Shown piece after piece: positions 1-64,000 of a DNA stretch of 64,000 nt (position 1 is its first letter; each line of letters starts with the position of its first letter). Origin of the DNA: Clavibacter nebraskensis NCPPB 2581 (lineage in GTDB: Bacteria; Actinomycetota; Actinomycetes; Actinomycetales; Microbacteriaceae); NCBI RefSeq assembly GCF_000355695.1, contig NC_020891.1, positions 1,984,001 to 2,048,000 of the forward strand, written 5' to 3'. The translations under genes were made by a program, and so were the position numbers. The notes under the pieces were generated by a model. It was not told the origin of the DNA, ran no database searches, and saw only the letters and a list, made by a program, of their open reading frames with translations.

Positions 1-178
1 CGACGAGCTCCCACGCGCGCTGCACCGCGTGGAACAGGTGCGCCTCCCCGCCCGTGTCCGGGTGGGTGGCGCGGACGAGGCGGCGGTACGCGGCGCGCAG
101 GGTCGCGGTGTCGGCCGTGGGATCCACGCCGAGCACCTCGTACGGCGTGCGGTCGGCGGGGCTCCCCGCGCGGCTCAC
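1..178 (-). CDS. J-domain (DnaJ-like) protein, N-terminal fragment
   Basis: The minus strand reads from GTG at 178 and runs off the left edge. The roughly 59 visible residues form a J domain: a helix with PYEVLGVDPTAD, then YRRLVRATHPDTGGEAHLF, which contains the invariant HPD tripeptide that stimulates Hsp70 ATPase. The start overlaps the stop of the upstream Stealth gene by four bases (GTGA), so the two are probably co-translated. Whether this is a full DnaJ or a short J-domain membrane protein cannot be told, because the zinc-finger and C-terminal regions lie outside the window. Confidence 0.85.
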   Translation of the reverse strand, partial: MSRAGSPADRTPYEVLGVDPTADTATLRAAYRRLVRATHPDTGGEAHLFHAVQRAWELV

Positions 179-1845
179 TCGGCGGGAGCGGCGGGCGCCT
201 CGGCGACGGGGGCGGCCTGGTCGGCGACCTCCGCCTCCCACGGCGCCGGGATGCCGTAGTACCGCTCGAGGAAGTCCTGCACGCGCGCCTGGCGCTCGTC
301 GGCCGGCACCTCCGGGAAGGAGCCGTCGTTGAGGCAGAAGAAGTCCTGCGAGCGGCGCTTGAGGAGGCCGGGGAGCATGTCGAGGCCGGCGCGCGACGTG
401 GTGTCGACGTAGGCGACCTTGGCGTTCTCCTGCTGCACCGCGCGCGCGGTCATCTGCGCGTAGTAGTGGTACAGCGAGTTCGTGACCGAGATGTCGGTGC
501 TCGAGCGGAAGCGGCTGAGCTGCGTGCGGTGGAAGTCCTCCGCGAACTCCCGCTCGAGCTCCAGCAGGACGCTCTTGCGCAGCGGCGTAGCCGCGTGCTC
601 GAGGTGGCGCGTGATGAGGCGGCCGAAGCGCTCCATGAGCAGGCGCCGGTTGACGCGCGCCGAGTTCTCGAAGCCGCTGCGGTCGGAGTCGTTGTCGCCG
701 AGGCCGATGCGGGTGGCCGCCTCGATGAACTTCGTGATCCCGCCGGGCGAGAAGAACATGCCGGGCTGCACCGGGCGGCCGAAGAACATATCGTCGTTCG
801 AGTAGAGGAAGTGCTCGCTGAGGCCCGGGATGTGCTGGAGCTGCGACTCGACGGCCTGCGAGTTGTGCGTGGGGAGCGCGGCGGGATCCGTGAAGAACTC
901 CTCGCTGCGCACGAACGTGACGGCGGGGTGGTCGGTCAGCCACGACGGCTTCGGGGAGTCGGTGACGATGAAGATCCGGCGCACCCACGGCGCGAACAGG
1001 TACACCGAGCGGAGCGCGTACTTGAGCTCGTCGATCTGGCGGAAGCGGGCCTCGGAGTCGTCGCCCTCGCCGACCACGACGTCCTTCATGCGCTCGGCGC
1101 GGCGCTTCTGGAACTCGGGGTCGTTGCCGTCGACCCAGGAGAAGACCATGTCGATGTCGAACGTGATGTCGGACGCCTGCGCGTCGAACATCCCGCGGAG
1201 CGTCTTCCACTCGTGGCCGTACATCTCGACCGTGGCGGGGACGACCTCGGCGGCGGGCAGGATCTCGCGCGTGAGGGAGTTCTCGACCGGCCAGACGATG
1301 GTCTCGCCCTCGAAGCGGAAGAACTGCAGCTCGACCGCGGTGGAGGCGCCGTACGCCAGGAGGCCCACCGGCTCGATGCGCGGGCGGTAGAGGCGGAAGA
1401 TGCCGGCGTCGGGGTTGTCGGTGAGGCGGCCGTCGGCCACGAGCAGCGGCGGGCGGCGGCGGCCGTCGACGGTCTTGGCGTAGAGCGGCTCGTCGGCGCA
1501 CGCGGCGACGAGGGCGCGGACGACGGTGTCGCGGTTCTGCACGTCGATGGCGATGACCGGGCGCTCGTCGTTGCCGCGGATCAGCCAGAAGTCGATGCCG
1601 GTCGCGAGCAGCGCGTCCCGGATGAAGAGCAGGTCGGTCACGAGCGCCTGGTGCGGCGTGAGCGTGCGGTTGACGAGGGTCGCGAGGCCCTTGCGGACGA
1701 CGACGTCGGGGCGGTGGTGCGTGGTGGGCCACGTGGCGGGCGCGGGGGCGACCGCGTCGTCCTGGCGGGAGTACTCCTCCTCGCTGGTGGCGGGATCGAC
1801 CGTCGGCTCGAGCGCTACGTTGAACTGCCGTGCGCTGCCCGCCAT
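175..1845 (-). CDS. Stealth family sugar-phosphate transferase (capsule/exopolysaccharide type)
   Basis: The 556-residue protein has the conserved Stealth blocks. CR1 is IDMVFSWVDGNDPEF near residue 230. CR2 lies around residues 260-360 and includes RQIDELKYALRS and the acidic SNDDMFFGRP. A CR3-like region follows, and CR4 shows FFCLNDGSFPE near residue 503. Stealth proteins transfer hexose-1-phosphate units from nucleotide sugars during capsule, teichoic-acid-like or exopolysaccharide synthesis. The N-terminal 220 residues are extra and end before CR1. The ATG at 1845 has an AAGGGG stretch upstream. The acceptor polymer is not predictable, and no glycan cluster is visible here. The J-domain gene is directly downstream with a 4-base overlap. 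Confidence 0.85.
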   Translation of the reverse strand: MAGSARQFNVALEPTVDPATSEEEYSRQDDAVAPAPATWPTTHHRPDVVVRKGLATLVNRTLTPHQALVTDLLFIRDALLATGIDFWLIRGNDERPVIAIDVQNRDTVVRALVAACADEPLYAKTVDGRRRPPLLVADGRLTDNPDAGIFRLYRPRIEPVGLLAYGASTAVELQFFRFEGETIVWPVENSLTREILPAAEVVPATVEMYGHEWKTLRGMFDAQASDITFDIDMVFSWVDGNDPEFQKRRAERMKDVVVGEGDDSEARFRQIDELKYALRSVYLFAPWVRRIFIVTDSPKPSWLTDHPAVTFVRSEEFFTDPAALPTHNSQAVESQLQHIPGLSEHFLYSNDDMFFGRPVQPGMFFSPGGITKFIEAATRIGLGDNDSDRSGFENSARVNRRLLMERFGRLITRHLEHAATPLRKSVLLELEREFAEDFHRTQLSRFRSSTDISVTNSLYHYYAQMTARAVQQENAKVAYVDTTSRAGLDMLPGLLKRRSQDFFCLNDGSFPEVPADERQARVQDFLERYYGIPAPWEAEVADQAAPVAEAPAAPAE

Positions 1846-1962
1846 GGATCATCCCCTTGGTGCTTCTCGTGTGCCTGATGCGTCCGCCGGACCCGATGGG
1901 TGGCGACTCGCCATCCTACCGAGCCGGGGCCCGCGCCCCCGGCGGGGGGGGCGGTCAGCGGA

Positions 1963-2151
1963 TCACGGGCGATCGGCCGGGACGAGCGCCGGGCGCACGG
2001 TGCCCGCCGCGTCGCGCCCGAGCCGCGCGTGCAGGAGGACGACGAGGCCCACGGCGACGAGGCCCTCCATCAGCGCGCCCTGCACGAGCAGCAGCACGGC
2101 GGCGGCGCGGAGCTCGCGGCGCGCGCGGCGGGGTGCGGCCGTCGTCGTCAT
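1963..2151 (-). CDS. small membrane protein, unknown function
   Basis: This 62-residue ORF starts at ATG 2151, which overlaps the stop of the lipoprotein gene by four bases (ATGA), so it is probably translated by coupling. It has a basic N-terminus followed by one hydrophobic segment (AAAVLLLVQGALMEGLVAVGLVVLLHA), then a short polar tail. One membrane span, or a tight hairpin, is likely. No family is recognised. The overlap with the lipoprotein and the absence of frame problems argue that it is real; its role may be tied to the lipoprotein. Confidence 0.6.
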   Translation of the reverse strand: MTTTAAPRRARRELRAAAVLLLVQGALMEGLVAVGLVVLLHARLGRDAAGTVRPALVPADRP

Positions 2152-2873
2152 CCCTCCACCGCCGCCGCGGGGAGGGCGTCGACCTCCCAGACCACCGGGG
2201 CCTCGAGGTACGGGTGGGTCGCGGGATCCGGCACCTGGATGATCGTGCGCGGGACGTCGTGCCAGCGCAGCTCCGCGAGCTCCTGGCCGGTGGGCACCGC
2301 GTACACGACGCACTGCATCCGCTCGTCGACGTCGTGGCCCTCCTCGAGGCGGAGGTCCGGGACCTCGTAGGGGCACTCGGCGTCGTCGGAGATGCCGCCG
2401 AGCTGGCGCTGGATGATGTCCACCTCCGTGCCGTCGGCGAGGAACGGGCGGAGGACCGGGCCGTTCTGCGGGCCGGCCTGGCCCTGGAGCCACCGGGTCT
2501 GGACGAAGGCGAAGTAGGGGGTGCGGTCGGCGAACCGCGCGCCGTCCTCGTAGCCGGACCAGTACGTGGGCTGACCCTCGGCGACGCCCAGCAGGGTCGT
2601 CGCGACCACGTCGTCCGTCGCGCCGGTCTCGTCCACGCTCGGCAGGGCGACCACCTCGCCGAGGGCGACGCGCTGGCCGGGGGACGCCGGGGGCGCGGCG
2701 GCGGGGTCGATCGTCACGGCGTCGAACGGCGGGGCGGGCGGGCCGTCGGGGCCGACGGAGCAGCCCGCCAGGAGCAGGGACGCGGCGAGCGCGGATCCGG
2801 TCGCGGCGAGCGCCGCGCGGCCGCGGGATCGACGTCGGGGACGGGCGATGCGGACGGTGGTGCGGATGCTCAT
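2148..2873 (-). CDS. predicted lipoprotein, unknown function
   Basis: The 241-residue protein begins with a twin-arginine-like basic stretch and a hydrophobic segment ending in LLLAGC. The lipobox cysteine is at about residue 38, indicating export and lipid anchoring on the outer face of the membrane. The mature part is acidic and proline rich, with no recognised catalytic motif. It is divergent from the xanthine dehydrogenase genes across a 175-base spacer and overlaps the small membrane protein downstream. The lipobox is directly visible; the function is unknown. Confidence 0.75.
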   Translation of the reverse strand: MSIRTTVRIARPRRRSRGRAALAATGSALAASLLLAGCSVGPDGPPAPPFDAVTIDPAAAPPASPGQRVALGEVVALPSVDETGATDDVVATTLLGVAEGQPTYWSGYEDGARFADRTPYFAFVQTRWLQGQAGPQNGPVLRPFLADGTEVDIIQRQLGGISDDAECPYEVPDLRLEEGHDVDERMQCVVYAVPTGQELAELRWHDVPRTIIQVPDPATHPYLEAPVVWEVDALPAAAVEG

Positions 2874-3048
2874 GGTCTCCCCGGGGCTCCCTCGGAGCCT
2901 GGCAGCAGGGCCCGGACCACGGCAACTCGGGGGCGCGCCGGCGGGGGCGCGGGCCGGTGGATGCGAGGATCGCTGTCACACGCCCCGCCCGGCCGCGCTC
3001 CCCCGACGGATCCGCGGCCGTCTACCGGGACGCCCGCAGAGGAGGCCC

Positions 3049-3960
3049 ATGGACCAGCCGACCGTCCGCTCCGTCGTGCCCGCCCGGACGCGCGACGACC
3101 TCGCCGCGCTCGGGCCGACCGTGGCGGCGCTCGCGGGCGGATCCGGCATCTTCGCGGAGCCGCACCCGCACCTCACGGCGCTCGTCGACCTGCAGGCGCT
3201 CGGCTGGGAGTCGCTCGTGGTCACGGACGACGGGCTGGAGATCGCCGCGACGTGCACGATCGCCGAGGTCGCCGGGATCGCCCCGCGGGACGGCTGGGCG
3301 GCGCACCCCCTCTTCCTCCAGGCGTGCACGGCGCTGTTCGGGTCGACGAAGATCTGGCGGGTCGCGACGGTCGGCGGCAACATCTGCTCGGCGCTGCCCG
3401 CGGGGCCGATGACGGCGCTCGCGTCCGCGCTCGACGCGGAGGCGCTCATCTGGCGGGCGGCCGCCGACGACGCCCCCGCCTCCGACGAGCGGATGCCCGT
3501 GGCCGAGCTCGTGACCGGAGACCGGACGACCGCGCTCCGACCCGGCGACGTGCTGCGGTCGATCCACGTGCCGACGTCGTCGCTGCGCGCGCGGACGGCG
3601 TTCCGCAAGATCGCGCTGTCGCCCATCGGCCGGTCCGGGTCCGTGGTGATCGGCCGGCTCGACGAGGGCGATGCCTTCGCGCTCTCCGTGACCGGCGCGA
3701 CCCTCCGGCCCGAGCGGCTGCGCTACCCCGCGCTCCCCCCGGCCGACGCGCTCGCGGACGACGTGCGGGCGATCGGATCCTGGTTCACGGACGCGCACGG
3801 GGCCGCCGACTGGCGCCGTGCCGTGAGCGCGCTGCTCGCGGAGGAGATCCGCGCGGAGCTGGCGGGCGACGCGGCGGGTGCCGGCGATGGACCGGCATCC
3901 GGCGAGCGCGGCAGCCCGCCCGGCGCCGCCACCACGACGACGGCAGGAGCACGCCCGTGA
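3049..3960 (+). CDS. xanthine dehydrogenase family FAD-binding subunit
   Basis: The 303-residue protein carries the FAD-binding features of the CoxM/XdhB family: AGGSGIFAEPHPHLTALVDL near residues 29-48, for isoalloxazine and pyrophosphate contacts, and WRVATVGGNICSALPAGPM near residue 103. A CO dehydrogenase flavoprotein-like C-terminal domain follows. In this family it passes electrons from the FeS clusters to NAD+ or another acceptor. The ATG at 3049 has GAGGAGG just upstream; longer starts in the same frame run into the divergent promoter region. The stop overlaps the GTG of the next gene, which encodes the FeS/molybdenum subunit, so the two make one enzyme. Confidence 0.85.
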   Translation: MDQPTVRSVVPARTRDDLAALGPTVAALAGGSGIFAEPHPHLTALVDLQALGWESLVVTDDGLEIAATCTIAEVAGIAPRDGWAAHPLFLQACTALFGSTKIWRVATVGGNICSALPAGPMTALASALDAEALIWRAAADDAPASDERMPVAELVTGDRTTALRPGDVLRSIHVPTSSLRARTAFRKIALSPIGRSGSVVIGRLDEGDAFALSVTGATLRPERLRYPALPPADALADDVRAIGSWFTDAHGAADWRRAVSALLAEEIRAELAGDAAGAGDGPASGERGSPPGAATTTTAGARP

Positions 3961-6821
3961 GCATGACCGTGGACGGCCGCGAGATCCCCGGAGAGCCCGC
4001 CCCCGGGCAGAGCCTCCGCACGTGGCTGCGCGCGCACGAGGTCTTCAGCGTGAAGAAGGGCTGCGACTCGGGCGACTGCGGCGCGTGCTCCGTGCTCCTC
4101 GACGGCGAGGCCGTGCACTCGTGCATCCTGCCGGCGTTCCGGGCGGCCGGGCGCGAGATCACGACGGCGGCCGGCCTCGGGACCCCGGGCGACCTGCATC
4201 CGGTGCAGGAGCGCTTCGTGGAGGCGGCCGGGTTCCAGTGCGGGTTCTGCACGCCCGGCATGGTCGTCACCGCGGCGTCGCTCGCCGACGACGACCTCGA
4301 CGACCTGCCGCGCCTGATGAAGAGCAGCCTCTGCCGGTGCACGGGGTACCGGGCGATCGACGAGGCGATCCGCGGCGAGCACGGCGGCGCGGATCACGCG
4401 CACGGCGCCGGCTGCGGCGGGGCGCGACCCGAGGGGCTGGGGCCGGTGCGGGCGACGGGATCCGCGTCCGCGGACGACGGCACCCGCGCCGCGGAACGCG
4501 CCCAGACCGGCCGCGTCGGCACCTCGCTGCACGCGCCCGCGAGCGAGCGCGTCGTCAGTGGCCTCGAGCCGTACACGCTCGACGTGGCGATCCCCGGCCT
4601 CCTGCACGCGAGCCTGGTGCGCAGCCCGCACCCGCACGCGCGCATCCGCTCCATCGACACCACGGAGGCGCTCGCACTGCCGGGCGTGCACGCCGTGCTC
4701 ACCCACCACGACTCCCCCGCGACGCTCTACTCGTCCGCCCGGCACGAGGACCGCTTCGACGATCCCGACGACAGCCGCGTGTTCGACGACGTGGTGCGGT
4801 TCCGCGGGCAGCGCGTGGCCGCGGTGATCGCCGACGACGTCGGGATCGCGGAGGCCGCCGTGCGCTTGGTGCGGGTCGACTACGAGGTAGTCCCCGCCGT
4901 CTTCGACCCCGAGGAGGCCCGGCGGCCGGGCGCTCCCCTGGTGCACGGCGACAAGGATCCAGCCGTCTCCCGCCTCGCCGACCCGCAGCGCAACATCGTG
5001 GCGGAGATGCACGGCGAGCACGGCGACGTGGCGGCCGGCCTCGCCCGGGCCGACGCGGTCGTCTCGGGCACGTGGTCCACGCACCGGGTCGCGCACACGC
5101 ACCTCGAGACGCACGCGACCGTCGGCTGGATGGAGGAGGGGCGCCTCGTCCTCCGCACCAGCTCGCAGGTGCCGTTCCTCGTGCAGCGCGAGATCTGCCG
5201 GCTGTTCGAGCTCGAGCCGGAGGAGGTGCGCGTCTTCACGGCGCGCGTGGGCGGCGGGTTCGGGGGCAAGCAGGAGATCCTCACCGAGGACGTCGTCACG
5301 CTCGCCGTGCTCGCGACCGGCCGCCCGGTGCAGCTGGAGTTCACGCGGTCGGACGAGTTCACGCTCTCGCCCGCGCGGCACCCGATGCGCGTGGGCGTCA
5401 CGGTCGGCGCGACCGCCGACGGCGTGCTCACGGCGCTCGCGGTCGACGTGCTCAGCGACACGGGCGCGTACGGCAACCACGGCCCCGGCGTCATGTTCCA
5501 CGGCTGCAACGAGTCGGTCGCCCTCTACCGCTCGCCCGCCAAGCGGGTGGACGCGCAGAGCGTATACACGAACAACCTCCCGTCGGGCGCCTTCCGCGGC
5601 TACGGCCTCGGGCAGGTGATCTTCGCGATCGAGTCCGCGCTCGACGAGCTGGCGCGGGAGCTCGGCATCTCGGGCTTCGAGATCCGGCGGCGGAACGCGG
5701 TGGTGCCGGGCGACCCGCTGATCATCACGCACGCGGAGGGCCCCGACCTCGGCTTCGGCGGCAGCTACGGCCTCGACCAGTGCCTCGACCTCGCCGAGCA
5801 GGCGCTCCGCGACGGCGGCGGGGACCAGGTGCCCGCCGGCGACCGCTGGCTCGTCGGCGAGGGCATGGCCGCCGCGATGATCGCCACCATGCCGCCGCGC
5901 GGGCACTTCGCCGACGTGACCGTCGCGATGTCCGCTGACGGCGTCGTGACGGTGTCGGTCGGCACGGCCGAGTTCGGGAACGGCACCACCACGGTGCACG
6001 CGCAGCTCGCCGCGACCGCGCTCGGGACGCGGCCCGACCGGATCCGCATCCGCCAGTCCGACACGGACGTCACGCGCTACGACACGGGCGCGTTCGGATC
6101 CGCGGGGACGGTCGTCGCGGGCAAGGCCGTGCACGTCGCGGCGACGGCGCTCGCCGACCTGCTGCGGGAGGCGGCCGCCGCGCGGACGGGGGTCGCCGCG
6201 GACGCGTTCGCGCTGACTCCGGACGCGCTCACGACTCCCGACGGGATCAGCGTGCCGATCGCCGAGCTGGTCGGGCCGGACGGCCTCTCGGCGACGGCGC
6301 ACGAGGACGGAGCGCTGCGCTCCCTCGCCTTCAACGTGCACGCGTTCCGGGTGGCGGTGGATCCCGCGACGGGCGAGATCCGCATCCTCCGCTCCGTGCA
6401 GGCCGTCGACGCCGGCACCGTGCTCAACCCCGCGCAGCTCCGCGGCCAGGTCGAGGGCGGCACGGGACAGGCGCTCGGCACGGCGATGTACGAGGAAGTG
6501 GTGCACGACGGGGAGGGCCGGATCCTCACGGACGTGCTGCGGAACTACCACATCCCCCAGCTCGCCGACCTGCCGGTGACCGAGGTGCTGTTCGCCGACA
6601 CGCACGACGCCAACGGGCCGCTGGGCGCGAAGTCGATGAGCGAGGCGCCCTACAACCCGGTCGCGCCCGCGCTCGCGAACGCCGTGCGCGACGCCATCGG
6701 GACCCGGCCGCACGACCTGCCGATGTCGCGCGACCGCGTGTGGCGGCTCCTGCACGGCGGCGGCCCGCAGCCGCGGTTCGACAGCCCGACCACGCTCGGG
6801 GAGCGCGGGACGCGGGAGTAG
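3957..6821 (+). CDS. fused [2Fe-2S] and molybdopterin subunit of xanthine dehydrogenase-type oxidoreductase
   Basis: The 954-residue protein joins two usual subunits. Residues 1-150 form the FeS part with all eight cysteines visible (C36, C41, C44, C56; C95, C98; C126, C128). Residues from about 200 form the molybdopterin part, with GGGFGGKQE, FRGYGLG and a catalytic glutamate in KSMSEAP at residue 896. The reaction is probably hypoxanthine or xanthine hydroxylation at molybdenum. GTG 3957 is chosen because it overlaps the previous stop and has AGGAG seven bases upstream; ATG 3963 would be too far. The fusion resembles single-chain aldehyde oxidoreductases, so an aldehyde or N-heterocycle substrate is possible, but nearby guanine deaminase favours purines. 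Confidence 0.88.
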   Translation: MSMTVDGREIPGEPAPGQSLRTWLRAHEVFSVKKGCDSGDCGACSVLLDGEAVHSCILPAFRAAGREITTAAGLGTPGDLHPVQERFVEAAGFQCGFCTPGMVVTAASLADDDLDDLPRLMKSSLCRCTGYRAIDEAIRGEHGGADHAHGAGCGGARPEGLGPVRATGSASADDGTRAAERAQTGRVGTSLHAPASERVVSGLEPYTLDVAIPGLLHASLVRSPHPHARIRSIDTTEALALPGVHAVLTHHDSPATLYSSARHEDRFDDPDDSRVFDDVVRFRGQRVAAVIADDVGIAEAAVRLVRVDYEVVPAVFDPEEARRPGAPLVHGDKDPAVSRLADPQRNIVAEMHGEHGDVAAGLARADAVVSGTWSTHRVAHTHLETHATVGWMEEGRLVLRTSSQVPFLVQREICRLFELEPEEVRVFTARVGGGFGGKQEILTEDVVTLAVLATGRPVQLEFTRSDEFTLSPARHPMRVGVTVGATADGVLTALAVDVLSDTGAYGNHGPGVMFHGCNESVALYRSPAKRVDAQSVYTNNLPSGAFRGYGLGQVIFAIESALDELARELGISGFEIRRRNAVVPGDPLIITHAEGPDLGFGGSYGLDQCLDLAEQALRDGGGDQVPAGDRWLVGEGMAAAMIATMPPRGHFADVTVAMSADGVVTVSVGTAEFGNGTTTVHAQLAATALGTRPDRIRIRQSDTDVTRYDTGAFGSAGTVVAGKAVHVAATALADLLREAAAARTGVAADAFALTPDALTTPDGISVPIAELVGPDGLSATAHEDGALRSLAFNVHAFRVAVDPATGEIRILRSVQAVDAGTVLNPAQLRGQVEGGTGQALGTAMYEEVVHDGEGRILTDVLRNYHIPQLADLPVTEVLFADTHDANGPLGAKSMSEAPYNPVAPALANAVRDAIGTRPHDLPMSRDRVWRLLHGGGPQPRFDSPTTLGERGTRE

Positions 6822-6848
6822 CGGGCGCGGCGCGGCTGCTCGCGGCGG

Positions 6849-8144
6849 TCAGCGCATGGCGGCGGCGCGGCGACGACGGGCCAGCACGACCGCGCGCCCG
6901 ACCACGCCGACCAGCAGCACGCCGACGCCCACCGCGATGGACGCTCCGGGCAGCGTCGCCACGAGCACCAGGCAGCCGACGACGCCGAGGACCTGCAGCC
7001 ACCGCGGGTACCGCCGGTCCGCGCGCTCCTGCGTGAAGGCCGCGGCGTTGGCGACCACGTAGTACAGCAGCACGCCGAAGGACGAGAAGCCGACGACGCC
7101 GCGGATGTCCACCGTGAGCACGAGCGCCACGACGACCGCGGCCACCGCGATCTCGGCCCGCTGCGGCACCCGGTACCGCGGGTGCACCACGGCGAGCGCC
7201 CGCGGCAGGTCGCCCGCGCGCGCCATCGCGAGCGACGTGCGCCCGATCCCCGCGAGGAGCGCGAGCAGCGCGCCGAGGCACGCGGCGGCCGCGCCGATCC
7301 CGACCACGGGCACCGCCCAGGCCCAGCCCGCGGCGCGCACGAGGTGGGCCAGCGGCGCGGTGGATCCCCCGAGCCGCGTCTCCCCGAGCACCCCGAGGAG
7401 CGTCACGGCGACGAGCGCGTAGACGACGAGCGCGCCGCCGAGCGCGAGGAGGATCGCGCGCGGGATGGTGCGCGCGGGATCCCGTACCTCCTCCCCCATG
7501 GTCGCGATGCGCGCGTACCCCGCGAAGGCGAAGAACAGGAGGCCGGCGGACTGGAGGACGCCGTAGGGGGTGGTGTCGACGACATCCCCGACCGGACCCG
7601 CGGCGGCGCCCGGCCCGCCCGCGACGAGGCCGGCGACCAGCACGAGCGCGATGACCGCGAGGACGACCATGACGATCACGCGGGCGAGCCGGGCCGTCCG
7701 GGTCACGCCGAGGCAGCCGACGACCGCCAGCGCGACGACGGCGAGCGCCGCGACCGGCCGCTGCCACGCGACGGGCACGGCGTACGCGGCGAAGGTCATG
7801 GCCATGGCGGCGCAGCTCGCGGTCTTGCCGATGACGAACGACCAGCCGGCGAGGAAGCCCGGCCACTCCCCCAGCCGCTCCCGGCCGTAGAGGTACGAGC
7901 CGCCGGACGACGGGTAGCGGGCGGCGAGCTGCGCCGACGCCGTGGCGTTGCAGAAGGCGACGACCGCCGCGATCGCGAGGCCCACGAGGAGGCCGGAGCC
8001 TGCCGCGCGGGCCGCGGCGGGCATGACCGCGAAGATCCCGGCGCCGATCATCGCGCCGAGGCCGAGCACGGTCGCGTCGAGGAGGCCGAGGCGCCGGGCG
8101 AGGCCGGGCTGCGCGGCGGGCGCGGGGACGGGGACGGCGGTCAT
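6849..8144 (-). CDS. APC superfamily amino acid/purine-type permease
   Basis: The 431-residue protein has a short polar N-terminus and then the APC signature: GLLDATVLGLGAMIGAGIFA at the first membrane segment, and about twelve hydrophobic segments in all. The N-terminal unwound-helix GAMIGAGIF motif binds substrate backbone in amino acid members. It converges on the xanthine dehydrogenase gene 27 bases away. Its ATG overlaps the stop of the XdhC-like gene (ATGA), so it is co-expressed with a molybdoenzyme maturation factor. That context suggests import of a purine or nitrogen compound, but APC sequence alone suggests amino acids or amines. Confidence 0.8.
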   Translation of the reverse strand: MTAVPVPAPAAQPGLARRLGLLDATVLGLGAMIGAGIFAVMPAAARAAGSGLLVGLAIAAVVAFCNATASAQLAARYPSSGGSYLYGRERLGEWPGFLAGWSFVIGKTASCAAMAMTFAAYAVPVAWQRPVAALAVVALAVVGCLGVTRTARLARVIVMVVLAVIALVLVAGLVAGGPGAAAGPVGDVVDTTPYGVLQSAGLLFFAFAGYARIATMGEEVRDPARTIPRAILLALGGALVVYALVAVTLLGVLGETRLGGSTAPLAHLVRAAGWAWAVPVVGIGAAAACLGALLALLAGIGRTSLAMARAGDLPRALAVVHPRYRVPQRAEIAVAAVVVALVLTVDIRGVVGFSSFGVLLYYVVANAAAFTQERADRRYPRWLQVLGVVGCLVLVATLPGASIAVGVGVLLVGVVGRAVVLARRRRAAAMR

Positions 8145-9247
8145 GCGGTCTCCCGGTGGATGGGGCCGGTGGTCGTGGTCAGCGGAGCGCCCGCGGATCC
8201 CGCGCGCGCGGCGAGCACCTCCGCGAGGATCGAGACGGCCGTCTCCTGGGGCGTCGACGCGCCGATGTCGAGGCCGATGGGCGATCGCAGGCGCGCGAGC
8301 TCCGCCTCCGTCACGCCCTCCTCCACGAGCAGCGCCCGGCGGCGCACGTCGGTGGCGCGGGATCCCATCGCCCCGACGAACGCGACGGGCAGCCGGAGCG
8401 CGGCGACGAGCAGCGGCACGTCGAACCGGTCGTCGTGGGTGAGCACGCAGATCACGGTGCGGGCGTCCACCGCGGTGCGGGCGAGGTACTCGTCCGGCCA
8501 CTCGGCGACCACCTCGTGCGCGGATGGGAAGCGCGCGCGGGTCGCGAAGGCGGGCCGGGCGTCGCAGACCGTCACCCGGTAGCCGAGCAGCGCGGCCGCG
8601 TCGGCGAGCGCGGCGGAGAAGTCGACCGCGCCGAAGACGATCAGCCGGGGCGGCGGGGCGGCGACGAGATGGAGGACGCGCAGGGGCCCGTCGGCGCAGT
8701 CGACCTCCGTGGTGCCCGAGCGGCCGGCGGCGAGGGGGGCGGCGAGCTCGGCGCGGATCCGCCGGGCGGGGTCGGGACCCACGGCGGCGTCCACCGCGGG
8801 ATCTGGTGCGTTCGTGATCCACGTGCCGACGGCCGGTCCCTCCAGCACGAGCGCGAGCGATGCGGCGCGTCCTTCGCGGGCGTCCTCGAGGGCGGCGCGC
8901 ACGGCGTCCGGGATCGGCGACCGGGCGTCGCCCGCGGGGGCGACCTCGACCACCACCACGCCGATCCGCCCGCCGCACGTGAGCCCGACCTCGAACGCGT
9001 CGTCGTCGCTGACGCCGAAGGACGTGAGCGCGGTCACCCCGTCCTCGAGCACGCCCGTGGCGACCTCGACGACCGCGCCCTCGACGCAGCCGCCGGAGAT
9101 GGAGCCGATGACGCGGCCCGCGTCGTCGACCGCGATGGCCGTGCCCGCGGTGCGGGGCGCGCTGCCGAGCACGTCCGTCACGCACGCGATGGCGAGGCGC
9201 CGGCCGTCGGCGAGGGCGTCGAGCACCTCGGCGGCGATCTCGAGCAC
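8141..9247 (-). CDS. xdhC: XdhC/CoxI family molybdenum cofactor maturation protein
   Basis: The 368-residue protein has the XdhC_CoxI N-terminal domain, including VLGSAPRTAGTAIAV and GSISGGCVEGAVVE near residue 54. A C-terminal Rossmann-like domain contains LIVFGAVDFSAAL and FVGAMGSRATDVRR. XdhC proteins bind and protect molybdenum cofactor, promote its sulfuration and insert it into xanthine dehydrogenase. GTG 9247 has GGAGG four bases upstream. The gene is not in the xdh operon but lies nearby in the opposite orientation, coupled to the permease. Assignment to the family is firm; the partner enzyme is inferred from proximity. Confidence 0.88.
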   Translation of the reverse strand: MLEIAAEVLDALADGRRLAIACVTDVLGSAPRTAGTAIAVDDAGRVIGSISGGCVEGAVVEVATGVLEDGVTALTSFGVSDDDAFEVGLTCGGRIGVVVVEVAPAGDARSPIPDAVRAALEDAREGRAASLALVLEGPAVGTWITNAPDPAVDAAVGPDPARRIRAELAAPLAAGRSGTTEVDCADGPLRVLHLVAAPPPRLIVFGAVDFSAALADAAALLGYRVTVCDARPAFATRARFPSAHEVVAEWPDEYLARTAVDARTVICVLTHDDRFDVPLLVAALRLPVAFVGAMGSRATDVRRRALLVEEGVTEAELARLRSPIGLDIGASTPQETAVSILAEVLAARAGSAGAPLTTTTGPIHRETA

Positions 9248-9377
9248 GGCACCTCCGGATGGGGCGCGCCGGCGAGCGGGCGCGGGACAGGCGGGCAGAC
9301 CGGGCGGCGACCGCACCGATGTGGATCGCACCGCCCGCGTCAAGCCTCGCACGGCCCCTGCGTAGGGTGGGACGCGG

Positions 9378-9898
9378 ATGCCGGGGGATCCTCCCGCGTC
9401 GACGCGCGCGCATCCGCCGCGCCCGAGGAGGCTCCTCCTCCGCGGCGGCATCGCGCTCGCGTTCGGCGCGTTGATGATCGCGTCACGCCGCATCCGGAGC
9501 CGCCGGTGGGCGGGCGCGCCCCGCTGGGTCGAGGTGTCCGAGGCTGCCGAGGACGGGGAGCTCCCCCGGGGTGCGGATCCCGCCGCATGGCTCGCGGCGC
9601 TGGAGCGGCGGCGAGCGGAGATCCGACAGGAGGCGTGGGGTGTGCCGATCGCGCTGGTCGCCGTCGTGCTCCTGGCCTTCCTCGATGTCGCGAGCGCGGA
9701 CCGCGCCCTGGCCGGGATCGTGTTCCTCGCGGTCCTCGTCTCCTGGGCCGCCGTGCTCATCGCTCCCGCGGCCGCCGGCGCGACGCCGTGGACGCGCTGC
9801 TCATCCCCCTGCAGGATCGCACCCGCGCCGATGGGCAGCGCCGGGCCGCCTGGGCACCGCCCGCCCCCGACGACCGGATTCCCCCGGCTGCTGGATAA
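9378..9898 (+). pseudogene. frameshifted membrane protein, first of three tandem paralogs
   Basis: The frame from ATG 9378 encodes one or two membrane spans around a WVEVSEAAEDGELP motif and an AAWLAALERRRAEI stretch. After about position 9775 the family's C-terminal signature (RRRDAVDALLIPLQD) continues in the -1 frame to TAA 9896. The downstream paralog at 10611-11204 reads WIDVSEAVDDGRLP and RRRRLERIDALLQPL in a single frame, so a one-base loss near 9770-9790 is the simplest explanation. It could be a real lesion or a sequence error in a GC-rich run. Without correction, translation from 9378 continues to 9989. A TAGGGT hexamer lies at 9363-9368. Function unknown. Confidence 0.6.
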
Positions 9899-9948
9899 TG
9901 TGCACCGCGCGCGACGACCGGGCGCCCGACCCATCCGAGGAGCGAGCA

Positions 9949-9989
9949 TGACCCCGACGACCCGCCGCGCGTACGGCCCCACCGCATGA
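9949..9989 (+). CDS. possible 13-residue leader ORF coupled to the next gene
   Basis: ATG 9949 follows a GAGGAG Shine-Dalgarno element at good spacing. It encodes 13 residues, and its TGA overlaps the ATG of the next membrane protein gene (ATGA). The next gene has no ribosome site of its own and no earlier in-frame start, so coupled translation through this mini-ORF is plausible. The same frame is also the frameshifted tail of the gene starting at 9378, so the ORF could be an accident of that lesion. Confidence 0.35.
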
Positions 9990-10597
9990 AGGCCCTGTCC
10001 GACCGGTTCCAGCGCGCTCCCCTCGGGATCGTCTTCGTCGTCCTCTTCGTCCTCGTCGTCGTCATCCGCCTCCTGCTCGAGGCCGTGATGCTGGAGGACG
10101 GCCTGTCGGTCGGCCGCGCGATCGCGACCGTCGTCGGGTCGCTGCTGTTCAGCGGCGTGATGACGCTCATCGTCGCCCGCCAGCGCCGTCGCAGCGGCGG
10201 CGCCGACACGATGGCCGAGGTGACCACGTCCCTGAAGACCCGGCGGCTTCCGCTCGACGCCGACCCGGCCACGTGGATCCCCGCCCTCGAATGGCGGCGC
10301 CGGCAGTTCCGCCGGTCGCTGTGGCTCATGCCCGTGCTCGTCGTGGTGCTGATGGCGATGGGCGTCGCGACCATCGTCTTCGCTCCCGAGTCGCCGGCTG
10401 GCTGGATCGTCCTGGGCGTCTTCCTCGTCCTCGGCGTCGTCAGCGTGCTGCAGGCGCGCCGCACGATCCCCCGCATCGACGACCTGCTCGGCCAGCTGCG
10501 GGCACGCGACGGCGCCGGTGCGCCCGCAGCCGCGGACGGGGCGTCGACCCTCGACGCGACCCGAGAGGCTCCGACAAGCCCGGCGGCGGACGCCTGA
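9986..10597 (+). CDS. membrane protein, second of three tandem paralogs
   Basis: The 203-residue protein has two hydrophobic segments near the N-terminus (about residues 13-60) and two more after residue 115. Between them is a cytoplasmic stretch with a LPLDADPATWIPALEWRRR motif. The C-terminal RRTIPRIDDLLGQL matches the RRRxxxIDALLxPL tail of its neighbours. The family is unknown to me. The start is the first possible one after an in-frame TAA at 9896-9898 and overlaps a short upstream ORF. The three adjacent copies imply local duplication followed by divergence. Confidence 0.7.
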   Translation: MKALSDRFQRAPLGIVFVVLFVLVVVIRLLLEAVMLEDGLSVGRAIATVVGSLLFSGVMTLIVARQRRRSGGADTMAEVTTSLKTRRLPLDADPATWIPALEWRRRQFRRSLWLMPVLVVVLMAMGVATIVFAPESPAGWIVLGVFLVLGVVSVLQARRTIPRIDDLLGQLRARDGAGAPAAADGASTLDATREAPTSPAADA

Positions 10598-10610
10598 TCC
10601 GCCGCCGACC

Positions 10611-11204
10611 GTGACCGGCCCCACGCCCTCGCCGCGCGGCCGCGTGTGGCGCGCCCGCCGATTCGCCGACCGGCACCCCGTCGTGCCCGCGCTGGGCGTC
10701 GCCGTCGCCTCCGCGGGGATCATGACCTACTCGCGCGCCGCGTTCGGGCACGAGGTGAGCGTCGACCGGGTCCTCGCCACGCTCACCGTGGGCGCGCTCG
10801 GGGGCATCGTCCTGACGGTCGTCCTCCGGCGACGGCGGCGCGGGGGCCCTCCTCTGCTGCGGTGGATCGACGTGTCCGAGGCCGTCGACGACGGCCGCCT
10901 GCCCGCGGACGCGGCGGACGACGCGGACGCCTGGCGGTTCCTCCTGCTCCGCCGCCGGGAGGTGCACGACCAGCTCGGCGGACCGTGGGCGGTGCTCGTC
11001 GCGGCCGTGCTCCTCGTCGGCACCGTCGCGCTCGGCATGGCCGGCGGCCCGCCCCTCGCGTGGACGCTCCCGGCCGTGATCGCCGCCCTGGTCGCGGGCA
11101 TGGCCGTGGTCCGCCGCCGCCGGCTCGAACGGATCGACGCCCTCCTCCAGCCGCTGCTCGACGCGGACGAGGACGCGGAGCCCGGACGACGCCCGCCGAC
11201 CTGA
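10611..11204 (+). CDS. membrane protein, third of three tandem paralogs
   Basis: The 197-residue protein starts at GTG 10611. It has four predicted hydrophobic segments in two pairs, flanking a loop with LLRWIDVSEAVDDGRLP, and ends in RRRRLERIDALLQPLLDADED. It is the best-preserved copy of the family and shows what the frameshifted first copy should look like. No enzymatic motif is seen. It lies 13 bases after the second copy, so the three are probably one transcript. Function unknown. Confidence 0.7.
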   Translation: MTGPTPSPRGRVWRARRFADRHPVVPALGVAVASAGIMTYSRAAFGHEVSVDRVLATLTVGALGGIVLTVVLRRRRRGGPPLLRWIDVSEAVDDGRLPADAADDADAWRFLLLRRREVHDQLGGPWAVLVAAVLLVGTVALGMAGGPPLAWTLPAVIAALVAGMAVVRRRRLERIDALLQPLLDADEDAEPGRRPPT

Positions 11205-11387
11205 CCGCCCCGAGAAGGGTCACCGCTTCCTGAGCGCCGCCGACCGCTGCGGCGTGTCGGAGCGCGCGACCCGCCCCACGGCCGAACATCGACCGGGCGC
11301 CCGATCCCGCCCGACGCGCCTGCCCCATGCCCCCGCGGGATCCCGCCCTCCAGCACCGCCGCGCACCAGCCGAGCGAACGGATCCGC

Positions 11388-12842
11388 ATGAGCGACCACC
11401 GGACCACCAGCACCCCCGCGCCTCCCGCACCCCTCGGCCGCCGCGCCGTCCACCGCGGCCACGTCCTCCACATCACGGGATCGCCGCGCGTCGAGGACGC
11501 CCGACGCCACCTCGTCTCCGTCCCCGACGGCGCGCTCGCGGTCGACGACGCCGGCCGCATCGCCTGGGTCGGCCCCTTCCGCGACCTCCCCGCGTCCTTC
11601 GCCGACGCCCCCGTGCACGGCGACGCGTCCGACTTCCTGATCCCCGGCTTCGTCGACGCGCACGTGCACTTCCCGCAGACGTACACGACGAGCGCGCACG
11701 GCGGCGGCCAGCTCCTCGAGTGGCTCGACACCTGCGTGTTCCCGTCCGAGGCACGGCTCGAGGACGAGGGCTTCGCGCGCATGATCGCGGCCGACTTCAC
11801 GCGCCGCCGGATCATGGCGGGCACGACGAGCGCGCTCGTGTTCGGATCCGCGTTCCCGCACGCCCAGGACGCCCTGTTCGAGGCCTCCCGCGACGCGGGC
11901 CTGCGGCTGGTGAGCGGCCGCGGGATCCAGACGGTCGGCTCCGGCCCCGCGGCACCGCTGCTCACCTCGGAGGAGGACGCGATCGCGCTGTCGTGCGCGG
12001 AGATCGACCGCTGGCACGCCGTCGACACCGGCGACGCGACGACGGCCACGCTCCAGGTCGCGATCGTGCCGCGCTTCAGCCTCTCGGTGACGCCGACGAC
12101 GCTCCGCGGCCTCGGCGAGCTGTACGACGTGGCGCGCGGCGAGGGCGTCCACTTCCACTCGCACCTCAACGAGAACGACCGGCCGGGAACGGGCGAGATC
12201 GCCGCCGTGCGGCAGGTCTTCGGCACCGACACCTACCTCGACACGTACGACGGGCTCTTCCTGCCGGGGTCGGAGCGGGGAGGATCCAGCCTCCTCGGCC
12301 GCCGCAGCGTGTTCGCGCACGCGGTGCACTGCCAGGACTCCGAGCTCACCCGCCTCGCCGAGACCGGCAGCAGCATCGCGCACTGCCCGACGTCGCAGCA
12401 GTTCCTCGGGTCGGGCACCATGCCATGGCGGCGCACGGTGGCGTCGGGCGTGAACGTGGCGATCGGATCCGACGTGGGCGCCGGCGACGAGTGGCTCGTC
12501 TCCCGCGTGCTCAACGACGCGTTCAAGGTGCACCTGTCGGAGCCGGGCTACGCGGGCGTGGAGATCGACGCCGCCGAGCTGCTGTTCACGGGCACGCTCG
12601 CCGGCGCCCGCGCGCTCGACATGGAGGACCGCTACGGCAACCTCGACGTCGGCAAGGACGCCGACTTCCTGACGATCAGGCCGGACCTCTGGGAGCCGCT
12701 CGCCTTGACGCTCGAGCACGGGATCCGCGCGGACGACGAGGCGCGCGCCACCGACCAGATCCTGTTCACCCTGCTGATGGGGCTGCGCGAGCCGGCCATC
12801 GCGGCCGTGCACGTGCAGGGGCGGCGGGTGTCGGCGGGCTGA
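11388..12842 (+). CDS. guaD: guanine deaminase
   Basis: The 484-residue amidohydrolase has the metal-binding HxH in DAHVHFPQTY near residue 91, HSHLNE near 257, AHAVHC, and the catalytic aspartate in IGSDVGAGDE near 361. The PQTYTTSA and SSIAHCPTSQQFLGSG stretches match guanine deaminases, which convert guanine to xanthine. Length is in the usual range (430-490). The product feeds the xanthine dehydrogenase encoded 5 kb upstream. The 183-base upstream gap shows no clear ribosome site, and the next gene converges 10 bases away. Confidence 0.9.
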   Translation: MSDHRTTSTPAPPAPLGRRAVHRGHVLHITGSPRVEDARRHLVSVPDGALAVDDAGRIAWVGPFRDLPASFADAPVHGDASDFLIPGFVDAHVHFPQTYTTSAHGGGQLLEWLDTCVFPSEARLEDEGFARMIAADFTRRRIMAGTTSALVFGSAFPHAQDALFEASRDAGLRLVSGRGIQTVGSGPAAPLLTSEEDAIALSCAEIDRWHAVDTGDATTATLQVAIVPRFSLSVTPTTLRGLGELYDVARGEGVHFHSHLNENDRPGTGEIAAVRQVFGTDTYLDTYDGLFLPGSERGGSSLLGRRSVFAHAVHCQDSELTRLAETGSSIAHCPTSQQFLGSGTMPWRRTVASGVNVAIGSDVGAGDEWLVSRVLNDAFKVHLSEPGYAGVEIDAAELLFTGTLAGARALDMEDRYGNLDVGKDADFLTIRPDLWEPLALTLEHGIRADDEARATDQILFTLLMGLREPAIAAVHVQGRRVSAG

Positions 12843-12852
12843 GGCCGCCCGG

Positions 12853-13704
12853 TCACGTGCCGTCCGCGTCCCGCTCGCGCGCCTCCAGCAGCCGCAGCCG
12901 CACGCGGTGCGCCACCACGACGAGGGCGAGCCACGCGAGGGCGAGCAGCCATCCGGCGATCACGTCGGTCAGCCAGTGATGGCCGAGGTAGACGCGGCTG
13001 AGGCTCACGGACGCGGCGAACGCGATTGCGATCACGTAGGTGAGCACGCGCGTGGCCCGCCGCATCTGCCGGAGCACGAGCAGGTAGGCGACGATCCCGG
13101 CGACCACGCTCGCGTTCAGCGTGTGGCCGGACGGGAACGACGGCGACGTCTCGTAGGGCGGCACGGCGTCGGCGCGCGGCGGGCGGTCGCGGCCGACGAG
13201 CTCCTTGCCGACCTCGGTCATGAGCAGGGATCCGGCGCCCGCGGTGAGCCCGAGCACGACCGGCACCCACTGGCGCCGACGGATCGCGAGGACGACGATC
13301 ACCGCGACGCCCACGATCGGCACGGCGTAGACGCCCGCCGCCTCGGTGAAGACGGTGACGGCGGTCTCGAGCCACGGCGAGCGGACACCCATCGCGAGGT
13401 GCAGCGCGGGCTCGTCGAGGAGCTCGACGCTGTCGTCGTCGATCACGGCGACGTAGAGGCCCGCGAACAGGCTCGACGCGGCGGTGATGACGAGGAGGCC
13501 GAGGACCAGGAACGCGGCGAAGGCACCCGAGGGACCGACGCGGGTCGCGACGCCGGTCGCCGCGCGGGCGACGCGACCCGGCGGGCGGGTGCGCGGGCGG
13601 CGCGGCGGTAGGCGGTCGCCGGTGGAGGCGACGCCGGCGCCGGCGGGCGCGGCGGATGCGGGACCCGCGTCACGCCGCGCGGATCCGGAGACGGGCCGGG
13701 TCAC
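12853..13704 (-). CDS. PAP2-family membrane phosphatase
   Basis: The 283-residue protein has a basic, proline-rich N-terminus, about six membrane segments and the three-part PAP2 acid phosphatase signature: KELVGRDRPP, then SFPSGHTLNA, then SRVYLGHHWLTDVIAGW. These supply the phosphate-binding lysine/arginine and the two catalytic histidines. Such enzymes dephosphorylate lipid phosphates such as phosphatidic acid or undecaprenyl diphosphate outside the membrane. GTG 13704 overlaps the stop of the upstream small membrane protein (GTGA). The substrate is not determined by sequence. Confidence 0.87.
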   Translation of the reverse strand: MTRPVSGSARRDAGPASAAPAGAGVASTGDRLPPRRPRTRPPGRVARAATGVATRVGPSGAFAAFLVLGLLVITAASSLFAGLYVAVIDDDSVELLDEPALHLAMGVRSPWLETAVTVFTEAAGVYAVPIVGVAVIVVLAIRRRQWVPVVLGLTAGAGSLLMTEVGKELVGRDRPPRADAVPPYETSPSFPSGHTLNASVVAGIVAYLLVLRQMRRATRVLTYVIAIAFAASVSLSRVYLGHHWLTDVIAGWLLALAWLALVVVAHRVRLRLLEARERDADGT

Positions 13705-14069
13705 CCGTGGACGAGGGCGGACGACGGGACGCGGTCGCGCTGGCGCACGGCGGCCGTGATGAGGCCGACGACGCCCGCGACGAGGCCCACGACGAAGGTG
13801 GCGACGCCGCCGAGGATGCCCATCAGGACGATCCCGAACGTGCTGACGCCCTCGTCGAGGGAGCCGGGTCCCGTCTGCGCCGACCAGGTGGCGAGGATCG
13901 CGAGGCCCAGCGCGAGCACGAGGGCGACGACCGTGCAGCCGACGACGTACCAGCCCCACCCGGCGCCGCGGGCCTTGGCGACGGCGAGGACGACGGCGAC
14001 GAGGATCGCGAGCACGGGCACGCCGAGCGACAGGGTGAGGGCGAGCGCGGAGGCGGTGTCGGGATCCAT
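13701..14069 (-). CDS. small multi-span membrane protein, unknown function
   Basis: The 122-residue protein has three hydrophobic segments (about residues 8-30, 42-63, 78-108) and ends with a short basic tail. It is upstream of and translationally overlapped with the PAP2 phosphatase. No family signature is recognised. It is divergent from the MobA-like gene across a 73-base gap. Confidence 0.65.
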   Translation of the reverse strand: MDPDTASALALTLSLGVPVLAILVAVVLAVAKARGAGWGWYVVGCTVVALVLALGLAILATWSAQTGPGSLDEGVSTFGIVLMGILGGVATFVVGLVAGVVGLITAAVRQRDRVPSSALVHG

Positions 14070-14130
14070 GGATCGAGCGTAGGCCGCGCGGCCGAGCGGA
14101 GCGAGGGCGAGGGCGCGGCGGGCGCGCTCC

Positions 14131-14136
14131 TAGCAT
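14131..14136 (+). promoter_or_regulatory. -10 hexamer (TAGCAT) for a leaderless transcript
   Basis: TAGCAT is followed by six bases and then the ATG at 14143, so transcription would begin at the start codon. No ribosome site is present before this ATG. No convincing -35 element is seen. Confidence 0.4.
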
Positions 14137-14142
14137 GGGCGG

Positions 14143-14781
14143 ATGGCGGGATCACGGGACGCGGACGACGACAGGCGGTCCGCCCGGCGGATCGCGGGCG
14201 TCGTCCTCGCCGCCGGCGCCGGCACCCGCTTCGGCGGCCCCAAGGCGCTCGCGACGCATCCCGAGGGCACGCCCTGGCTCGCGACCGCGATCCGCGCGCT
14301 CGCCGACGGCGGCTGCTCCCCCGTGCTCGTCGTGCTCGGCGCGTCCGCCGACGAGGCGGCGGCGCTGCTCGGGACGCTTCCCGAGGCCGACGGCGCGCTC
14401 GTCGTGCGCGCCGACGACTGGGCCGATGGCATGTCCACCTCCCTGCGCGCGGCGCTCCGCGCGGCCGCGGCGCTGGACCCGCCGCCCGTCGCCCTCGCCG
14501 TCGTGCCGGTGGACGTGCCCGACCTCGACGCCGCCACGGTGCGCCGCACGCTCGACGCGGCACCGGTGGATTCGTCGACCCTCCGGCAGGCCGTCTTCCG
14601 GCGCCGCCCCGGCCACCCCGCCCTGCTCGGCCGCGACCACTGGCAGCCGCTCGCCGCCGAGGTGCGCGGGGACGCGGGCGCCCGCGCCTACCTGGCCGCG
14701 CACGGGGCGCTCCTCGTCGAGACCGCCGACCTGAGCACGGGCGAGGACGTCGACCGGCGACCTCGACGCGGCGACGCCTGA
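14143..14781 (+). CDS. MobA-like molybdenum cofactor nucleotidyltransferase
   Basis: The 212-residue protein has the NTP-transferase motif VVLAAGAGTRFGGPKAL near residue 20, a WADGMSTSLRAAL block, and VVPVDVPDLDAATV with the metal-binding aspartates. This pattern fits the MocA/MobA group that adds CMP or GMP to molybdopterin. The xanthine dehydrogenase genes are nearby; MocA makes the cytosine dinucleotide form used by many XDH-family enzymes. It could alternatively act on another cofactor. The start is ATG 14143, apparently leaderless. The stop is 18 bases from the converging SufU-like gene. Confidence 0.82.
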   Translation: MAGSRDADDDRRSARRIAGVVLAAGAGTRFGGPKALATHPEGTPWLATAIRALADGGCSPVLVVLGASADEAAALLGTLPEADGALVVRADDWADGMSTSLRAALRAAAALDPPPVALAVVPVDVPDLDAATVRRTLDAAPVDSSTLRQAVFRRRPGHPALLGRDHWQPLAAEVRGDAGARAYLAAHGALLVETADLSTGEDVDRRPRRGDA

Positions 14782-14799
14782 TCCGCCGCCGGACGAGCC

Positions 14800-15333
14800 T
14801 CAGCGCCCCAGCGCCTCCTCCAGCGCGTGCCAGGCGAGCAGCGCGCACGTGCCGCGGAGCGGGTAGCGGCCGGAGTCGGCGAGGGCGAACGCGTCGCCGA
14901 GCCGGTCCTCCGCGCCGGGCCGCAGCTCGTGGGAGCGAATCAGGGCGCGCAGCTCGACGACGAGCGCCGACGCCTCCGCGGCCGTCCGCCCCTCGACGAG
15001 CTCGGCGAGCATCGACGCGGACGCCTGCGAGACCGTGCAGCCGCGGCCGTGCCAGCGGACGGCGATGCGATCGGCGGGATCCACCGCCGCGCCCGGGTCG
15101 ACGGGCGGGCGCGCCGGATCCACCGCGAGCATCCGGAGGTCGACCACGTCGCCGCACGTCGCGTTGCGCTGCTCGGAGGCACCGAGCACGACGCCGGCCG
15201 ACGGCGTCGCGGCGCCCGGCTCCGCCACGAACCGCCCGGGCGCCGACGCCGCCCGCACCGCCGCGTCGCTGCCGACGCGCCGCCGGGCGTGGTCCGCGAT
15301 CAGCGCCGATGCGATCTGCCGGTCGAGCGTCAT
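14800..15333 (-). CDS. SufU/NifU-like iron-sulfur scaffold or sulfur-transfer protein
   Basis: The 177-residue protein shows the three cysteines of the SufU/IscU-like fold: NATCGD near residue 60, GRGCTVSQAS near 98, and GTCALLAWHALEEAL near the C-terminus. SufU accepts sulfur from SufS in Gram-positive bacteria. No sufBCDS genes are adjacent. The gene is coupled by an ATGA overlap to gamma-glutamyltransferase upstream. Because a separate suf operon is expected elsewhere in actinobacteria, this may be a second, specialised copy. Confidence 0.78.
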   Translation of the reverse strand: MTLDRQIASALIADHARRRVGSDAAVRAASAPGRFVAEPGAATPSAGVVLGASEQRNATCGDVVDLRMLAVDPARPPVDPGAAVDPADRIAVRWHGRGCTVSQASASMLAELVEGRTAAEASALVVELRALIRSHELRPGAEDRLGDAFALADSGRYPLRGTCALLAWHALEEALGR

Positions 15334-17141
15334 CGCCCGACCGCGTACCCCTGCGCCCCGCGCGGGTTGGCCGCGGCGCCGAGCAGGCCCGTGGCGGGAT
15401 CCCGCGTCACGGCCGAGAGCCGCCCCAGCGTCCAGTCGCCGACCACCTCCACCTCGTGGCCGCGGGCACGGAGATCCGCGATGACGTCGTCGCCCACGCG
15501 GCCCTCGACCACGAGCCCGCCGGGCGTCCAGGTGCGCGGCCAGAACGATCCGGGGACGCTCGTCGTGTGGAACGTCGGCGCGTCGACCGCCTGCTGCGGG
15601 CTGAAGCCGCCGACGATCGTGCGCAGCAGGTAGGGCAGCTGCCACTGGTCCTGCTGGTCGCCGCCGGGCGAGCCAAGCGCCTCGACAGGCTCGCCGTCGC
15701 GCGTGATCAGCGTGGGCGTCAGCGTCGTCCGCGGGCGACGGCCGGGCACGAGCGACGACGGGCCGCCGGGCTCGAGCCACGTCATCTGCAGGCGCGTGCC
15801 GAGGCAGAAACCGAGCGACGGGATGAACGGCGACGACTGGAGCCAGCCGCCGGAGGGCGTGGCGGAGATCATGTTGCCGAAGCGGTCGACGATGTCGAGG
15901 TGGCAGGTGTCGCCGCGGGTCTCGCCGCTGCGGGAGACGGTGGGCTCGCCCGTGCCGCCGGCGGACGCGGGCGCGTCGCCCTCGACCACGAGAGGGGGCA
16001 GGAAGGGCTCGACGCCGTCGACGTGCCCGGGCCGCAGCTCGTGCGACGCCTCGTCGGCGATGAGCGCGCACCGCTCGGCCGCGTACCCGGGAGACAGCAG
16101 CACGTCGAGGGGCGCGCCGCCCGGCACCGCGTCGCCGTAGTACGCCTCGCGGTCGGCCAGCGCGAGCTTCTGCGCCTCGATGATGCGATGGATCCCGGCA
16201 GCGGTCGCCGGGTCGATCTCCTCGTCCGTGAACCCGTCGAGGATCGCGAGCGCCTGCAGCAGCGCCGGGCCCTGGCCCCAGGCGTCGGTCTTCCAGATCC
16301 GGAGGCCGCGGAACTCGATCGACACCGCGTCCTCCCAGGACGCGCGGGAGGCGGCGAGGTCCTCGGCGGTGAGGAGCCCCGCGTGGTCGGCGCCGGTCGA
16401 GTGCCGGTGCGGGTCCTGCACGCTCGCGACCATCTCCTCCGCGACGAAGCCCTCCGCCCAGACGGTGCGGGCGGCCTCGATCCGCTGCTCCCGCGTCGCG
16501 TCCGGGCCGGCGGCGGTCCACGCCTCGGCGAGGATCCGCTCCATCGCCGCCCCCCACGCCGGGTTGCGCACGAGCGACCCCGCGACGGGCGCCTCGCCGT
16601 CCGGCATCCAGAACGCCGCCGACGCGGACCAGTGCTCGCGGAAGAGGTCGCCGACGCCCGCGATGGTGCGACGCACGCTCTCGAGCACGGGGTGCCCGTC
16701 GCGCGCGTACCCGATCGCGAACGCCCACACGTCGGCGAGCTCCCATGTGCCGTGGTCCTTCAGCAGGAGCAGCCACGCGTCGACGGCGGCGGGCACGGCC
16801 GCGGCGAGCGCGCCGGCGCCGGGCACGCGGTCGAGGCCCTCGGCGCGGAAGCGCTCGGGCGTCGCGGCGGCGGGCGCGGATCCCTGCCCCATGAGCAGCT
16901 TCGGCGCGTCCTCGCCCGCGACGTGCACGACGGCCGTCATGTCGCCGCCGGGGCCGTTGAGGTGCGGCTCGACGACGTGCAGCACGAACGCGCTGGCGAC
17001 CGCGGCGTCGAACGCGTTGCCGCCGCGCTCGAGCACGGCCTGGCCGGTGCCGGACGCGAGCCAGTGCGTGGAGGCGCTCATGCCGAACGTGCCGCGGAGC
17101 GTGGGTCGGGTGGTGAATGCGTCGGGCGCGCGGAACGTCAC
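15330..17141 (-). CDS. gamma-glutamyltransferase family protein
   Basis: The 603-residue protein has the Ntn-hydrolase layout of gamma-glutamyltranspeptidases. A large-subunit region contains GGNAFDAAVASAFVL. The nucleophile threonine is in GDTCHLDIVDRFGNM, where autocleavage would release the small subunit. SATPSGGWLQSS and a GSPGGDQQDQW oxyanion block follow. No signal peptide is evident, so a cytoplasmic oxamate amidohydrolase-like or cephalosporin acylase-like role is possible, and glutathione is not expected in actinobacteria. GTG 17141 is supported by AAGGA upstream. The SufU-like gene follows with a 4-base overlap. Confidence 0.85.
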   Translation of the reverse strand: MTFRAPDAFTTRPTLRGTFGMSASTHWLASGTGQAVLERGGNAFDAAVASAFVLHVVEPHLNGPGGDMTAVVHVAGEDAPKLLMGQGSAPAAATPERFRAEGLDRVPGAGALAAAVPAAVDAWLLLLKDHGTWELADVWAFAIGYARDGHPVLESVRRTIAGVGDLFREHWSASAAFWMPDGEAPVAGSLVRNPAWGAAMERILAEAWTAAGPDATREQRIEAARTVWAEGFVAEEMVASVQDPHRHSTGADHAGLLTAEDLAASRASWEDAVSIEFRGLRIWKTDAWGQGPALLQALAILDGFTDEEIDPATAAGIHRIIEAQKLALADREAYYGDAVPGGAPLDVLLSPGYAAERCALIADEASHELRPGHVDGVEPFLPPLVVEGDAPASAGGTGEPTVSRSGETRGDTCHLDIVDRFGNMISATPSGGWLQSSPFIPSLGFCLGTRLQMTWLEPGGPSSLVPGRRPRTTLTPTLITRDGEPVEALGSPGGDQQDQWQLPYLLRTIVGGFSPQQAVDAPTFHTTSVPGSFWPRTWTPGGLVVEGRVGDDVIADLRARGHEVEVVGDWTLGRLSAVTRDPATGLLGAAANPRGAQGYAVGR

Positions 17142-17244
17142 GAGGGGTCCTTCCGGTGGGATGCCCCAGTCGACCACACCCGTTCCGCTCGGTGCGGGAA
17201 TGCCGCCGGCCCTGCGCCCGTTCACCGTTCGACCCGGGAGGCCC

Positions 17245-18684
17245 ATGACTGACACCACTGGCGTCGGATTCCGATCCGAGCGCGGACCCATCCTCATCGC
17301 CCTGATGCTGACGACGGGCCTCGTGGCCATCGACTCGACCATCCTCGCCACCGCGGTGCCGTCCATCGTGGACGACCTCGGCGGCTTCGCCTCGTTCCCG
17401 TGGCTGTTCTCCATCTACCTGCTGGCGCAGGCGGTGTCGGTGCCGCTGTACGCGAAGCTCAGCGACACCGTGGGGCGGAAGCCGATCATCCTCATCGGCA
17501 TCGGCCTGTTCCTCGTCGGATCGGTGCTGTGCGGGTTCGCCTGGAGCATGCCGGCGCTCATCGCTGCCCGCGCGATCCAGGGCCTCGGCGCCGGGGCCGT
17601 GCAGCCCATGGCGATCACGATCGCGGGCGACATCTACACGGTCGCCGAACGCGCGAAGACCCAGGGCTACCTCGCGAGCGTGTGGGCGGTGTCCAGCGTG
17701 GTCGGCCCGACCCTCGGCGGCGTCTTCTCCGAGTTCGCGTCGTGGCGGTGGATCTTCTTCGTCAACGTGCCGCTGTGCCTCCTCGCCGGCTGGATGATCG
17801 TCCGCCGCTTCCACGAGTCCATCGAGCGCACGAAGCACCGCGTCGACTACGCGGGCGCCGCGCTCCTCACGGTGGGCCTCAGCCTCCTCATCCTCGCGGT
17901 GCTCGAGGGCGGGCAGGCCTGGGCGTGGGACTCCGTGCCGAGCATCGGCGCGTTCGCGGTCGGCGCCGTGCTGATCGTCGCGTTCCTGCTGGTCGAGCGC
18001 CGAGCCGCCGAGCCCGTGCTCCCGCTCTGGGTGTTCTCCCGCCGCCTCCTGCTCACGACCACGCTCGTGTCGCTCGGCGTCGGCGCGATCCTCATCGGCC
18101 TCACCTCGTACGTGCCCACCTACCTCGAGGGGTCGCTGCGCGTCACGCCGCTCGTCTCCGGCCTGGCGCTCGCGGCGCTCACGATCGGCTGGCCCATCTC
18201 GGCGTCGCTCTCGGGTCGCCTCTACCTCCGCATCGGGTTCCGCCGCACCGTGCTCATCGGCATGGCGCTCACGATCGTCGGCACCGGATCCATCGCGCTG
18301 CTCGCCGGCGCCCCCACGCTCGCCGGGATCGCCGCCGGATGCTTCGTCGTGGGCCTGGGGCTCGGGCTCGTCGCGACCCCCAGCCTCATCGGCGCGCAGT
18401 CGAGCGTCGGCTGGGGCGAGCGCGGCGTGGTCACGGGCGCGAACCTCTTCGCCCGGTCGATCGGCAGCGCCGTGGGCGTCGCGGTCTTCGGGGCGATCGC
18501 CAACGCGATCTTCGCCGCGTCCGCGGGCGGCCAGAAGGATCCGGACGCCGTGATCGCCGCATCCGGCGCCGTGTTCCTCGCGGTCGGCGTGTGCGCGCTC
18601 GCGACGGTGGTCGCGGGTCTGCTGATGCCGGAGTCGCGCGTCGAGGACACCGAGATCGCGCGCGCCGAGCCCGCGGCCGGCTGA
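17245..18684 (+). CDS. MFS transporter, DHA2 (EmrB/QacA-type) drug exporter
   Basis: The 479-residue protein has about fourteen hydrophobic segments, with VAIDSTILATAVPSIVDDL at the first span (motif D1 of DHA2 exporters), KLSDTVGRKPI in loop 2-3 (motif A), and SSVVGPTLGGVF (motif C), typical of drug/proton antiport. ATG 17245 is preceded by GGGAGG. The gene is divergent from gamma-glutamyltransferase across about 100 bases. Its substrate is unknown; no adjacent regulator gene is present. Confidence 0.88.
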   Translation: MTDTTGVGFRSERGPILIALMLTTGLVAIDSTILATAVPSIVDDLGGFASFPWLFSIYLLAQAVSVPLYAKLSDTVGRKPIILIGIGLFLVGSVLCGFAWSMPALIAARAIQGLGAGAVQPMAITIAGDIYTVAERAKTQGYLASVWAVSSVVGPTLGGVFSEFASWRWIFFVNVPLCLLAGWMIVRRFHESIERTKHRVDYAGAALLTVGLSLLILAVLEGGQAWAWDSVPSIGAFAVGAVLIVAFLLVERRAAEPVLPLWVFSRRLLLTTTLVSLGVGAILIGLTSYVPTYLEGSLRVTPLVSGLALAALTIGWPISASLSGRLYLRIGFRRTVLIGMALTIVGTGSIALLAGAPTLAGIAAGCFVVGLGLGLVATPSLIGAQSSVGWGERGVVTGANLFARSIGSAVGVAVFGAIANAIFAASAGGQKDPDAVIAASGAVFLAVGVCALATVVAGLLMPESRVEDTEIARAEPAAG

Positions 18685-18735
18685 CCCGCGGCGCCGCCCG
18701 CCCGATTCGCGGGAATGCCGACCCCGCCCCTACAG

Positions 18736-18764
18736 TTGACCCAGATGCATACGTTCGCATGAAT
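18736..18764 (+). promoter_or_regulatory. promoter with overlapping inverted-repeat operator
   Basis: TTGACC at 18736-18741 resembles a -35 element. It is followed by a quasi-palindrome (ATGCATACG and CGCATGAAT around a short centre) that spans the expected -10 position. An operator over the promoter would block RNA polymerase, as in MarR- or TetR-controlled genes. The -10 itself is weak. A ribosome site lies at about 18768-18777, before ATG 18782. Confidence 0.4.
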
Positions 18765-18781
18765 CAAGGAAGCAGGGCAGC

Positions 18782-19810
18782 ATGGCGCAGGAGATCGAGC
18801 TCGGACTGGACACGTTCGGCGACGTCACGGTCGGACCGGACGGCCGCGAGCTGCCCTACGCCGACGTGATCCGCAACGTCGTCGCCGAGGGCGTGCTGGC
18901 CGACCAGGTCGGCATCGACTTCATCGGCCTCGGCGAGCACCACCGCGACGACTACGCGATCTCCTCCCCCGAGGTCGCGCTCGCCGCCATCGCCGCGAAG
19001 ACGTCGCGCATCCGCCTCGGATCCGCCGTCACGGTCCTCAGCTCCGACGACCCGGTGCGCGTCTTCCAGCGCTTCGCCACGCTCGACGCCGTCTCGGACG
19101 GCCGCGCCGAGGTCATCCTCGGCCGCGGCTCGTTCACCGAGTCGTTCCCCCTCTTCGGCTACGAGCTGAGCGACTACGAGCGCCTCTTCGAGGAGAAGCT
19201 CGGCCTCTTCGCCGAGCTCGTGAAGGAGACGCCCGTCACCTGGAGCGGCTCCACGCGCGCTGGCCTCACCGAGCACGACGTCTTCCCGAAGACGGCCGCG
19301 GGGATCACGACCTGGGTCGGCGTCGGCGGCAGCCCCGAGTCGGTCGTGCGCGCCGCGCGCCACGGCTTCCCCCTCATGCTCGCCATCATCGGCGGCGAGC
19401 CCCACCGCTTCGCGCCGTACGCCGACCTGTTCGCGCGCGCCCTCGACCAGCTCGAGCAGCCGCGCCTGCCCGTCGGGATCCACTCGCCCGGCTACGTCGG
19501 CGAGACCGACGCCGAGGCGCGCGAGGCGTTCTTCCCCGACTACCAGGTGATGCACGCCCGCATCGGCAAGGACCGCGGATGGCCGCCGCTCGCCCGCGCC
19601 TCCTACGAGCAGGAGATCGAGCACGGCTCGCTGTACGTCGGATCCCCGGAGACCGTCGCCCGCAAGATCGCCGCGACGCTCGAGGCCGTGGGCGCCACGC
19701 GCTTCGACCTCAAGTACAGCGCCGGCCCGTTCTCGCACGAGCGCATGATGGGCGGGATCGAGCGCTACGGCACGATCGTCGCGCCCATGGTGCGCGACAT
19801 CCTGGCCTGA
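18782..19810 (+). CDS. LLM-class flavin-dependent oxidoreductase
   Basis: The 342-residue protein has the luciferase-like monooxygenase TIM-barrel features: FIGLGEHHRDDYAISSP near residue 48, IRLGSAVTVLSSDDPVRVFQ, and VILGRGSFTESFPLFGY. Length matches family members of about 340 residues often annotated as FMN or F420-dependent oxidoreductases. The TTGACC/palindrome element upstream suggests inducible expression. It is a single-gene unit with a hairpin after the stop. Substrate not predictable. Confidence 0.85.
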   Translation: MAQEIELGLDTFGDVTVGPDGRELPYADVIRNVVAEGVLADQVGIDFIGLGEHHRDDYAISSPEVALAAIAAKTSRIRLGSAVTVLSSDDPVRVFQRFATLDAVSDGRAEVILGRGSFTESFPLFGYELSDYERLFEEKLGLFAELVKETPVTWSGSTRAGLTEHDVFPKTAAGITTWVGVGGSPESVVRAARHGFPLMLAIIGGEPHRFAPYADLFARALDQLEQPRLPVGIHSPGYVGETDAEAREAFFPDYQVMHARIGKDRGWPPLARASYEQEIEHGSLYVGSPETVARKIAATLEAVGATRFDLKYSAGPFSHERMMGGIERYGTIVAPMVRDILA

Positions 19811-19831
19811 TCCGCCCGGCCCCTCGCCGAC

Positions 19832-19860
19832 GGCATCCCCTCCGCGGTGGAGGGAGTGCC
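19832..19860. terminator. hairpin terminator after the LLM gene
   Basis: An inverted repeat with arms of twelve bases (ten paired, including six perfect CCCTCC/GGAGGG pairs) and a five-base loop lies 22 bases after the LLM stop. There is no T-run, which is usual in high-GC actinobacteria. Confidence 0.5.
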
Positions 19861-19925
19861 CGCGGGCGGGATATCCTGCGATCGTCCCCATCCCGGGGGC
19901 GTCGCGACGGATGGGACGTGCTGCG

Positions 19926-20741
19926 ATGACCGGCGCAACGAACCCCGACGCCGAACCGGGTCGCGACGAGGCCGTGGACCCGCTCCACGAGCCGTCGCCC
20001 GACCCCGTGCGGGGCTCCCGGGCGCTGTCCGCCGGGCCGCTCGCCTCCCTGCGCTCGGCCACCATCGGCCTGCTCCAGTACCGCGTGCTCTACCGCAAGA
20101 TGCGCCGCGCCACGTTCCCGCGCGACTCCCCTACGGGCTCGCTGCCGGGCCCGGATCCCTATGGCCTGGCCGTCGTGGGCGAGGGCACCGCGGTCGGCTA
20201 CCAGACCGTGTCGCACGACCTCGGCGTCGCCGGGCAGGTCGCGCACAAGCTCGCCGTGCGCACCGGCCGCGGCGTCTTCTGGTCGGTGCAGTCCTTCCCC
20301 GACTTCACCGTGCGCTCCTGGCGCGCGGGGCTCGACGCGTTCCCGGCCTGGGCGAGCACCGACGTGGCCGTGCTCGCGCTCGGCATCGGCGACGCCATCC
20401 GGTACACCCCGACGCCGCTGTGGGAGTCGCTGCTCGACGCGTGCATCACGGGCGTGCAGGAGCGCATGCCCGAGGGCGCGCTCGTGCTCGTCACCGAGGT
20501 TCCGCCGCTGGAGATCTCGCCCGTCACGCCGTCGCTCATCGCGGGGGCCGTGGGGCGCCACGCCGACGCTCTGAACCGCAGCACGCGCCGGGTCGTCGCG
20601 CGGCACGAGCGCGTCGAGAGCGTGCCGTTCCCGGCCTGGCGGATCCCCGAGTTCACGGCGCCGAACCTCGAGGACACCCTTTACGGCCGCGTCTACCGGG
20701 CGTGGGCGGAGCTGCTGGTGGAGCGGATCGCGCCGTCGTGA
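19926..20741 (+). CDS. degenerate SGNH-hydrolase-like protein
   Basis: The 271-residue protein resembles SGNH hydrolases in layout. LAVVGEGTAVGYQT sits where block I (GDS) is expected, and LALGIGDAIRYTPT where block III (GxND) is expected. The catalytic serine is absent from block I and the asparagine of block III is a glycine. It may be a non-catalytic relative or use different residues. ATG 19926 is the likely start; ATG 19911 is in frame and possible, and neither has a strong ribosome site. The next gene overlaps by four bases. Confidence 0.6.
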   Translation: MTGATNPDAEPGRDEAVDPLHEPSPDPVRGSRALSAGPLASLRSATIGLLQYRVLYRKMRRATFPRDSPTGSLPGPDPYGLAVVGEGTAVGYQTVSHDLGVAGQVAHKLAVRTGRGVFWSVQSFPDFTVRSWRAGLDAFPAWASTDVAVLALGIGDAIRYTPTPLWESLLDACITGVQERMPEGALVLVTEVPPLEISPVTPSLIAGAVGRHADALNRSTRRVVARHERVESVPFPAWRIPEFTAPNLEDTLYGRVYRAWAELLVERIAPS

Positions 20742-21430
20742 GCGACATCGCCTCGATCGCGGACGGCTACGCGGCCGCGGACATCCGCGCCGCCGAGGCC
20801 CCGCTGCTCGCGGCCGGGGCGCAGCTCATGCGCGTCGCGGCCGCGGGCCTCGCGCGCGTCTGCCGTGCCGAGGCGCCCGACGGGGCCGTGCTCGTGCTGG
20901 TCGGCGCGGGGAACAACGGCGGCGACGCCCTGCTCGCGGCGGCCGAGCTCGCGCGGGACGGCCGCGAGGTGCGGGTGATCCGCACGGCGTCGCGCATCCA
21001 CGAGGTCGGCGCCGCGCGGGTGGCCGCTGCCGGCGTGCCGATCACGCCATCCGAGGAGCTCGACGACGCGGGCGTGGCGGCGCTGGGCCGGGCGTCCGCG
21101 CTCGTCGTCGACGGGATCCTCGGCATCGGCACCACCGCGAGCCCCGCCCTCCGCGGCGAGGCGCGCCGCGTGGTGGCCGCGCTCCTCGGCATCGTCCGCG
21201 ACGCGGGCGGCCCGGTCGTCGTCGCGTGCGACATCCCGAGCGGAGTGGGCTGCGACGACGGCCAGGTGCCGGATCCGACCGTGCTGCCTGCGGACGTCAC
21301 CGTCACGTTCGGCGCGGGCAAGCCCGGCCTCATGCGGGGACCCGGCCGCGCGCTCGCGGGCCGCGTGGAGCTGGTCGACGTGGGGCTCGACCTCTCCGGG
21401 ACGATGCCGCGGGCGCGCGCCGCGCCCTGA
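20738..21430 (+). CDS. NAD(P)H-hydrate epimerase (YjeF N-terminal domain)
   Basis: The 230-residue protein consists of the YjeF_N domain. A helix binds the N-terminal region (ADIRAAEAPLLAAGAQLM), LVLVGAGNNGGDALLAA is the phosphate-binding loop, and ALVVDGILGIG and VVACDIPSGV supply the catalytic aspartate and potassium-site residues. The enzyme epimerises damaged R-NAD(P)HX to S-NAD(P)HX. The fused dehydratase domain common in other bacteria is missing, so a separate dehydratase is expected elsewhere. GTG 20738 overlaps the preceding stop. Confidence 0.85.
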   Translation: MSDIASIADGYAAADIRAAEAPLLAAGAQLMRVAAAGLARVCRAEAPDGAVLVLVGAGNNGGDALLAAAELARDGREVRVIRTASRIHEVGAARVAAAGVPITPSEELDDAGVAALGRASALVVDGILGIGTTASPALRGEARRVVAALLGIVRDAGGPVVVACDIPSGVGCDDGQVPDPTVLPADVTVTFGAGKPGLMRGPGRALAGRVELVDVGLDLSGTMPRARAAP

Positions 21431-21538
21431 CGACGCGCCCGGGCGGGCCGTTGTCCCCGATATCGCCGACTTCACCCGACGCTCCCGCTGCGGGAGAGTC
21501 GAGGCAGGCCATCCGGCCCGTCGAAGGGGGACGACACC

Positions 21539-21589
21539 ATGCACGATCACGCCAGGGAGCGCCGCATCACGGGCGGAGGGCCGGCATGA
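21539..21589 (+). CDS. possible 16-residue leader ORF coupled to the next gene
   Basis: ATG 21539 has an AAGGGGG stretch at suitable distance. Sixteen codons end in a TGA that overlaps the ATG of the downstream small membrane protein (ATGA). The downstream gene also has its own GGAGGG element inside this ORF. The arrangement could couple translation, but such an overlap can arise by chance. Confidence 0.35.
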   Translation: MHDHARERRITGGGPA

Positions 21590-21882
21590 CCGGCCCGCTC
21601 GCCCTCGCCATCGCCAACGCCGCCGTCATGGCGGTCGTCGCACTCGCGGGGGCGCGCACCCCGCGGTGGCTCCGCGGATCGTCGTGGCTGCTGCTCGTCG
21701 TCTCGCTCGGGGTGCTCGCGCTGCACCTCCTCGGCGACGCGTGGGACGTCCCGACCAACGCGCTCGCGATCACGTTCCTGATCTCCACGTGCCTCAACGC
21801 GAGTGCCCTCGCGCCGCTCGTGATGCAGCGGCTGCTGACCCGGGCGTCGCGCTCGCGGCGCCGGGTGGCGGGCACCGAGTAG
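21586..21882 (+). CDS. small membrane protein, unknown function
   Basis: The 98-residue protein has three hydrophobic segments (residues about 5-22, 30-48, 57-80) and a basic C-terminus. ATG 21586 has GGAGGG upstream. No family is recognised. A strong bidirectional hairpin follows the gene. Confidence 0.65.
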   Translation: MTGPLALAIANAAVMAVVALAGARTPRWLRGSSWLLLVVSLGVLALHLLGDAWDVPTNALAITFLISTCLNASALAPLVMQRLLTRASRSRRRVAGTE

Positions 21883-21915
21883 CCCGCGACCACCGCAGCC
21901 GACCTGCCGCGAGAA

Positions 21916-21957
21916 GACGGATGGCCGCATCGCCCGAGGGCGGTGCGGCCATCCGTC
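21916..21957. terminator. bidirectional terminator
   Basis: A stem of nearly 19 base pairs with one mismatch (GACGGATGGCCGCATCGCC and its complement) closes a four-base loop. It lies between two converging genes, ending at 21882 and 21973, and should terminate both transcripts. Confidence 0.8.
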
Positions 21958-21972
21958 GTCCGGGGCCGGGGC

Positions 21973-23001
21973 CTAGGCCGGTGTCACGTCGATGAGCACC
22001 TTGCCGGTCATGCCGTCCTCGACCGCCTGGTGGGCGTCGGCCGTGCGCTCCAGCGGGAAGCGCGTGACGGGCAGGCCCGCCTCCTCGCCGACGGGCAGCG
22101 CGCCGTCGATGAGCGCGAGGTGGATGTCCGCGCGGGCCGCGTCGAGCGCCTCCTGGCCCACCGTGTACAGCAGCAGGAACTGGTAGCGCAGGTTCTTCAC
22201 GAAGCTGTCGACCACGGGCAGGGTCACGGTGTCGCCGCCGTTGTTCGCGTAAACGGCGACCGAGGCGCGGTTCTTCGCGACCGCCTGGTTGAGCTCCGCG
22301 TTCTGCGCGGGGGCGACCTCGACGATCAGGTCGACGCCGTCCGGCGCGAGCCCCGAGATCTCCGCGGCGGCGTCGCCGGCCTTGTAGTCGACGACGTGCT
22401 GCGCGCCGGCGGCGGTCGCGAGGGCGGCCTTCTCGGGCGAGCTGACCGTGGTGATCACGGTCGCGCCGGCCCATCGCGCGAGCTGGATGGCCGCGTGGCC
22501 GACCGCGCCAGCCCCGCCCGCGACGAGCACGTGCTTCCCGGCGAGGGCGCCGGGCGCGAGCCGCGACGGGCCGTCCTCGGAGACGGTGAGCGCGCGGTGC
22601 GCGGTGACGGCGGGCACGCCGAGGCTCGCGCCGAGGTCGAAGGAGAGGCCGTCGGGCAGGGGCGCGACGCGGTCGACGGGGAGGACGGTCTTCTCCTGCG
22701 CGGTGCCGGTGGGGCGGCCGTGGGCGGCCAGCATGATCCAGACCCGGTCGCCGACGGCGAGGTCGATGACGTCCGGGCCGACGGCGTCGACGACGCCCGC
22801 GCCGTCCTGGTTCGGGACGACCTCGGGGAACGGCAGCTCCTGGCCGGGCGATCCGCCGTCGCGGGACTTCCAGTCGGTGGGGTTCACGCCCGAGACGACG
22901 ACGCGGACGCGCACCTCGCCGGGGCCGGGGGCGGCTTCGTCGCGGTCGACGGGCTGCAGGACGTCGGGGGCACCCGTGCGGGTGTAGGTGATCGCTCTCA
23001 T
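21973..23001 (-). CDS. NADPH:quinone reductase-like MDR family oxidoreductase
   Basis: The 342-residue protein has the GroES-like N-terminal domain (GVNPTDWKSRDG, GAGVVDAVG) and a Rossmann domain with VAGGAGAVGHAAIQLARWAG near residue 160. The zinc-ligand cysteines of alcohol dehydrogenases are absent, which fits the quinone oxidoreductase branch. It likely reduces quinones or reactive carbonyls with NADPH. ATG 23001 follows the frameshifted amidohydrolase by 41 bases. Confidence 0.85.
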   Translation of the reverse strand: MRAITYTRTGAPDVLQPVDRDEAAPGPGEVRVRVVVSGVNPTDWKSRDGGSPGQELPFPEVVPNQDGAGVVDAVGPDVIDLAVGDRVWIMLAAHGRPTGTAQEKTVLPVDRVAPLPDGLSFDLGASLGVPAVTAHRALTVSEDGPSRLAPGALAGKHVLVAGGAGAVGHAAIQLARWAGATVITTVSSPEKAALATAAGAQHVVDYKAGDAAAEISGLAPDGVDLIVEVAPAQNAELNQAVAKNRASVAVYANNGGDTVTLPVVDSFVKNLRYQFLLLYTVGQEALDAARADIHLALIDGALPVGEEAGLPVTRFPLERTADAHQAVEDGMTGKVLIDVTPA

Positions 23002-23042
23002 GCAGGGCCCAACGCCCGGCGGCCGCGCGGTGTTCCTGCGGG

Positions 23043-24607
23043 TCAGCCGCCGAGCGTGTCGTGCGTGAGGCGACCGCCGAGGAGGGTCGCGGCGACCCGC
23101 ATCGCGCGGAGGTCGTCGGCGGAGGTGGAGCCCGCGAGCGGATCCCGGTCCACGACCGCGAGGTCGGCCCGCTCCCCCGGCGCCACGCGCGTGCGGACGG
23201 AGGCGTCGAGCGCGGCGGCCCGGTCGATGGCCTGCTCGGGGTGCCAGGGCTCCCGGCCGTCGCGCGCGCGGCCGACGGCGGCGCTCATGGTGGCCCACGG
23301 ATCCAGGGGCGCGACGGGCGCGTCGGGCCGAGCGCGAGGCGCGTCCCCGCGGCGCGGAGGTCGGCGAGCGCGAAGGCGCGGGCCGTGCGCCCGGCCCAGT
23401 AGACGTCGGCGATGTCGCGGTCGTCCATGGCGTGCTCGGGCTGGACGCTCGCGACCACGCCGAGGGCGGCGAACCGGGCCACGTCCTCGTGCGTCAGCAG
23501 CTGGGCATGCTCGATGGATCCCGCGGTCCCGTCCGCGTCGCGATGCGCGCCGCCGAGCACGCGGTCGAGGTGCGCGAACGCATCGAGCGCGAGCCGGTTC
23601 GCGTGGTCGCCGATCGCGTGGATCGCGGGCCGCAGCCCCTGCCGCGCGGCGCGCTCCATGAGCTCCCGCAGCTCCTCCGGCGGGACGGAGAGCTGGCCGC
23701 ACGCGCCGCCGTGCACGTCGCCGCCCTGGCCGTCGAGGTCGGGGTACGGGTCGAAGCAGTAGGCGGTGCGGGTGTTGAGGGATCCATCGGTGACGACCTT
23801 CGCGGGCCCCACGCGCACGAGCCCGCCCGTGCCGGCGAGCACGTCGCCCGAGCGCAGGCCCGCGTCGCGCGCCCGGTCGAGGTCCTGCGGCCAGATGCCG
23901 GCCTCCACGCGGAGCGCGTCGTGCCCGAGGGCGGCGAGGCGGCGCCAACGGCCGGCGTTCCAATCGATCTCGAGGTCGACGACGCCGACCACGCCGCGGC
24001 GGGCGGCCTCGCGGGCGACCTGCACGGCCTGCGCATCGAGCGACGACGCATCGCCCTCCTCCACGCGGTACATGAAGTCGAAGCAGTCGTCCTCGCGCAG
24101 GAGCCCGGTCGGGTGGTCCCCGTAGCCGTGGGGCGCGAGCGCGGCCGAGCTCGCCCAGCAGCAGTGCAGGTCGCCGCTGACGAGGAGCACGGGCGTGTCG
24201 CCCGCGACGGCGTCGAGGAGGTCCTTCGTCGGGAGGTCGGGCCACAGCCCGTCGCGGAAGCCGTAGCCGACCAGCGCCTCCGGGGTGCCGGCGCGCGTGA
24301 CAGGGCCGGATCCGGCGGAGGCCGCGCGGGCCGCGAGCGCGTCTCGCACGAGCGCGACGGCCTCCGCCGCGGACGACACCCGGGACAGGTCGAGGCGGCG
24401 GGACACCTTGGTCCACTGCGTGAAGTGCACGTGGTTGTCCCATAGGCCGGGGATGACGAACCGGCCGTCGAGCGCGCGCGTCTCGACGCCCGCGGCGTCC
24501 GCGGATCCGGCCGGTCCGACGGACGCGACGACGCCGTCGCGCACGAGCACGTCCACGGGCGCGTCGGATCCGGGCAGGCGTCCGCCCGCGAGGAGAAGCG
24601 CGCTCAC
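23043..24607 (-). pseudogene. YtcJ-like amidohydrolase with a single-base frameshift
   Basis: From GTG 24607 the frame encodes an amidohydrolase-3 type protein. WDNHVHFTQW gives the HxH metal site near residue 50, and HAIGDHANRLALDAF and EHAQLL follow. At about 23322-23329 the frame breaks just after RLALG. The expected DAPVAPLDPWATMSAAV, part of the conserved C-terminal region, continues in another frame to the stop at 23043. Restoring one base gives an approximately 521-residue protein of normal length. This could be a recent inactivating mutation or a sequence error. The start overlaps the PaiB-like stop by four bases. Confidence 0.75.
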
Positions 24608-25272
24608 GCGTCGGCCCCGACGGAGCCGCCCCCAGCCCGCGCCTGCGCCCGCCGCATCTCCGCGGCGAGCGCCGGGTTCGGGTACTCCGCCCCATGCTCG
24701 AGCTCGTGGAGCACGCGCTCGACGACGTGCGGCGGCTTGTTCTGGCTGAGCTTGGCCTTCGCGACGAACCGCGTGGCGACGAGCCGGAGGCCGACGGTGC
24801 CGGCGCTGATGCGGGCGGCGTACGCCGCGTCCTCGAGCGTCCCCTCCATGCGGCGGGGCTCCGGCATGCGGTCCTCGAAGCGGTCCACCAGCTGCCCGAG
24901 CACCCGCAGGTTCTCCTCGGGCGAGAGGATCTCGACGCGGCAGGTCAGGTGCGCGCTGACGTGGTTCCAGGTGGGCACGGCGGGGTCGGCGTCGTACCAG
25001 CCGGGCGACACGTAGCCGTGCGGGCCCTGGACGATGACGAGCACCTCGCCGTCGGCGCCGTCGCGCTGGCCGAGCTCGTGGATCCGCTCGTCGGGGCGGC
25101 CCACGTGGGTGAGGAGCGTGAGGTCGTCGCGGTCGGGATCCAGCAGCACCGGGTAGTGCGAGGCGACGAGCCCGGCCTCCGTGTCGCTGACGATCGTGGC
25201 CCACGGGTTCCCGTCCACGAGGCGGCGGATCTCGGCGACGTCCTCGAGCGCGAACGACGGGTTCTCCCTCAC
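24604..25272 (-). CDS. PaiB-like FMN-binding negative transcriptional regulator family protein
   Basis: The 222-residue protein begins with RENPSFALEDVAEIRRLVDGNPWATIVS, typical of actinobacterial PaiB-like proteins. It continues with the split-barrel FMN-binding fold (ASHYPVLLD, ILSPEE) and a WNHVSAHLTCRVEIL block. PaiB in Bacillus is linked to repression of sporulation and protease genes, but many members act as flavin or heme split-barrel proteins with unclear roles. GTG 25272 is preferred because the family start aligns there. It precedes the amidohydrolase with a 4-base overlap. Confidence 0.8.
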   Translation of the reverse strand: MRENPSFALEDVAEIRRLVDGNPWATIVSDTEAGLVASHYPVLLDPDRDDLTLLTHVGRPDERIHELGQRDGADGEVLVIVQGPHGYVSPGWYDADPAVPTWNHVSAHLTCRVEILSPEENLRVLGQLVDRFEDRMPEPRRMEGTLEDAAYAARISAGTVGLRLVATRFVAKAKLSQNKPPHVVERVLHELEHGAEYPNPALAAEMRRAQARAGGGSVGADA

Positions 25273-25319
25273 CGGGCGGCCCGCCGCGGCTCGAGGGCGG
25301 GCGGGGAGGCGAGGCGCAT
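25269..25319 (-). CDS. possible 16-residue ORF overlapping the PaiB-like start
   Basis: ATG 25319 opens a 16-codon ORF whose TGA overlaps the GTG of the PaiB-like gene. No ribosome site is seen before it, so it is weaker than the similar mini-ORFs at 9949 and 21539. Confidence 0.15.
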   Translation of the reverse strand: MRLASPPALEPRRAAR

Positions 25320-25397
25320 GACGGGATGCTACCGGCCGCCGGGCGCCGCTCCCGTCACCGCACGTCGGCCCGCCGGAGCCGCGCCGCCGACGCGCGG

Positions 25398-27113
25398 TCA
25401 GCGCGCCCGCAGCCCCGGGAACTGGTCGTCGCGCCACTCGCCCTCGAGCCGCTCTCCGGCGTCGGATGCGGCCACCTCGCGCTGGCGCAGCTCGACCCGG
25501 CGGATCTTCCCCGACGCGGTCTTCGGCAGCTCGCCGAACTCCACGCGGCGCACGCGCATGAACGCGGGGCACCGCTCGCGCGCGTGCTTCAGCACGGCGA
25601 GCGCGGTCGCCTCGTCGGGCTCCCACCCGGCGGCGAGGTGCACGTACGCCTTCGCGACGTTGAGCCGCACGTCGTCCGGCGCGCCCACGACGGCGGCCTC
25701 CGCGACCGCCGGGTGCTCGATGAGCACGCTCTCGACCTCGAACGGCGAGATCTTGTAGTCGGAGGACTTGAAGATGTCGTCGGTGCGGCCGATGAAGGTG
25801 ATGGTCCCGTCGGCGTCGCGCCGCGCGACGTCGCCCGTGTGGAAGAAGCCGTCCCGCAGCGACTCGGCCGTGCGGGCGTCGTCGCCGAGGTAGCCGGCCA
25901 TGAGGTTCACGGGCCGCGTCGTCAGGTCGAGGCAGATCTCGCCCTCGTCGGCGGGCTCTCCGGTCACGGGATCCACGAGCACGAGGTCGACGCCCGGCAG
26001 CGCCCGCCCCATCGAGCCCGGCACGACGGGATCGCCGGGCGCGTTGGCGACGATGGCGGTGGTCTCGGTCTGGCCGTAGCCGTCGCGGATGGTGAGGCCC
26101 CACCACTCCTCGATGCGCGCGATGACCTCGGGGTTGAGCGGCTCGCCGGCGGACATGATCTCGCGCAGCCTCCCCGGCCGCTCGCGGATCCCCGCCTGGA
26201 TGAGCATGCGCCACACGGTCGGCGGCGCGCAGAACGTCGTCACCTCGGCCCGGTCCAGCTGCTCCACGAGCGCGTGCGCGTCGAAGCGCGCGTAGTCGTG
26301 CACGAAGACGGTGGCCTCCGCGATCCACGGCGCGAAGAAGCAGCTCCACGCGTGCTTGCCCCATCCGGGCGAACTGATGGCGAGGTGCACGTCGCCCGGC
26401 TGCAGCCCGAGCCAGTACGCGGTGGTGAGGTGGCCGACCGGATACGAGACGTGCATGTGCACGACCATCTTCGGCTTGCTCGTGGTGCCGGACGTGAAGT
26501 AGACGAGCGCGGGATCCGTGGAGGCGACCGCGATGCCCACCCGGTCGGCGGGCGCGTCGTCGGCGTCGCGGTAGTCGCCCCAGCCGTCGGGCACGGGCGC
26601 GTCACCCGCGACTCCGATCGCGATGCGCGCGTACTCCCCCGGCACGTCGTCGAAGACGGCCGTGTGCGCGAGGTCGGCGATGACGTGGCGCACGCCCGCG
26701 CGCACGACGCGGTCCGTGAGGTCGGCCGACCCGAGCACGGTCGAGGTCGGCAGGATCACGGCACCCGCCTTCATGATCGCGAGCATCGTCTCCCACAGCT
26801 CCACCCGGTTGCCGAGCATGAGCATCACGTGGTCGCCCTTCCGGACGCCGCGGGCGACGAGCCACGTCGCGACGCGGTCGGAGCGCGTCGCCATCTCGTC
26901 GAAGGTGAGGCGGCGCTCGGATCCGTCGCCCGCCACGACCCGCAGCGCGATGCCGTCGTTGCCCCGGGCCATGTCGTCGAACCAGTCGACCGCCCAGTTG
27001 AAGGAGTCGCCGACGTCGGGCCACTCGAAGCGCGCGACCGCGGATGTCCGGTCGGTGCGCATCTCCTGAAGGAGGTCACGGGCGGCGCGGTAGGAGGAGT
27101 TGGCTCGGGTCAT
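25398..27113 (-). CDS. acyl-CoA synthetase (AMP-forming, medium-chain/acetyl type)
   Basis: The 571-residue protein carries the ANL motifs: YFTSGTTSKPKMVVH (ATP loop), DGYGQTE, GFFHTGDVARRDADG, and the catalytic lysine in LPKTASGKIRRVEL near the C-terminus. The motif set resembles medium-chain acyl-CoA synthetases rather than acetyl-CoA synthetase. It would activate a carboxylate with ATP and CoA. The start at ATG 27113 is preceded by 124 bases shared with the divergent chloroperoxidase-like gene. Confidence 0.87.
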   Translation of the reverse strand: MTRANSSYRAARDLLQEMRTDRTSAVARFEWPDVGDSFNWAVDWFDDMARGNDGIALRVVAGDGSERRLTFDEMATRSDRVATWLVARGVRKGDHVMLMLGNRVELWETMLAIMKAGAVILPTSTVLGSADLTDRVVRAGVRHVIADLAHTAVFDDVPGEYARIAIGVAGDAPVPDGWGDYRDADDAPADRVGIAVASTDPALVYFTSGTTSKPKMVVHMHVSYPVGHLTTAYWLGLQPGDVHLAISSPGWGKHAWSCFFAPWIAEATVFVHDYARFDAHALVEQLDRAEVTTFCAPPTVWRMLIQAGIRERPGRLREIMSAGEPLNPEVIARIEEWWGLTIRDGYGQTETTAIVANAPGDPVVPGSMGRALPGVDLVLVDPVTGEPADEGEICLDLTTRPVNLMAGYLGDDARTAESLRDGFFHTGDVARRDADGTITFIGRTDDIFKSSDYKISPFEVESVLIEHPAVAEAAVVGAPDDVRLNVAKAYVHLAAGWEPDEATALAVLKHARERCPAFMRVRRVEFGELPKTASGKIRRVELRQREVAASDAGERLEGEWRDDQFPGLRAR

Positions 27114-27237
27114 GGGTCCATCCTGCCGCCCGCGCCCGCGTGCAAGCGGCCGGTGATCCCCGGACCGCACCGCATCGCGCACGGCTCCGAAGCAAATATG
27201 TAGTGCACGAACTCATCACTGAGGGAAGGACGACCGC

Positions 27238-28074
27238 ATGACCGAGATCACCGCCCACCACGGGCTCCTGAAGGACACGAACCTGCACGTCGACGACACC
27301 GGGGGCACGGGACGCCCCGTGGTCCTCATCCACGGCTGGCCGCTGTCCGGCGAGTCCTGGAGCAAGCAGGTGCCCGCGTTCGAGGCCGCCGGCTACCGCG
27401 TCATCACCTACGACCGCCGCGGCTTCGGACGCAGCGACAAGCCGCTCACCGGCTACGACTACGACACCTTCGCGTCCGACCTCGACGCGGTGCTCACCGC
27501 GCTCGACCTCGTCGACGTCACGCTCGTCGGCTTCTCGATGGGCGGCGGCGAGATCGCCCGCTACATCGGCACCCGCGGCGAGGCGCGCCTGCACAGCGTC
27601 GTCTTCGCCTCCGCGGTGCCGCCGTACCTGGAGAAGACCGACGACAACCCGGACGGCCCACTCACGAAGGACGCGGCCGCCGAGATGACGGCCGGCCTCA
27701 CGAAGGACGAGGACTCCTTCTACGACGAGTTCACGACCGGCTTCTACTCCGCGAACGGCGTGCTCAAGGTCACCGAGACCGAGCGCCAGGAGGCCATCGC
27801 GCTCGCGCACCAGTCGAAGAAGCACGCGGCGCTCGCGTCGATGGCCGCGTTCGCGACCACGGACTTCCGCGACGACCTCACCAAGGTCACCGTGCCGACG
27901 CTCGTCATCCACGGCGACAGCGACGCGACCGTGCCGTTCGAGGGATCCGGCGCGCGCACGCACGAGGCCATCGCCGGTTCCGAGCTGCACGTCGTGGAGG
28001 ACGCCCCGCACGGCGTCACGGTCAGCCACCCCGAGGAGTGGAACCAGGCCGTGCTGGAGTTCCTCAAGAAGTAG
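27238..28074 (+). CDS. alpha/beta hydrolase, non-heme chloroperoxidase-like
   Basis: The 278-residue protein has LIHGWPLSGESW (oxyanion hole), the nucleophile serine in LVGFSMGGGEIARYI near residue 100, an acid in HGDSDATVPFEGSG, and the histidine in EDAPHGVTVSHP near 260. This pattern is that of cofactor-free haloperoxidases and aryl esterases. ATG 27238 follows an AGGGAAGGAC element. An AT-rich patch at 27189-27204 may hold the promoter. Confidence 0.88.
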   Translation: MTEITAHHGLLKDTNLHVDDTGGTGRPVVLIHGWPLSGESWSKQVPAFEAAGYRVITYDRRGFGRSDKPLTGYDYDTFASDLDAVLTALDLVDVTLVGFSMGGGEIARYIGTRGEARLHSVVFASAVPPYLEKTDDNPDGPLTKDAAAEMTAGLTKDEDSFYDEFTTGFYSANGVLKVTETERQEAIALAHQSKKHAALASMAAFATTDFRDDLTKVTVPTLVIHGDSDATVPFEGSGARTHEAIAGSELHVVEDAPHGVTVSHPEEWNQAVLEFLKK

Positions 28075-28092
28075 GACGCACCACCCGTCGCC

Positions 28093-28124
28093 GGGGCGCT
28101 GGTCCGATCTTCGGTCAGCGCCCC
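28093..28124. terminator. hairpin between converging genes
   Basis: GGGGCGCTG and CAGCGCCCC form a perfect nine-pair stem around a 14-base loop. It sits after the hydrolase stop and covers the stop codon of the converging HTH gene, so it may terminate both transcripts. Confidence 0.6.
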
Positions 28125-28462
28125 TGCGTGCGCTTGTACGGCTTCGGCTGGCCCTTGACCACGGGCGCGCGGCCCTGGCCCTTGGAGGCCTTGGCCTTCC
28201 CGCCGGCCGGCGGCTTCGGCGCCTCGGGCGGGGTGGACGGCTTCGCCAGCTCCTCGAGGGCCTCCTCGTACGCGAGGCGGCCGGTCTTCGTCAGGCGCGT
28301 CTCGGTGCTCTGCGGGTCGAACACGGCACGGCCGTAGTGCTCCTCGATCGCGCGGATGGAGGAGGCGAGCTTCGCGCGCGAGATGCCGAGCTGACCCGCC
28401 GCCTTCGGCAGGTGCAGCACCTCGGCCGCGACCACGAAGTGGCGCTGGTGGCTGATCTTCAC
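28115..28462 (-). CDS. LysR-type HTH domain protein without effector domain
   Basis: The 115-residue protein has a LysR-like winged helix-turn-helix in residues 1-65 (HFVVAAEVLHLPKAAGQLGI then RAKLASSIRAIEEHYGRAVF). It then ends in a lysine- and proline-rich tail instead of the usual roughly 200-residue effector-binding domain. It may bind DNA constitutively or act as a nucleoid-type protein. Divergent from the Nudix gene. TAC CGT, read on the minus strand at 28501-28506, is a possible -10. Confidence 0.75.
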   Translation of the reverse strand: MKISHQRHFVVAAEVLHLPKAAGQLGISRAKLASSIRAIEEHYGRAVFDPQSTETRLTKTGRLAYEEALEELAKPSTPPEAPKPPAGGKAKASKGQGRAPVVKGQPKPYKRTQGR

Positions 28463-28578
28463 GGGTGGTGCCTCTCGTCGCGGCGGATGCCGGATGTCCC
28501 ACGGTACAGGCCGGGTCGGGCGCGCCCGGGCGCACCGGTAGCGTCGAGGCGGCGGACGGCGTCGACGGGAGGCACGGC

Positions 28579-29199
28579 ATGGCGGGACTCGAGGTCGTGG
28601 CGGCGGTGCTGATCCGCGACGGGCGCGCGCTCGCGTGCCGACGCACGGCGCACACGCCGGGCGCGGGCACGTGGGAGTTCCCGGGCGGCAAAGTCGAGCG
28701 GGGCGAGACCCCGCAGGCGGCGCTCGCGCGGGAGATCCGCGAGGAGCTCGGAGTCGACGTGACCGTCGGCGCGCTCGTCGACCGCTCCGAGGTGCCCGTG
28801 GGCGATCGCGTCATCGACCTCGCGTGCTACCTCGTGGATCCGACGGGGCCGCCGCCGACCGCCAGCACCGACCACGACGAGCTGCGCTGGGTGCCCATCG
28901 CCGACCTCGGCGACCTCGACTGGTCGGCGCCGGACCTGCCCGCGGTGCGGCGCCTGGTGCGCGGGGCCCGGCACCCGGACGCGGACTGGGTCGTCGACGT
29001 GGGCGCGCGGCCGCGCGTCACCGGTCCCGAGCACTACCGGCACGCGGCGCTGCTCGCGGAGGCGTCGGAGGGCCTGGCCGCGTCCGTCGCCGCCCTCGGG
29101 GACGCGGTGCGCGCCGCCCACGCGGCAGGACTCGACGAGCCCCGCATCGCGGTCGCCGCCCGTCTGTCGCTCGCGCACGTGCGGGACCTCCTCCGCTGA
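28579..29199 (+). CDS. Nudix hydrolase with C-terminal extension (MutT-like)
   Basis: The 206-residue protein has a complete Nudix box near residue 40 (GGKVERGETPQAALA followed by REIREELGV). Its first 130 residues resemble MutT 8-oxo-dGTP hydrolases. The final 70 residues resemble thiamine phosphate synthase-like or other extensions but are not assignable. ATG 28579 is chosen for the GGGAGG six bases upstream. TAGCGT at 28539-28544 is a candidate -10. Confidence 0.83.
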   Translation: MAGLEVVAAVLIRDGRALACRRTAHTPGAGTWEFPGGKVERGETPQAALAREIREELGVDVTVGALVDRSEVPVGDRVIDLACYLVDPTGPPPTASTDHDELRWVPIADLGDLDWSAPDLPAVRRLVRGARHPDADWVVDVGARPRVTGPEHYRHAALLAEASEGLAASVAALGDAVRAAHAAGLDEPRIAVAARLSLAHVRDLLR

Positions 29200-29311
29200 C
29201 CCCGCGGGCGCGTGACCTCACCGGCGCGGGGACTGCTCCGCGCCGGCCGGGATCGGGCGCGCCCCCGCGCGGGGGCTGGGGCGGCGGGGTCCGAGGGAGC
29301 GGCGACCTCCG

Positions 29312-29317
29312 TAGCGT
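29312..29317 (+). promoter_or_regulatory. candidate -10 element (TAGCGT) of the esterase pseudogene
   Basis: The hexamer lies 60 bases before the old start and matches the TANNGT type seen at 30300 before the intact copy. No -35 element is clear. Confidence 0.3.
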
Positions 29318-29376
29318 CCACTCCCGTCCGACGGCCGTCGCCGCGGACGTCCCCGACCCGATCCGAGAGACGCCTC

Positions 29377-30168
29377 ATGCCCGCAACACCCCCGCGTTCC
29401 GCCGCCGCTCCGCGGCCGTCGCCGCCCTCGCCCTCGTCGCCGCCCTCGCCGTCCCCACGGCCGCCCAGGCGGCGGCGCGCGTCCACCACCCGGCGCGTCC
29501 TGCCGCTCCCGCGCACCACGCGCCGTTCACCGTCACCCCGACCGTCGTCCCCGTGCAGGCCGACCCGGGCTTCGGCGGCGGCACGATCTTCGCTCCGCGC
29601 GACACCGGGCGGAAGGTCCTCGGATCGGTCGTCGTCACCCCCGGGTTCCACGGCAGGAGGTCGGACATGGCCGCCTACGGCACCGAGCTCGCCGCGCACG
29701 GCTTCGTCGTCCTTACCATCGACACGCTCGACCGCGCCGACCGCCCCGACCGGCGCGCCACGGAGATGCTCGCCGCCGCGGACTACCTCACCGCGAGGAG
29801 CCCCGTCAAGAACGAGGTCTCCCCGCCCGCCCGCGGGCGACCCGAAGGCGGTCCACCCCGCGTACCCGGAGCTGACGGTGCCGACGCTCATCATCACCGG
29901 GCAGGAGGACACGACCGCGATCCCGGCGAAGTTCGGCGAGCCCGCCTACGACTCGATCCCGGCCGGTACCCCGAAGCAGTACCTCGAGCTCAGGGGGCTC
30001 GGCCACGCGGCGGGGATGGGGAAGCCGGTCGCCACCATCCGCACCGCGCTCACCGCGTTCCTGAAGCGCTACCTCGACGGCGATAGCGCCTCCACGAAGG
30101 ACATCTGCCCGGCCCCCAGGGTCGGCGGCCCCATCAGCGCGTCGACCAGCTCCTGCCCCACGGGCTGA
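29377..30168 (+). pseudogene. cutinase/PET-hydrolase-like secreted esterase, pseudogene
   Basis: The sequence matches the intact paralog at 30369-31256 along most of its length but is broken. The signal peptide and N-terminal part (FGGGTIFAPRDTG, VVVTPGF) are in one frame with no usable start. The ATG at 29377 is in another frame. Near 29820-29835 about 37 codons, including the GYSFGG nucleophile, are missing, and the frame shifts. The remaining C-terminal part (TLIITGQEDT, LRGLGHAAGM, CPAPRVGG) resumes in the ATG frame to 30168. With at least two lesions and no catalytic serine it cannot make an active enzyme. Confidence 0.85.
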
Positions 30169-30242
30169 TCCCGCCAGCCCGTCCCCGACGCGATCCGGAC
30201 GCCGCAGGTACGGCTGCGCATCCGACGGTCTCGGCGGGCGGA

Positions 30243-30271
30243 TCATCCCCAGGCAGAGCGCCTGGGGATGA
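30243..30271. terminator. perfect inverted repeat between the tandem esterase genes
   Basis: Twelve perfectly paired bases (TCATCCCCAGGC) enclose a five-base loop. It may end the pseudogene transcript or act as a control element for the intact copy, whose candidate -10 (TAACGT at 30300-30305) lies just downstream. Confidence 0.6.
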
Positions 30272-30368
30272 CCGGAGGGCGGACAGGGTCGCGTGCCCCT
30301 AACGTCCTGCCGCACCCAGTCCGCGGCGATCGCCGCGGGCTCCCGCTCATTCGAACAGGAAGACGCCC

Positions 30369-31256
30369 ATGCCCTTCATGCCCTCCTCGCTCCGCCGCCC
30401 CGCCGCGGTCGCCGCGCTCGCACTCGTCGCGACCCTCGCGGCCCCCGCCGCGGCCCAGGCCCACGCCCCCGCCCACCAGCCGGTCGTCGCGCACCACCAC
30501 GCGCCCTTCGCGGTGCGCACCACGGTCGTCCCGAAGACGGCCGTGAAGGCCTTCGGCGGCGGCGTCATCTACACGCCGCAGGACACCGGCAAGCCCGTCC
30601 TCGGCGCCGTCGTCATCACGCCCGGCTTCACGAACACCAACGCCGACGAGAAGGAGCTCGGTGAGCTCGTCGCCTCGCAGGGCTTCGTCGCGTTCGTCAT
30701 CGACACCCTCGACCCGGCCGACCTGCCCGACCAGCGCGCCACCGAGATCCTCGCCGCGGCGGACTACCTCACCGGCCAGAGTGCGGTGAGGTCCGAGGTC
30801 TCCGCGAAGGACGTCGGCCTCATCGGCTACTCGTTCGGCGGCGGCGGCACGATGCAGGCGGCGCAGTCGCGCCCGTCCATCAAGGCGGCCATCGGGCTCA
30901 TGCCGTTCGACTTCCCGCCCGCGAGCGACCCGAACGCGCAGTACCCCGCGTACCCCGCCATGAAGACCCCCACGCTGGTCATCACGGGACAGAAGGACGA
31001 CGTCGCCGAGCCGGCGTACTTCGGCAAGCCCGCGTACGACTCCATCCCGGCGGGCACGCCGAAGCAGTACCTGGAGCTGAAGGGCCTCGACCACTACGCG
31101 GGCGAGCACGCGCCGGTCGCCGCGATCCGCAACGCGGTCACGGCGTTCCTCAAGCGCTACCTCGACGGCAACAGCGCCTACGCGAAGTTCATCTGCCCGG
31201 CCCCGAAGGTCGGCGGACCCATCAGCGTGTCGCTGAGCTCCTGCCCGAAGGGCTGA
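30369..31256 (+). CDS. secreted cutinase/PET-hydrolase-like polyester hydrolase
   Basis: The 295-residue protein has a signal peptide ending at AQA near residue 34. The mature part follows the actinobacterial cutinase (Thermobifida cutinase/PETase) pattern. It begins with FGGGVIYTPQDTG, then AVVITPGFTNTNADEKELGE, VIDTLDPADLPDQRA, the nucleophile in GLIGYSFGGGGTMQAA near residue 158, an acid in ITGQKDD, a histidine in LKGLDHYAG, and a C-terminal CPAPKVGG...SSCP disulfide pair. Polyester hydrolysis, for example plant cutin, fits a plant-associated organism. Residues around the active site differ (Tyr before Ser, where cutinase has His), so activity on synthetic polyesters is uncertain. AGGAAG precedes the ATG. 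Confidence 0.8.
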   Translation: MPFMPSSLRRPAAVAALALVATLAAPAAAQAHAPAHQPVVAHHHAPFAVRTTVVPKTAVKAFGGGVIYTPQDTGKPVLGAVVITPGFTNTNADEKELGELVASQGFVAFVIDTLDPADLPDQRATEILAAADYLTGQSAVRSEVSAKDVGLIGYSFGGGGTMQAAQSRPSIKAAIGLMPFDFPPASDPNAQYPAYPAMKTPTLVITGQKDDVAEPAYFGKPAYDSIPAGTPKQYLELKGLDHYAGEHAPVAAIRNAVTAFLKRYLDGNSAYAKFICPAPKVGGPISVSLSSCPKG

Positions 31257-31273
31257 TCCCGTCCGCACCGCCT

Positions 31274-31305
31274 GCGCGGCGTCCGACCCGGGTCGGGCGC
31301 CGCGC
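31274..31305. terminator. hairpin terminator after the esterase
   Basis: GCGCGGCGTCCGACCC is followed directly by its complement with one mismatch, giving a long GC-rich stem 17 bases after the esterase stop. No T-run is present. Confidence 0.7.
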
Positions 31306-31309
31306 GCGC

Positions 31310-32929
31310 GTGTCGCCCGGCACGCCGCCTAGGGTGGGGACGAACCACCATCCGCCCCCGCTCGACGCGGGCCGGCCACCGAACGGAGCGCTGATCGCGC
31401 TGAGCACCACCCCGCCGCCCGGCGACCCGCGGCGCCCCCGCCGGGATCCCGGAGCCGCGCGTCCGCCGCGCCAGCGCCGCCGCCGCGTCAACCCGCAGGA
31501 GATGCGCGACGTCCGCGCCCGCCTCCGCGGCACCATCTACGAGGGCACCGAGCCCGCGCACGGTCGCCTCGGCGACCTCTACTCCCCGCGCCAGATCGTC
31601 GACTTCTGCCTCGACCTCGGCGAGGTGATGCTCGCCTCCGGCGCCGACGTGCGCGCGGTCGAGATAGCCATCGTCGCCGTCAGCACGAAGTGGAACCTCG
31701 CGCCGCTGGAGCTCGACATCACGGGCACGGCCATCACCATCCAGTACGCGCCACTCGAGGGCCCGCCGCTCGTGAAGCTGCGCGTCGTCACCGCGGAGGG
31801 CAGCGACCTCCACCGGCTGTCGCTCGTCTACCAGATCGTCGACGAGCTCCTCCACGACGACCGCGACATGACGAGTGCCGTCGAGGGCCTCGTCGAGGTG
31901 CTGAAGTCGCCGCCGCGCTGGCCGTCGTGGATCACCGACGCGGCCATGGGCCTGTTCGGCGTCTCCGTCTCGCTGCAGGCGGGCGGCTCCCTGCCGGGGG
32001 CCGTCGGGGCGTTCCTGCTGATGATCGGCGCCATGGTGCTCGGCCGGCAGCTCTCCCGCCGCGGCATCCCCCCGTTCTTCGTGGTCGCCGTGCAGTCCGC
32101 GATCGTGGCGGCCGTGGGCACGCTCGCGATCTGGTCCGGTGTCATGCCCGCGGGGAGCGCCGCGGCGATGGTCGCGGCCGTGGTGGTGCTGATCCTCCCC
32201 CACGTCACCATCGTCACCTGGGCCCAGGACGCGATCTCCGGCTTCCGGGCCATGGCACTGTCGCGGGCCATGATCATCGTGCTCATCGTCGCGGGTATCG
32301 CCGTCGGCATCCCGGGCGGCCTCGCGCTCACCGCCGGCGTCGACATCGAGGTGGACCCCACCGACATCACGCTGCGGGCGCTCCCCCTCTGGATGCTGCT
32401 CATCACCACGTTCTTCGCGGCCGGCGCCACCGGGATCACGCAGGGCGCCAACGCGCGCGTGATGCCCGTCGCGATCGGCATGGCGATCGTGGGCACGGTC
32501 TCGCTCTGGATCCTCAAGGCGGCCGGCGTCCCGCTGCTCGCGGCGACGTTCCTGGTGGCGACGCTGCTCGGCGCGCTGGGCACGGTGGTCGCGGCGCGCG
32601 TCCGGGTCTCGGCCACGGCGATCGCGGTGCCGGCCTTCTGCGGATCCCTCCTGCCCTCGCTCGCGGTCGCCTCGGCGCTCCTCAACTCGATGGCCGGCAC
32701 GTCCGGCGCGACGGGCGCGTTCGTGGGGGCGATGGCGACGACCCTGGCGATCGGCGCGGGCCTCGTGCTCGGCAGCCTGCTCGCGACGCCGCAGGCCCGT
32801 CGCCACCTCCGGCGTCGGGCGAAGCGCGTGGTCGTGCAGTCGGTGCGGCTCGACACGACGCCGATCGGGATCATCCGCGACCCCGCAATGCTCGAGCCGC
32901 CGGTCGGCGGCAGCCCGGACCGCGCCTGA
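31310..32929 (+). CDS. threonine/serine exporter (ThrE family)
   Basis: The protein has the ThrE layout. An N-terminal soluble domain has LDLGEVMLASGADVRAVEIAI and DITGTAITIQ, followed by about ten hydrophobic segments, including AQDAISGFRAMALSRAM. A C-terminal ThrE_2-like half contains PAFCGSLLPSLAVASALLNSM. Such proteins export threonine and serine by proton motive force. The start is uncertain. GTG 31310 opens the frame, but a TAGGGT -10 candidate at 31330-31335 lies inside it. A later start such as CTG near 31391 or ATG 31502 is therefore possible. Confidence 0.8.
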   Translation: MSPGTPPRVGTNHHPPPLDAGRPPNGALIALSTTPPPGDPRRPRRDPGAARPPRQRRRRVNPQEMRDVRARLRGTIYEGTEPAHGRLGDLYSPRQIVDFCLDLGEVMLASGADVRAVEIAIVAVSTKWNLAPLELDITGTAITIQYAPLEGPPLVKLRVVTAEGSDLHRLSLVYQIVDELLHDDRDMTSAVEGLVEVLKSPPRWPSWITDAAMGLFGVSVSLQAGGSLPGAVGAFLLMIGAMVLGRQLSRRGIPPFFVVAVQSAIVAAVGTLAIWSGVMPAGSAAAMVAAVVVLILPHVTIVTWAQDAISGFRAMALSRAMIIVLIVAGIAVGIPGGLALTAGVDIEVDPTDITLRALPLWMLLITTFFAAGATGITQGANARVMPVAIGMAIVGTVSLWILKAAGVPLLAATFLVATLLGALGTVVAARVRVSATAIAVPAFCGSLLPSLAVASALLNSMAGTSGATGAFVGAMATTLAIGAGLVLGSLLATPQARRHLRRRAKRVVVQSVRLDTTPIGIIRDPAMLEPPVGGSPDRA

Positions 32930-33026
32930 CCGCACCCGTGACGGGGTGGCCGAGGGGCGGGAATAGCCCGGATCCACCTGTCCCCCCGAGGGACGCCACC
33001 CACCCGCGAGGAGGATCCCCAGGGAC

Positions 33027-34256
33027 GTGCACCCCGGAGCCAGCCTGCTGGACGACGACGTGCGGGACGCGCACGAGCTGTTCCGCTCGCTGCACGCGCA
33101 CCCGGAGCTCTCGATGCAGGAGCACGCGACCGCGGCCGCGATCGAGGCGTACCTGGAGGCGATCGGCGCGGAGACGTTCCGATCGGGCGGCACCGGCGTC
33201 GTCGGGATCGTCCGCAACGGCGACGGCCCCGTGGTCGCGTTCCGCGCCGACACCGACGGCCTCCCCATCCTCGAGGAGACGGGCCTCGCGCACGCCAGCC
33301 GCGACACGGGCATCGACCGGTCGGGCAAGGAGGTGCCCACGATGCACGGCTGCGGCCACGACTTCCACGTCGCCGCCGCGCTCACCACCGCTCAGGCGCT
33401 CGCCGCGAACCGCGACGCGTGGGCCGTCACGGTCGTCTTCGTGTTCCAGCCCGGCGAGGAGACGGGCGAGGGCGCCCGCGCCATGCTCGCCGACGGCCTC
33501 TGGGACCGCGCGCCGCGCCCCGAGGTGATCCTCGGCCAGCACGTCTTCCCGCTCCCCGTCGGCGTGGTCGCCACGCGCGAGGGCGCGTTCATGAGCATGA
33601 GCGACGCGTGGAAGGTCACCGTGAAGGGCCGCGGCGCGCACGGCTCGCAGCCGCAGAACTCCATCGACCCGATCGTCGCCGCCAGCGCCATCGTGCTGCG
33701 CCTGCAGACGGTGGTCGCGCGCGAGCTGGATCCGCAGGCCGCCGCGGTCGTCACCGTCGGCACGTTCCAGGCGGGCACGAAGGAGAACATCATCCCCGAG
33801 CACGCGGTGCTGGGCCTCAGCATCCGCACGTTCGACCCGGCCGTGCGCGAGCGCGTGCTGGCGTCCGTGCGGCGGATCATCCTGGCCGAGGCCGCCGCGA
33901 GCGGGGCGCCGGAGCCCGAGATCGAGGAGATCGTCTCGTTCCCGCTGAACCGCAACGACCCCGAGGCGACGCGCGGCGTGGTGGCGGCGCTCACCGCGCA
34001 GCTCGGGTCGGACAAGGTCGTCGAGTCGCCGCCCATCATGGGCAGCGAGGACTTCGGGATCCTGGGCGAGGCCATCGGCGTGCCCACCGTCTACTGGGCG
34101 TTCGGCGGCGTGGAGCCCGAGGCGTTCGGCGGCGAGACCCCGCCTCCCGGGAACCACACGCCTCAGTTCGCGCCCACCATGGAGGGCACCATCGAGACGG
34201 GCGTGAAGGCCGCGACGGCCGCCCTGCTCTCGCGCGTCGGTGTGGCGCGGGCGTAG
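33027..34256 (+). CDS. M20 family amidohydrolase (hippurate hydrolase-like)
   Basis: The 409-residue protein has the M20D metal-binding pattern: FRADTDGLPI, MHGCGHDFHVAAAL near residue 110, QPGEETGEGARAML near 150, and a lid domain with KGRGAHGSQPQNSIDP. A C-terminal GSEDFGILGE supplies the last ligand. These enzymes hydrolyse N-acyl amino acids or amides. GTG 33027 has AGGGAC upstream. It is followed by the small PLDc_N-like gene. Confidence 0.87.
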   Translation: MHPGASLLDDDVRDAHELFRSLHAHPELSMQEHATAAAIEAYLEAIGAETFRSGGTGVVGIVRNGDGPVVAFRADTDGLPILEETGLAHASRDTGIDRSGKEVPTMHGCGHDFHVAAALTTAQALAANRDAWAVTVVFVFQPGEETGEGARAMLADGLWDRAPRPEVILGQHVFPLPVGVVATREGAFMSMSDAWKVTVKGRGAHGSQPQNSIDPIVAASAIVLRLQTVVARELDPQAAAVVTVGTFQAGTKENIIPEHAVLGLSIRTFDPAVRERVLASVRRIILAEAAASGAPEPEIEEIVSFPLNRNDPEATRGVVAALTAQLGSDKVVESPPIMGSEDFGILGEAIGVPTVYWAFGGVEPEAFGGETPPPGNHTPQFAPTMEGTIETGVKAATAALLSRVGVARA

Positions 34257-34291
34257 GTTCGAGCGACGCGCACTCGACAGGAGGCACCACC

Positions 34292-34531
34292 ATGTCCGAT
34301 GCACTCATCGCCGGGGCCGTCGCCGCCCCGATCGCCATCGTGTATGTCACGCTCGTCGTGGCGGCGGTGCTGCAGATCGTCCGCGACCGCGCGCTCGGCG
34401 GTCTCGCGCGCGACCTCTGGGTCGTGGCCGTCGTGGTCTTCCCCGTCCTCGGCGCCCTCGCCTGGTTCGGCGCCGGGCACCGCACGACCGCCGCCCAGCG
34501 CGCCGTCGACCGCGTCCGGCTAAGCCTGTAG
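34292..34531 (+). CDS. PLDc_N-like small membrane protein
   Basis: The 79-residue protein has two membrane segments (residues 8-28 and 42-62) separated by a basic loop, ending GHRTTAAQRAVDRVRLSL. The WVVAVVVFPVLGALAWF stretch fits the short PLD-nuclease N-terminal family. AGGAGG lies eight bases before ATG 34292. It is the last native-composition gene before the AT-rich island, whose left boundary falls just after its stop. Confidence 0.75.
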   Translation: MSDALIAGAVAAPIAIVYVTLVVAAVLQIVRDRALGGLARDLWVVAVVVFPVLGALAWFGAGHRTTAAQRAVDRVRLSL

Positions 34532-34621
34532 GCACTACCTCTTGGTGTCCGCCCGAGAAAGTAAGCGACGTTGCCGCGAAATTGGCCGCCGCGCGCACCT
34601 CCCATTGACCTGACGAGCCCC

Positions 34622-34638
34622 TAGGATTTGCAGGGGAG
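34622..34638 (+). promoter_or_regulatory. TAGGAT hexamer and ribosome site before the AT-rich gene
   Basis: TAGGAT at 34622-34627 resembles a -10, and GGGGAGG follows a few bases later, before ATG 34644. The ribosome site is clear; the promoter reading is weak because the TTGACC at 34605 is only 11 bases away. Confidence 0.3.
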
Positions 34639-34643
34639 GCACA

Positions 34644-35819
34644 ATGTTGTCACAGGACCGATTCACAGCTAGCGCCGCATGGAAGCATGCGTCAGAAGCC
34701 CGACGACTCATGAACGAGTCAAAGATGCCTCCGGAGAAAGAGAACCGAGATGCCTTGGCTCATGTCGGAGGCGTGCTAGAGCTTCTAGAATCACGTCGCG
34801 GACAAAGCGACCCCAGAGAAATTTCTCCTAACATGTTGGCCGCCCTAACGAGCGCCGCTTCCATATTGCCGCATCACATTGAACTTGCAAACAACGGGTC
34901 CATCGGATGGGTTGACGTAGTAAGCACAGCGGATCAGATCATTGATGCGCTTGCTTCTTGGCTGCCACTCAAGATTGCTCATTATTTATCTGGTATGAGC
35001 AGCGCGACTCAGTCGTTGCTCGACAAGACAACCGACGCCATGAGGAGCGTCGATGAAACCGCCGACAAAATTCGCGATAATATGCTCACTTTGGAGCAGC
35101 GTCAAGAGGAGCTCGATTCAGCGGTTAGAGCAGAGAGGCAGCGGATAAGTGAGGCTGTAGCGACATTCACTAATCAGGCAGGCGAGACCTTATCCGCAAT
35201 CAAGACCGACCAGGAAGAACAGTTCAGCTCACAGCTAAGCAGCTTGAAGTCACATCAGGACTCAGCCACTGAGGCCGCTCAAGATTCAGTCGCTGCTATC
35301 AATCGGCTTGAAGCAGAGGCCAGGAACGTTGTACATGCAACGACCTCACATATAGTGGCCACCGACTATGGAAGGTACGCCCGCAACAAAACCTGGGCTG
35401 CCTGGATTTGCGACATAGGAGCCGCACTAGTCGGAGCCACAGGGCTCGGCGTGTTGGTTTTCCATCTTTTAAGTTTGCGACCTGAAGCAGATGCAAATTT
35501 AGGACTGAGCCTGACACGAGTCGCAGTATCGCTCGGCACCCTGGGAGTAGCTACCCTTCTCGGCCGCCGTGGTCAGCAGCACCACTTAGAGGCAAGAGCA
35601 GCGAAGCGAACAGATTTGGCATTAAGACAAGTGCTGCCGTTCACTGCTAACCTTGATGAGGCCGAACGCCGCGAAATCATACGCGAGTTCACAAATCGGG
35701 TATTTATCAAGGGTGATATAGATCTTCCGAAAACACCCGGTGGCGCGAGCCCCATTCGCCAGTCCATTATCACCAGACGTGCAGCAAAAGAGGAAGTCGC
35801 GGGTTCAGGCGCCGACTAG
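34644..35819 (+). CDS. coiled-coil, two-span membrane protein of an AT-rich island
   Basis: The 391-residue protein has an N-terminal helical part, a long coiled-coil-like region at about residues 115-240 (LEQRQEELDSAVRAERQRIS and Q/S/A-rich repeats), and two membrane segments (about 251-279 and 288-312). A cytoplasmic tail follows. No catalytic motif is recognised. Base composition near 50% G+C, codons such as TTA and ATA, and absence of GGATCC set it apart from its neighbours, indicating horizontal transfer. Single-gene islands of this sort often carry phage-defence or surface genes, but this is inference. DUF membership is unknown to me. Confidence 0.75.
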   Translation: MLSQDRFTASAAWKHASEARRLMNESKMPPEKENRDALAHVGGVLELLESRRGQSDPREISPNMLAALTSAASILPHHIELANNGSIGWVDVVSTADQIIDALASWLPLKIAHYLSGMSSATQSLLDKTTDAMRSVDETADKIRDNMLTLEQRQEELDSAVRAERQRISEAVATFTNQAGETLSAIKTDQEEQFSSQLSSLKSHQDSATEAAQDSVAAINRLEAEARNVVHATTSHIVATDYGRYARNKTWAAWICDIGAALVGATGLGVLVFHLLSLRPEADANLGLSLTRVAVSLGTLGVATLLGRRGQQHHLEARAAKRTDLALRQVLPFTANLDEAERREIIREFTNRVFIKGDIDLPKTPGGASPIRQSIITRRAAKEEVAGSGAD

Positions 35820-35890
35820 TGCATGTGCGCGGCGCGCAAATCTGACTACGCAGTTTCGATGCCTAACCTACGGAATCCGCTCGACCCCGA

Positions 35891-36364
35891 TCAGCGGCGG
35901 GCGCGCCTGTTCCGCCAGGCCGACCACGCGCCCGTCGCCCACAGCGCCCAGAGCACGAGGAGCGGCTGGAAGACGAGGCGGATCGCCCGCGCGGCGTCGG
36001 TCTCGAGGCCGAACGCGGGCGTGCGGGTGACGAGCTGCGAGATGTTGCCGGGGAAGATCGCGACGAAGAACGCCGCGACCACGAGGCCGACCCACACGCG
36101 CCAGCGGCCGAGGAGCACGAGCGACAGGCCGAGCACGATCTCCACGACGCCCGACGCCAGCACCACGAAGTCGGGATCCATCGGCAGCCACGTGGGCACC
36201 TGCGCCTGGAACGACTCCCGCGCGACCGTGAGGTGCAGGGTGCCGGCCATGATCAGCACGAGGCCGAGGAGGATCCGCCCGATCGTCCGCGGGATCGAGC
36301 GGCGTCCGCCGTCCGGGGCGATGCGGCGGTCGGCGGTCGGGCGGGTCGCGGGGCTCGAGGTCAT
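35891..36364 (-). CDS. DoxX-like membrane protein
   Basis: The 157-residue protein has four hydrophobic segments after a basic N-terminus, with LVLIMAGTLHLTVARESF, VVEIVLGLSLVLLGRW and VVAAFFVAIFPGNISQ, typical of DoxX/MauE-like proteins. The family is connected with redox or thiol stress, with no defined reaction. It converges on the AT-rich island gene 71 bases away. Confidence 0.75.
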   Translation of the reverse strand: MTSSPATRPTADRRIAPDGGRRSIPRTIGRILLGLVLIMAGTLHLTVARESFQAQVPTWLPMDPDFVVLASGVVEIVLGLSLVLLGRWRVWVGLVVAAFFVAIFPGNISQLVTRTPAFGLETDAARAIRLVFQPLLVLWALWATGAWSAWRNRRARR

Positions 36365-36451
36365 GCGTCCAGTCTGACGCGGGCCGGATGCGCGGCCTCT
36401 CCACGCGGATCCCCGTGGTACCGCCTCTTCCCCGGGTGCCGGAACCGGTCC

Positions 36452-36457
36452 TAGGCT
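36452..36457 (+). promoter_or_regulatory. -10 hexamer (TAGGCT) for a leaderless transcript
   Basis: TAGGCT is separated from ATG 36464 by exactly six bases, so the transcript would begin at the start codon. No ribosome site precedes the ATG. Confidence 0.4.
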
Positions 36458-36463
36458 CCCGCC

Positions 36464-37012
36464 ATGACCGACCTCCCCGACATCGCGACCGGCCCGGACA
36501 CCGACGTCCTCGGCCCCGACGACCGCCCCCGCCCTCCCCGCGCCGACGAGCGCGCCTGCCTCACCGGCTTCCTGGCGCTCAACCGCGCCACCGTGATCCG
36601 CAAGGCGCGCGGCCTCTCCGACGCCGACGCCGCGCGTCGCGTCCTCCCCAGCCTCACCTCCGTCGCGGGCGCGCTCCGGCACCTCGCCGACGTCGAGCGC
36701 TCCTGGACCGTCGAGCTGATGGAGGCCGGCGACTACGACCGGCGCTTCGGCGGCGAGGACGACCCGGACGGCGAGTGGCGCGTCCATCCCACCGACTCCC
36801 TCGCCGAGATCGTCGCCGACTACGAGCACGCCTGCGCGGAGAGCGACGCCGTGATCGCCCGGCACGATCTCGACGACATCGCCGCCGCCGGACCGCCCGA
36901 CGAGATGCCGTCGCTGCGCTGGATCCTCGTGCACCTCATCGAGGAGACCGCGCGGCACGCGGGCCACGTCGACGTGGTGCGGGAGCTGGTCGACGGCGTC
37001 ACGGGCGAGTGA
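36464..37012 (+). CDS. DinB/DUF664 family protein
   Basis: The 182-residue protein has the four-helix DUF664 pattern, with metal-binding histidines in GALRHLADVERSWT near residue 70 and EETARHAGHVDVVRELVDG near 165. Family members are metal-dependent thiol (mycothiol or bacillithiol) transferases or of unknown role. It is apparently leaderless and ends six bases before the converging membrane protein gene. Confidence 0.82.
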   Translation: MTDLPDIATGPDTDVLGPDDRPRPPRADERACLTGFLALNRATVIRKARGLSDADAARRVLPSLTSVAGALRHLADVERSWTVELMEAGDYDRRFGGEDDPDGEWRVHPTDSLAEIVADYEHACAESDAVIARHDLDDIAAAGPPDEMPSLRWILVHLIEETARHAGHVDVVRELVDGVTGE

Positions 37013-37018
37013 TGCCCA

Positions 37019-38158
37019 TCACGGGGACACGAGCACGGCGATCCACCCCACGACGAGCAGCAGCAGCGGCAGGCCGACCGCGATCACGCCGCCGAGCGTG
37101 GGCGTCATGCGGAGTCGGCGCACGGGCCGCTGGCGGGACGCGCGGCCCGCATCCGGCAGGCCCATCGCCGCGAGCGCCGCGTCGAGGGCCGACGGATCTG
37201 CGGGCCGCTCGATCGGGTCCGCCCGCCAGCGCTCCCACCGGTCGACCTTCGCGACGAGCGCCGTCGTGGCCTCGATCACGTCGCGCCAGCGCTCGGGGTC
37301 GCGCGTCACGACGTCGTCGTACGACGTGAGCAGCAGCCGGTCGCCGACGACCTCGACGTCGAGGCCCCGGACGCGGTCGATGAGCACCGCGAGGACGTCG
37401 GGCGTGAAGAGGTAGAGGGCGTCACGCTCGCTGCCGGCCGGGCAGTAGAGCGCGAAGTGCCGGTCGAAGTCGCCCTCGAGCGAGAGCCGCTGCTCCCGCT
37501 CCGGGCGCGACATCATCGTCAGGGCGCGCCGGACGAGGCCGCGCCGCGCGACCACGCGGATGTGCGGCATCTCCTGCGCGAGCCGGACCATCGCGTACCC
37601 GCCGAAGCGCGGCGCGCCCTCGCGCCGACGGGCGGTGACGATCTCGTGGTTGCCGAACTCGACGCCGGACGCCGCGGCGGGCCGCATCACGCGCGTGAGG
37701 TCGAAGTAGCGGCGCGCGGATCCGAAGTGCCCGTCCGACATCGGACCCGGCAGGTAGGTCATGCCGTTCGCCTCCGCGAAGCGCAGCAGCCGGTAGTGGG
37801 CGCGGTAGCCGCCGCGGCGCTCGCGCGAGCGGATCACCCAGCTGCCGAAGACGACCAGCATGATGACGGGCACCGCGGCGATCAGGGCCTGCCACGACGC
37901 CTCGCCGGCGGCGTCGGCGTCGGGCGCGCCCTCCTGCAGCGTCTCCGCCATGATCGACGCCAGCAGGACGACCATCAGGGCGCTCACCCCGGCGAGGGTC
38001 GTCATGAGGAGGGTGCGCGCCTTCACGCCGCTCCCCTCCGCCTCCGGGTGCGCGCGCCGGAACCGGCGGCGGAACGCGCGGAGGTCGCGACGGCGGATCC
38101 GGTCGGTGAGCGGATCCGTGTCGAGCCGCGCCCGGGTGAGCGCCGTGGCGCGGCTCAC
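37019..38158 (-). CDS. membrane protein, second of a paralogous pair
   Basis: The 379-residue protein starts at GTG 38158, overlapping the stop of its paralog (GTGA). It has two N-terminal spans, a soluble domain with YLPGPMSDGHFG, VEFGNHE and EGDFDRHFALYCPAG, and ALYLFTPDVLAVLIDRVRG, and one C-terminal span. About half its residues match the upstream paralog in the aligned motifs. No known function; the layout resembles membrane-anchored unknown-function families in actinobacteria. Confidence 0.75.
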   Translation of the reverse strand: MSRATALTRARLDTDPLTDRIRRRDLRAFRRRFRRAHPEAEGSGVKARTLLMTTLAGVSALMVVLLASIMAETLQEGAPDADAAGEASWQALIAAVPVIMLVVFGSWVIRSRERRGGYRAHYRLLRFAEANGMTYLPGPMSDGHFGSARRYFDLTRVMRPAAASGVEFGNHEIVTARRREGAPRFGGYAMVRLAQEMPHIRVVARRGLVRRALTMMSRPEREQRLSLEGDFDRHFALYCPAGSERDALYLFTPDVLAVLIDRVRGLDVEVVGDRLLLTSYDDVVTRDPERWRDVIEATTALVAKVDRWERWRADPIERPADPSALDAALAAMGLPDAGRASRQRPVRRLRMTPTLGGVIAVGLPLLLLVVGWIAVLVSP

Positions 38159-39318
38159 GGCAGGGTCGTGATCAGGAAGCCCAGCCCGAGGAACACCGCG
38201 CCCACCAGGAGGAGCAGGAGCAGGCCGAGAGTCGGCCGCATGCGGAGCCGGCGTCCGGCCGTCGCGACGCCGCGCCGCCGGCGACCCCGGCGCCGGGCCT
38301 TCCCGGGCTCCGGCACGGCCAGCGCCTCGTCGGACGCCGTGAGCACGGAACGCTCCTCGCCCTCGAGCGACCGCAGCCGGTCGTCGCGCCAGCGCTCCCA
38401 GCGGTCGACCTTCGCCATGAGGGCGGCGGTCGCGTCGATCACGTCGCGCCAGCGATCGGGATCCAGCGTCACCATGTCCGCGGGCGAGCGCACGAGCAGG
38501 CGGTCGCCGCGGATCTCCACGTCGAAGCCACGCACGCGGTCGACGAGCACCGCCATCACGTCCGGGGTGAAGAGGTAGAGGGCGTCGCGCTCGTACCCTT
38601 GCGGGCAGTAGAGCGCCGCGTGCCGGTCGAAGTCGCCCTCGAGCTCGAGCCGCTGGGAGCGCGCGACGTCGATGGTCGGCGTCAGCTCGCGGCGGAGGCG
38701 CGTGCGGTTCGAGATCACCTGGATGTGCGGCAGCTCGCGGCGGAGGCCGATCATCGCGTAGCCGCCGTACTGGGTGATGCCCTGGAAGCTCGAGCCCCGG
38801 TTCAGCTCGTGGTTGCCGAACTCGACGGGGCGCGCGGTGCGCGGCCGCATGATCCGCGTGAGATACATGCCGCGCGCCGCCACCTCGCCCATGTGCCCGT
38901 CGGAGAGCGGGCCGGGCGTGTAGCTCATCCCGTTCACGCGGGCGAACCGGGCCAGGCGGTAGTGGTTGCGGAGGGTGCTGCGACGGCGGCGCGTGCGGAT
39001 CAGGTACCAGACGAAGAAGACGCCCGCGCCCAACATGGGCATCGCGAACACGGCCATGCCGAGGGAGTCGCCGCGCGTCTCCGCGTCGTCGGTGATGAGG
39101 GCGGAGACGCCGCCGCCCAGGAGCAGCAGGCCGCCGATCGGGAGGGCGAACGCGGCCGCGATGCCCATGCCGATCCGGCCGAGGAGGAACAGCGGCGAAA
39201 GGAGCACCGGGAACCGCGCGCTGAACTCGCGGCGGAACCGGCGGAGGTCGTCGCGGTCGATGCGGCCCCGGAGGGGCGTCGTGTCCAGCCGGGGTCGGCT
39301 GGGCGCGTGCGTCGTCAT
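38155..39318 (-). CDS. membrane protein, first of a paralogous pair
   Basis: The 387-residue protein has the same plan as its neighbour: RLDTTPLRGRIDRDDLRRFRR at the N-terminus, two spans, YTPGPLSDGHMG, VEFGNHELN, EGDFDRHAALYCPQGYERD and LYLFTPDVMAVLVDRVRGFDVE. A basic RRRGRRRR stretch precedes a C-terminal span. The tight overlap and shared motifs indicate a tandem duplication with retained co-expression. Confidence 0.75.
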   Translation of the reverse strand: MTTHAPSRPRLDTTPLRGRIDRDDLRRFRREFSARFPVLLSPLFLLGRIGMGIAAAFALPIGGLLLLGGGVSALITDDAETRGDSLGMAVFAMPMLGAGVFFVWYLIRTRRRRSTLRNHYRLARFARVNGMSYTPGPLSDGHMGEVAARGMYLTRIMRPRTARPVEFGNHELNRGSSFQGITQYGGYAMIGLRRELPHIQVISNRTRLRRELTPTIDVARSQRLELEGDFDRHAALYCPQGYERDALYLFTPDVMAVLVDRVRGFDVEIRGDRLLVRSPADMVTLDPDRWRDVIDATAALMAKVDRWERWRDDRLRSLEGEERSVLTASDEALAVPEPGKARRRGRRRRGVATAGRRLRMRPTLGLLLLLLVGAVFLGLGFLITTLP

Positions 39319-39451
39319 GGATCCCCTCGTCCCGCGGCGTCGTGGCCGCCCCTCCACCGTACCGAGGGCCGGGGCGGCTGCCGGGCGGCTGGGCGCCCCC
39401 AGCTCGGGCGGCATGGCGTCCCGGCGGCAGGGCGTCGCGGGTCGGGGCGGA

Positions 39452-40690
39452 TCAGCGCGGGAACGGCGTCGCGCCCACCTTCTCGTAGGCGGCCCACGCC
39501 TCGACCGGGCCGCGGCCCGCGACGGCGAACTCGCCGATCGCCCGGGCCTTGTAGATGGCTGGGTTGTGGCTCGCGACGACGCGGGCGTTCCGCCAATGCC
39601 GGTCGAGCGCGCGCTCGCGGAAGGTGGCGGACGCTCCCCCGACCTCGAAGAGCAGCGTCGCGGCGGCGGGCACCTGCTCGACCGCGTGCACCTGCGCCTG
39701 GTAGACCGCGTTCTCGGCGGCGTCGAGCGTCGGGCGGTCGAGGGCCTCACCTGCCGAGGCGGTCGCCACGGCGTCGTCGAGGCGTGCCGCGGCCGCGAGG
39801 GTCGTGGCGCGCACGGCGAAGGCGGCCGTGGAGATCCGACCGACGACGTCGAGCACCTGCGGGTCGTCCTGAGGCAGGGCGGCGTTCGCGTGGATGTAGG
39901 TGCGCGTGCGGGTCCGGACGTAGCCGACCGCGTCGCGCTCGACCTCGGCGGCGATCCCCGCCAGCACCGCCACGAGGTAGAGCTGGTAGAAGGCCTGGAT
40001 GTGGCTCAGCGGCGCCTCTCGGTAGGCGGTGACGGTCGCCGGATCCACCTCCACGGCATCGAAGGTCGTGGTGCCGCTCGCGGTGAGGGTCTGGCCGAAC
40101 GCGTCCCAGTCGTCGACCGCGGTGACGCCCGGCGCGTCGGTGGGGACCGCGAGGGTCACGCGCTCGACGCCGTCGGCGGCCTCGCGACCCGCGGCGAGGT
40201 AGATCCAGTCGGAGTAGAGCGTGCCGGTGGAGTAGTACTTGGTGCCGTCGAGGATCCAGCGGCCGTCGCGCTCGGTGAGCGTCGTCGAGATGTCAGCGAG
40301 GGTGTTGCCGGTCTGCTCGCTAGTGGCGTTGCCGACGATCGCGCCGGACGCGATGCGGCGGATCCACTCCTCGCGCGCGGGCCCGGGCGGCCGGCGGAGC
40401 ACCAGCTCCACGTAGCCGAAGTGGCCGCGCAGCAGGTGCCCGACGTTGGCGTCGGCGGCCGACAGCTCGACCACGAACTCGACGAGCTGGGCCAGCGATG
40501 CGCCGCGCCCGCCGTCGGCGACGGGCAGGCGGATCGCCCCGAACCGCGCCTCGCGGAGGAGCGCGACGGCGTCGAAGGCCAGCTCCCGGTCGCGCTCGCG
40601 GGCGACGGCGCCGTCGCGGATCCGGTCGAACAGCGGCAGGAACTCGGCTCGAAGGTCGGCGGTCGACGTGCCCGTCGTGGCCCCCGTCAC
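39452..40690 (-). CDS. DszC/SfnB-like flavin monooxygenase (acyl-CoA dehydrogenase fold)
   Basis: The 412-residue protein has the acyl-CoA dehydrogenase fold but the motif set of DszC/SfnB-like monooxygenases: FGAIRLPVADGGRGASL, GNATSEQ, LDGTKYYSTGTLYSDWIYLA and a C-terminal HNPAIYKARAIGEF. Members use reduced flavin and oxygen to oxidise organosulfur or similar compounds. GTG 40690 overlaps the stop of the LLM monooxygenase upstream. It is in the same operon, so the two likely act in one pathway. Substrate unknown. Confidence 0.82.
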   Translation of the reverse strand: MTGATTGTSTADLRAEFLPLFDRIRDGAVARERDRELAFDAVALLREARFGAIRLPVADGGRGASLAQLVEFVVELSAADANVGHLLRGHFGYVELVLRRPPGPAREEWIRRIASGAIVGNATSEQTGNTLADISTTLTERDGRWILDGTKYYSTGTLYSDWIYLAAGREAADGVERVTLAVPTDAPGVTAVDDWDAFGQTLTASGTTTFDAVEVDPATVTAYREAPLSHIQAFYQLYLVAVLAGIAAEVERDAVGYVRTRTRTYIHANAALPQDDPQVLDVVGRISTAAFAVRATTLAAAARLDDAVATASAGEALDRPTLDAAENAVYQAQVHAVEQVPAAATLLFEVGGASATFRERALDRHWRNARVVASHNPAIYKARAIGEFAVAGRGPVEAWAAYEKVGATPFPR

Positions 40691-42057
40691 GAGAACGCAC
40701 CCCGGTACGCCGCCGCCGGATGCGACTCCGGCAGCCGGTCGCGGCCGGTCAGCTTGTGCCGCAGCGTCCCCGGCTCGTACTCCCTCTGCTGCAGGCCGCG
40801 CTCCTGGAGAACGGGCGTGACGTGGCCGACGAAGTCCTCGTAGCTGCCGGGCAGGGTCCAGTTGATGACGTTGATCCCGTCGACGCCCGCGTCCTGCCAG
40901 CCCGCGAGCACGTCGGCGATCTGCTCGGGCGTGCCGACGACGCGGCCGCGGAGCTTCGCGGAGAGGCGGGCGAGGTCGGCGATGGTCGGCTCGCGGTCGG
41001 GCGACGCCTCGCGCAGCCAGTTGAGGTGGCTCTGCCCGGCCTGCGTCTCGACCTGGCTGAGCGGGGTGGCCGGATCCAGCTGCTCGCCCGTCTTCGGGTC
41101 GAAGCCGAGGTTGGAGTGCAGGAGGAAGCCGTCGGCGCTCAGGTACTCGTCGATCTCGGCCTCGTTGCGCTTCGCCTCCTCCTCCGTGCTGCCCGTGATG
41201 AAGGAGAGCCCGAGCCAGAAGGAGAGGTCGTCCGCCCGGCGGCCGGCGTCCACGGCGAGCGCCCGGGTGTCCTCGATGAGGGCGCGGGTCTTCTCCGGCG
41301 TGGACGACAGGATGAACTGCGCCTCCGCGTTCAGGGCGGCGAAGCGGCGGCCGACGGGCGAGGATCCGGCCTGGAAGAGCACGGGCGTGCGCTGCGGCGA
41401 CGGCGACGACAGATGCGGCCCGGCCACCTTGTAGCGCGGACCCTCGTGGTCGATGCGGTGGATCCGCGACGCGTCCGAGAACACCCCGCGCTCCTTGTCG
41501 CGCTGCAGCGCGTCGTCGTCCCACGAGCCCTCCCACAGCTTGTAGACGACGTCGAGGTACTCGTCGGCCCAGGCGTAGCGGACGTCGTGGTCCTCGAGGC
41601 CGTCGTGCCCGAAGTTGCGGGCGGCGCCGTCGAGCGCGCTCGTGACGACGTTCCAGGCGATGCGCCCCTTGGTGACGTGGTCGAGCGTCGACACCTTGCG
41701 GGCGAAGTCGAAGGGGTGCGCCTGCAGCACGGAGCTCGTGAACGCGAAGCCGAGGTGCTCGGTGCTCACGGCGAGCGCGGAGATCAGCACGGACGGGTCG
41801 TTGCTCGGGAACTGCAGGCCCTCGCGCGCGTTGACGTCGTAGGCGCCGTCGCCCGGACCGTAGAGGCCGACGACGTCGGCGAAGAACATGGCGTCGAAGC
41901 GGCCGCGCTCGAGCGTCTTCGCGAGGTCCACCCACAGCTGGACGTCGTCGAACTCGTGCTGCCGCGCGGACGGGTGCCGCCACAGGCCGTGCTGGATGTG
42001 GCTGGCGGTGTTCATCACGAAGGCGGCGAAGCGGAGCGGGGGCCGGGCGTCGGGCAT
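40687..42057 (-). CDS. NtaA/DszA-type FMN-dependent LLM monooxygenase
   Basis: The 456-residue protein matches the NtaA/SnaA/DszA group: HGLWRHPSARQHEFDDVQLW, RFDAMFFADVVGLYG, WNVVTSALDGAARNFG, YLDVVYKLWEGSWDDDAL and VLFQAGSSPVGRRFA. These act with a flavin reductase on aminopolycarboxylates, sulfones or sulfonates. ATG 42057 has AGAGGA upstream. It is divergent from an MHS transporter. A flavin reductase gene is not visible in the window. Confidence 0.87.
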   Translation of the reverse strand: MPDARPPLRFAAFVMNTASHIQHGLWRHPSARQHEFDDVQLWVDLAKTLERGRFDAMFFADVVGLYGPGDGAYDVNAREGLQFPSNDPSVLISALAVSTEHLGFAFTSSVLQAHPFDFARKVSTLDHVTKGRIAWNVVTSALDGAARNFGHDGLEDHDVRYAWADEYLDVVYKLWEGSWDDDALQRDKERGVFSDASRIHRIDHEGPRYKVAGPHLSSPSPQRTPVLFQAGSSPVGRRFAALNAEAQFILSSTPEKTRALIEDTRALAVDAGRRADDLSFWLGLSFITGSTEEEAKRNEAEIDEYLSADGFLLHSNLGFDPKTGEQLDPATPLSQVETQAGQSHLNWLREASPDREPTIADLARLSAKLRGRVVGTPEQIADVLAGWQDAGVDGINVINWTLPGSYEDFVGHVTPVLQERGLQQREYEPGTLRHKLTGRDRLPESHPAAAYRGAFS

Positions 42058-42129
42058 GGGGATCCTCTCGTCGGACCTCCACCCTCCCACTCGCTCCCCC
42101 ACGCGCCGGAATCCGGGGCGGCCCGTGTG

Positions 42130-42151
42130 ACGCGGGCTTACCGGCCCGCGT
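42130..42151. promoter_or_regulatory. inverted repeat in the divergent monooxygenase/transporter region
   Basis: ACGCGGGC and GCCCGCGT form a perfect eight-base inverted repeat with a six-base centre, midway between the two divergent genes. TGACGCGG-like half-sites recur just beyond. It may be an operator shared by the LLM gene and the transporter. Confidence 0.4.
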
Positions 42152-42267
42152 TACGCGGCGTGACCGCGGCCCTTCCTCGCGAGGGGATCACGGGGCACGG
42201 TGGGCGGCACCCGGGCGGATCCCCGCTCGGCCTTCCCCTGCACCGCAGCCGCACCGCTGGAGACTCC

Positions 42268-43707
42268 ATGACCACCGCACGGCCCGCCGTATCCACCGCG
42301 CCACCCGCATCGCCCGCCGCGCCGGAGGCCCCCGCCGGCGTCTCCCGCCGTCGCCGCCGCGTGCTCACGGCGTCGTTCATCGGCACCACCGTCGAGTACT
42401 ACGACTTCTACCTCTACGCCACGGCGTCGGCGCTCGTGTTCGGCAGCCAGTTCTTCCCGAACCAGACGCCCGGGGTCGGCCTGCTCTCGTCGTTCGCGGC
42501 GTACGGGGTGGGCTTCCTCGCGCGGCCCATCGGCGGGATCGTCGCCGGGCACCTGGGCGACCGGATCGGCCGCAAGCGCATGCTCGTCTACTCGCTCGTG
42601 CTCATGGGCATCGCGTCGACGCTCATCGGCGTCCTGCCGACCTACGCGACCATCGGCCTCGCGAGCGTCGTCGGCCTCGTGCTGCTGCGGCTCGTGCAGG
42701 GGATCGCGGCGGGCGCCGAGTGGGGCGGATCCGCGCTGCTCTCCGTCGAGCACGCCCCCGCCCACCGGCGCGGCCTCTTCGGCGCCTTCACGCAGATGGG
42801 CTCCGCGGGCGGCATGCTCCTCGCCACCGGCGTCTTCGCGGCGACGCGCTTCGGGCTCGGCGAGGAGGTGTTCCTCGCATGGGGCTGGCGCCTCCCGTTC
42901 CTGCTCAGCGCGGTGCTCGTGGCGGTCGGCCTCGTGATCCGCCTCCGCGTGGAGGACGCCGCCGAATTCCGCGACATCAAGGAGGCCGGGAAGGTCGAGC
43001 GCTTCCCGCTCGGCGTCGTGCTGCGGAAGCACCCGCGCGCCGTGCTCATCACCGCGGGCCTCCGCCTCGTGCAGCCCGCGCTCTACTCGATCCTCACCGT
43101 CTTCACGCTCTCCTACCTCGCCCAGAAGCGCGGCGACTCGGGCAGCGCCCTCACGGCGGTGCTCATCGTCTCCGCGCTGAGCGTGCTCACGACTCCGCTC
43201 TGGGGCTGGATCTCCGACCGCGTCGGCCGCCGCCGCCTCACCATCGCGAGCGCCGCCGGCATCGGGATCCTCATCTGGCCGTTCTTCGCGTTCCTCGACT
43301 CCGGCCCGCTGCTGCTCCTGCCGCTGGTCTTCGCGCTCGGCATGAACGTCTTCCACGACTCGATCTACGGACCGCAGGCCGCGTGGTTCGCCGAGCAGTT
43401 CCCGACGGGCGTCCGCTACAGCGGCGTCAGCCTCGGCTACCAGGTCGGCAGCATCTTCTCCGTCGGCCTCACGCCGCTGCTCGCGGTGCTGTTCCTGCAG
43501 TGGGGCGGCGGATCCCCGTGGATCCTCTGCGCCTACATCGGCCTGTACGCGGTGCTCACGATCGCGGCGGCGCTCGCCGCGAAGGACCCGGCGCGGGACG
43601 CGGTCGTGGAGCGGCGGGCGGCCTCGTCCGCTGCCCCGACGGATGACGATGCGCTCGGATCCGTCGCGGTCGGATTCCGCGAGCGGGAGCGCGCCACGGC
43701 ACCGTAG
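42268..43707 (+). CDS. MHS-family MFS transporter
   Basis: The 479-residue protein has twelve hydrophobic segments and metabolite:H+ symporter features: ASFIGTTVEYYDFYLYATAS at the first span, GHLGDRIGRKRML in loop 2-3, QGIAAGAEWGG, and LRVEDAAEFRDI in the central loop. Relatives import organic acids, betaines or sulfonates. ATG 42268 has GGAG upstream. Divergence from the DszA/DszC-type monooxygenases suggests it imports their substrate. Confidence 0.87.
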   Translation: MTTARPAVSTAPPASPAAPEAPAGVSRRRRRVLTASFIGTTVEYYDFYLYATASALVFGSQFFPNQTPGVGLLSSFAAYGVGFLARPIGGIVAGHLGDRIGRKRMLVYSLVLMGIASTLIGVLPTYATIGLASVVGLVLLRLVQGIAAGAEWGGSALLSVEHAPAHRRGLFGAFTQMGSAGGMLLATGVFAATRFGLGEEVFLAWGWRLPFLLSAVLVAVGLVIRLRVEDAAEFRDIKEAGKVERFPLGVVLRKHPRAVLITAGLRLVQPALYSILTVFTLSYLAQKRGDSGSALTAVLIVSALSVLTTPLWGWISDRVGRRRLTIASAAGIGILIWPFFAFLDSGPLLLLPLVFALGMNVFHDSIYGPQAAWFAEQFPTGVRYSGVSLGYQVGSIFSVGLTPLLAVLFLQWGGGSPWILCAYIGLYAVLTIAAALAAKDPARDAVVERRAASSAAPTDDDALGSVAVGFRERERATAP

Positions 43708-43790
43708 GCGCGAGGATCCGAGGAGGCGGGGCGTCCCGCTCTGTTCCCTCCTCGTCGGTCCGGCGCTCGCCCGTCGATCTCCGTCGCCCC

Positions 43791-43796
43791 TATCGT
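43791..43796 (+). promoter_or_regulatory. -10 hexamer (TATCGT) for a leaderless transcript
   Basis: TATCGT lies exactly six bases before ATG 43803, placing the transcription start at the start codon. No ribosome site is present. Confidence 0.4.
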
Positions 43797-43802
43797 GTGG
43801 AG

Positions 43803-44291
43803 ATGAACCCGCCGACCGTCCGCCCCGCCGTGCCCGACGACGCAGACGGGATCGCCGAGGTCCACATCCGCACCTGGCAGGAGACGTACGCGCACCTGCT
43901 GCCGGCGTCGTACCTCGACGGGCTGGACGTCGCGGCGAGGGCCGAGCAGTGGCGCGGCTCGCTGGGCGACCCCTTCGGGGTTCCGGTCTTCGTCGCCCTC
44001 GACGGCGACCGCATCGTCGGCTTCGCGCTCGCGGGACCCGCGCGCGACGAGGATCCGCTCCGCCCCTTCCAGCTCTACGCGATCAACGTGGTCGCCTCCG
44101 CCCACGGCTCGGGCGCGGGCCAGGCCCTGTTCGACGCGGCCGTCGGCGACTCCCCTGCCTACCTCTGGGCGGCCGACGACAACCCGCGCGCAGCGGCGTT
44201 CTACCGCCGGAACGGGTTCGCGCGCGACGGTGGGGTGGAGCGGCGGATGTACCTGGGGGCGGAGATGGTCACGGTGCGGATGGTGCGGTGA
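43803..44291 (+). CDS. GNAT family N-acetyltransferase
   Basis: The 162-residue protein has GNAT features: an N-terminal VRPAVPDDADGIAEVHIRTW, a strand with LYAINVVASAHGSGAGQALFDAAV (the acetyl-CoA binding V-x-x-x-x-R/Q-G-x-G/A loop, slightly altered), and NPRAAAFYRRNGFARDGG. It acetylates an amine of unknown identity. GTG 43797 is an alternative start two codons earlier; ATG 43803 fits the leaderless spacing. It is the left neighbour of the 44-52 kb accessory region. Confidence 0.84.
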   Translation: MNPPTVRPAVPDDADGIAEVHIRTWQETYAHLLPASYLDGLDVAARAEQWRGSLGDPFGVPVFVALDGDRIVGFALAGPARDEDPLRPFQLYAINVVASAHGSGAGQALFDAAVGDSPAYLWAADDNPRAAAFYRRNGFARDGGVERRMYLGAEMVTVRMVR

Positions 44292-44408
44292 GGGGGCGGG
44301 CGGCGCATCAGCACGCAGTCCGGCACGACCGCTTCATCTCTGCTACCACATACCGAGCCCTCGGGGTACAGCGCCCCTGAGCCCACAGCCATCCATGATC
44401 ATGTCCGG

Positions 44409-47400
44409 ATGGACGAACGACGCACGCAGGACCATCAGCTCCGGACCCTGCGCTTCTGGCTGCTCTTGGAACTCCTGAACCCGCAGGCGGTCCCCGCGGT
44501 CACCTCTCGGACCGACCCATCCGAGGCGCGTGTCGCGGCATGGCGTTCCGGTGATCCTCTGCCGTGGGAGGTGATGCCCCCGCCCCGTCCGCGTCACGGC
44601 GCGAAGCGCGTGTGGCGGCACACCGTGTACCTCGGTGCGTATCCCCTCGAGGCGACGTTCGCACGGCTGCACGCCCTGTTCCCCGAGGATCGCGACGCGT
44701 ACCAGGAACGCCCGGGAGGTACTACGGCAGTGGCCGGCCTGCTCGTCGACGACGGCGGGAAGTACGTCCCCGAGTCCGCGATCCTGTCGTCGGCCTCGTG
44801 GGCGGTCGGACACCTCTCGAGGTCGGCGACGACGAGTCGGGAGTGGATCGACGGGTTCGGCAGCGCGGCGGAGGCCTGGGCTGACGCGGTCGACGAGCAC
44901 GAGGGTGTGCGTGCGGACACGGGGGACGAGGGCCTCAAGCCGATCGACGCTGATGCCCTCTCCGGGCTCCTCCGGCTGGCTCACGCCTCGGCAGGACTGG
45001 TCGGCGACACCGACCTCGCGACCGACGCCATCCGCATCCAGAGTGTCCCCGTGTCCATCCGCACCGCCGAAGGCGCCCTCGAGATCGACTTCCTCAACAG
45101 CTTCCACCTCGAGGACCTCACTTCCGTGTCCGAGCAGGTCGCCAGGGGCGACGTGGGAGCCGCCCTGTCGACCTACCTGACCGGAGATGGCGACCTGGCT
45201 CAAGACCGGCGCATCGACGTGGTCGCGGACATCGGCGCCATGGAGTTCGGTGCCGGCATCGAGCGCCTCCCGAAGGGCAGATGGCCCACGAACCCGTCGC
45301 AGCCGCTCGCGACCAGCCAGCAGTTCGCCGTCGACCACGCGCTGCGCGACCTGATGCCGGCAGCGGGTCTCATGGGGGTGAACGGCCCACCCGGGACGGG
45401 TAAGACGACGATGCTGCGCGACATCCTCGCGGGCAACGTCACCGAGCGCGCCCGCCGTCTGTCCGCGCTAGCCAGGCCCGAGGACGCGTTCACCTCCGTC
45501 GTCCACCAGTGGAACGGAGCGCAGGGCCACAGGATGTCCGTGCCGCAGCTCCGACCAGAGCTGACGGGCTTCGAGATGGTCGTCGCCTCGTCCAACAACT
45601 CCGCGGTGGAGAACATCTCCTCGCAGATCCCCGGACGCGATGCGATCGACGAGAGGTGGCGGGGGTCGGCGGACTACTTCGGCGAGCTCGCGTCCCTGGT
45701 CATGAGGAAGAGCGGCACGCGTACGCCATCCTCGGACAGCGACGGCGCGGAGGCGTGGGGCCTCGTCGCGGCGAGGCTCGGGAAGAAGGAGAACCGAGGC
45801 GCCTTCTACTCCTCCTTCTGGTTCGGAGAGCAGAGCGACGAGCTCGCGGCGGATGGCCGTGCGCCCGTACGGGGCATGCAGGAGCTACTCACCCGATGGA
45901 GGGACGGATCCGAGCCGTTCCGCCCATGGGATGACGCTCGTCGTGCGTTCCAGGACGCCGAGCGGAGGGTCGACGAGCAGATCCGCGAACGGAGCGAGGC
46001 GGATGCCAGACGCCGCCTGCTCCCGCACCTGCGGGAGCAGGAACACGAGACCGCGGGCGCGGTGGTGCGCCTGGAGACCTGGGCGGCCCAAGTTGAGACC
46101 GAGTCCGCGGCTCACGCCATCGCCCGAGCGGACGCCGCTGCCGCGCTCGAGCGCGCGGTGGGCAGGATCCAGGACCATGTCCTCGTCAAACCGGGTATCT
46201 GGGAGACGTTGTTCTCCCTCGGCCGCGCGGTCCGCGAGTGGCGTCTGGCGCTTGGGCCGTTGGAGATCGCCCGGGACCAGGCCGCGGCCCGCGACGACGC
46301 GGAGCGACGCCGCTCCGAAGCCGACCGCCTAGCTCAGGCACGTGCCGCGCAGGAGGTGAGCGCCGCCCGCCAGGAGCTCTCCGCGGTCCGCCGTCGTATC
46401 GCGGCCACCGTGAAGGAGTGCGAGCAGGACGACGCCCGCATCGGGGGACCGCGTCCTGGAGCGGGCCGTACGGATCAGGAGAGGGAGATGATCGCACCCT
46501 GGCTCGACGCGACGCTCGACGCGGCGCGGTCCGATCTCTTCCTCGCCGCCCTGGAGCTGCACCGCGACTTCCTCGCCAGCGCGGCGTCGACGATGGTCCG
46601 TGGCCTGCGCGCCGCATGCCAGGTCGTCGCCGGCAGTTCCCCGGCCGACCTCGAGGGCGAGAAGCTGAAGGCGGCGTGGCAGCTCTTCTTCCTCGTGGTC
46701 CCCGCGATCTCCACCACGTTCGCGTCATCAGGCCGCATGTTCGGGTCGCTCGGACGCGAGGCGCTCGGTTGGCTGCTCATCGACGAAGCCGGTCAGGCGG
46801 CACCGCAGCACGCCGCCGCCTCGATCTGGCGGGCCCGACGGGTCGTGGCGGTCGGTGATCCCCTCCAGCTCCCGCCGATCATCTCCGTACCCCAGAAGAC
46901 CGTCGGGGCGCTCGCGCTGGCGCACGAGGTGACTCCCACCTGGATCCCACCGCGCGCGTCGGTGCAGACCCTCGTGGACCGGGTGGCCCGTTTCGGCACA
47001 TCCTTGCCGCAGGGCGACGAGATGATGTGGGTGAGCGCACCGCTGCGCGTCCACCGCAGGTGCGACGACCCGATGTTCACGATCTGCAACCGCATGGCGT
47101 ACGCCGGGCTGATGTTCCACGCGACGGTCCAGGCGGACCGATTCGACGGGCCTGACGGGCCGCGCGTATCCCCCAGCCACTGGGTCGATGAGCCAGCGAC
47201 GACTCCGGGCAGCCATCTCCAACCCGGTCAGCTGGCGCGCACCCGGAACGCCATCGAGTACCTCCTCGGGCTCGGAATCAGTGCCGAGGAGATCATCGCC
47301 ATCTCGCCCTTCCGGTCCGTTGCGGATCGCCTGGACGCTCTCAAGCATGACTACCCGGGGCTGACCGCGGGGACCATCCACACCGCCCAGGGACGCGAGG

Positions 47401-47615
47401 CGGAGGTCGTGCTGCTCGTGCTCGGTGGCGATCCCGACAAGCCCGGCGCACGAGCCTGGGCGGCCGAGAGCGTCAATCTGCTCAACGTCGCGGTGAGCCG
47501 CGCTCGCCGGAGGTTGTATGTGGTCGGCGACCTGGCCGCGTGGCGCCGACACCCCTACTTCAGCCAGGTGGCCGCCGCGCTCCCAGCTCAGCGGCGCGGA
47601 GGCAGCGCCGACTGA
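44409..47615 (+). CDS. SF1 (Upf1/DNA2-like) helicase, possible defence protein
   Basis: The 1068-residue protein has a roughly 300-residue N-terminal region of unknown type, then Walker A GVNGPPGTGKTTML near residue 320. Motif Ia-like ASSNNSAVENI follows, then a long coiled-coil insert (about 500-700) and Walker B LLIDEAGQAAP near 790. VVAVGDPLQLPPI, AQGREAEVVLLVLGG and AVSRARRRLYVVGD complete an SF1 helicase core. The insert and N-terminal domain are not typical of housekeeping helicases. It is a lone gene in an accessory region, and GGATCC is sparser than in native genes. A phage-defence or RNA/DNA processing role is inferred from context only. Confidence 0.8.
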   Translation: MDERRTQDHQLRTLRFWLLLELLNPQAVPAVTSRTDPSEARVAAWRSGDPLPWEVMPPPRPRHGAKRVWRHTVYLGAYPLEATFARLHALFPEDRDAYQERPGGTTAVAGLLVDDGGKYVPESAILSSASWAVGHLSRSATTSREWIDGFGSAAEAWADAVDEHEGVRADTGDEGLKPIDADALSGLLRLAHASAGLVGDTDLATDAIRIQSVPVSIRTAEGALEIDFLNSFHLEDLTSVSEQVARGDVGAALSTYLTGDGDLAQDRRIDVVADIGAMEFGAGIERLPKGRWPTNPSQPLATSQQFAVDHALRDLMPAAGLMGVNGPPGTGKTTMLRDILAGNVTERARRLSALARPEDAFTSVVHQWNGAQGHRMSVPQLRPELTGFEMVVASSNNSAVENISSQIPGRDAIDERWRGSADYFGELASLVMRKSGTRTPSSDSDGAEAWGLVAARLGKKENRGAFYSSFWFGEQSDELAADGRAPVRGMQELLTRWRDGSEPFRPWDDARRAFQDAERRVDEQIRERSEADARRRLLPHLREQEHETAGAVVRLETWAAQVETESAAHAIARADAAAALERAVGRIQDHVLVKPGIWETLFSLGRAVREWRLALGPLEIARDQAAARDDAERRRSEADRLAQARAAQEVSAARQELSAVRRRIAATVKECEQDDARIGGPRPGAGRTDQEREMIAPWLDATLDAARSDLFLAALELHRDFLASAASTMVRGLRAACQVVAGSSPADLEGEKLKAAWQLFFLVVPAISTTFASSGRMFGSLGREALGWLLIDEAGQAAPQHAAASIWRARRVVAVGDPLQLPPIISVPQKTVGALALAHEVTPTWIPPRASVQTLVDRVARFGTSLPQGDEMMWVSAPLRVHRRCDDPMFTICNRMAYAGLMFHATVQADRFDGPDGPRVSPSHWVDEPATTPGSHLQPGQLARTRNAIEYLLGLGISAEEIIAISPFRSVADRLDALKHDYPGLTAGTIHTAQGREAEVVLLVLGGDPDKPGARAWAAESVNLLNVAVSRARRRLYVVGDLAAWRRHPYFSQVAAALPAQRRGGSAD

Positions 47616-47622
47616 GATCGCA

Positions 47623-48879
47623 TCACATCGTGTTCCAGTGGTACCGGCCGCTGGCGTCGGGGCCCTTGCCGCCGCACTTGTAGCTGCGTCCGTTGTCCGC
47701 CTGCGCCACGGCGCCCACCGAAGAGCAGAAGCCGCCCGGGTTGATGCCGCCAGTCTGCTGCGCCGGCGAGGGAGCCGGGGCGGCCGGAGCCGGCGCGGGA
47801 GCAGGCGCAACGGGCGCCGGAGCGACCGTAGGCGCGACGGTGGGCTCGGGCGTCGGAGTGGGGGCGGGCGCCAGCAGCACGAGCGTCACGGTGGATCCGG
47901 CGTCGGCACGCGACCCCGCGACCGGGCTCTGCGACTTCACCGTCATGCCGGCGGTGAGGCTCGTCGCCTCGCCCGACTCGAGCACGTACTGCACGGCATA
48001 GCCGGCCTCGCGGAGGAGCGTCCGGGCGTCGGAGGCGCTCTTCGCGTTGACGTCCTCGACGACGTGGACCGCGGGGGTCGGCGACGCGGTGGGCGTCGGG
48101 CTCGCGCTGGCGGAGATCGCCTCCGCCTGGCGCGGAGCGGGAGCGGACGCCGCGACCGGGACCGTGGCCCCGATGACGATGAGCACGGCCGCGCCCGCGG
48201 CGGCGACGCCGTTGCGCGAACGGGTCGTCAGGACGGGGATCCAGCTGCGCCGGCCCGTAGCGTAGGGGTAGAGGGCCGTGGCGATCCCGACGAGGCCGAG
48301 CGCGACGAACATGCCGCCGAAGCCGCCCAGGGCCGTGATGATCAGCACGGCCAGCGCGACGACTGACGTGATGACCCACGTGGTCGCCGGGTGACGGCTC
48401 GGCCGGGTGTCGGTGATCACGGAGGCAGGAGCCGCCGGGGCGACCGGCGCCGCGACGGCAGCCTGTCGCGGGGGTACCGGCATCGCGACGGTCGCCGCCG
48501 CCGCGCGGGCGCTCTTCTCCCGAGCCGCCGCCTCGCGCTCCGCCGCCTTCGCTTGCATGGCCGCCTCGCGCTGCGCGAGCTTCGTGGCACGCTGCTGCTC
48601 CGCCTCCGCGGCGCGCACGGCCTTCGCCTGCGCGGCCTCGGCGGCGCGCATCGCCTTGTGGTGCGCGGCCTCGGCGGCCTGCGCGTGCCGAACAGCGTCG
48701 GCCTGCTGCGACGCCGCGACGGCCGCCGTCGCGGCCGCGCTCGGAGCGGGCGTCGGCGCTGCGGCGGGCTGCACCATCGGCGCGACGTGCTGCGTCCACG
48801 CGGATCCATCCCAGTAGCGGAGCTGCCCGGATCCGTCGGGGAACCAGCCGGAAGGAGCGGCGGAGGGGACGTCGGGCAT
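47623..48879 (-). CDS. DUF2510/PASTA membrane protein
   Basis: The 418-residue protein begins with a DUF2510 motif (GWFPDGSGQLRYWDGSAWTQH). A long alanine-rich coiled-coil (about 60-130) and three hydrophobic segments (about 165-235) follow. Then a PASTA-like repeat (SDARTLLREAGYAVQYV and SLTAGMTVKSQSPVAG) and a proline/threonine linker lead to a short C-terminal domain with two cysteines (GGFCSS and YKCGG). PASTA modules bind peptidoglycan or muropeptides. A cell-surface role is likely. It converges on the helicase gene with a 7-base gap. Confidence 0.78.
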   Translation of the reverse strand: MPDVPSAAPSGWFPDGSGQLRYWDGSAWTQHVAPMVQPAAAPTPAPSAAATAAVAASQQADAVRHAQAAEAAHHKAMRAAEAAQAKAVRAAEAEQQRATKLAQREAAMQAKAAEREAAAREKSARAAAATVAMPVPPRQAAVAAPVAPAAPASVITDTRPSRHPATTWVITSVVALAVLIITALGGFGGMFVALGLVGIATALYPYATGRRSWIPVLTTRSRNGVAAAGAAVLIVIGATVPVAASAPAPRQAEAISASASPTPTASPTPAVHVVEDVNAKSASDARTLLREAGYAVQYVLESGEATSLTAGMTVKSQSPVAGSRADAGSTVTLVLLAPAPTPTPEPTVAPTVAPAPVAPAPAPAPAAPAPSPAQQTGGINPGGFCSSVGAVAQADNGRSYKCGGKGPDASGRYHWNTM

Positions 48880-49295
48880 GGAACTCCTCGGGTGCGTGCC
48901 GCGACGAAGGGGTAGGCGGCAGGTGGTGCCGTCGAATGACGACGCCTGAGGCTATGAGCGCGCTCCCGCGGGCGTAAGCCCTCGTGTGGGGGTGAAAGCG
49001 GGCCAGGCTACTGAGACTGCTCGTCCGAGTAGCGTCCTCGCACGGCACGCAAACGGTAGGCACCGCTTTAGAACACGCCCCTCGACGCACTGGATTTGTG
49101 GTTGGCGAAGCAGCCCACTCAACAGCATCCCCACTACATGCGCATCTCCCTGCGCAGGCAGGGCAGCAGCAGCTCATGCGTCAACGCGACACCCCGCCCG
49201 CCGCGCCGTTTCTGCTGATAAATAGATGCACTATACGGCACCCATTCGTTTTGGCAACTCCCAGTTCGGGGGCCAACATTCGGCGTAGTTCTTTG

Positions 49296-49314
49296 AGGCG
49301 CCTGAACTTAAGTT
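49296..49314. promoter_or_regulatory. two adjacent palindromes upstream of the KptA fusion
   Basis: AGGCGCCT (49296-49303) is followed one base later by AACTTAAGTT (49305-49314), both perfect. They lie 34-53 bases before the candidate -10 and could bind a repressor or activator. Confidence 0.35.
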
Positions 49315-49347
49315 AGACCAGGTGTATTAAGTCCCCGCACTCGTCTG

Positions 49348-49353
49348 TAGGGT
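49348..49353 (+). promoter_or_regulatory. -10 hexamer (TAGGGT) of the KptA-fusion gene
   Basis: TAGGGT is followed by seven bases and then ATG 49361, which suggests a leaderless transcript. No ribosome site lies upstream of the ATG. Confidence 0.45.
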
Positions 49354-49360
49354 CACTCGC

Positions 49361-52300
49361 ATGGCCAGACCCACTCCCACTTCAATCGCCCATTTGTACG
49401 CAAGTAGCACGCAAGACCAATTGCCCGACACGCGCGTCGACACCCTTAGCGAATCTTTTCCATCAATTGTCATCCTCGCAGAGCAGTACGGCATAGACGT
49501 TGCAGATGCCCTCGACCGCTGGGTGTCTACTGTCGGAGCCGCGGGGGTCTCTGCGCTTATAGCGAAAAGCACCTCATCCTTTGAGGTCGCTAGATACATT
49601 AGAGAAGCCGTTTCTCGGGATGGGCAGCCGCTCCCCCTACTCGCGTACTTAATAGCCGAGGAACGTCTTCGGCACGACGCTGCCGGCATTTCGGGCTATC
49701 TAAAGTCCGCTGGCACTTCTATGCCGGACACCTATTTGCAACTGATTGAGCGCCTAGGCGAGTCGTTTCTTAATACGGCATTTGAAGCAACATGGAAGCG
49801 CAGAGCGGTTTTTAGCCGCGCACTGAATGCGTCAAGAGCGTACTTAGGCTACGTCAAGCAAGAGGCTGACCTGAGCAACACGCGATTACGCCGAGGAACC
49901 CTTACCCGCCTAGGCATGTCGACAGTGCTTCTGGCTCGCTTTGGTCCAGTCCAGGAGGAAGCCTTGCGCGAGGCTCGCACAATATTGCTCACCACTCATG
50001 AACAGGGATCTGAACAGGCCCTTACGTACTTCATTGAAGCCTCTACCTGGCTTTACGACCTTTTCGGAGACAAAGAAGCGGTGCGTGAGGCGGCGCGTCT
50101 ATTCTTGAGCGACCCAAGACGCGATGGAGCGCGTTGTATCGCAGGAGCGCATACCTGGCTTAGGTTGGCGGGAAACGCAACGTCATCGGAGGGCCGAGCC
50201 GGTTTCATCCACCGAGGGCGTGAAAGTCTCCAAGCTTCATCGCTTGAGGACAACTTCAGCCGCAAGGAAGAAATTGCGGCCAGAACGCTCTTATTAGCCA
50301 TGTTTGATGCCCTCGAAACTCAGGCGGCACAGGGATACTCAGATCTTGACACTAGATGCGTTCTTTTTCCCTTCGGCCTCCGGCGCCCCGACACCACAAT
50401 GCCTAAAAGCTATTACAGAGCTCTCCCCGAACTCATTGATTCTCTTCGGAACTCCGAGCACTACGGCGACTACCTGTTCCGTGACTTGCGAGCGGACTTG
50501 CATTCGTTTTTCGCTCGGGCACCTGAAACCACATCTTCAGATGCAGAAGCGTCATTACGCACTGCTATCGAGCTACGCCTCGGACGCAGCCACAGGGAAC
50601 GCCCTTTAGGCCGCGCAGGCGTCGAAGCGAGTATTGCAGAGGATTACTTTCTTCTGGCCACCATGAACCGAAGTACAGAAGATCGTCGCGCGGGATTTCG
50701 GTCACTCTTACGTGCACCGGGCAGCGCCTCCTCTAGTCCACGTCACTTGACCTTGATGGCTAAGGAACTGGATGCACACGGGCCTCTCCGAGGATTTGCC
50801 CTCGAAGGTCCAGACGAGTACACCTTTGCCATTCAGTCCGGGGACACCAACGCGATGTTTTCCGCGGCAGCTCGCGTAGCTTATCAAAGTGCAGACTTAG
50901 CTCACGTTCAATTGGGCGGCCGAAGCGGCGTTGTCAGCCTCCGCGACGTCGATGGCAGTACAGGGCAGACGTTTGTCTTCAAGACCATGTCTAGGGAGGG
51001 GCGGGATCGCGACGCTGCGTTCACTTCTCGGGTAATGGATAGCCTGAATCAGTACGGCTTTTCGAGCCGTTTCGGAATAATAGAACATCTCACTGAAATC
51101 AAACCTTTAACGCAATCCACGCCGGGAGTCTCGGAAATTATATCGGTTAGGCGGTACTCAAATGGCTTTATACTGGGCCAACATCTACCCTTACAGTCGG
51201 ACACGTTGCGATTGGCTACACTGAGTAGCACAGCCGAATATCTAGCATTGATTCATCACTCAGGAGTTGATGGACGAGTAATGACGGGTGCCCGGCGAGA
51301 ACTGCGAAGCAAGGAACTGGGACGATGGCTTAGAGCCCTCACGGGGGACGACGTTTTGCGCGACAGATTATTTAACAGATGGTGGGACGAGATTGCCAAT
51401 GCACCGCTGCTGCCTCGGCGAGACGCACATCCCATGAATTGGTTAGTCGATGCGGACAACCGCATTCTCGCCGTCGATCTTGAATCAACAGGCGTCCGCC
51501 CTTACGGCTACGAAATTGCACAATTACTAGAAGACGGGCAGCTTCTTGATCCCGATGATTGGGAGAGCCGTCGAGCAGTCGTGAAGGCCTACACAGATTC
51601 TTGGCAATTCGTCTCCGGTCAAGTGCTTACTGAAGCGGAAGCCTTTCATCTTTACCAATTAGGCGCTATCGCTCGAGCAGTGCGTGCCATTAGCCTCCCA
51701 TCAGCCTCCTCGCAGACTCGAGCTTTCGGCGGCAAAATACTTGAAGTACTGAGCTCCAAGGGTGAGCAGGATGCAGTTCGCTCTCTCGCATTAGACCTTA
51801 GCCAACTTTGGGCCAGGCAAACAGGGCGCGTCGGGGACGACGAGTATCAGATTCTTTCTAATGCGGATAGACGGCGGATCAGCCGCGCTATGGCCTATCG
51901 CCTACGACACGATCCTTCAACTCCTGCCACAAAGGATGGTTGGGTGCACGTGGACGAGTTGACAGACCTTCTACGTTCTTCCGGGCATAAAGTTACCAGC
52001 GCTCAGCTAATTCTTATTGCCGGAGCTTTGGGTGAGCAGCGATTCGAACTGGAGGGGTATGACATCAGAGCAGTTTATGGCCATTCGACTCGAACCAGTA
52101 TCGCCTATTCATCAAAGAATCCACCCCGTGTTTTGTATCATGCAACGCCGCTAAGAAACCTGAAGTCCATACTTGAGGCCAGAGCCGGGTTAGTACCCGG
52201 ACGGCGGAATTGGGTCCATTTAACTGACTCTTGCTCCGTCGCCCTTAACGCCGCGAGGAGACAGCAGGCATCGGTTGCAGTACTGGAAATAGACGCCGCG

Positions 52301-52438
52301 TCGCTCGACGGTCTTGTATACGCGACGGGTTCGACATGGTTGGCTAAAGAGGTGCCCGCTAGCCAATTAAGGCTACTTCCTCTTCGTGAAATGCACGAGC
52401 TTGTGGACGCTGACACTTCGGTTCAGGACGAGTACTAG
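49361..52438 (+). CDS. helical-repeat / APH-like kinase / KptA (Tpt1) RNA 2'-phosphotransferase fusion
   Basis: The 1025-residue protein reads in three parts. Residues 1-515 are alpha-helical, repeat-like and unassigned. Residues 515-730 look like an aminoglycoside phosphotransferase-type kinase: FVFKT with lysine 541, then RRDAHPMNWL (D688, N693) and AVDLE (D706). Residues 835-1000 match KptA/Tpt1: YRLRHDP (R849, H850), IRAVYGHST (R903, H908), LYHAT (H927), WVHLT (H953) and AARRQQ. Tpt1 removes 2'-phosphates from RNA with NAD+. Composition near 50% G+C and lack of GGATCC mark it as foreign. It ends about 100 bases from tRNA-Pro. The kinase assignment is by motif order only and is less sure than KptA. 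Confidence 0.75.
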   Translation: MARPTPTSIAHLYASSTQDQLPDTRVDTLSESFPSIVILAEQYGIDVADALDRWVSTVGAAGVSALIAKSTSSFEVARYIREAVSRDGQPLPLLAYLIAEERLRHDAAGISGYLKSAGTSMPDTYLQLIERLGESFLNTAFEATWKRRAVFSRALNASRAYLGYVKQEADLSNTRLRRGTLTRLGMSTVLLARFGPVQEEALREARTILLTTHEQGSEQALTYFIEASTWLYDLFGDKEAVREAARLFLSDPRRDGARCIAGAHTWLRLAGNATSSEGRAGFIHRGRESLQASSLEDNFSRKEEIAARTLLLAMFDALETQAAQGYSDLDTRCVLFPFGLRRPDTTMPKSYYRALPELIDSLRNSEHYGDYLFRDLRADLHSFFARAPETTSSDAEASLRTAIELRLGRSHRERPLGRAGVEASIAEDYFLLATMNRSTEDRRAGFRSLLRAPGSASSSPRHLTLMAKELDAHGPLRGFALEGPDEYTFAIQSGDTNAMFSAAARVAYQSADLAHVQLGGRSGVVSLRDVDGSTGQTFVFKTMSREGRDRDAAFTSRVMDSLNQYGFSSRFGIIEHLTEIKPLTQSTPGVSEIISVRRYSNGFILGQHLPLQSDTLRLATLSSTAEYLALIHHSGVDGRVMTGARRELRSKELGRWLRALTGDDVLRDRLFNRWWDEIANAPLLPRRDAHPMNWLVDADNRILAVDLESTGVRPYGYEIAQLLEDGQLLDPDDWESRRAVVKAYTDSWQFVSGQVLTEAEAFHLYQLGAIARAVRAISLPSASSQTRAFGGKILEVLSSKGEQDAVRSLALDLSQLWARQTGRVGDDEYQILSNADRRRISRAMAYRLRHDPSTPATKDGWVHVDELTDLLRSSGHKVTSAQLILIAGALGEQRFELEGYDIRAVYGHSTRTSIAYSSKNPPRVLYHATPLRNLKSILEARAGLVPGRRNWVHLTDSCSVALNAARRQQASVAVLEIDAASLDGLVYATGSTWLAKEVPASQLRLLPLREMHELVDADTSVQDEY

Positions 52439-52496
52439 CAAGGAAGCTTTCTCGCGGGCCGGCCATATTGAATATATTTCGACGCGAAATTGACGA

Positions 52497-52532
52497 ATGC
52501 CTCGGAAGGACCAGTAGATCCTTCCGAGGCAT
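52497..52532. terminator. hairpin terminator of the tRNA gene and the KptA fusion
   Basis: Fourteen perfectly paired bases (ATGCCTCGGAAGGA) close an eight-base loop, immediately 3' of the minus-strand tRNA and 58 bases after the plus-strand stop. It probably serves both. Confidence 0.8.
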
Positions 52533-52537
52533 GTCCG

Positions 52538-52611
<74 letters not shown>

Positions 52612-52695
52612 CTGTCCCATCGCTGGGCAACTCGTAGAGCCTACCGCATCGGCGGCACTGCTCCGGCACGCGCCGAACGACCGAGCGGCGCCGGA

Positions 52696-53235
52696 TCAGG
52701 CCGCCGCACCACCCGACGGCCGCGCCGACGACGAGCCCGCCGCGGAGCCGCCCGCCACCCGCCCCGGCTTCGGGAACGCGTCGCGCATGTGGTCGCTCCG
52801 CAGGATGTCCGCCACCCCGATGAGCAGCAGCGAGAAGACGATCTGCTCGATGACCATCCAGAGCGGGTAGAGGCCCGGGATCGCGGCGATCACCAGCGTC
52901 ACGATGGGGAAGATCTGGCTGAACAGGCGCAGGCGCGAGTACGCCCACCAGTAGCCGGCCGAGGCGCGCCAGGCGAAGTAGTAGAGCGTGAGGGTCATCG
53001 CGAGCACCACGAGGGAGCGGAACCAGACGGCGGGGGCGACAGGGATGCCGTCCGAGGCGAGGGTCAGGGCGATGGCCACGGCGGTCGCGCCGACGGCGGT
53101 CTCGGCGATGAGGATCCACCGGATCCAGCGGAACGCCCGCGTCGTCCACGGGTGGTCGCGCATGTCCTCGGCGATGACGTGGCCCGCCTGGCGCCCGGCG
53201 GCGATCCGATCGAGACGGCTGAGCAGCTGGTCCAC
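52696..53235 (-). CDS. four-span membrane protein, unknown function
   Basis: The 179-residue protein has four hydrophobic segments (about 35-58, 68-88, 104-122, 125-143) after a charged N-terminus (MDQLLSRLDRIAAGRQAG). It ends in a serine- and alanine-rich tail. No family recognised. It is transcribed away from the tRNA-Pro region and is divergent from the acyl-CoA dehydrogenase-like gene. Confidence 0.65.
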   Translation of the reverse strand: MDQLLSRLDRIAAGRQAGHVIAEDMRDHPWTTRAFRWIRWILIAETAVGATAVAIALTLASDGIPVAPAVWFRSLVVLAMTLTLYYFAWRASAGYWWAYSRLRLFSQIFPIVTLVIAAIPGLYPLWMVIEQIVFSLLLIGVADILRSDHMRDAFPKPGRVAGGSAAGSSSARPSGGAAA

Positions 53236-53359
53236 CGGTGCGATCCTCCGTGTCTCGTGAGCGGGCGTCGGATGCGCCCGGATCAGGGTACGACGTGACG
53301 CCTGGAGCCGCCCGCGAACCCGCGACGCGACGCCAGACGGACAGGCACCGCTCCCCCGC

Positions 53360-53409
53360 GTGACACCCCGTGACGCCCCGCGTCGTCACACCCCGCAACC
53401 CCGCGTCAC
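53360..53409. promoter_or_regulatory. repeated GTGAC/GTCAC elements upstream of the second DszC-like gene
   Basis: GTGAC occurs at 53360 and 53370, and GTCAC at 53385 and 53405. Most are followed by A/GCCCC, giving partly 10-base-spaced units in opposite orientations. A TACCGT -10 candidate lies at 53439-53444. Such an array suggests a multi-site operator. Confidence 0.4.
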
Positions 53410-53497
53410 ACCCCTCGCGACCGCCGCTGGCCCGCCCCTACCGTTGCCCCACCGCGAGGCGCGGCACCGGTCGCGCCCCTTCACGAGAGGACAGGAC

Positions 53498-54841
53498 ATG
53501 ACCCTGATCGACCGCGAGCCCCGACCCGCATCCGGCTCCCCCGCGCCCGCCCCCGGCACCGCGAACGCGAACGCGAACGCGAACGCGACCGCCGACCGCC
53601 CGCGCCCCGCTCCCCTCGGCGACGCGCCCGTCGACCGCTGGAAGGGCGCACCCCGTCCCACGACACCGGCCGCGTGGATCGCCCGCGCCCGCGAGGTCGC
53701 CGACATCCTCGCCGTCGACCAGGTCGAGCGCGATCGCGCCGGCGCGAGCCCGCACCAGGAGGTCGCGCTCCTCAAGCACGCCGGCCTCGTCACGCTGCTC
53801 GGGCCCGCGGAGCACGGCGGCGGCGGGCAGACGTGGGACACCGCGTACAAGGTGATCCGCGCGGTCGCCCGCGGGGACGGATCCATCGGCCAGCTCCTCG
53901 GCTACCACTACCTCTGGGCGTGGGCGGCGCGGCTCGTCGGCACGGACGCGCAGATCGCGGCCGTGGAGGAGCTCGCCACGACCGGGAACCTCCTCTTCGG
54001 CGGCGCCGTGAACCCGCGCGACTCCGACCTCGTCATCCGCGAGGACGGCGACGACCTGATCTTCTCCGGACGGAAGTCCTTCAGCACGGGCGGAGTCGTC
54101 TCCGACCTCACGGTGCTCGAGGGCGTCCTCGAGGGCACCGACACGCACGTGTTCGCGATCGTGCCGACGGACCAGCCGGGCATCGTCTTCGGGCACGACT
54201 GGGACAGCCTCGGGCAGCGGCTCACGGAGTCGGGCTCGGTGGAGATCCGCGACGTGCGGGTGCCGTGGACCGACGCGGCCGGGTTCGTCGACAAGGTCTT
54301 CCAGCCGCTGGTCTACGGCACGCTCAACGTCCCCGCGATCCAGCTGGTGTTCGCGAACTTCTACCAGGGCATCGCCGAGGGCGCGCTCACGACGGCCGCC
54401 GCGTACACGCGCAGCACCACGCGCGCCTGGCCGTACGGCGGCGACGACAAGGAGCGCGCGACCGACGAGTGGTACGTGCTCGAGGGCTACGGGCAGCTGC
54501 AGTCGAAGCTCTGGGCGTCGGAGGCGCTGCTGGATCGGGTGGGCGCGGAGATCAGCGCCGTGCTGCACGCGCCGCGCGAGAAGCTCACCGAGCGGAAGCG
54601 CGGCGAGATCGCCGTCCGGGTCGCGGCGGCCAAGGCGCGCATCGTGGAGGACGGGCTCGAGGTCGGCACGCGCGTGTTCGAGCTGACCGGTGCGCGCGCG
54701 ACCGCGTCCAAGGTCGGGCTCGACGTCTTCTGGCGGAACCTCCGCACGCACAGCCTCCACGACCCGATCGCCTACAAGCGCCGCGAGGTCGGCCGGCACG
54801 TGCTGCTCGGCGAGATCCCGGAGCCGACCTGGTACACGTGA
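53498..54841 (+). CDS. DszC/SfnB-like flavin-dependent monooxygenase
   Basis: The 447-residue protein has the acyl-CoA dehydrogenase fold with DszC/SfnB-type motifs: GLVTLLGPAEHGGGGQTWDTAY, GSIGQLLGYHYLW, LLFGGAVNPRDSDL, FSGRKSFSTGGVVSDLTVLEG and a C-terminal HDPIAYKRREVGRH. It is a second, separate relative of the gene at 39452-40690. ATG 53498 is preceded by GAGAGGACAGG. The N-terminal 50 residues are low complexity, with a NANANAN stretch encoded by four GCGAAC units at 53561-53584. Confidence 0.85.
   Translation: MTLIDREPRPASGSPAPAPGTANANANANATADRPRPAPLGDAPVDRWKGAPRPTTPAAWIARAREVADILAVDQVERDRAGASPHQEVALLKHAGLVTLLGPAEHGGGGQTWDTAYKVIRAVARGDGSIGQLLGYHYLWAWAARLVGTDAQIAAVEELATTGNLLFGGAVNPRDSDLVIREDGDDLIFSGRKSFSTGGVVSDLTVLEGVLEGTDTHVFAIVPTDQPGIVFGHDWDSLGQRLTESGSVEIRDVRVPWTDAAGFVDKVFQPLVYGTLNVPAIQLVFANFYQGIAEGALTTAAAYTRSTTRAWPYGGDDKERATDEWYVLEGYGQLQSKLWASEALLDRVGAEISAVLHAPREKLTERKRGEIAVRVAAAKARIVEDGLEVGTRVFELTGARATASKVGLDVFWRNLRTHSLHDPIAYKRREVGRHVLLGEIPEPTWYT
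53561..53584 (+). repeat. GCGAAC hexanucleotide repeat, four units
   Basis: Four perfect GCGAAC units followed by GCGACC lie inside the DszC-like gene and encode alternating Ala-Asn. The unit is six bases, so slippage would change length but not frame. Confidence 0.85.
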
Positions 54842-54855
54842 TCCGCGCCCGGGGG

Positions 54856-54901
54856 ACGACGGACGGCGCCGACCCCGCGAGGGATCGACGCCGTCCGTCG
54901 T
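54856..54901. terminator. bidirectional terminator
   Basis: ACGACGGACGGCG and its perfect complement form a 13-pair stem around a 20-base loop, between the converging DszC-like gene and der. Confidence 0.8.
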
Positions 54902-54929
54902 GCTGCGAGCCGAGGCCCGCAGAAGCCAG

Positions 54930-56438
54930 CTAGCGCTTCCGCTTCTCCCGCACGCGCATGTTGACGATGATCGGGCTGCCCTCGAAGCCGTAGATCTCGC
55001 GCAGGCGGCGCTGGATGTAGCGACGGTACTGCGGGTCGAGGTACCCGGTCGTGAAGAGCACGAATGTCGGCGGACGGCTGGAGGCCTGCGTGCCGAACAG
55101 GATGCGCGGCTGCTTGCCGCCGCGCACGGGGTGCGGGTGCGCCGCGGTGAGCTCGGCGAGGAACGCGTTGAACTTGCCCGTCGCGATGCGGGTGTCCCAC
55201 GACTCCAGCGCCGTCTCGAGCGCCGGCACGAGCTTCTCCATGTGGCGGCCGGTGCGGGCGGAGATGTTGACGCGCGGCGCCCACGACACGTGCGCGAGGT
55301 CGGTCTCGATCTCGCGCTCGAGGTAGCGGCGGCGCTCGTCGTCGAGGAGGTCCCACTTGTTGAACGCCAGCACGAGCGCGCGGCCCGACTCGAGCACCAG
55401 CTCGATGATGCGGATGTCCTGCTCGCTGATGACCTCGGAGACGTCGATCATGACGACCGCGACCTCCGCCTTCTCCAGCGCCGCGCTCGTGCGCAGCGAC
55501 GCGTAGAAGTCGGCGCCCTGGGCGAGGTGCATGCGGCGGCGGATGCCGGCGGTGTCGACGAAGCGCCACACCTTGCCGGCGATCTCCACCTGCTCGTCGA
55601 CCGGGTCGCGCGTGGTGCCGGCGAGCTCGTTGACGACCACGCGCTCCTCGCCCGCGGCCTTGTTGAGCAGGCTCGACTTGCCGACGTTCGGGCGGCCGAG
55701 GATGGCGACGCGGCGGGGTCCGCCGACCTCCTCCTTGGCGACCTTGGAGACGAGCGGCAGGGTCTTCAGCACGAGGTCGAGGAGATCCGCGACGCCGCGG
55801 CCGTGCAGCGCGGAGACGGGGTGCGGCTCGCCGAGGCCGAGCGACCACAGCGAGGCGGCGTTCGGCTCCTGGCGCGCGTCGTCGACCTTGTTGGCCGCGA
55901 GGATCACCGTTTTCTTGGTCTTGCGGAGCAGGCGGACGACGTGCTCGTCCGTGCTCGTGGCGCCCACGTTCGCGTCGACGACGAAGAGCACGGCGTCGGC
56001 GAGGTCCATCGCGATCTCGGCCTGCATGGCCACGGACGCGTTGATGCCCTTCGCGTCGGGCTCCCAGCCGCCGGTGTCGACGAGCGTGAACCAGCGTCCG
56101 CCGTACTCGGCCTTGTAGGAGACGCGGTCGCGCGTGACGCCGGGGGTGTCCTCGACGACGGCCTCGCGGCGACCGAGGATGCGGTTGATGAGCGCCGACT
56201 TGCCGACGTTCGGGCGGCCGACGACCGCGAGCACGGGCAGCGCCGGCAGGTACGTGACCTGGTCGGGGTCGTCCGTCGCGGCCTCGAGGACCTCGAGGTC
56301 CTCGTCGTCCAGGTCGTAGTCCTCGAGCCCGGCGCGGAGCGTCTGCGCGCGCTGGGCCGCGAGCTCCTCGTCGATGCTCGACAGGCGCTCGTGGAGCCCG
56401 CTGTCGAGCTCGGGGAAGTCGTCGTCGTGATCAGCCAT
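54930..56438 (-). CDS. der: ribosome-associated GTPase Der (EngA)
   Basis: The 502-residue protein has two tandem GTPase domains, with [15 protein letters not shown] near residue 72 and [16 protein letters not shown] near 250, [13 protein letters not shown] and NKWD motifs. A C-terminal KH-like domain ends in [21 protein letters not shown]. Der is required for 50S subunit assembly. The acidic N-terminal extension of about 65 residues is usual in actinobacteria. It lies 39 bases downstream of cmk, the conserved gene order. Confidence 0.97.
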
Positions 56439-56477
56439 GTTGTCCTCTGGCGTGTCGGCCCGTCGCCGGGCCGCGCC

Positions 56478-57221
56478 TCAATCTGTTCGTGCGTGAACGA
56501 GATCGACCACCGCCTGGACGGTCTGGTCGAAGTCGATGTCCGTGGAGTCGATGGTGGTCACACCATCTGCGGCGTTCATGAAATCGACGACCTGCGAGTC
56601 GGCCCGATCCCGGGAGGCGAGTGATTCGCCGACCGCGGCTGCCGACTGGGTCGACGTCTCCGCGGAACGCCTGCTCATCCTAGCTTCCGGGGAGGCCGTC
56701 AGCAGAATGCGGACCTGGGCGTCGGGCGCGACGACCGTCGTGATGTCGCGGCCCTCGACCACGATGCCGGGCTTGTCGCTCGACGCCATGAGCGACCGGA
56801 ACAGCTCCACCATGTAGTGCCGCACCTCGGGCACGCGGGCCACGCGGCTCACGACGGCGGAGACGCGGGGCTCGCGGATCGCCTCGGTGACGTCGGTGCC
56901 GCGAACGGAGACCCGGGTCTCGGACGGGTCGATCGCGATGTCGTAGTCGAAGCCCTCGATGAGGCTCGTGACGGTCGCGGGATCCTCGGTGTCGACGCCG
57001 CTCTCCAGCGCGAACCAGCTGAGCGCGCGGTAGGCGGCGCCCGTGTCCTGGTAGTCGAAGCCGAGGGCGCGCGCGGCGGCGCGGCTCACGCTCGACTTGC
57101 CGCTGCCTGCGGGGCCGTCGACGGCGACGACCGTGCGGTTGAGCGTGGCGTCGACCAGCAGGGCGTCCTCGAGGGGATCCCTCTCCACGGGGTCGGGTGC
57201 GTTCACAGCGTCTCCGGTCAT
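56478..57221 (-). CDS. cmk: cytidylate kinase
   Basis: The 247-residue protein has the P-loop [17 protein letters not shown] near residue 33, DTGAAYRAL, and the CMP-binding [11 protein letters not shown] with ARMSRRSAE. It phosphorylates CMP and dCMP. The start overlaps the tyrA stop by four bases (ATGA), and der follows, matching the actinobacterial order. Confidence 0.96.
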
Positions 57222-58336
57222 CCGGCGATCCTCCAGTCACGTTCGTCGAGCCGCGCGACCAGGCGGTCGCGGGCCTCGGGCAGCACGGCGATCTCCACGA
57301 GACCCACCTGCGCGCCCTGGGAGTGCTCGAGGCGCAGGTCCTCGATGCTGACGTCGGCGGCGCCGACGTCGGAGATCAGCGCGGCCAGCTGGCCGGGGCG
57401 GTCGTCGATCATCACGGTCACGGCGGCGAAGCGGCGGTCCTGGCCGTGCTTGCCGGGGATGCGCGCGACGCCGGCGTTGCCCGCGTGGATCCGCTCGGCC
57501 ACCCGCAGCCGGGCCCCCTGCGCGTCGACGTCGTCGAGCGCGTCGATCACCTCGTCGAGGTCGGTGCGGAGGGCCTTGAGGATCGGCACGATGCGGGAGG
57601 CGTTCGCGCCGAGGATCTGCACCCACAGCGCGGCGTCGCTCGACGCGATGCGCGTCGTGTCGCGGAGGCCCTGCCCGGAGAGGCCGAGCGCCGCCGCGTC
57701 GCCGTCGGCGAGCCGCGACGCCAGGAGGCTCGCGACGACCTGCGGCACGTGCGAGACGAGCGCCACGGAGGCGTCGTGCTCGTCCGCCGTCATCTCGATC
57801 GGCACCGCGCCGAGGTCGAGGATCAGCTGCTCGACGGGCGCGCCCGCGGCGTACGTGATGCCGTCGTGGCCCGCGATGACCCAGGGCCGGCCGAGGAAGA
57901 GGTCGCCCGTCGCGGAGACGGGGCCGCCGCGCTCGCGCCCGGCGAGCGGGTGGGAGCCGAGGTAGCGGGAGAGGTCGGCGCCCATCGCGGCGAGCTCCGC
58001 GAGCGGCGCGGCCTTCACGCTCGCGACGTCGGTGACGAGCGCGTCCGGGTGCGCGGCGAGCTCGGCGGCGACCACGCGCGCGGTCACGTCCGGCGGGACG
58101 CAGACGATGACGAGCGACGGCCGGTCGGGCGTCGGCGAGATGTCGGCGATGCGGCCCGCGCCCATGTCGGCCGCGAGGCGGAGCGTGGTCGGCGACGCGT
58201 CGGCCAGCACCACGTCGACGCCGCGCGCCCGCAGCCCGAGCGCGATGCTCGTGCCGAGGAGGCCCGTGCCGACGATGCGGACGGTCCCCTGCACGCGCGT
58301 GTCGGTGGCGGCGGCCGCGCCCGCGGCCTCGCTCAC
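57218..58336 (-). CDS. tyrA: prephenate dehydrogenase with ACT domain
   Basis: The 372-residue protein has the NAD-binding [14 protein letters not shown] near residue 22 and [15 protein letters not shown]-terminal ACT domain ([20 protein letters not shown], about residues 305-370) probably gives tyrosine feedback. It converts prephenate to 4-hydroxyphenylpyruvate. GTG 58336 overlaps the rluB stop. Confidence 0.94.
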
Positions 58337-59205
58337 TCGCCGTCCTCGCGGTCCACGTCCCCCTGCGCCTCGGCGTCCGCGCTCGCGCCCTGCGGCGTCG
58401 CGGGTCCGGCCTGCGCGCGGGCCTCGCGCGAGATGGTGAGGAGCTGGCCGAGCTCGTCGGAGGTGAGGTCGCGCACGCGGCCGACCCCGAGGGATCCGAG
58501 GTGCAGCGGCCCGAACTGGCGGCGCACCAGCTCCTCCACCGGGTGGCCGACCTCGTCGAGCATGCGGCGCACGATGCGGTTGCGGCCCGAGTGCAGCGTG
58601 ATCTCCACGAGCGTCTGGTCGCCGCCGCCCGAGAGGATGCGCGCGCGGTCCGCCTGGATCGGCCCGTCCTCGAGGTCCACGCCCTGCGTGAGGCGCTGGA
58701 TCGTCTGCGGCGTGACCCGGCCCGTGACCTTCGCGATGTACGTCTTCAGCACGCCGAAGGACGGGTGCGCGAGCACGTGCGCCAGGTCGCCGTCGTTCGT
58801 GAGGATCAGCAGCCCGCTCGTCTCCGCGTCGAGGCGGCCGACGTTGAACAGGCGCTCCTCGAACTCCTCCGTGAACTCGCGGAGGTCGGGGCGCCCGCGC
58901 TCGTCGCGCAGCGAGGAGTAGATGCCGACGGGCTTGTTGAGCATGAGGTAGCGCTTGGAGGTGTCGAGCTGCACGGCCTGGTCGTCGACCGCGACCTCGT
59001 CGACGTCGGGGGCGATCCGGCGGCCGGGCTCGGTGACGACCTCGCCGTTCACGGTGACGCGGCCCGCGGCGATCATGTCCTCGCAGACCCGGCGGCTGGC
59101 GACGCCGGCGGCGGCCATCACCTTCTGCAGGCGGACGCCCTGCACCGGCTCGTCCGCCTGTGCATTCGAGTGGGGCTGCCAGGCATGGTCAGAGGAGGGG
59201 GTCAT
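58333..59205 (-). CDS. rluB: 23S rRNA pseudouridine synthase RluB-type
   Basis: The 290-residue protein has an S4 RNA-binding domain (RLQKVMAAAGVASRRVCEDMI), then the RsuA/RluB catalytic motif GRLDAETSGLLILTNDG near residue 121 with the nucleophile aspartate, and SGRNRIVRRMLDEVGHPVEEL. It modifies uridine in 23S rRNA. The acidic C-terminus and the start overlapping scpB by 17 bases are as in related genomes. Confidence 0.93.
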   Translation of the reverse strand: MTPSSDHAWQPHSNAQADEPVQGVRLQKVMAAAGVASRRVCEDMIAAGRVTVNGEVVTEPGRRIAPDVDEVAVDDQAVQLDTSKRYLMLNKPVGIYSSLRDERGRPDLREFTEEFEERLFNVGRLDAETSGLLILTNDGDLAHVLAHPSFGVLKTYIAKVTGRVTPQTIQRLTQGVDLEDGPIQADRARILSGGGDQTLVEITLHSGRNRIVRRMLDEVGHPVEELVRRQFGPLHLGSLGVGRVRDLTSDELGQLLTISREARAQAGPATPQGASADAEAQGDVDREDGE

Positions 59206-59806
59206 GGAAGCCTTCCGCCCCGTCGGGGAGCAACGGGGAGATCGGGGGGAGCTCGTCGAGCGAGTTGATGCCGAGCTGCGTGAGCAGGTGGTCTGTCGTA
59301 CCGTAATGGATCGCGCCGGTCTCGCCGTCGGTGAAGGCCTCGGTCACGAGCCCCCGTGCGAGCAGCGTCCGCACCACCGAGTCGACGTTCACGGCGCGGA
59401 TCGCGGCGACCTGGCTGCGGCTGATCGGCTGCTTGTACGCGATCACCGCGAGCGTCTCGAGGGCCGCCTGCGAGAGGCGCGTGGGGTTCTGCGTGAGCAC
59501 GTGGTCGCGGATCACGGTGTCGTACTCGGGCCGCACGTACACGCGCCAGCCGCCGCCGACCTCGCGCAGCTCGAAGCCGCGGCGCACTCCCCCGGTCCGC
59601 CCGTCGAAGTCGTCGACGAGCCGCTGGATCGCGCGGCGCACCTCCTTCACGGGCGTGGAGGTGGCCGTCGCGAGGGTCGTCACGCTCTGCGGCTCGTCGG
59701 CGACCATGAGCAGCGCCTCGAGCGCTCGGTCGAGGTCGATCGGGGCGTCGGCGTCCGCCGGCTCGGCGACGGTGCCGTCTGCGGGATCCACCGGCTCAGC
59801 TGCCAT
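59189..59806 (-). CDS. scpB: segregation and condensation protein B
   Basis: The 205-residue protein has the tandem winged-helix fold: RALEALLMVADEPQS, ALETLAVIAYKQPISRSQVAAIRAVN, and RGLVTEAF. ScpB dimers bind ScpA in the SMC complex for chromosome condensation. It overlaps both neighbours (11 bases with scpA, 17 with rluB). Confidence 0.94.
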   Translation of the reverse strand: MAAEPVDPADGTVAEPADADAPIDLDRALEALLMVADEPQSVTTLATATSTPVKEVRRAIQRLVDDFDGRTGGVRRGFELREVGGGWRVYVRPEYDTVIRDHVLTQNPTRLSQAALETLAVIAYKQPISRSQVAAIRAVNVDSVVRTLLARGLVTEAFTDGETGAIHYGTTDHLLTQLGINSLDELPPISPLLPDGAEGFHDPLL

Positions 59807-60656
59807 AGCCCGCCCCCAGACTCGCGAGGGTGTCGTCGGTCCAGCTCTCGGCGGTCCACGTGAGCGTGAGCTCCCCGAGCGCCTCCGGCTGGTCGAACTC
59901 GATCGCGGCGACCCGGTACAGCTCGAGCACCGCGAGGAAGCGCGCGATGACGACGCCCGTGAGCCCCGCGTCCGCGACGAGATCCCGGAACGTCACCGGC
60001 ACGCCGCTCCGCAGCCGCGCGACGACGACGGCGGCCTGCTCGCGGATGCTCACGAGCGGCGCGTGCAGGTGATCGAGCCCCACGGTCGGGATCTCGCGCG
60101 GCGCGAGCGCGAGCAGCGCGATGGCCGCGAGGTCGGCGGGCGACGTGGTCCAGACGAGCTCGGGCACCTGCGCGCGGAACCGCTCCTCGAGCGGCACGTC
60201 GCGGAACGCGCGGCCGGACTCCGCGGCCAGCCGCTCCTGGAACCAGCTGGCCGCCTGCTTGAACGCGCGGTACTGCAGCAGCCGGGCGAAGAGCAGGTCG
60301 CGCGCCTCGAGCAGCGCCACGTCCTCGGCGTCCACGAGCTCGCCCTGCGGCAGGAGCCCCACGAGCTTGAGGTCGAGCAGCGTCGCGGCGACCACGAGGA
60401 ACGAGCTCGCCTCGTCGAGGTCCTCCGGCCCGTCGAGCCCGCGGATGTGCGCGATGAACTCGTTAGTCACGAGGCTGAGGCTCACCTCGGTGATGTCCAT
60501 CTCGTGGCTGCCGATGAGCGACAGCAGCAGGTCGAACGGGCCCTCGAAGTTGCCGATGCTGACGCGGAAGGCGCGCTCCGGATCCGCCCGGACGACGGAG
60601 GCGTCGGCCGCGAGCTCCGGCTCGGCCAGGGGTGCGCCCCTACGCGACGGCGCCAC
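59796..60656 (-). CDS. scpA: segregation and condensation protein A
   Basis: The 286-residue kleisin has FEGPFDLLLSLIGSHEMDI near residue 38, FLVVAATLLDLKLVGLLPQ and a C-terminal winged helix with VVIARFLAVLELYRVAAIEFDQ. It bridges the SMC heads. GTG 60656 lies inside parA by 17 bases; a later start near residue 20 cannot be excluded. Confidence 0.93.
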   Translation of the reverse strand: MAPSRRGAPLAEPELAADASVVRADPERAFRVSIGNFEGPFDLLLSLIGSHEMDITEVSLSLVTNEFIAHIRGLDGPEDLDEASSFLVVAATLLDLKLVGLLPQGELVDAEDVALLEARDLLFARLLQYRAFKQAASWFQERLAAESGRAFRDVPLEERFRAQVPELVWTTSPADLAAIALLALAPREIPTVGLDHLHAPLVSIREQAAVVVARLRSGVPVTFRDLVADAGLTGVVIARFLAVLELYRVAAIEFDQPEALGELTLTWTAESWTDDTLASLGAGYGS

Positions 60657-61524
60657 GCGCGACGAGCTCCCGCGCCACCTTGCGGTACGCGAGCGCGGCC
60701 GGGTGCTCGGGCGCGAACTGGATGATGGGCTTGCCCGCCACCGACGCGTCCGGGAACTTCACGGTGCGGCCGATCACGGTCTCGAGCACGCTGTCGTCGA
60801 ACGCCTCGACCACGCGCTGGAGCACCTCGCGCGAGTGCAGCGTGCGCGAGTCGTACATGGTCGCGAGGATCCCGTCGAGCGCGAGCCCCGGGTTCAGCCG
60901 GTCCTTGACCTTCTCGATCGTCTCGACGAGCAGCGCGACGCCGCGGAGGGCGAAGAACTCGCACTCGAGCGGGATGAGCACGCCGTGGCTCGCCGTGAGG
61001 GCGTTGACGGTGAGGAGGCCGAGCGACGGCTGGCAGTCGATGAGGATGACGTCGTAGTCGGCGCTCACCTTGCGCAGCACGCTGGCGAGGATCTGCTCGC
61101 GGGCGACCTCGTTGACGAGGTGCACCTCCGCGGCCGAGAGGTCGATGTTGGCGGGGATGACGTCGAGGCCCTCGAAGCCCGTGGTCTGGATGGCCTCGCG
61201 CGGGTCCTTCACGGTGCCGAGCAGGAGGTCGTAGATGGTGACGGCGTCGTGCGTCTGCACGCCGAGGCCCGCCGACAGCGCGCCCTGCGGGTCGAAGTCG
61301 ACGGCCAGCACGCGGCGGCCGTAGCTCGCGAGCGAGGCGCCGAGGTTGATGGCGGTGGTCGTCTTGCCGACGCCGCCCTTCTGGTTGCAGAGGGAGATGA
61401 TCTTGGCCGGTCCGTGGCCCTGGAGGGGCTCGGGCTCGGCGAACTCGCGCAGTTCCCGACCGGTGGGTCCGAGCACGGGGACGTCCATTCCCGGGAGCTC
61501 GGTCACATCTGGCTTGCGCGTCAC
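60640..61524 (-). CDS. parA: ParA/Soj family ATPase
   Basis: The 294-residue protein has the deviant Walker A CNQKGGVGKTTTAINL near residue 49, VDFDPQGAL, and ILIDCQPSLG. No parB is adjacent. This scpA-linked ParA is a conserved separate paralog in actinobacteria and may act with SMC rather than with oriC-linked ParB. GTG 61524 has AGAGAG upstream. Confidence 0.9.
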   Translation of the reverse strand: MTRKPDVTELPGMDVPVLGPTGRELREFAEPEPLQGHGPAKIISLCNQKGGVGKTTTAINLGASLASYGRRVLAVDFDPQGALSAGLGVQTHDAVTIYDLLLGTVKDPREAIQTTGFEGLDVIPANIDLSAAEVHLVNEVAREQILASVLRKVSADYDVILIDCQPSLGLLTVNALTASHGVLIPLECEFFALRGVALLVETIEKVKDRLNPGLALDGILATMYDSRTLHSREVLQRVVEAFDDSVLETVIGRTVKFPDASVAGKPIIQFAPEHPAALAYRKVARELVARGAVA

Positions 61525-61595
61525 GTGGATCTCTCTCTGCCGCTCGTCCGACGCGGGATCCCGCCGGATCCTGCGAGTCTACCCGGGAGGGTCGC

Positions 61596-62582
61596 TCACG
61601 CCCGGCGGGCACGCGGGTGCGCGGTCGTGTAGACGTCGCGCAGGGTGTCGACGGTCACGCGCGTGTAGATCTGCGTGGTCGCCACGGACGAGTGGCCGAG
61701 CAGCTCCTGCACCACGCGCACGTCGGCGCCGCCCGCGATGAGGTGCGTCGCGAACGAGTGCCGGAAGGTGTGCGGCGACATCTCCTCCGTGACGCCCGCG
61801 CGCTCGGCGGCGGCCTTGATCACGAGCCATGCGTTCTGCCGGGAGAGCGCGTGGCCGCGCAGGCCCAGGAAGAGCGCGGGCGTCGCGGTGCCGCGGGCCG
61901 CGAGGATCGGGCGGACGCGCACGAGGTAGGCGTCGACGGCCCGGCGCGCGAACGACCCCACGGGCACGATGCGCTGCTTGCCGCCCTTGCCGAGCACGCG
62001 CACGATCTCGGCGGCGGCGCCGTCGGGGCCGAGCACGTCGTCGACCGTGAGCGCCGTGATCTCGCTCACGCGCGCGCCCGTCGCGTACAGCAGCTCGAGC
62101 AGGGCCTTGTCGCGCACGCGGAGCGGCTCGTCGCCGTCGGTCGCGTCGAGGATCCGTCCCATCGTCTCGATGGAGACGGCCTTCGGCAGGCGGCTCGGCA
62201 GCTTGGGCGGCTTCTGCTCGGCGGACACGTCGACGTCGACGATGCCCTCCTCCACGAGGAACCGGTGGAAGCTCCGGACGCTGGAGAGCATGCGCGCGAG
62301 CGACGACGCCGTGAGGCCTCCGTGCTCGGGGTCGCGGACGCGCTGCGCGAAGCCGGCGACGTGCGCGGGGCGGGCGCCGGCCGGATCCACGACGCCCTCG
62401 GCCGCGAGGTGCGCCGCGTAGCGCGCGAGGTCGCGGCGGTACGCCTGGATCGTGTTGCGGGACAGGCCCCGCTCCACCTCGACGTGCCGGAGCCAGCGGT
62501 CGACGGCGCGCCGCAGCGCGACCGGGACCTCGGGGGCGGCGTCGGGCGCCGCTCCCCCGGGTCCGTCGGCCGCGTCGGTCAC
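61596..62582 (-). CDS. xerD: tyrosine recombinase XerD
   Basis: The 328-residue protein has an N-terminal SAM-like domain (WLRHVEVERGLSRNTIQAYR) and the catalytic residues: R in ATGARVSEI, HTFRHSFATHL and LGHSSVATTQIYT with the nucleophile tyrosine. It resolves chromosome dimers at dif with XerC. The pyrG-Nudix-xerD order identifies it as the core copy, not a phage integrase. GTG 62582 overlaps the Nudix stop. Confidence 0.95.
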   Translation of the reverse strand: MTDAADGPGGAAPDAAPEVPVALRRAVDRWLRHVEVERGLSRNTIQAYRRDLARYAAHLAAEGVVDPAGARPAHVAGFAQRVRDPEHGGLTASSLARMLSSVRSFHRFLVEEGIVDVDVSAEQKPPKLPSRLPKAVSIETMGRILDATDGDEPLRVRDKALLELLYATGARVSEITALTVDDVLGPDGAAAEIVRVLGKGGKQRIVPVGSFARRAVDAYLVRVRPILAARGTATPALFLGLRGHALSRQNAWLVIKAAAERAGVTEEMSPHTFRHSFATHLIAGGADVRVVQELLGHSSVATTQIYTRVTVDTLRDVYTTAHPRARRA

Positions 62583-63223
62583 GAGGCGGACGCGCCTCCG
62601 CCGTCGCGCAGCTTCGGGTGCCGCGGCCAGGGCGCGTCGGCGGGGCCGAGCGTCGCCCAACCGCGCGAGCGCGCGATGTGCGCCTGCAGCACCGCGATCA
62701 CGGTCGACGGGTTCTGGATCCGCCGCTCGAGCACCGCGGTGACGACCTCGTCGAAGTCCACCCAGCGCACCTCGATGTCGGCCTCCTCGTCGGTGCGCGC
62801 GAACGCCTCCGCCGTGGGGGTCAGGCCGCGCGCGAGGTAGACGCGGATCGCCTCGTCGCTGCCGCCGGGCGTCGTGTAGTACTCCGCCAGCACGCTCCAC
62901 TCGGCGGCGACCAGGTCGGCCTCCTCCGCGAGCTCGCGCTGCACGGCCTCGAGCGGCGGCTCGCCGGTGATGTCGAGGAGCCCGGCCGGGATCTCCCATT
63001 CGCGCATGCGCACGGGGTGCCGGTACTGCTTGATGAGGAGCACGCGGTCCTCGTCGTCGATCGCGAGCACCGCGACAGCGCCCGTGTGGTCGACGAACTC
63101 GCGCGTGATCTCGCCGTCGCCGTACCGGAACGTCTCGCGGCGGATGTCCCAGATCTTGCCCTGGAACACCTTCTCGCTCGACGTGACGTCGTACGAGACC
63201 GGGTCGTCGCGCAGGTCGGTCAC
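62579..63223 (-). CDS. Nudix hydrolase, ADP-ribose pyrophosphatase type
   Basis: The 214-residue protein has the Nudix box from [13 protein letters not shown] to [12 protein letters not shown] near residue 80-100 and the [20 protein letters not shown] stretch of ADP-ribose pyrophosphatases. It cleaves ADP-ribose or related sugars. GTG 63223 overlaps the pyrG stop, as in the conserved operon. Confidence 0.92.
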
Positions 63224-64000
63224 GCGACCGCCTCGGCGTCGTCCTCGACGAACAGCGTGCTGGCCGCCTGGCGGTCGAGCGCGGCGCGGATCAGGCCGGC
63301 GAACAGCGGGTGCGCGCGGTTCGGGCGCGACCGGAGCTCCGGGTGCGCCTGCGTCCCGATGTAGAACGGGTGCACCTCACGCGGCAGCTCCACGTACTCG
63401 ACGAGCGTGCCGTCGGGCGAGGTGCCGGAGAACACGAGGCCGGCGTCCTGGATCCGCTCCCGGTACTGGTTGTTGACCTCGTAGCGGTGGCGGTGGCGCT
63501 CGTGCGACACGGGCGCGCCGTACAGCTCCGCGGCGAGCGAGCCGGGCGCGAGCGCCGCCTCGTAGAGGCCGAGGCGCATGGTGCCGCCCAGGTCGCCGCC
63601 CGCGATGATGTCGACCTGCTCGGCCATCGTCGCGACGACGGGGAACGCGCTGTCGGGGTCGAACTCGCTGGAGGAGGCGCCCGGGAGGTCGGCCTCGTTG
63701 CGCGCGTACTCGATCACCATGCACTGAAGGCCGAGGCAGAGGCCGAGCACGGGGATCTTGTTGTCGCGCGCGAACTTCAGCGCGCCGAGCTTGCCCTCGA
63801 TGCCGCGGATCCCGAACCCGCCCGGCACGCACAGCGCGTCGAGGTCGCCCAGCTTCTTCGCGGCACCCTCGGGCGTCTCGCACTCGTCGGACGCGACCCA
63901 GCGCAGCTTCACGCGCGCCGAGTGGGCGAACCCGCCAGCCCGCAGCGCCTCGGTGACCGAGAGGTAAGCGTCGGGCAGGTCGATGTACTTGCCGACGAGG
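63220..64000 (-). CDS. pyrG: CTP synthase, C-terminal (glutaminase) part
   Basis: The visible 259 residues are the class I glutamine amidotransferase half. [12 protein letters not shown] gives the oxyanion loop, [17 protein letters not shown] the nucleophile cysteine, [15 protein letters not shown] follows, and [15 protein letters not shown] carries the catalytic histidine and glutamate. The reading frame continues without a break to the right edge with [19 protein letters not shown]. The synthetase domain lies outside the window. Confidence 0.96.

Follow-up and report, generated by a model that had tools for sequence, protein, structure and literature searches.

The reason why bacteria carry Tpt1/KptA RNA 2'-phosphotransferases is a long-standing puzzle. 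To our knowledge, the yeast-type ligase that would produce the substrate of these enzymes is generally missing in bacteria, and among natural sources of an RNA 2'-phosphate the archaeal kinase ArkI is the best known. What, then, might be the role of a KptA domain that shares its chain with a kinase, as encoded in the 64,000-nucleotide stretch of Clavibacter nebraskensis NCPPB 2581 DNA analysed here (the window)? We confirm that the open reading frame at 49361-52438 of the plus strand, with an ATG start and a TAG stop, encodes a three-part protein of 1025 aa with two enzyme folds, consisting of a helical N-terminus, an APH-like kinase and a KptA/Tpt1 domain. This layout, proposed in a first-pass annotation of the DNA, is borne out by domain profiles, by the AlphaFold2 model of the full-length protein (mean pLDDT 84.9, pTM 0.78) and by 19 intact homologues, which together with the protein of the window make up our alignment of 20 intact members. 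The family apparently represents a conserved and undescribed combination of known enzyme folds; no description of the three-part architecture was found in the open literature searched, and an earlier mention in a 2016 RNA-repair survey is possible. With KptA and a kinase in one family, the puzzle becomes testable in one protein.

The C-terminal part (residues 834-1005; 51860-52375, plus strand) is matched by the Pfam model PF01885 over residues 837-980 (70.3 bits; cut-off, 26), and all 20 members match this model at E<=0.01. A search of PDB sequences relates this part to solved Tpt1/KptA structures at E 6e-20, and the NCBIfam RNA 2'-phosphotransferase model matches it at E 1e-33, though below the whole-protein cut-off of that model. 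The structure prediction found the expected Tpt1 fold at the C-terminus, with TM-scores of up to 0.87 (E 1e-8), the highest being that to the TkoKptA-DNA-NAD complex. A complete set of Tpt1-like motifs had been read here in order, and it is present and invariant in 20/20 members: LRH (R849, H850), IRAVYGHS (R903, H908), LYHAT (H927) and R949 followed by VHLT (H953); R967 is likewise invariant across the 20 aligned intact members. R849-H850 (51905-51910), R903 (52067-52069) and R949 (52205-52207), all on the plus strand, align with the essential tetrad Arg18-His19, Arg68 and Arg121 of CthTpt1 (numbering of PMC6333775), and the Arg-His-Arg-Arg tetrad is, as judged from this alignment, intact. 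The Lys66 position of known Tpt1 is not kept in the family; this lysine is nonessential in the known enzymes (PMC6333775). The fold, the tetrad and the LYH and VHL motifs are common to the three-part protein and the Tpt1/KptA family (PF01885; CthTpt1, TkoKptA, SCO3953), whose enzymes remove internal 2'-phosphates (PMC6333775) and ADP-ribosylate 5'-phosphorylated RNA or DNA ends, Streptomyces SCO3953 included (PMC6582358). Unlike the known enzymes, the KptA domain described here follows a helical solenoid and a kinase on the same chain. KptA is known to be fused to a Nudix enzyme in one virus and to be embedded within viral polyproteins (PMC9503650). The Nudix-KptA fusion of Bodo saltans virus, which is the top viral fold match, likewise joins KptA to another nucleotide enzyme (PMC9503650), but its partner is a Nudix domain and it has neither kinase nor solenoid. 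In its own genome (one contig, 3,063,596 bases), the gene of the window is the sole KptA; RtcB was also looked for in this genome and was not found.

The kinase in the middle of the chain had been the weakest step of the first-pass annotation. The APH model PF01636 scores 20.1 bits on the whole protein, below its cut-off of 23.2, and 24.2 bits on the excised region; it is matched by 4/20 members at E<=0.01, and a profile of the kinase found no match among PDB sequences at E<=1. The kinase-only AlphaFold2 model (pLDDT 90) contains a bilobal APH-like fold in the region of residues 515-730, where a kinase fold had been expected, and yields 524 fold matches in the PDB at E<=0.001. The 50 matches listed consist entirely of kinases and complexes containing them; choline/ethanolamine kinase, APH(2''), the amicoumacin kinase AmiN and LicA come first, 5-methylthioribose kinase is also listed, and the top ones (choline kinases and APHs) have E of about 1e-7 and TM-scores of 0.5-0.57. 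On this model, the middle part (residues 514-823; 50900-51829, plus strand) is a kinase that adopts the APH/choline-kinase fold. The kinase lysine K541 (50981-50983), the residues D688, H690 and N693 of the catalytic loop D688-A-H690-P-M-N693 (51422-51439) and the metal-binding D706 (51476-51478), all on the plus strand, are invariant in 20/20 members; a degenerate kinase was rejected on this ground, and the domain is active-looking, its catalytic residues being intact in the alignment. It has in common with the APH/choline-kinase superfamily (AmiN, APH(2''), LicA, 5-methylthioribose kinase) the fold and the K, DxHxxN and D catalytic set, and differs from it in an RRDAHxxNW loop, in an invariant GGR strand-loop and in its position inside a 1000-residue protein with KptA. 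Kinases of the APH fold phosphorylate sugar hydroxyls, and APH-fold protein kinases exist. To name RNA as the substrate of this kinase would be an assumption, and one that we do not make because, of the three parts, KptA alone is basic and the other two are acidic overall.

The N-terminal part (residues 1-510; 49361-50890, plus strand) is predicted to form an all-helical, TPR/HEAT-like solenoid, with AlphaFold2 helices throughout residues 6-509, mostly at pLDDT 75-95. It has no match in Pfam; the only matches are weak ones to designed helical repeats, and by fold it weakly resembles Sel1/TPR or HEAT proteins. The long helical-repeat region claimed for the N-terminus is accordingly seen in a confident model, with a weak resemblance to repeat proteins. 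This is the fastest-evolving part of the protein, with a mean identity of 0.29 vs 0.37 and 0.41 for the other two parts.

A scan of contigs with the single sequence found no relative, whereas an alignment-based scan of GTDB contigs gave 21 loci, in 20 of which the N-terminus, the kinase and KptA follow in that order. The 19 intact homologues (25-39% identity, same order) belong to many actinobacterial families and to one non-actinobacterial MAG contig, their hosts including Cryobacterium, Rathayibacter, Leifsonia, Curtobacterium, Microbacterium, Streptomyces, Actinoplanes, Micromonospora, Nocardiopsis, Nocardioides, Promicromonospora, Haloactinopolyspora, Demequina, an Acidimicrobiaceae MAG and a Thermobaculum MAG contig, which is short and may be a contamination. 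In the host family, the layout is carried by 4/400 genomes. A distant member in another actinobacterial genome (L067) is matched by both the kinase and the KptA profile, downstream of an N-terminal stretch that shows little similarity; frame-broken copies occur in Demequina (L036) and in G241 (L004), with intact copies in other species. Homologues consistently lacking one part were not seen, all 19 aligned intact homologues keeping the three. Since these homologues keep the order of the parts, and since both catalytic sets are invariant in 20/20, it can be surmised that both activities have been kept together. The pairwise identities of the three parts correlate (Mantel r 0.966, 0.909 and 0.903; 0/2000 shuffles). 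The four closest pairs, with dN/dS of 0.11-0.33, point to purifying selection in every part; two more distant pairs gave lower dN/dS, but with saturated dS. On these sequence comparisons, the three parts share one history, and a chance or assembly fusion is rejected by the 19 intact homologues of the same order and by this co-inheritance. A tree separates the fused KptA domains as a single group from the 23 stand-alone actinobacterial KptAs sampled, with moderate support (68% of bootstrap trees); without the long-branched L067 (21 fused domains), the same grouping has support of 89/85. This is consistent with one old fusion origin of the family. A phage or plasmid origin of the fusion was considered and rejected: phage and plasmid records match the KptA part only, over <=20% of the query among the matches listed, and two scans of viral contigs found no relative of the three-part protein. 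A further candidate (G1036/L056) was set aside as an ordinary short APH. Elsewhere, L037:8930-10960 encodes a relative of the kinase (about residues 359-634) with no detectable KptA or N-terminal part, possibly a truncated copy near an insertion sequence.

Over the 3.5 kb that hold the three-part gene, G+C falls to 0.53-0.61 from 0.69-0.76 in the surroundings; in 20/21 loci, the flanks are richer in G+C than the gene. Comparison within the genus delimits a variable island at 49017-52491, which here holds the three-part gene only and elsewhere other cargo. The gene is absent from the same-genus genomes checked, 9 of which were searched with the protein, and the right flank is present in 17/17 same-genus genomes. 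In ten sister regions, 0.9-9.7 kb of other DNA separates a left flank that ends, in all but L059, at about 48,996-49,040 from a right flank that starts at about 52,490-52,540. The view that the gene is foreign by composition and island-borne thus holds, as does its reported proximity to tRNA-Pro: tRNA-Pro(GGG) occupies 52537-52611 of the minus strand, its 3' end towards the island, and beside it, at the right island edge and within the conserved flank, stands a strong hairpin, GCCTCGGAAGGA/TCCTTCCGAGGC (52497-52533), placed by sequence, fold and boundary. The claim of an own promoter was not sustained, as a scan gave one sigma-70-like site, on the wrong strand, with 1.4 expected by chance. No direct repeat of at least 16 bases, indicative of an attachment-site duplication, was found at the left edge, and none of the genes within 10 kb of the family members is conserved. 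The three-part gene is a singleton, and a mobile one.

Inspection of the neighbours of homologues with the same layout, which had been suggested as a check, gives a context that leans towards conflict or defence but is mixed. Genes for AbiU and a HerA-type (HerA/mad8-like) ATPase lie just upstream of the three-part gene and in the same direction at L025, as do mad7-like (551 aa) and mad8-like (1814 aa) genes at L029 (L029:1305-12658), and a type IIG restriction enzyme adjoins it at L030; at L017, L018 and L020, it is found among housekeeping genes. The flanks of 15 fused loci contain type IIG and type II restriction enzymes and AbiU at E<=1e-25, whereas 15 random control regions gave housekeeping-like PADLOC matches only (GlgB, kinase models). 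The flank enrichment in defence genes (3 clear strong ones among 117 flank proteins vs housekeeping-like matches only among 144 control proteins) is suggestive and rests on very few genes. The three-part protein itself matches 0 PADLOC families at E<=1.

A role in RNA repair or in anti-phage RNA damage, as advanced in the first-pass annotation, can be hypothesised, and the three-part protein probably serves in stress or phage defence, as an enzyme of a kind undescribed in the literature searched. We tentatively propose, with somewhat less than even confidence, that this single mobile gene encodes a conflict or stress enzyme whose kinase and KptA domains act in sequence, so that a target is inactivated or capped. 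Two intact enzymes long kept on one chain, without partner genes, suggest a self-contained reaction. Moreover, Tpt1 acts on nucleic-acid phosphates (PMC6333775, PMC6582358), which makes a phosphate-adding partner chemically sensible, and a kinase on the same chain would be its simplest source. The TPR-like N-terminus would most likely sense a trigger or hold the target, and the APH-type kinase would phosphorylate a hydroxyl on it, most plausibly on the sugar of a nucleic acid end, on a nucleotide or on another small molecule. The KptA domain would then use NAD+ on the new phosphate and add ADP-ribose, as Tpt1 does on 5'-phosphates, or alternatively remove the phosphate as ADP-ribose cyclic phosphate. 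We infer the reaction order, the substrate, the N-terminal sensing and the anti-phage outcome: the order favoured is kinase before KptA, with the trigger received through the solenoid, and the target would be inactivated or capped during phage attack or toxin stress.

Other arrangements of the same parts must be weighed against this sequence. KptA could be the sole effector and the kinase only its regulator, acting through phosphorylation of a partner or of the N-terminal region, as in Pgl/BREX-type systems. The kinase, however, has the fold of small-molecule kinases rather than of protein kinases, although APH-fold protein kinases exist, and no phosphosite was identified; this unlikely arrangement draws on the N-terminus being the fastest-evolving part, as expected for a sensor under conflict, and on the protein kinase included in the Pgl phage-defence system of Streptomyces (PMC4365076). 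The two enzymes could also be the writer and the eraser of a reversible RNA mark, the kinase adding a 2'-phosphate to tRNA, as ArkI does at U47, and KptA removing it. Both active sites are intact in the three-part protein, which would suit such a cycle, and APH-fold kinases act on sugar hydroxyls, 5-methylthioribose kinase being among the fold matches listed; ArkI and KptA form such a pair in archaea, likewise acting on one phosphate, and bacterial ArkI homologues are active (PMC9095486). Nevertheless, two such activities on one chain would cancel without tight control, and ArkI and KptA are encoded by separate genes in thermophilic archaea (PMC9095486), whereas the present family is patchy, mobile and mostly found in non-thermophilic actinobacteria. 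ArkI belongs to the COG2112/AQ578 family and not to the APH fold, and it carries a positive tRNA-binding patch (PMC9095486), in contrast to the net acidic kinase and N-terminus described here. It is absent among the 50 fold matches listed, from a PDB set that may lack it, and the kinase profile found no PDB sequence match at E<=1. We consider a writer-eraser cycle distinctly unlikely.

RNA healing would have the kinase phosphorylate the 5'-OH ends left by tRNA-cutting toxins and KptA clear the junction 2'-phosphate after ligation, thereby protecting the cell. A 5'-kinase and Tpt1 do serve one route in fungal and plant splicing, but the RNA 5'-kinases known to us are P-loop enzymes and not of the APH fold. 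RNA repair genes are often found in phage and island contexts (PMC9503650); the lack of a fused ligase, of a conserved neighbour and of RtcB in the own genome nonetheless renders such a pathway improbable. Lastly, the kinase could phosphorylate an antibiotic or a nucleoside-like compound, with KptA ADP-ribosylating or processing the phosphate. The presence of the family in Streptomyces and its relatives would agree with small-molecule detoxification, as would the amicoumacin kinase and APH(2'') resistance enzymes among the closest folds listed, but resistance kinases do not usually carry a large helical N-terminus, and the tetrad that reads RNA 3'- and 2'-phosphates is fully kept, indicating a nucleic-acid-like substrate; we consider this reading very improbable. 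The favoured reading, in which kinase and KptA act in sequence in a conflict enzyme, has its own difficulties, namely the several relatives among housekeeping genes, the few genes behind the flank enrichment, the lack of a PADLOC model for the protein and the kinase without detectable KptA at L037. Its boldest form, in which one polypeptide phosphorylates a target, then ADP-ribosylates the new phosphate and, as an immune effector, thereby marks RNA, DNA ends or a nucleotide with phospho-ADP-ribose, seems to us rather doubtful. If this form is true, the protein would be the first Tpt1 from bacteria to have its substrate made by its own chain and would represent a new class of NAD-dependent phage defence; should the protein block phage, phosphorylate-then-ADP-ribosylate chemistry would be added to bacterial immunity.

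The tRNA-Pro site itself houses diverse genes in sister species, whose cargo includes NACHT (L060), Vsr (L061), RmrA (L062) and RES-domain (L064) proteins and a CARF6 set (L063). Given such cargo (L057-L066), the site is a genus-wide hotspot for conflict-type genes. The NACHT-domain protein (982 aa, L060:4775-7720, G+C 0.51), which has no PADLOC match, is a candidate for bacterial NLR-like defence. A low-G+C cassette at L063:3794-7842, encoding a calcineurin-like phosphoesterase, an ORC/CDC6-like ATPase (PF24389, 322 bits) and a CARF6-type protein, is possibly a three-gene defence system. In the window, a 1068-aa AAA/UvrD-like helicase ORF at 44409-47615 adjoins the island and may be a second variable gene; several same-genus genomes have no alignment there. 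At L065, a 90-base copy of the tRNA end region encloses an insert of 8.8 kb.
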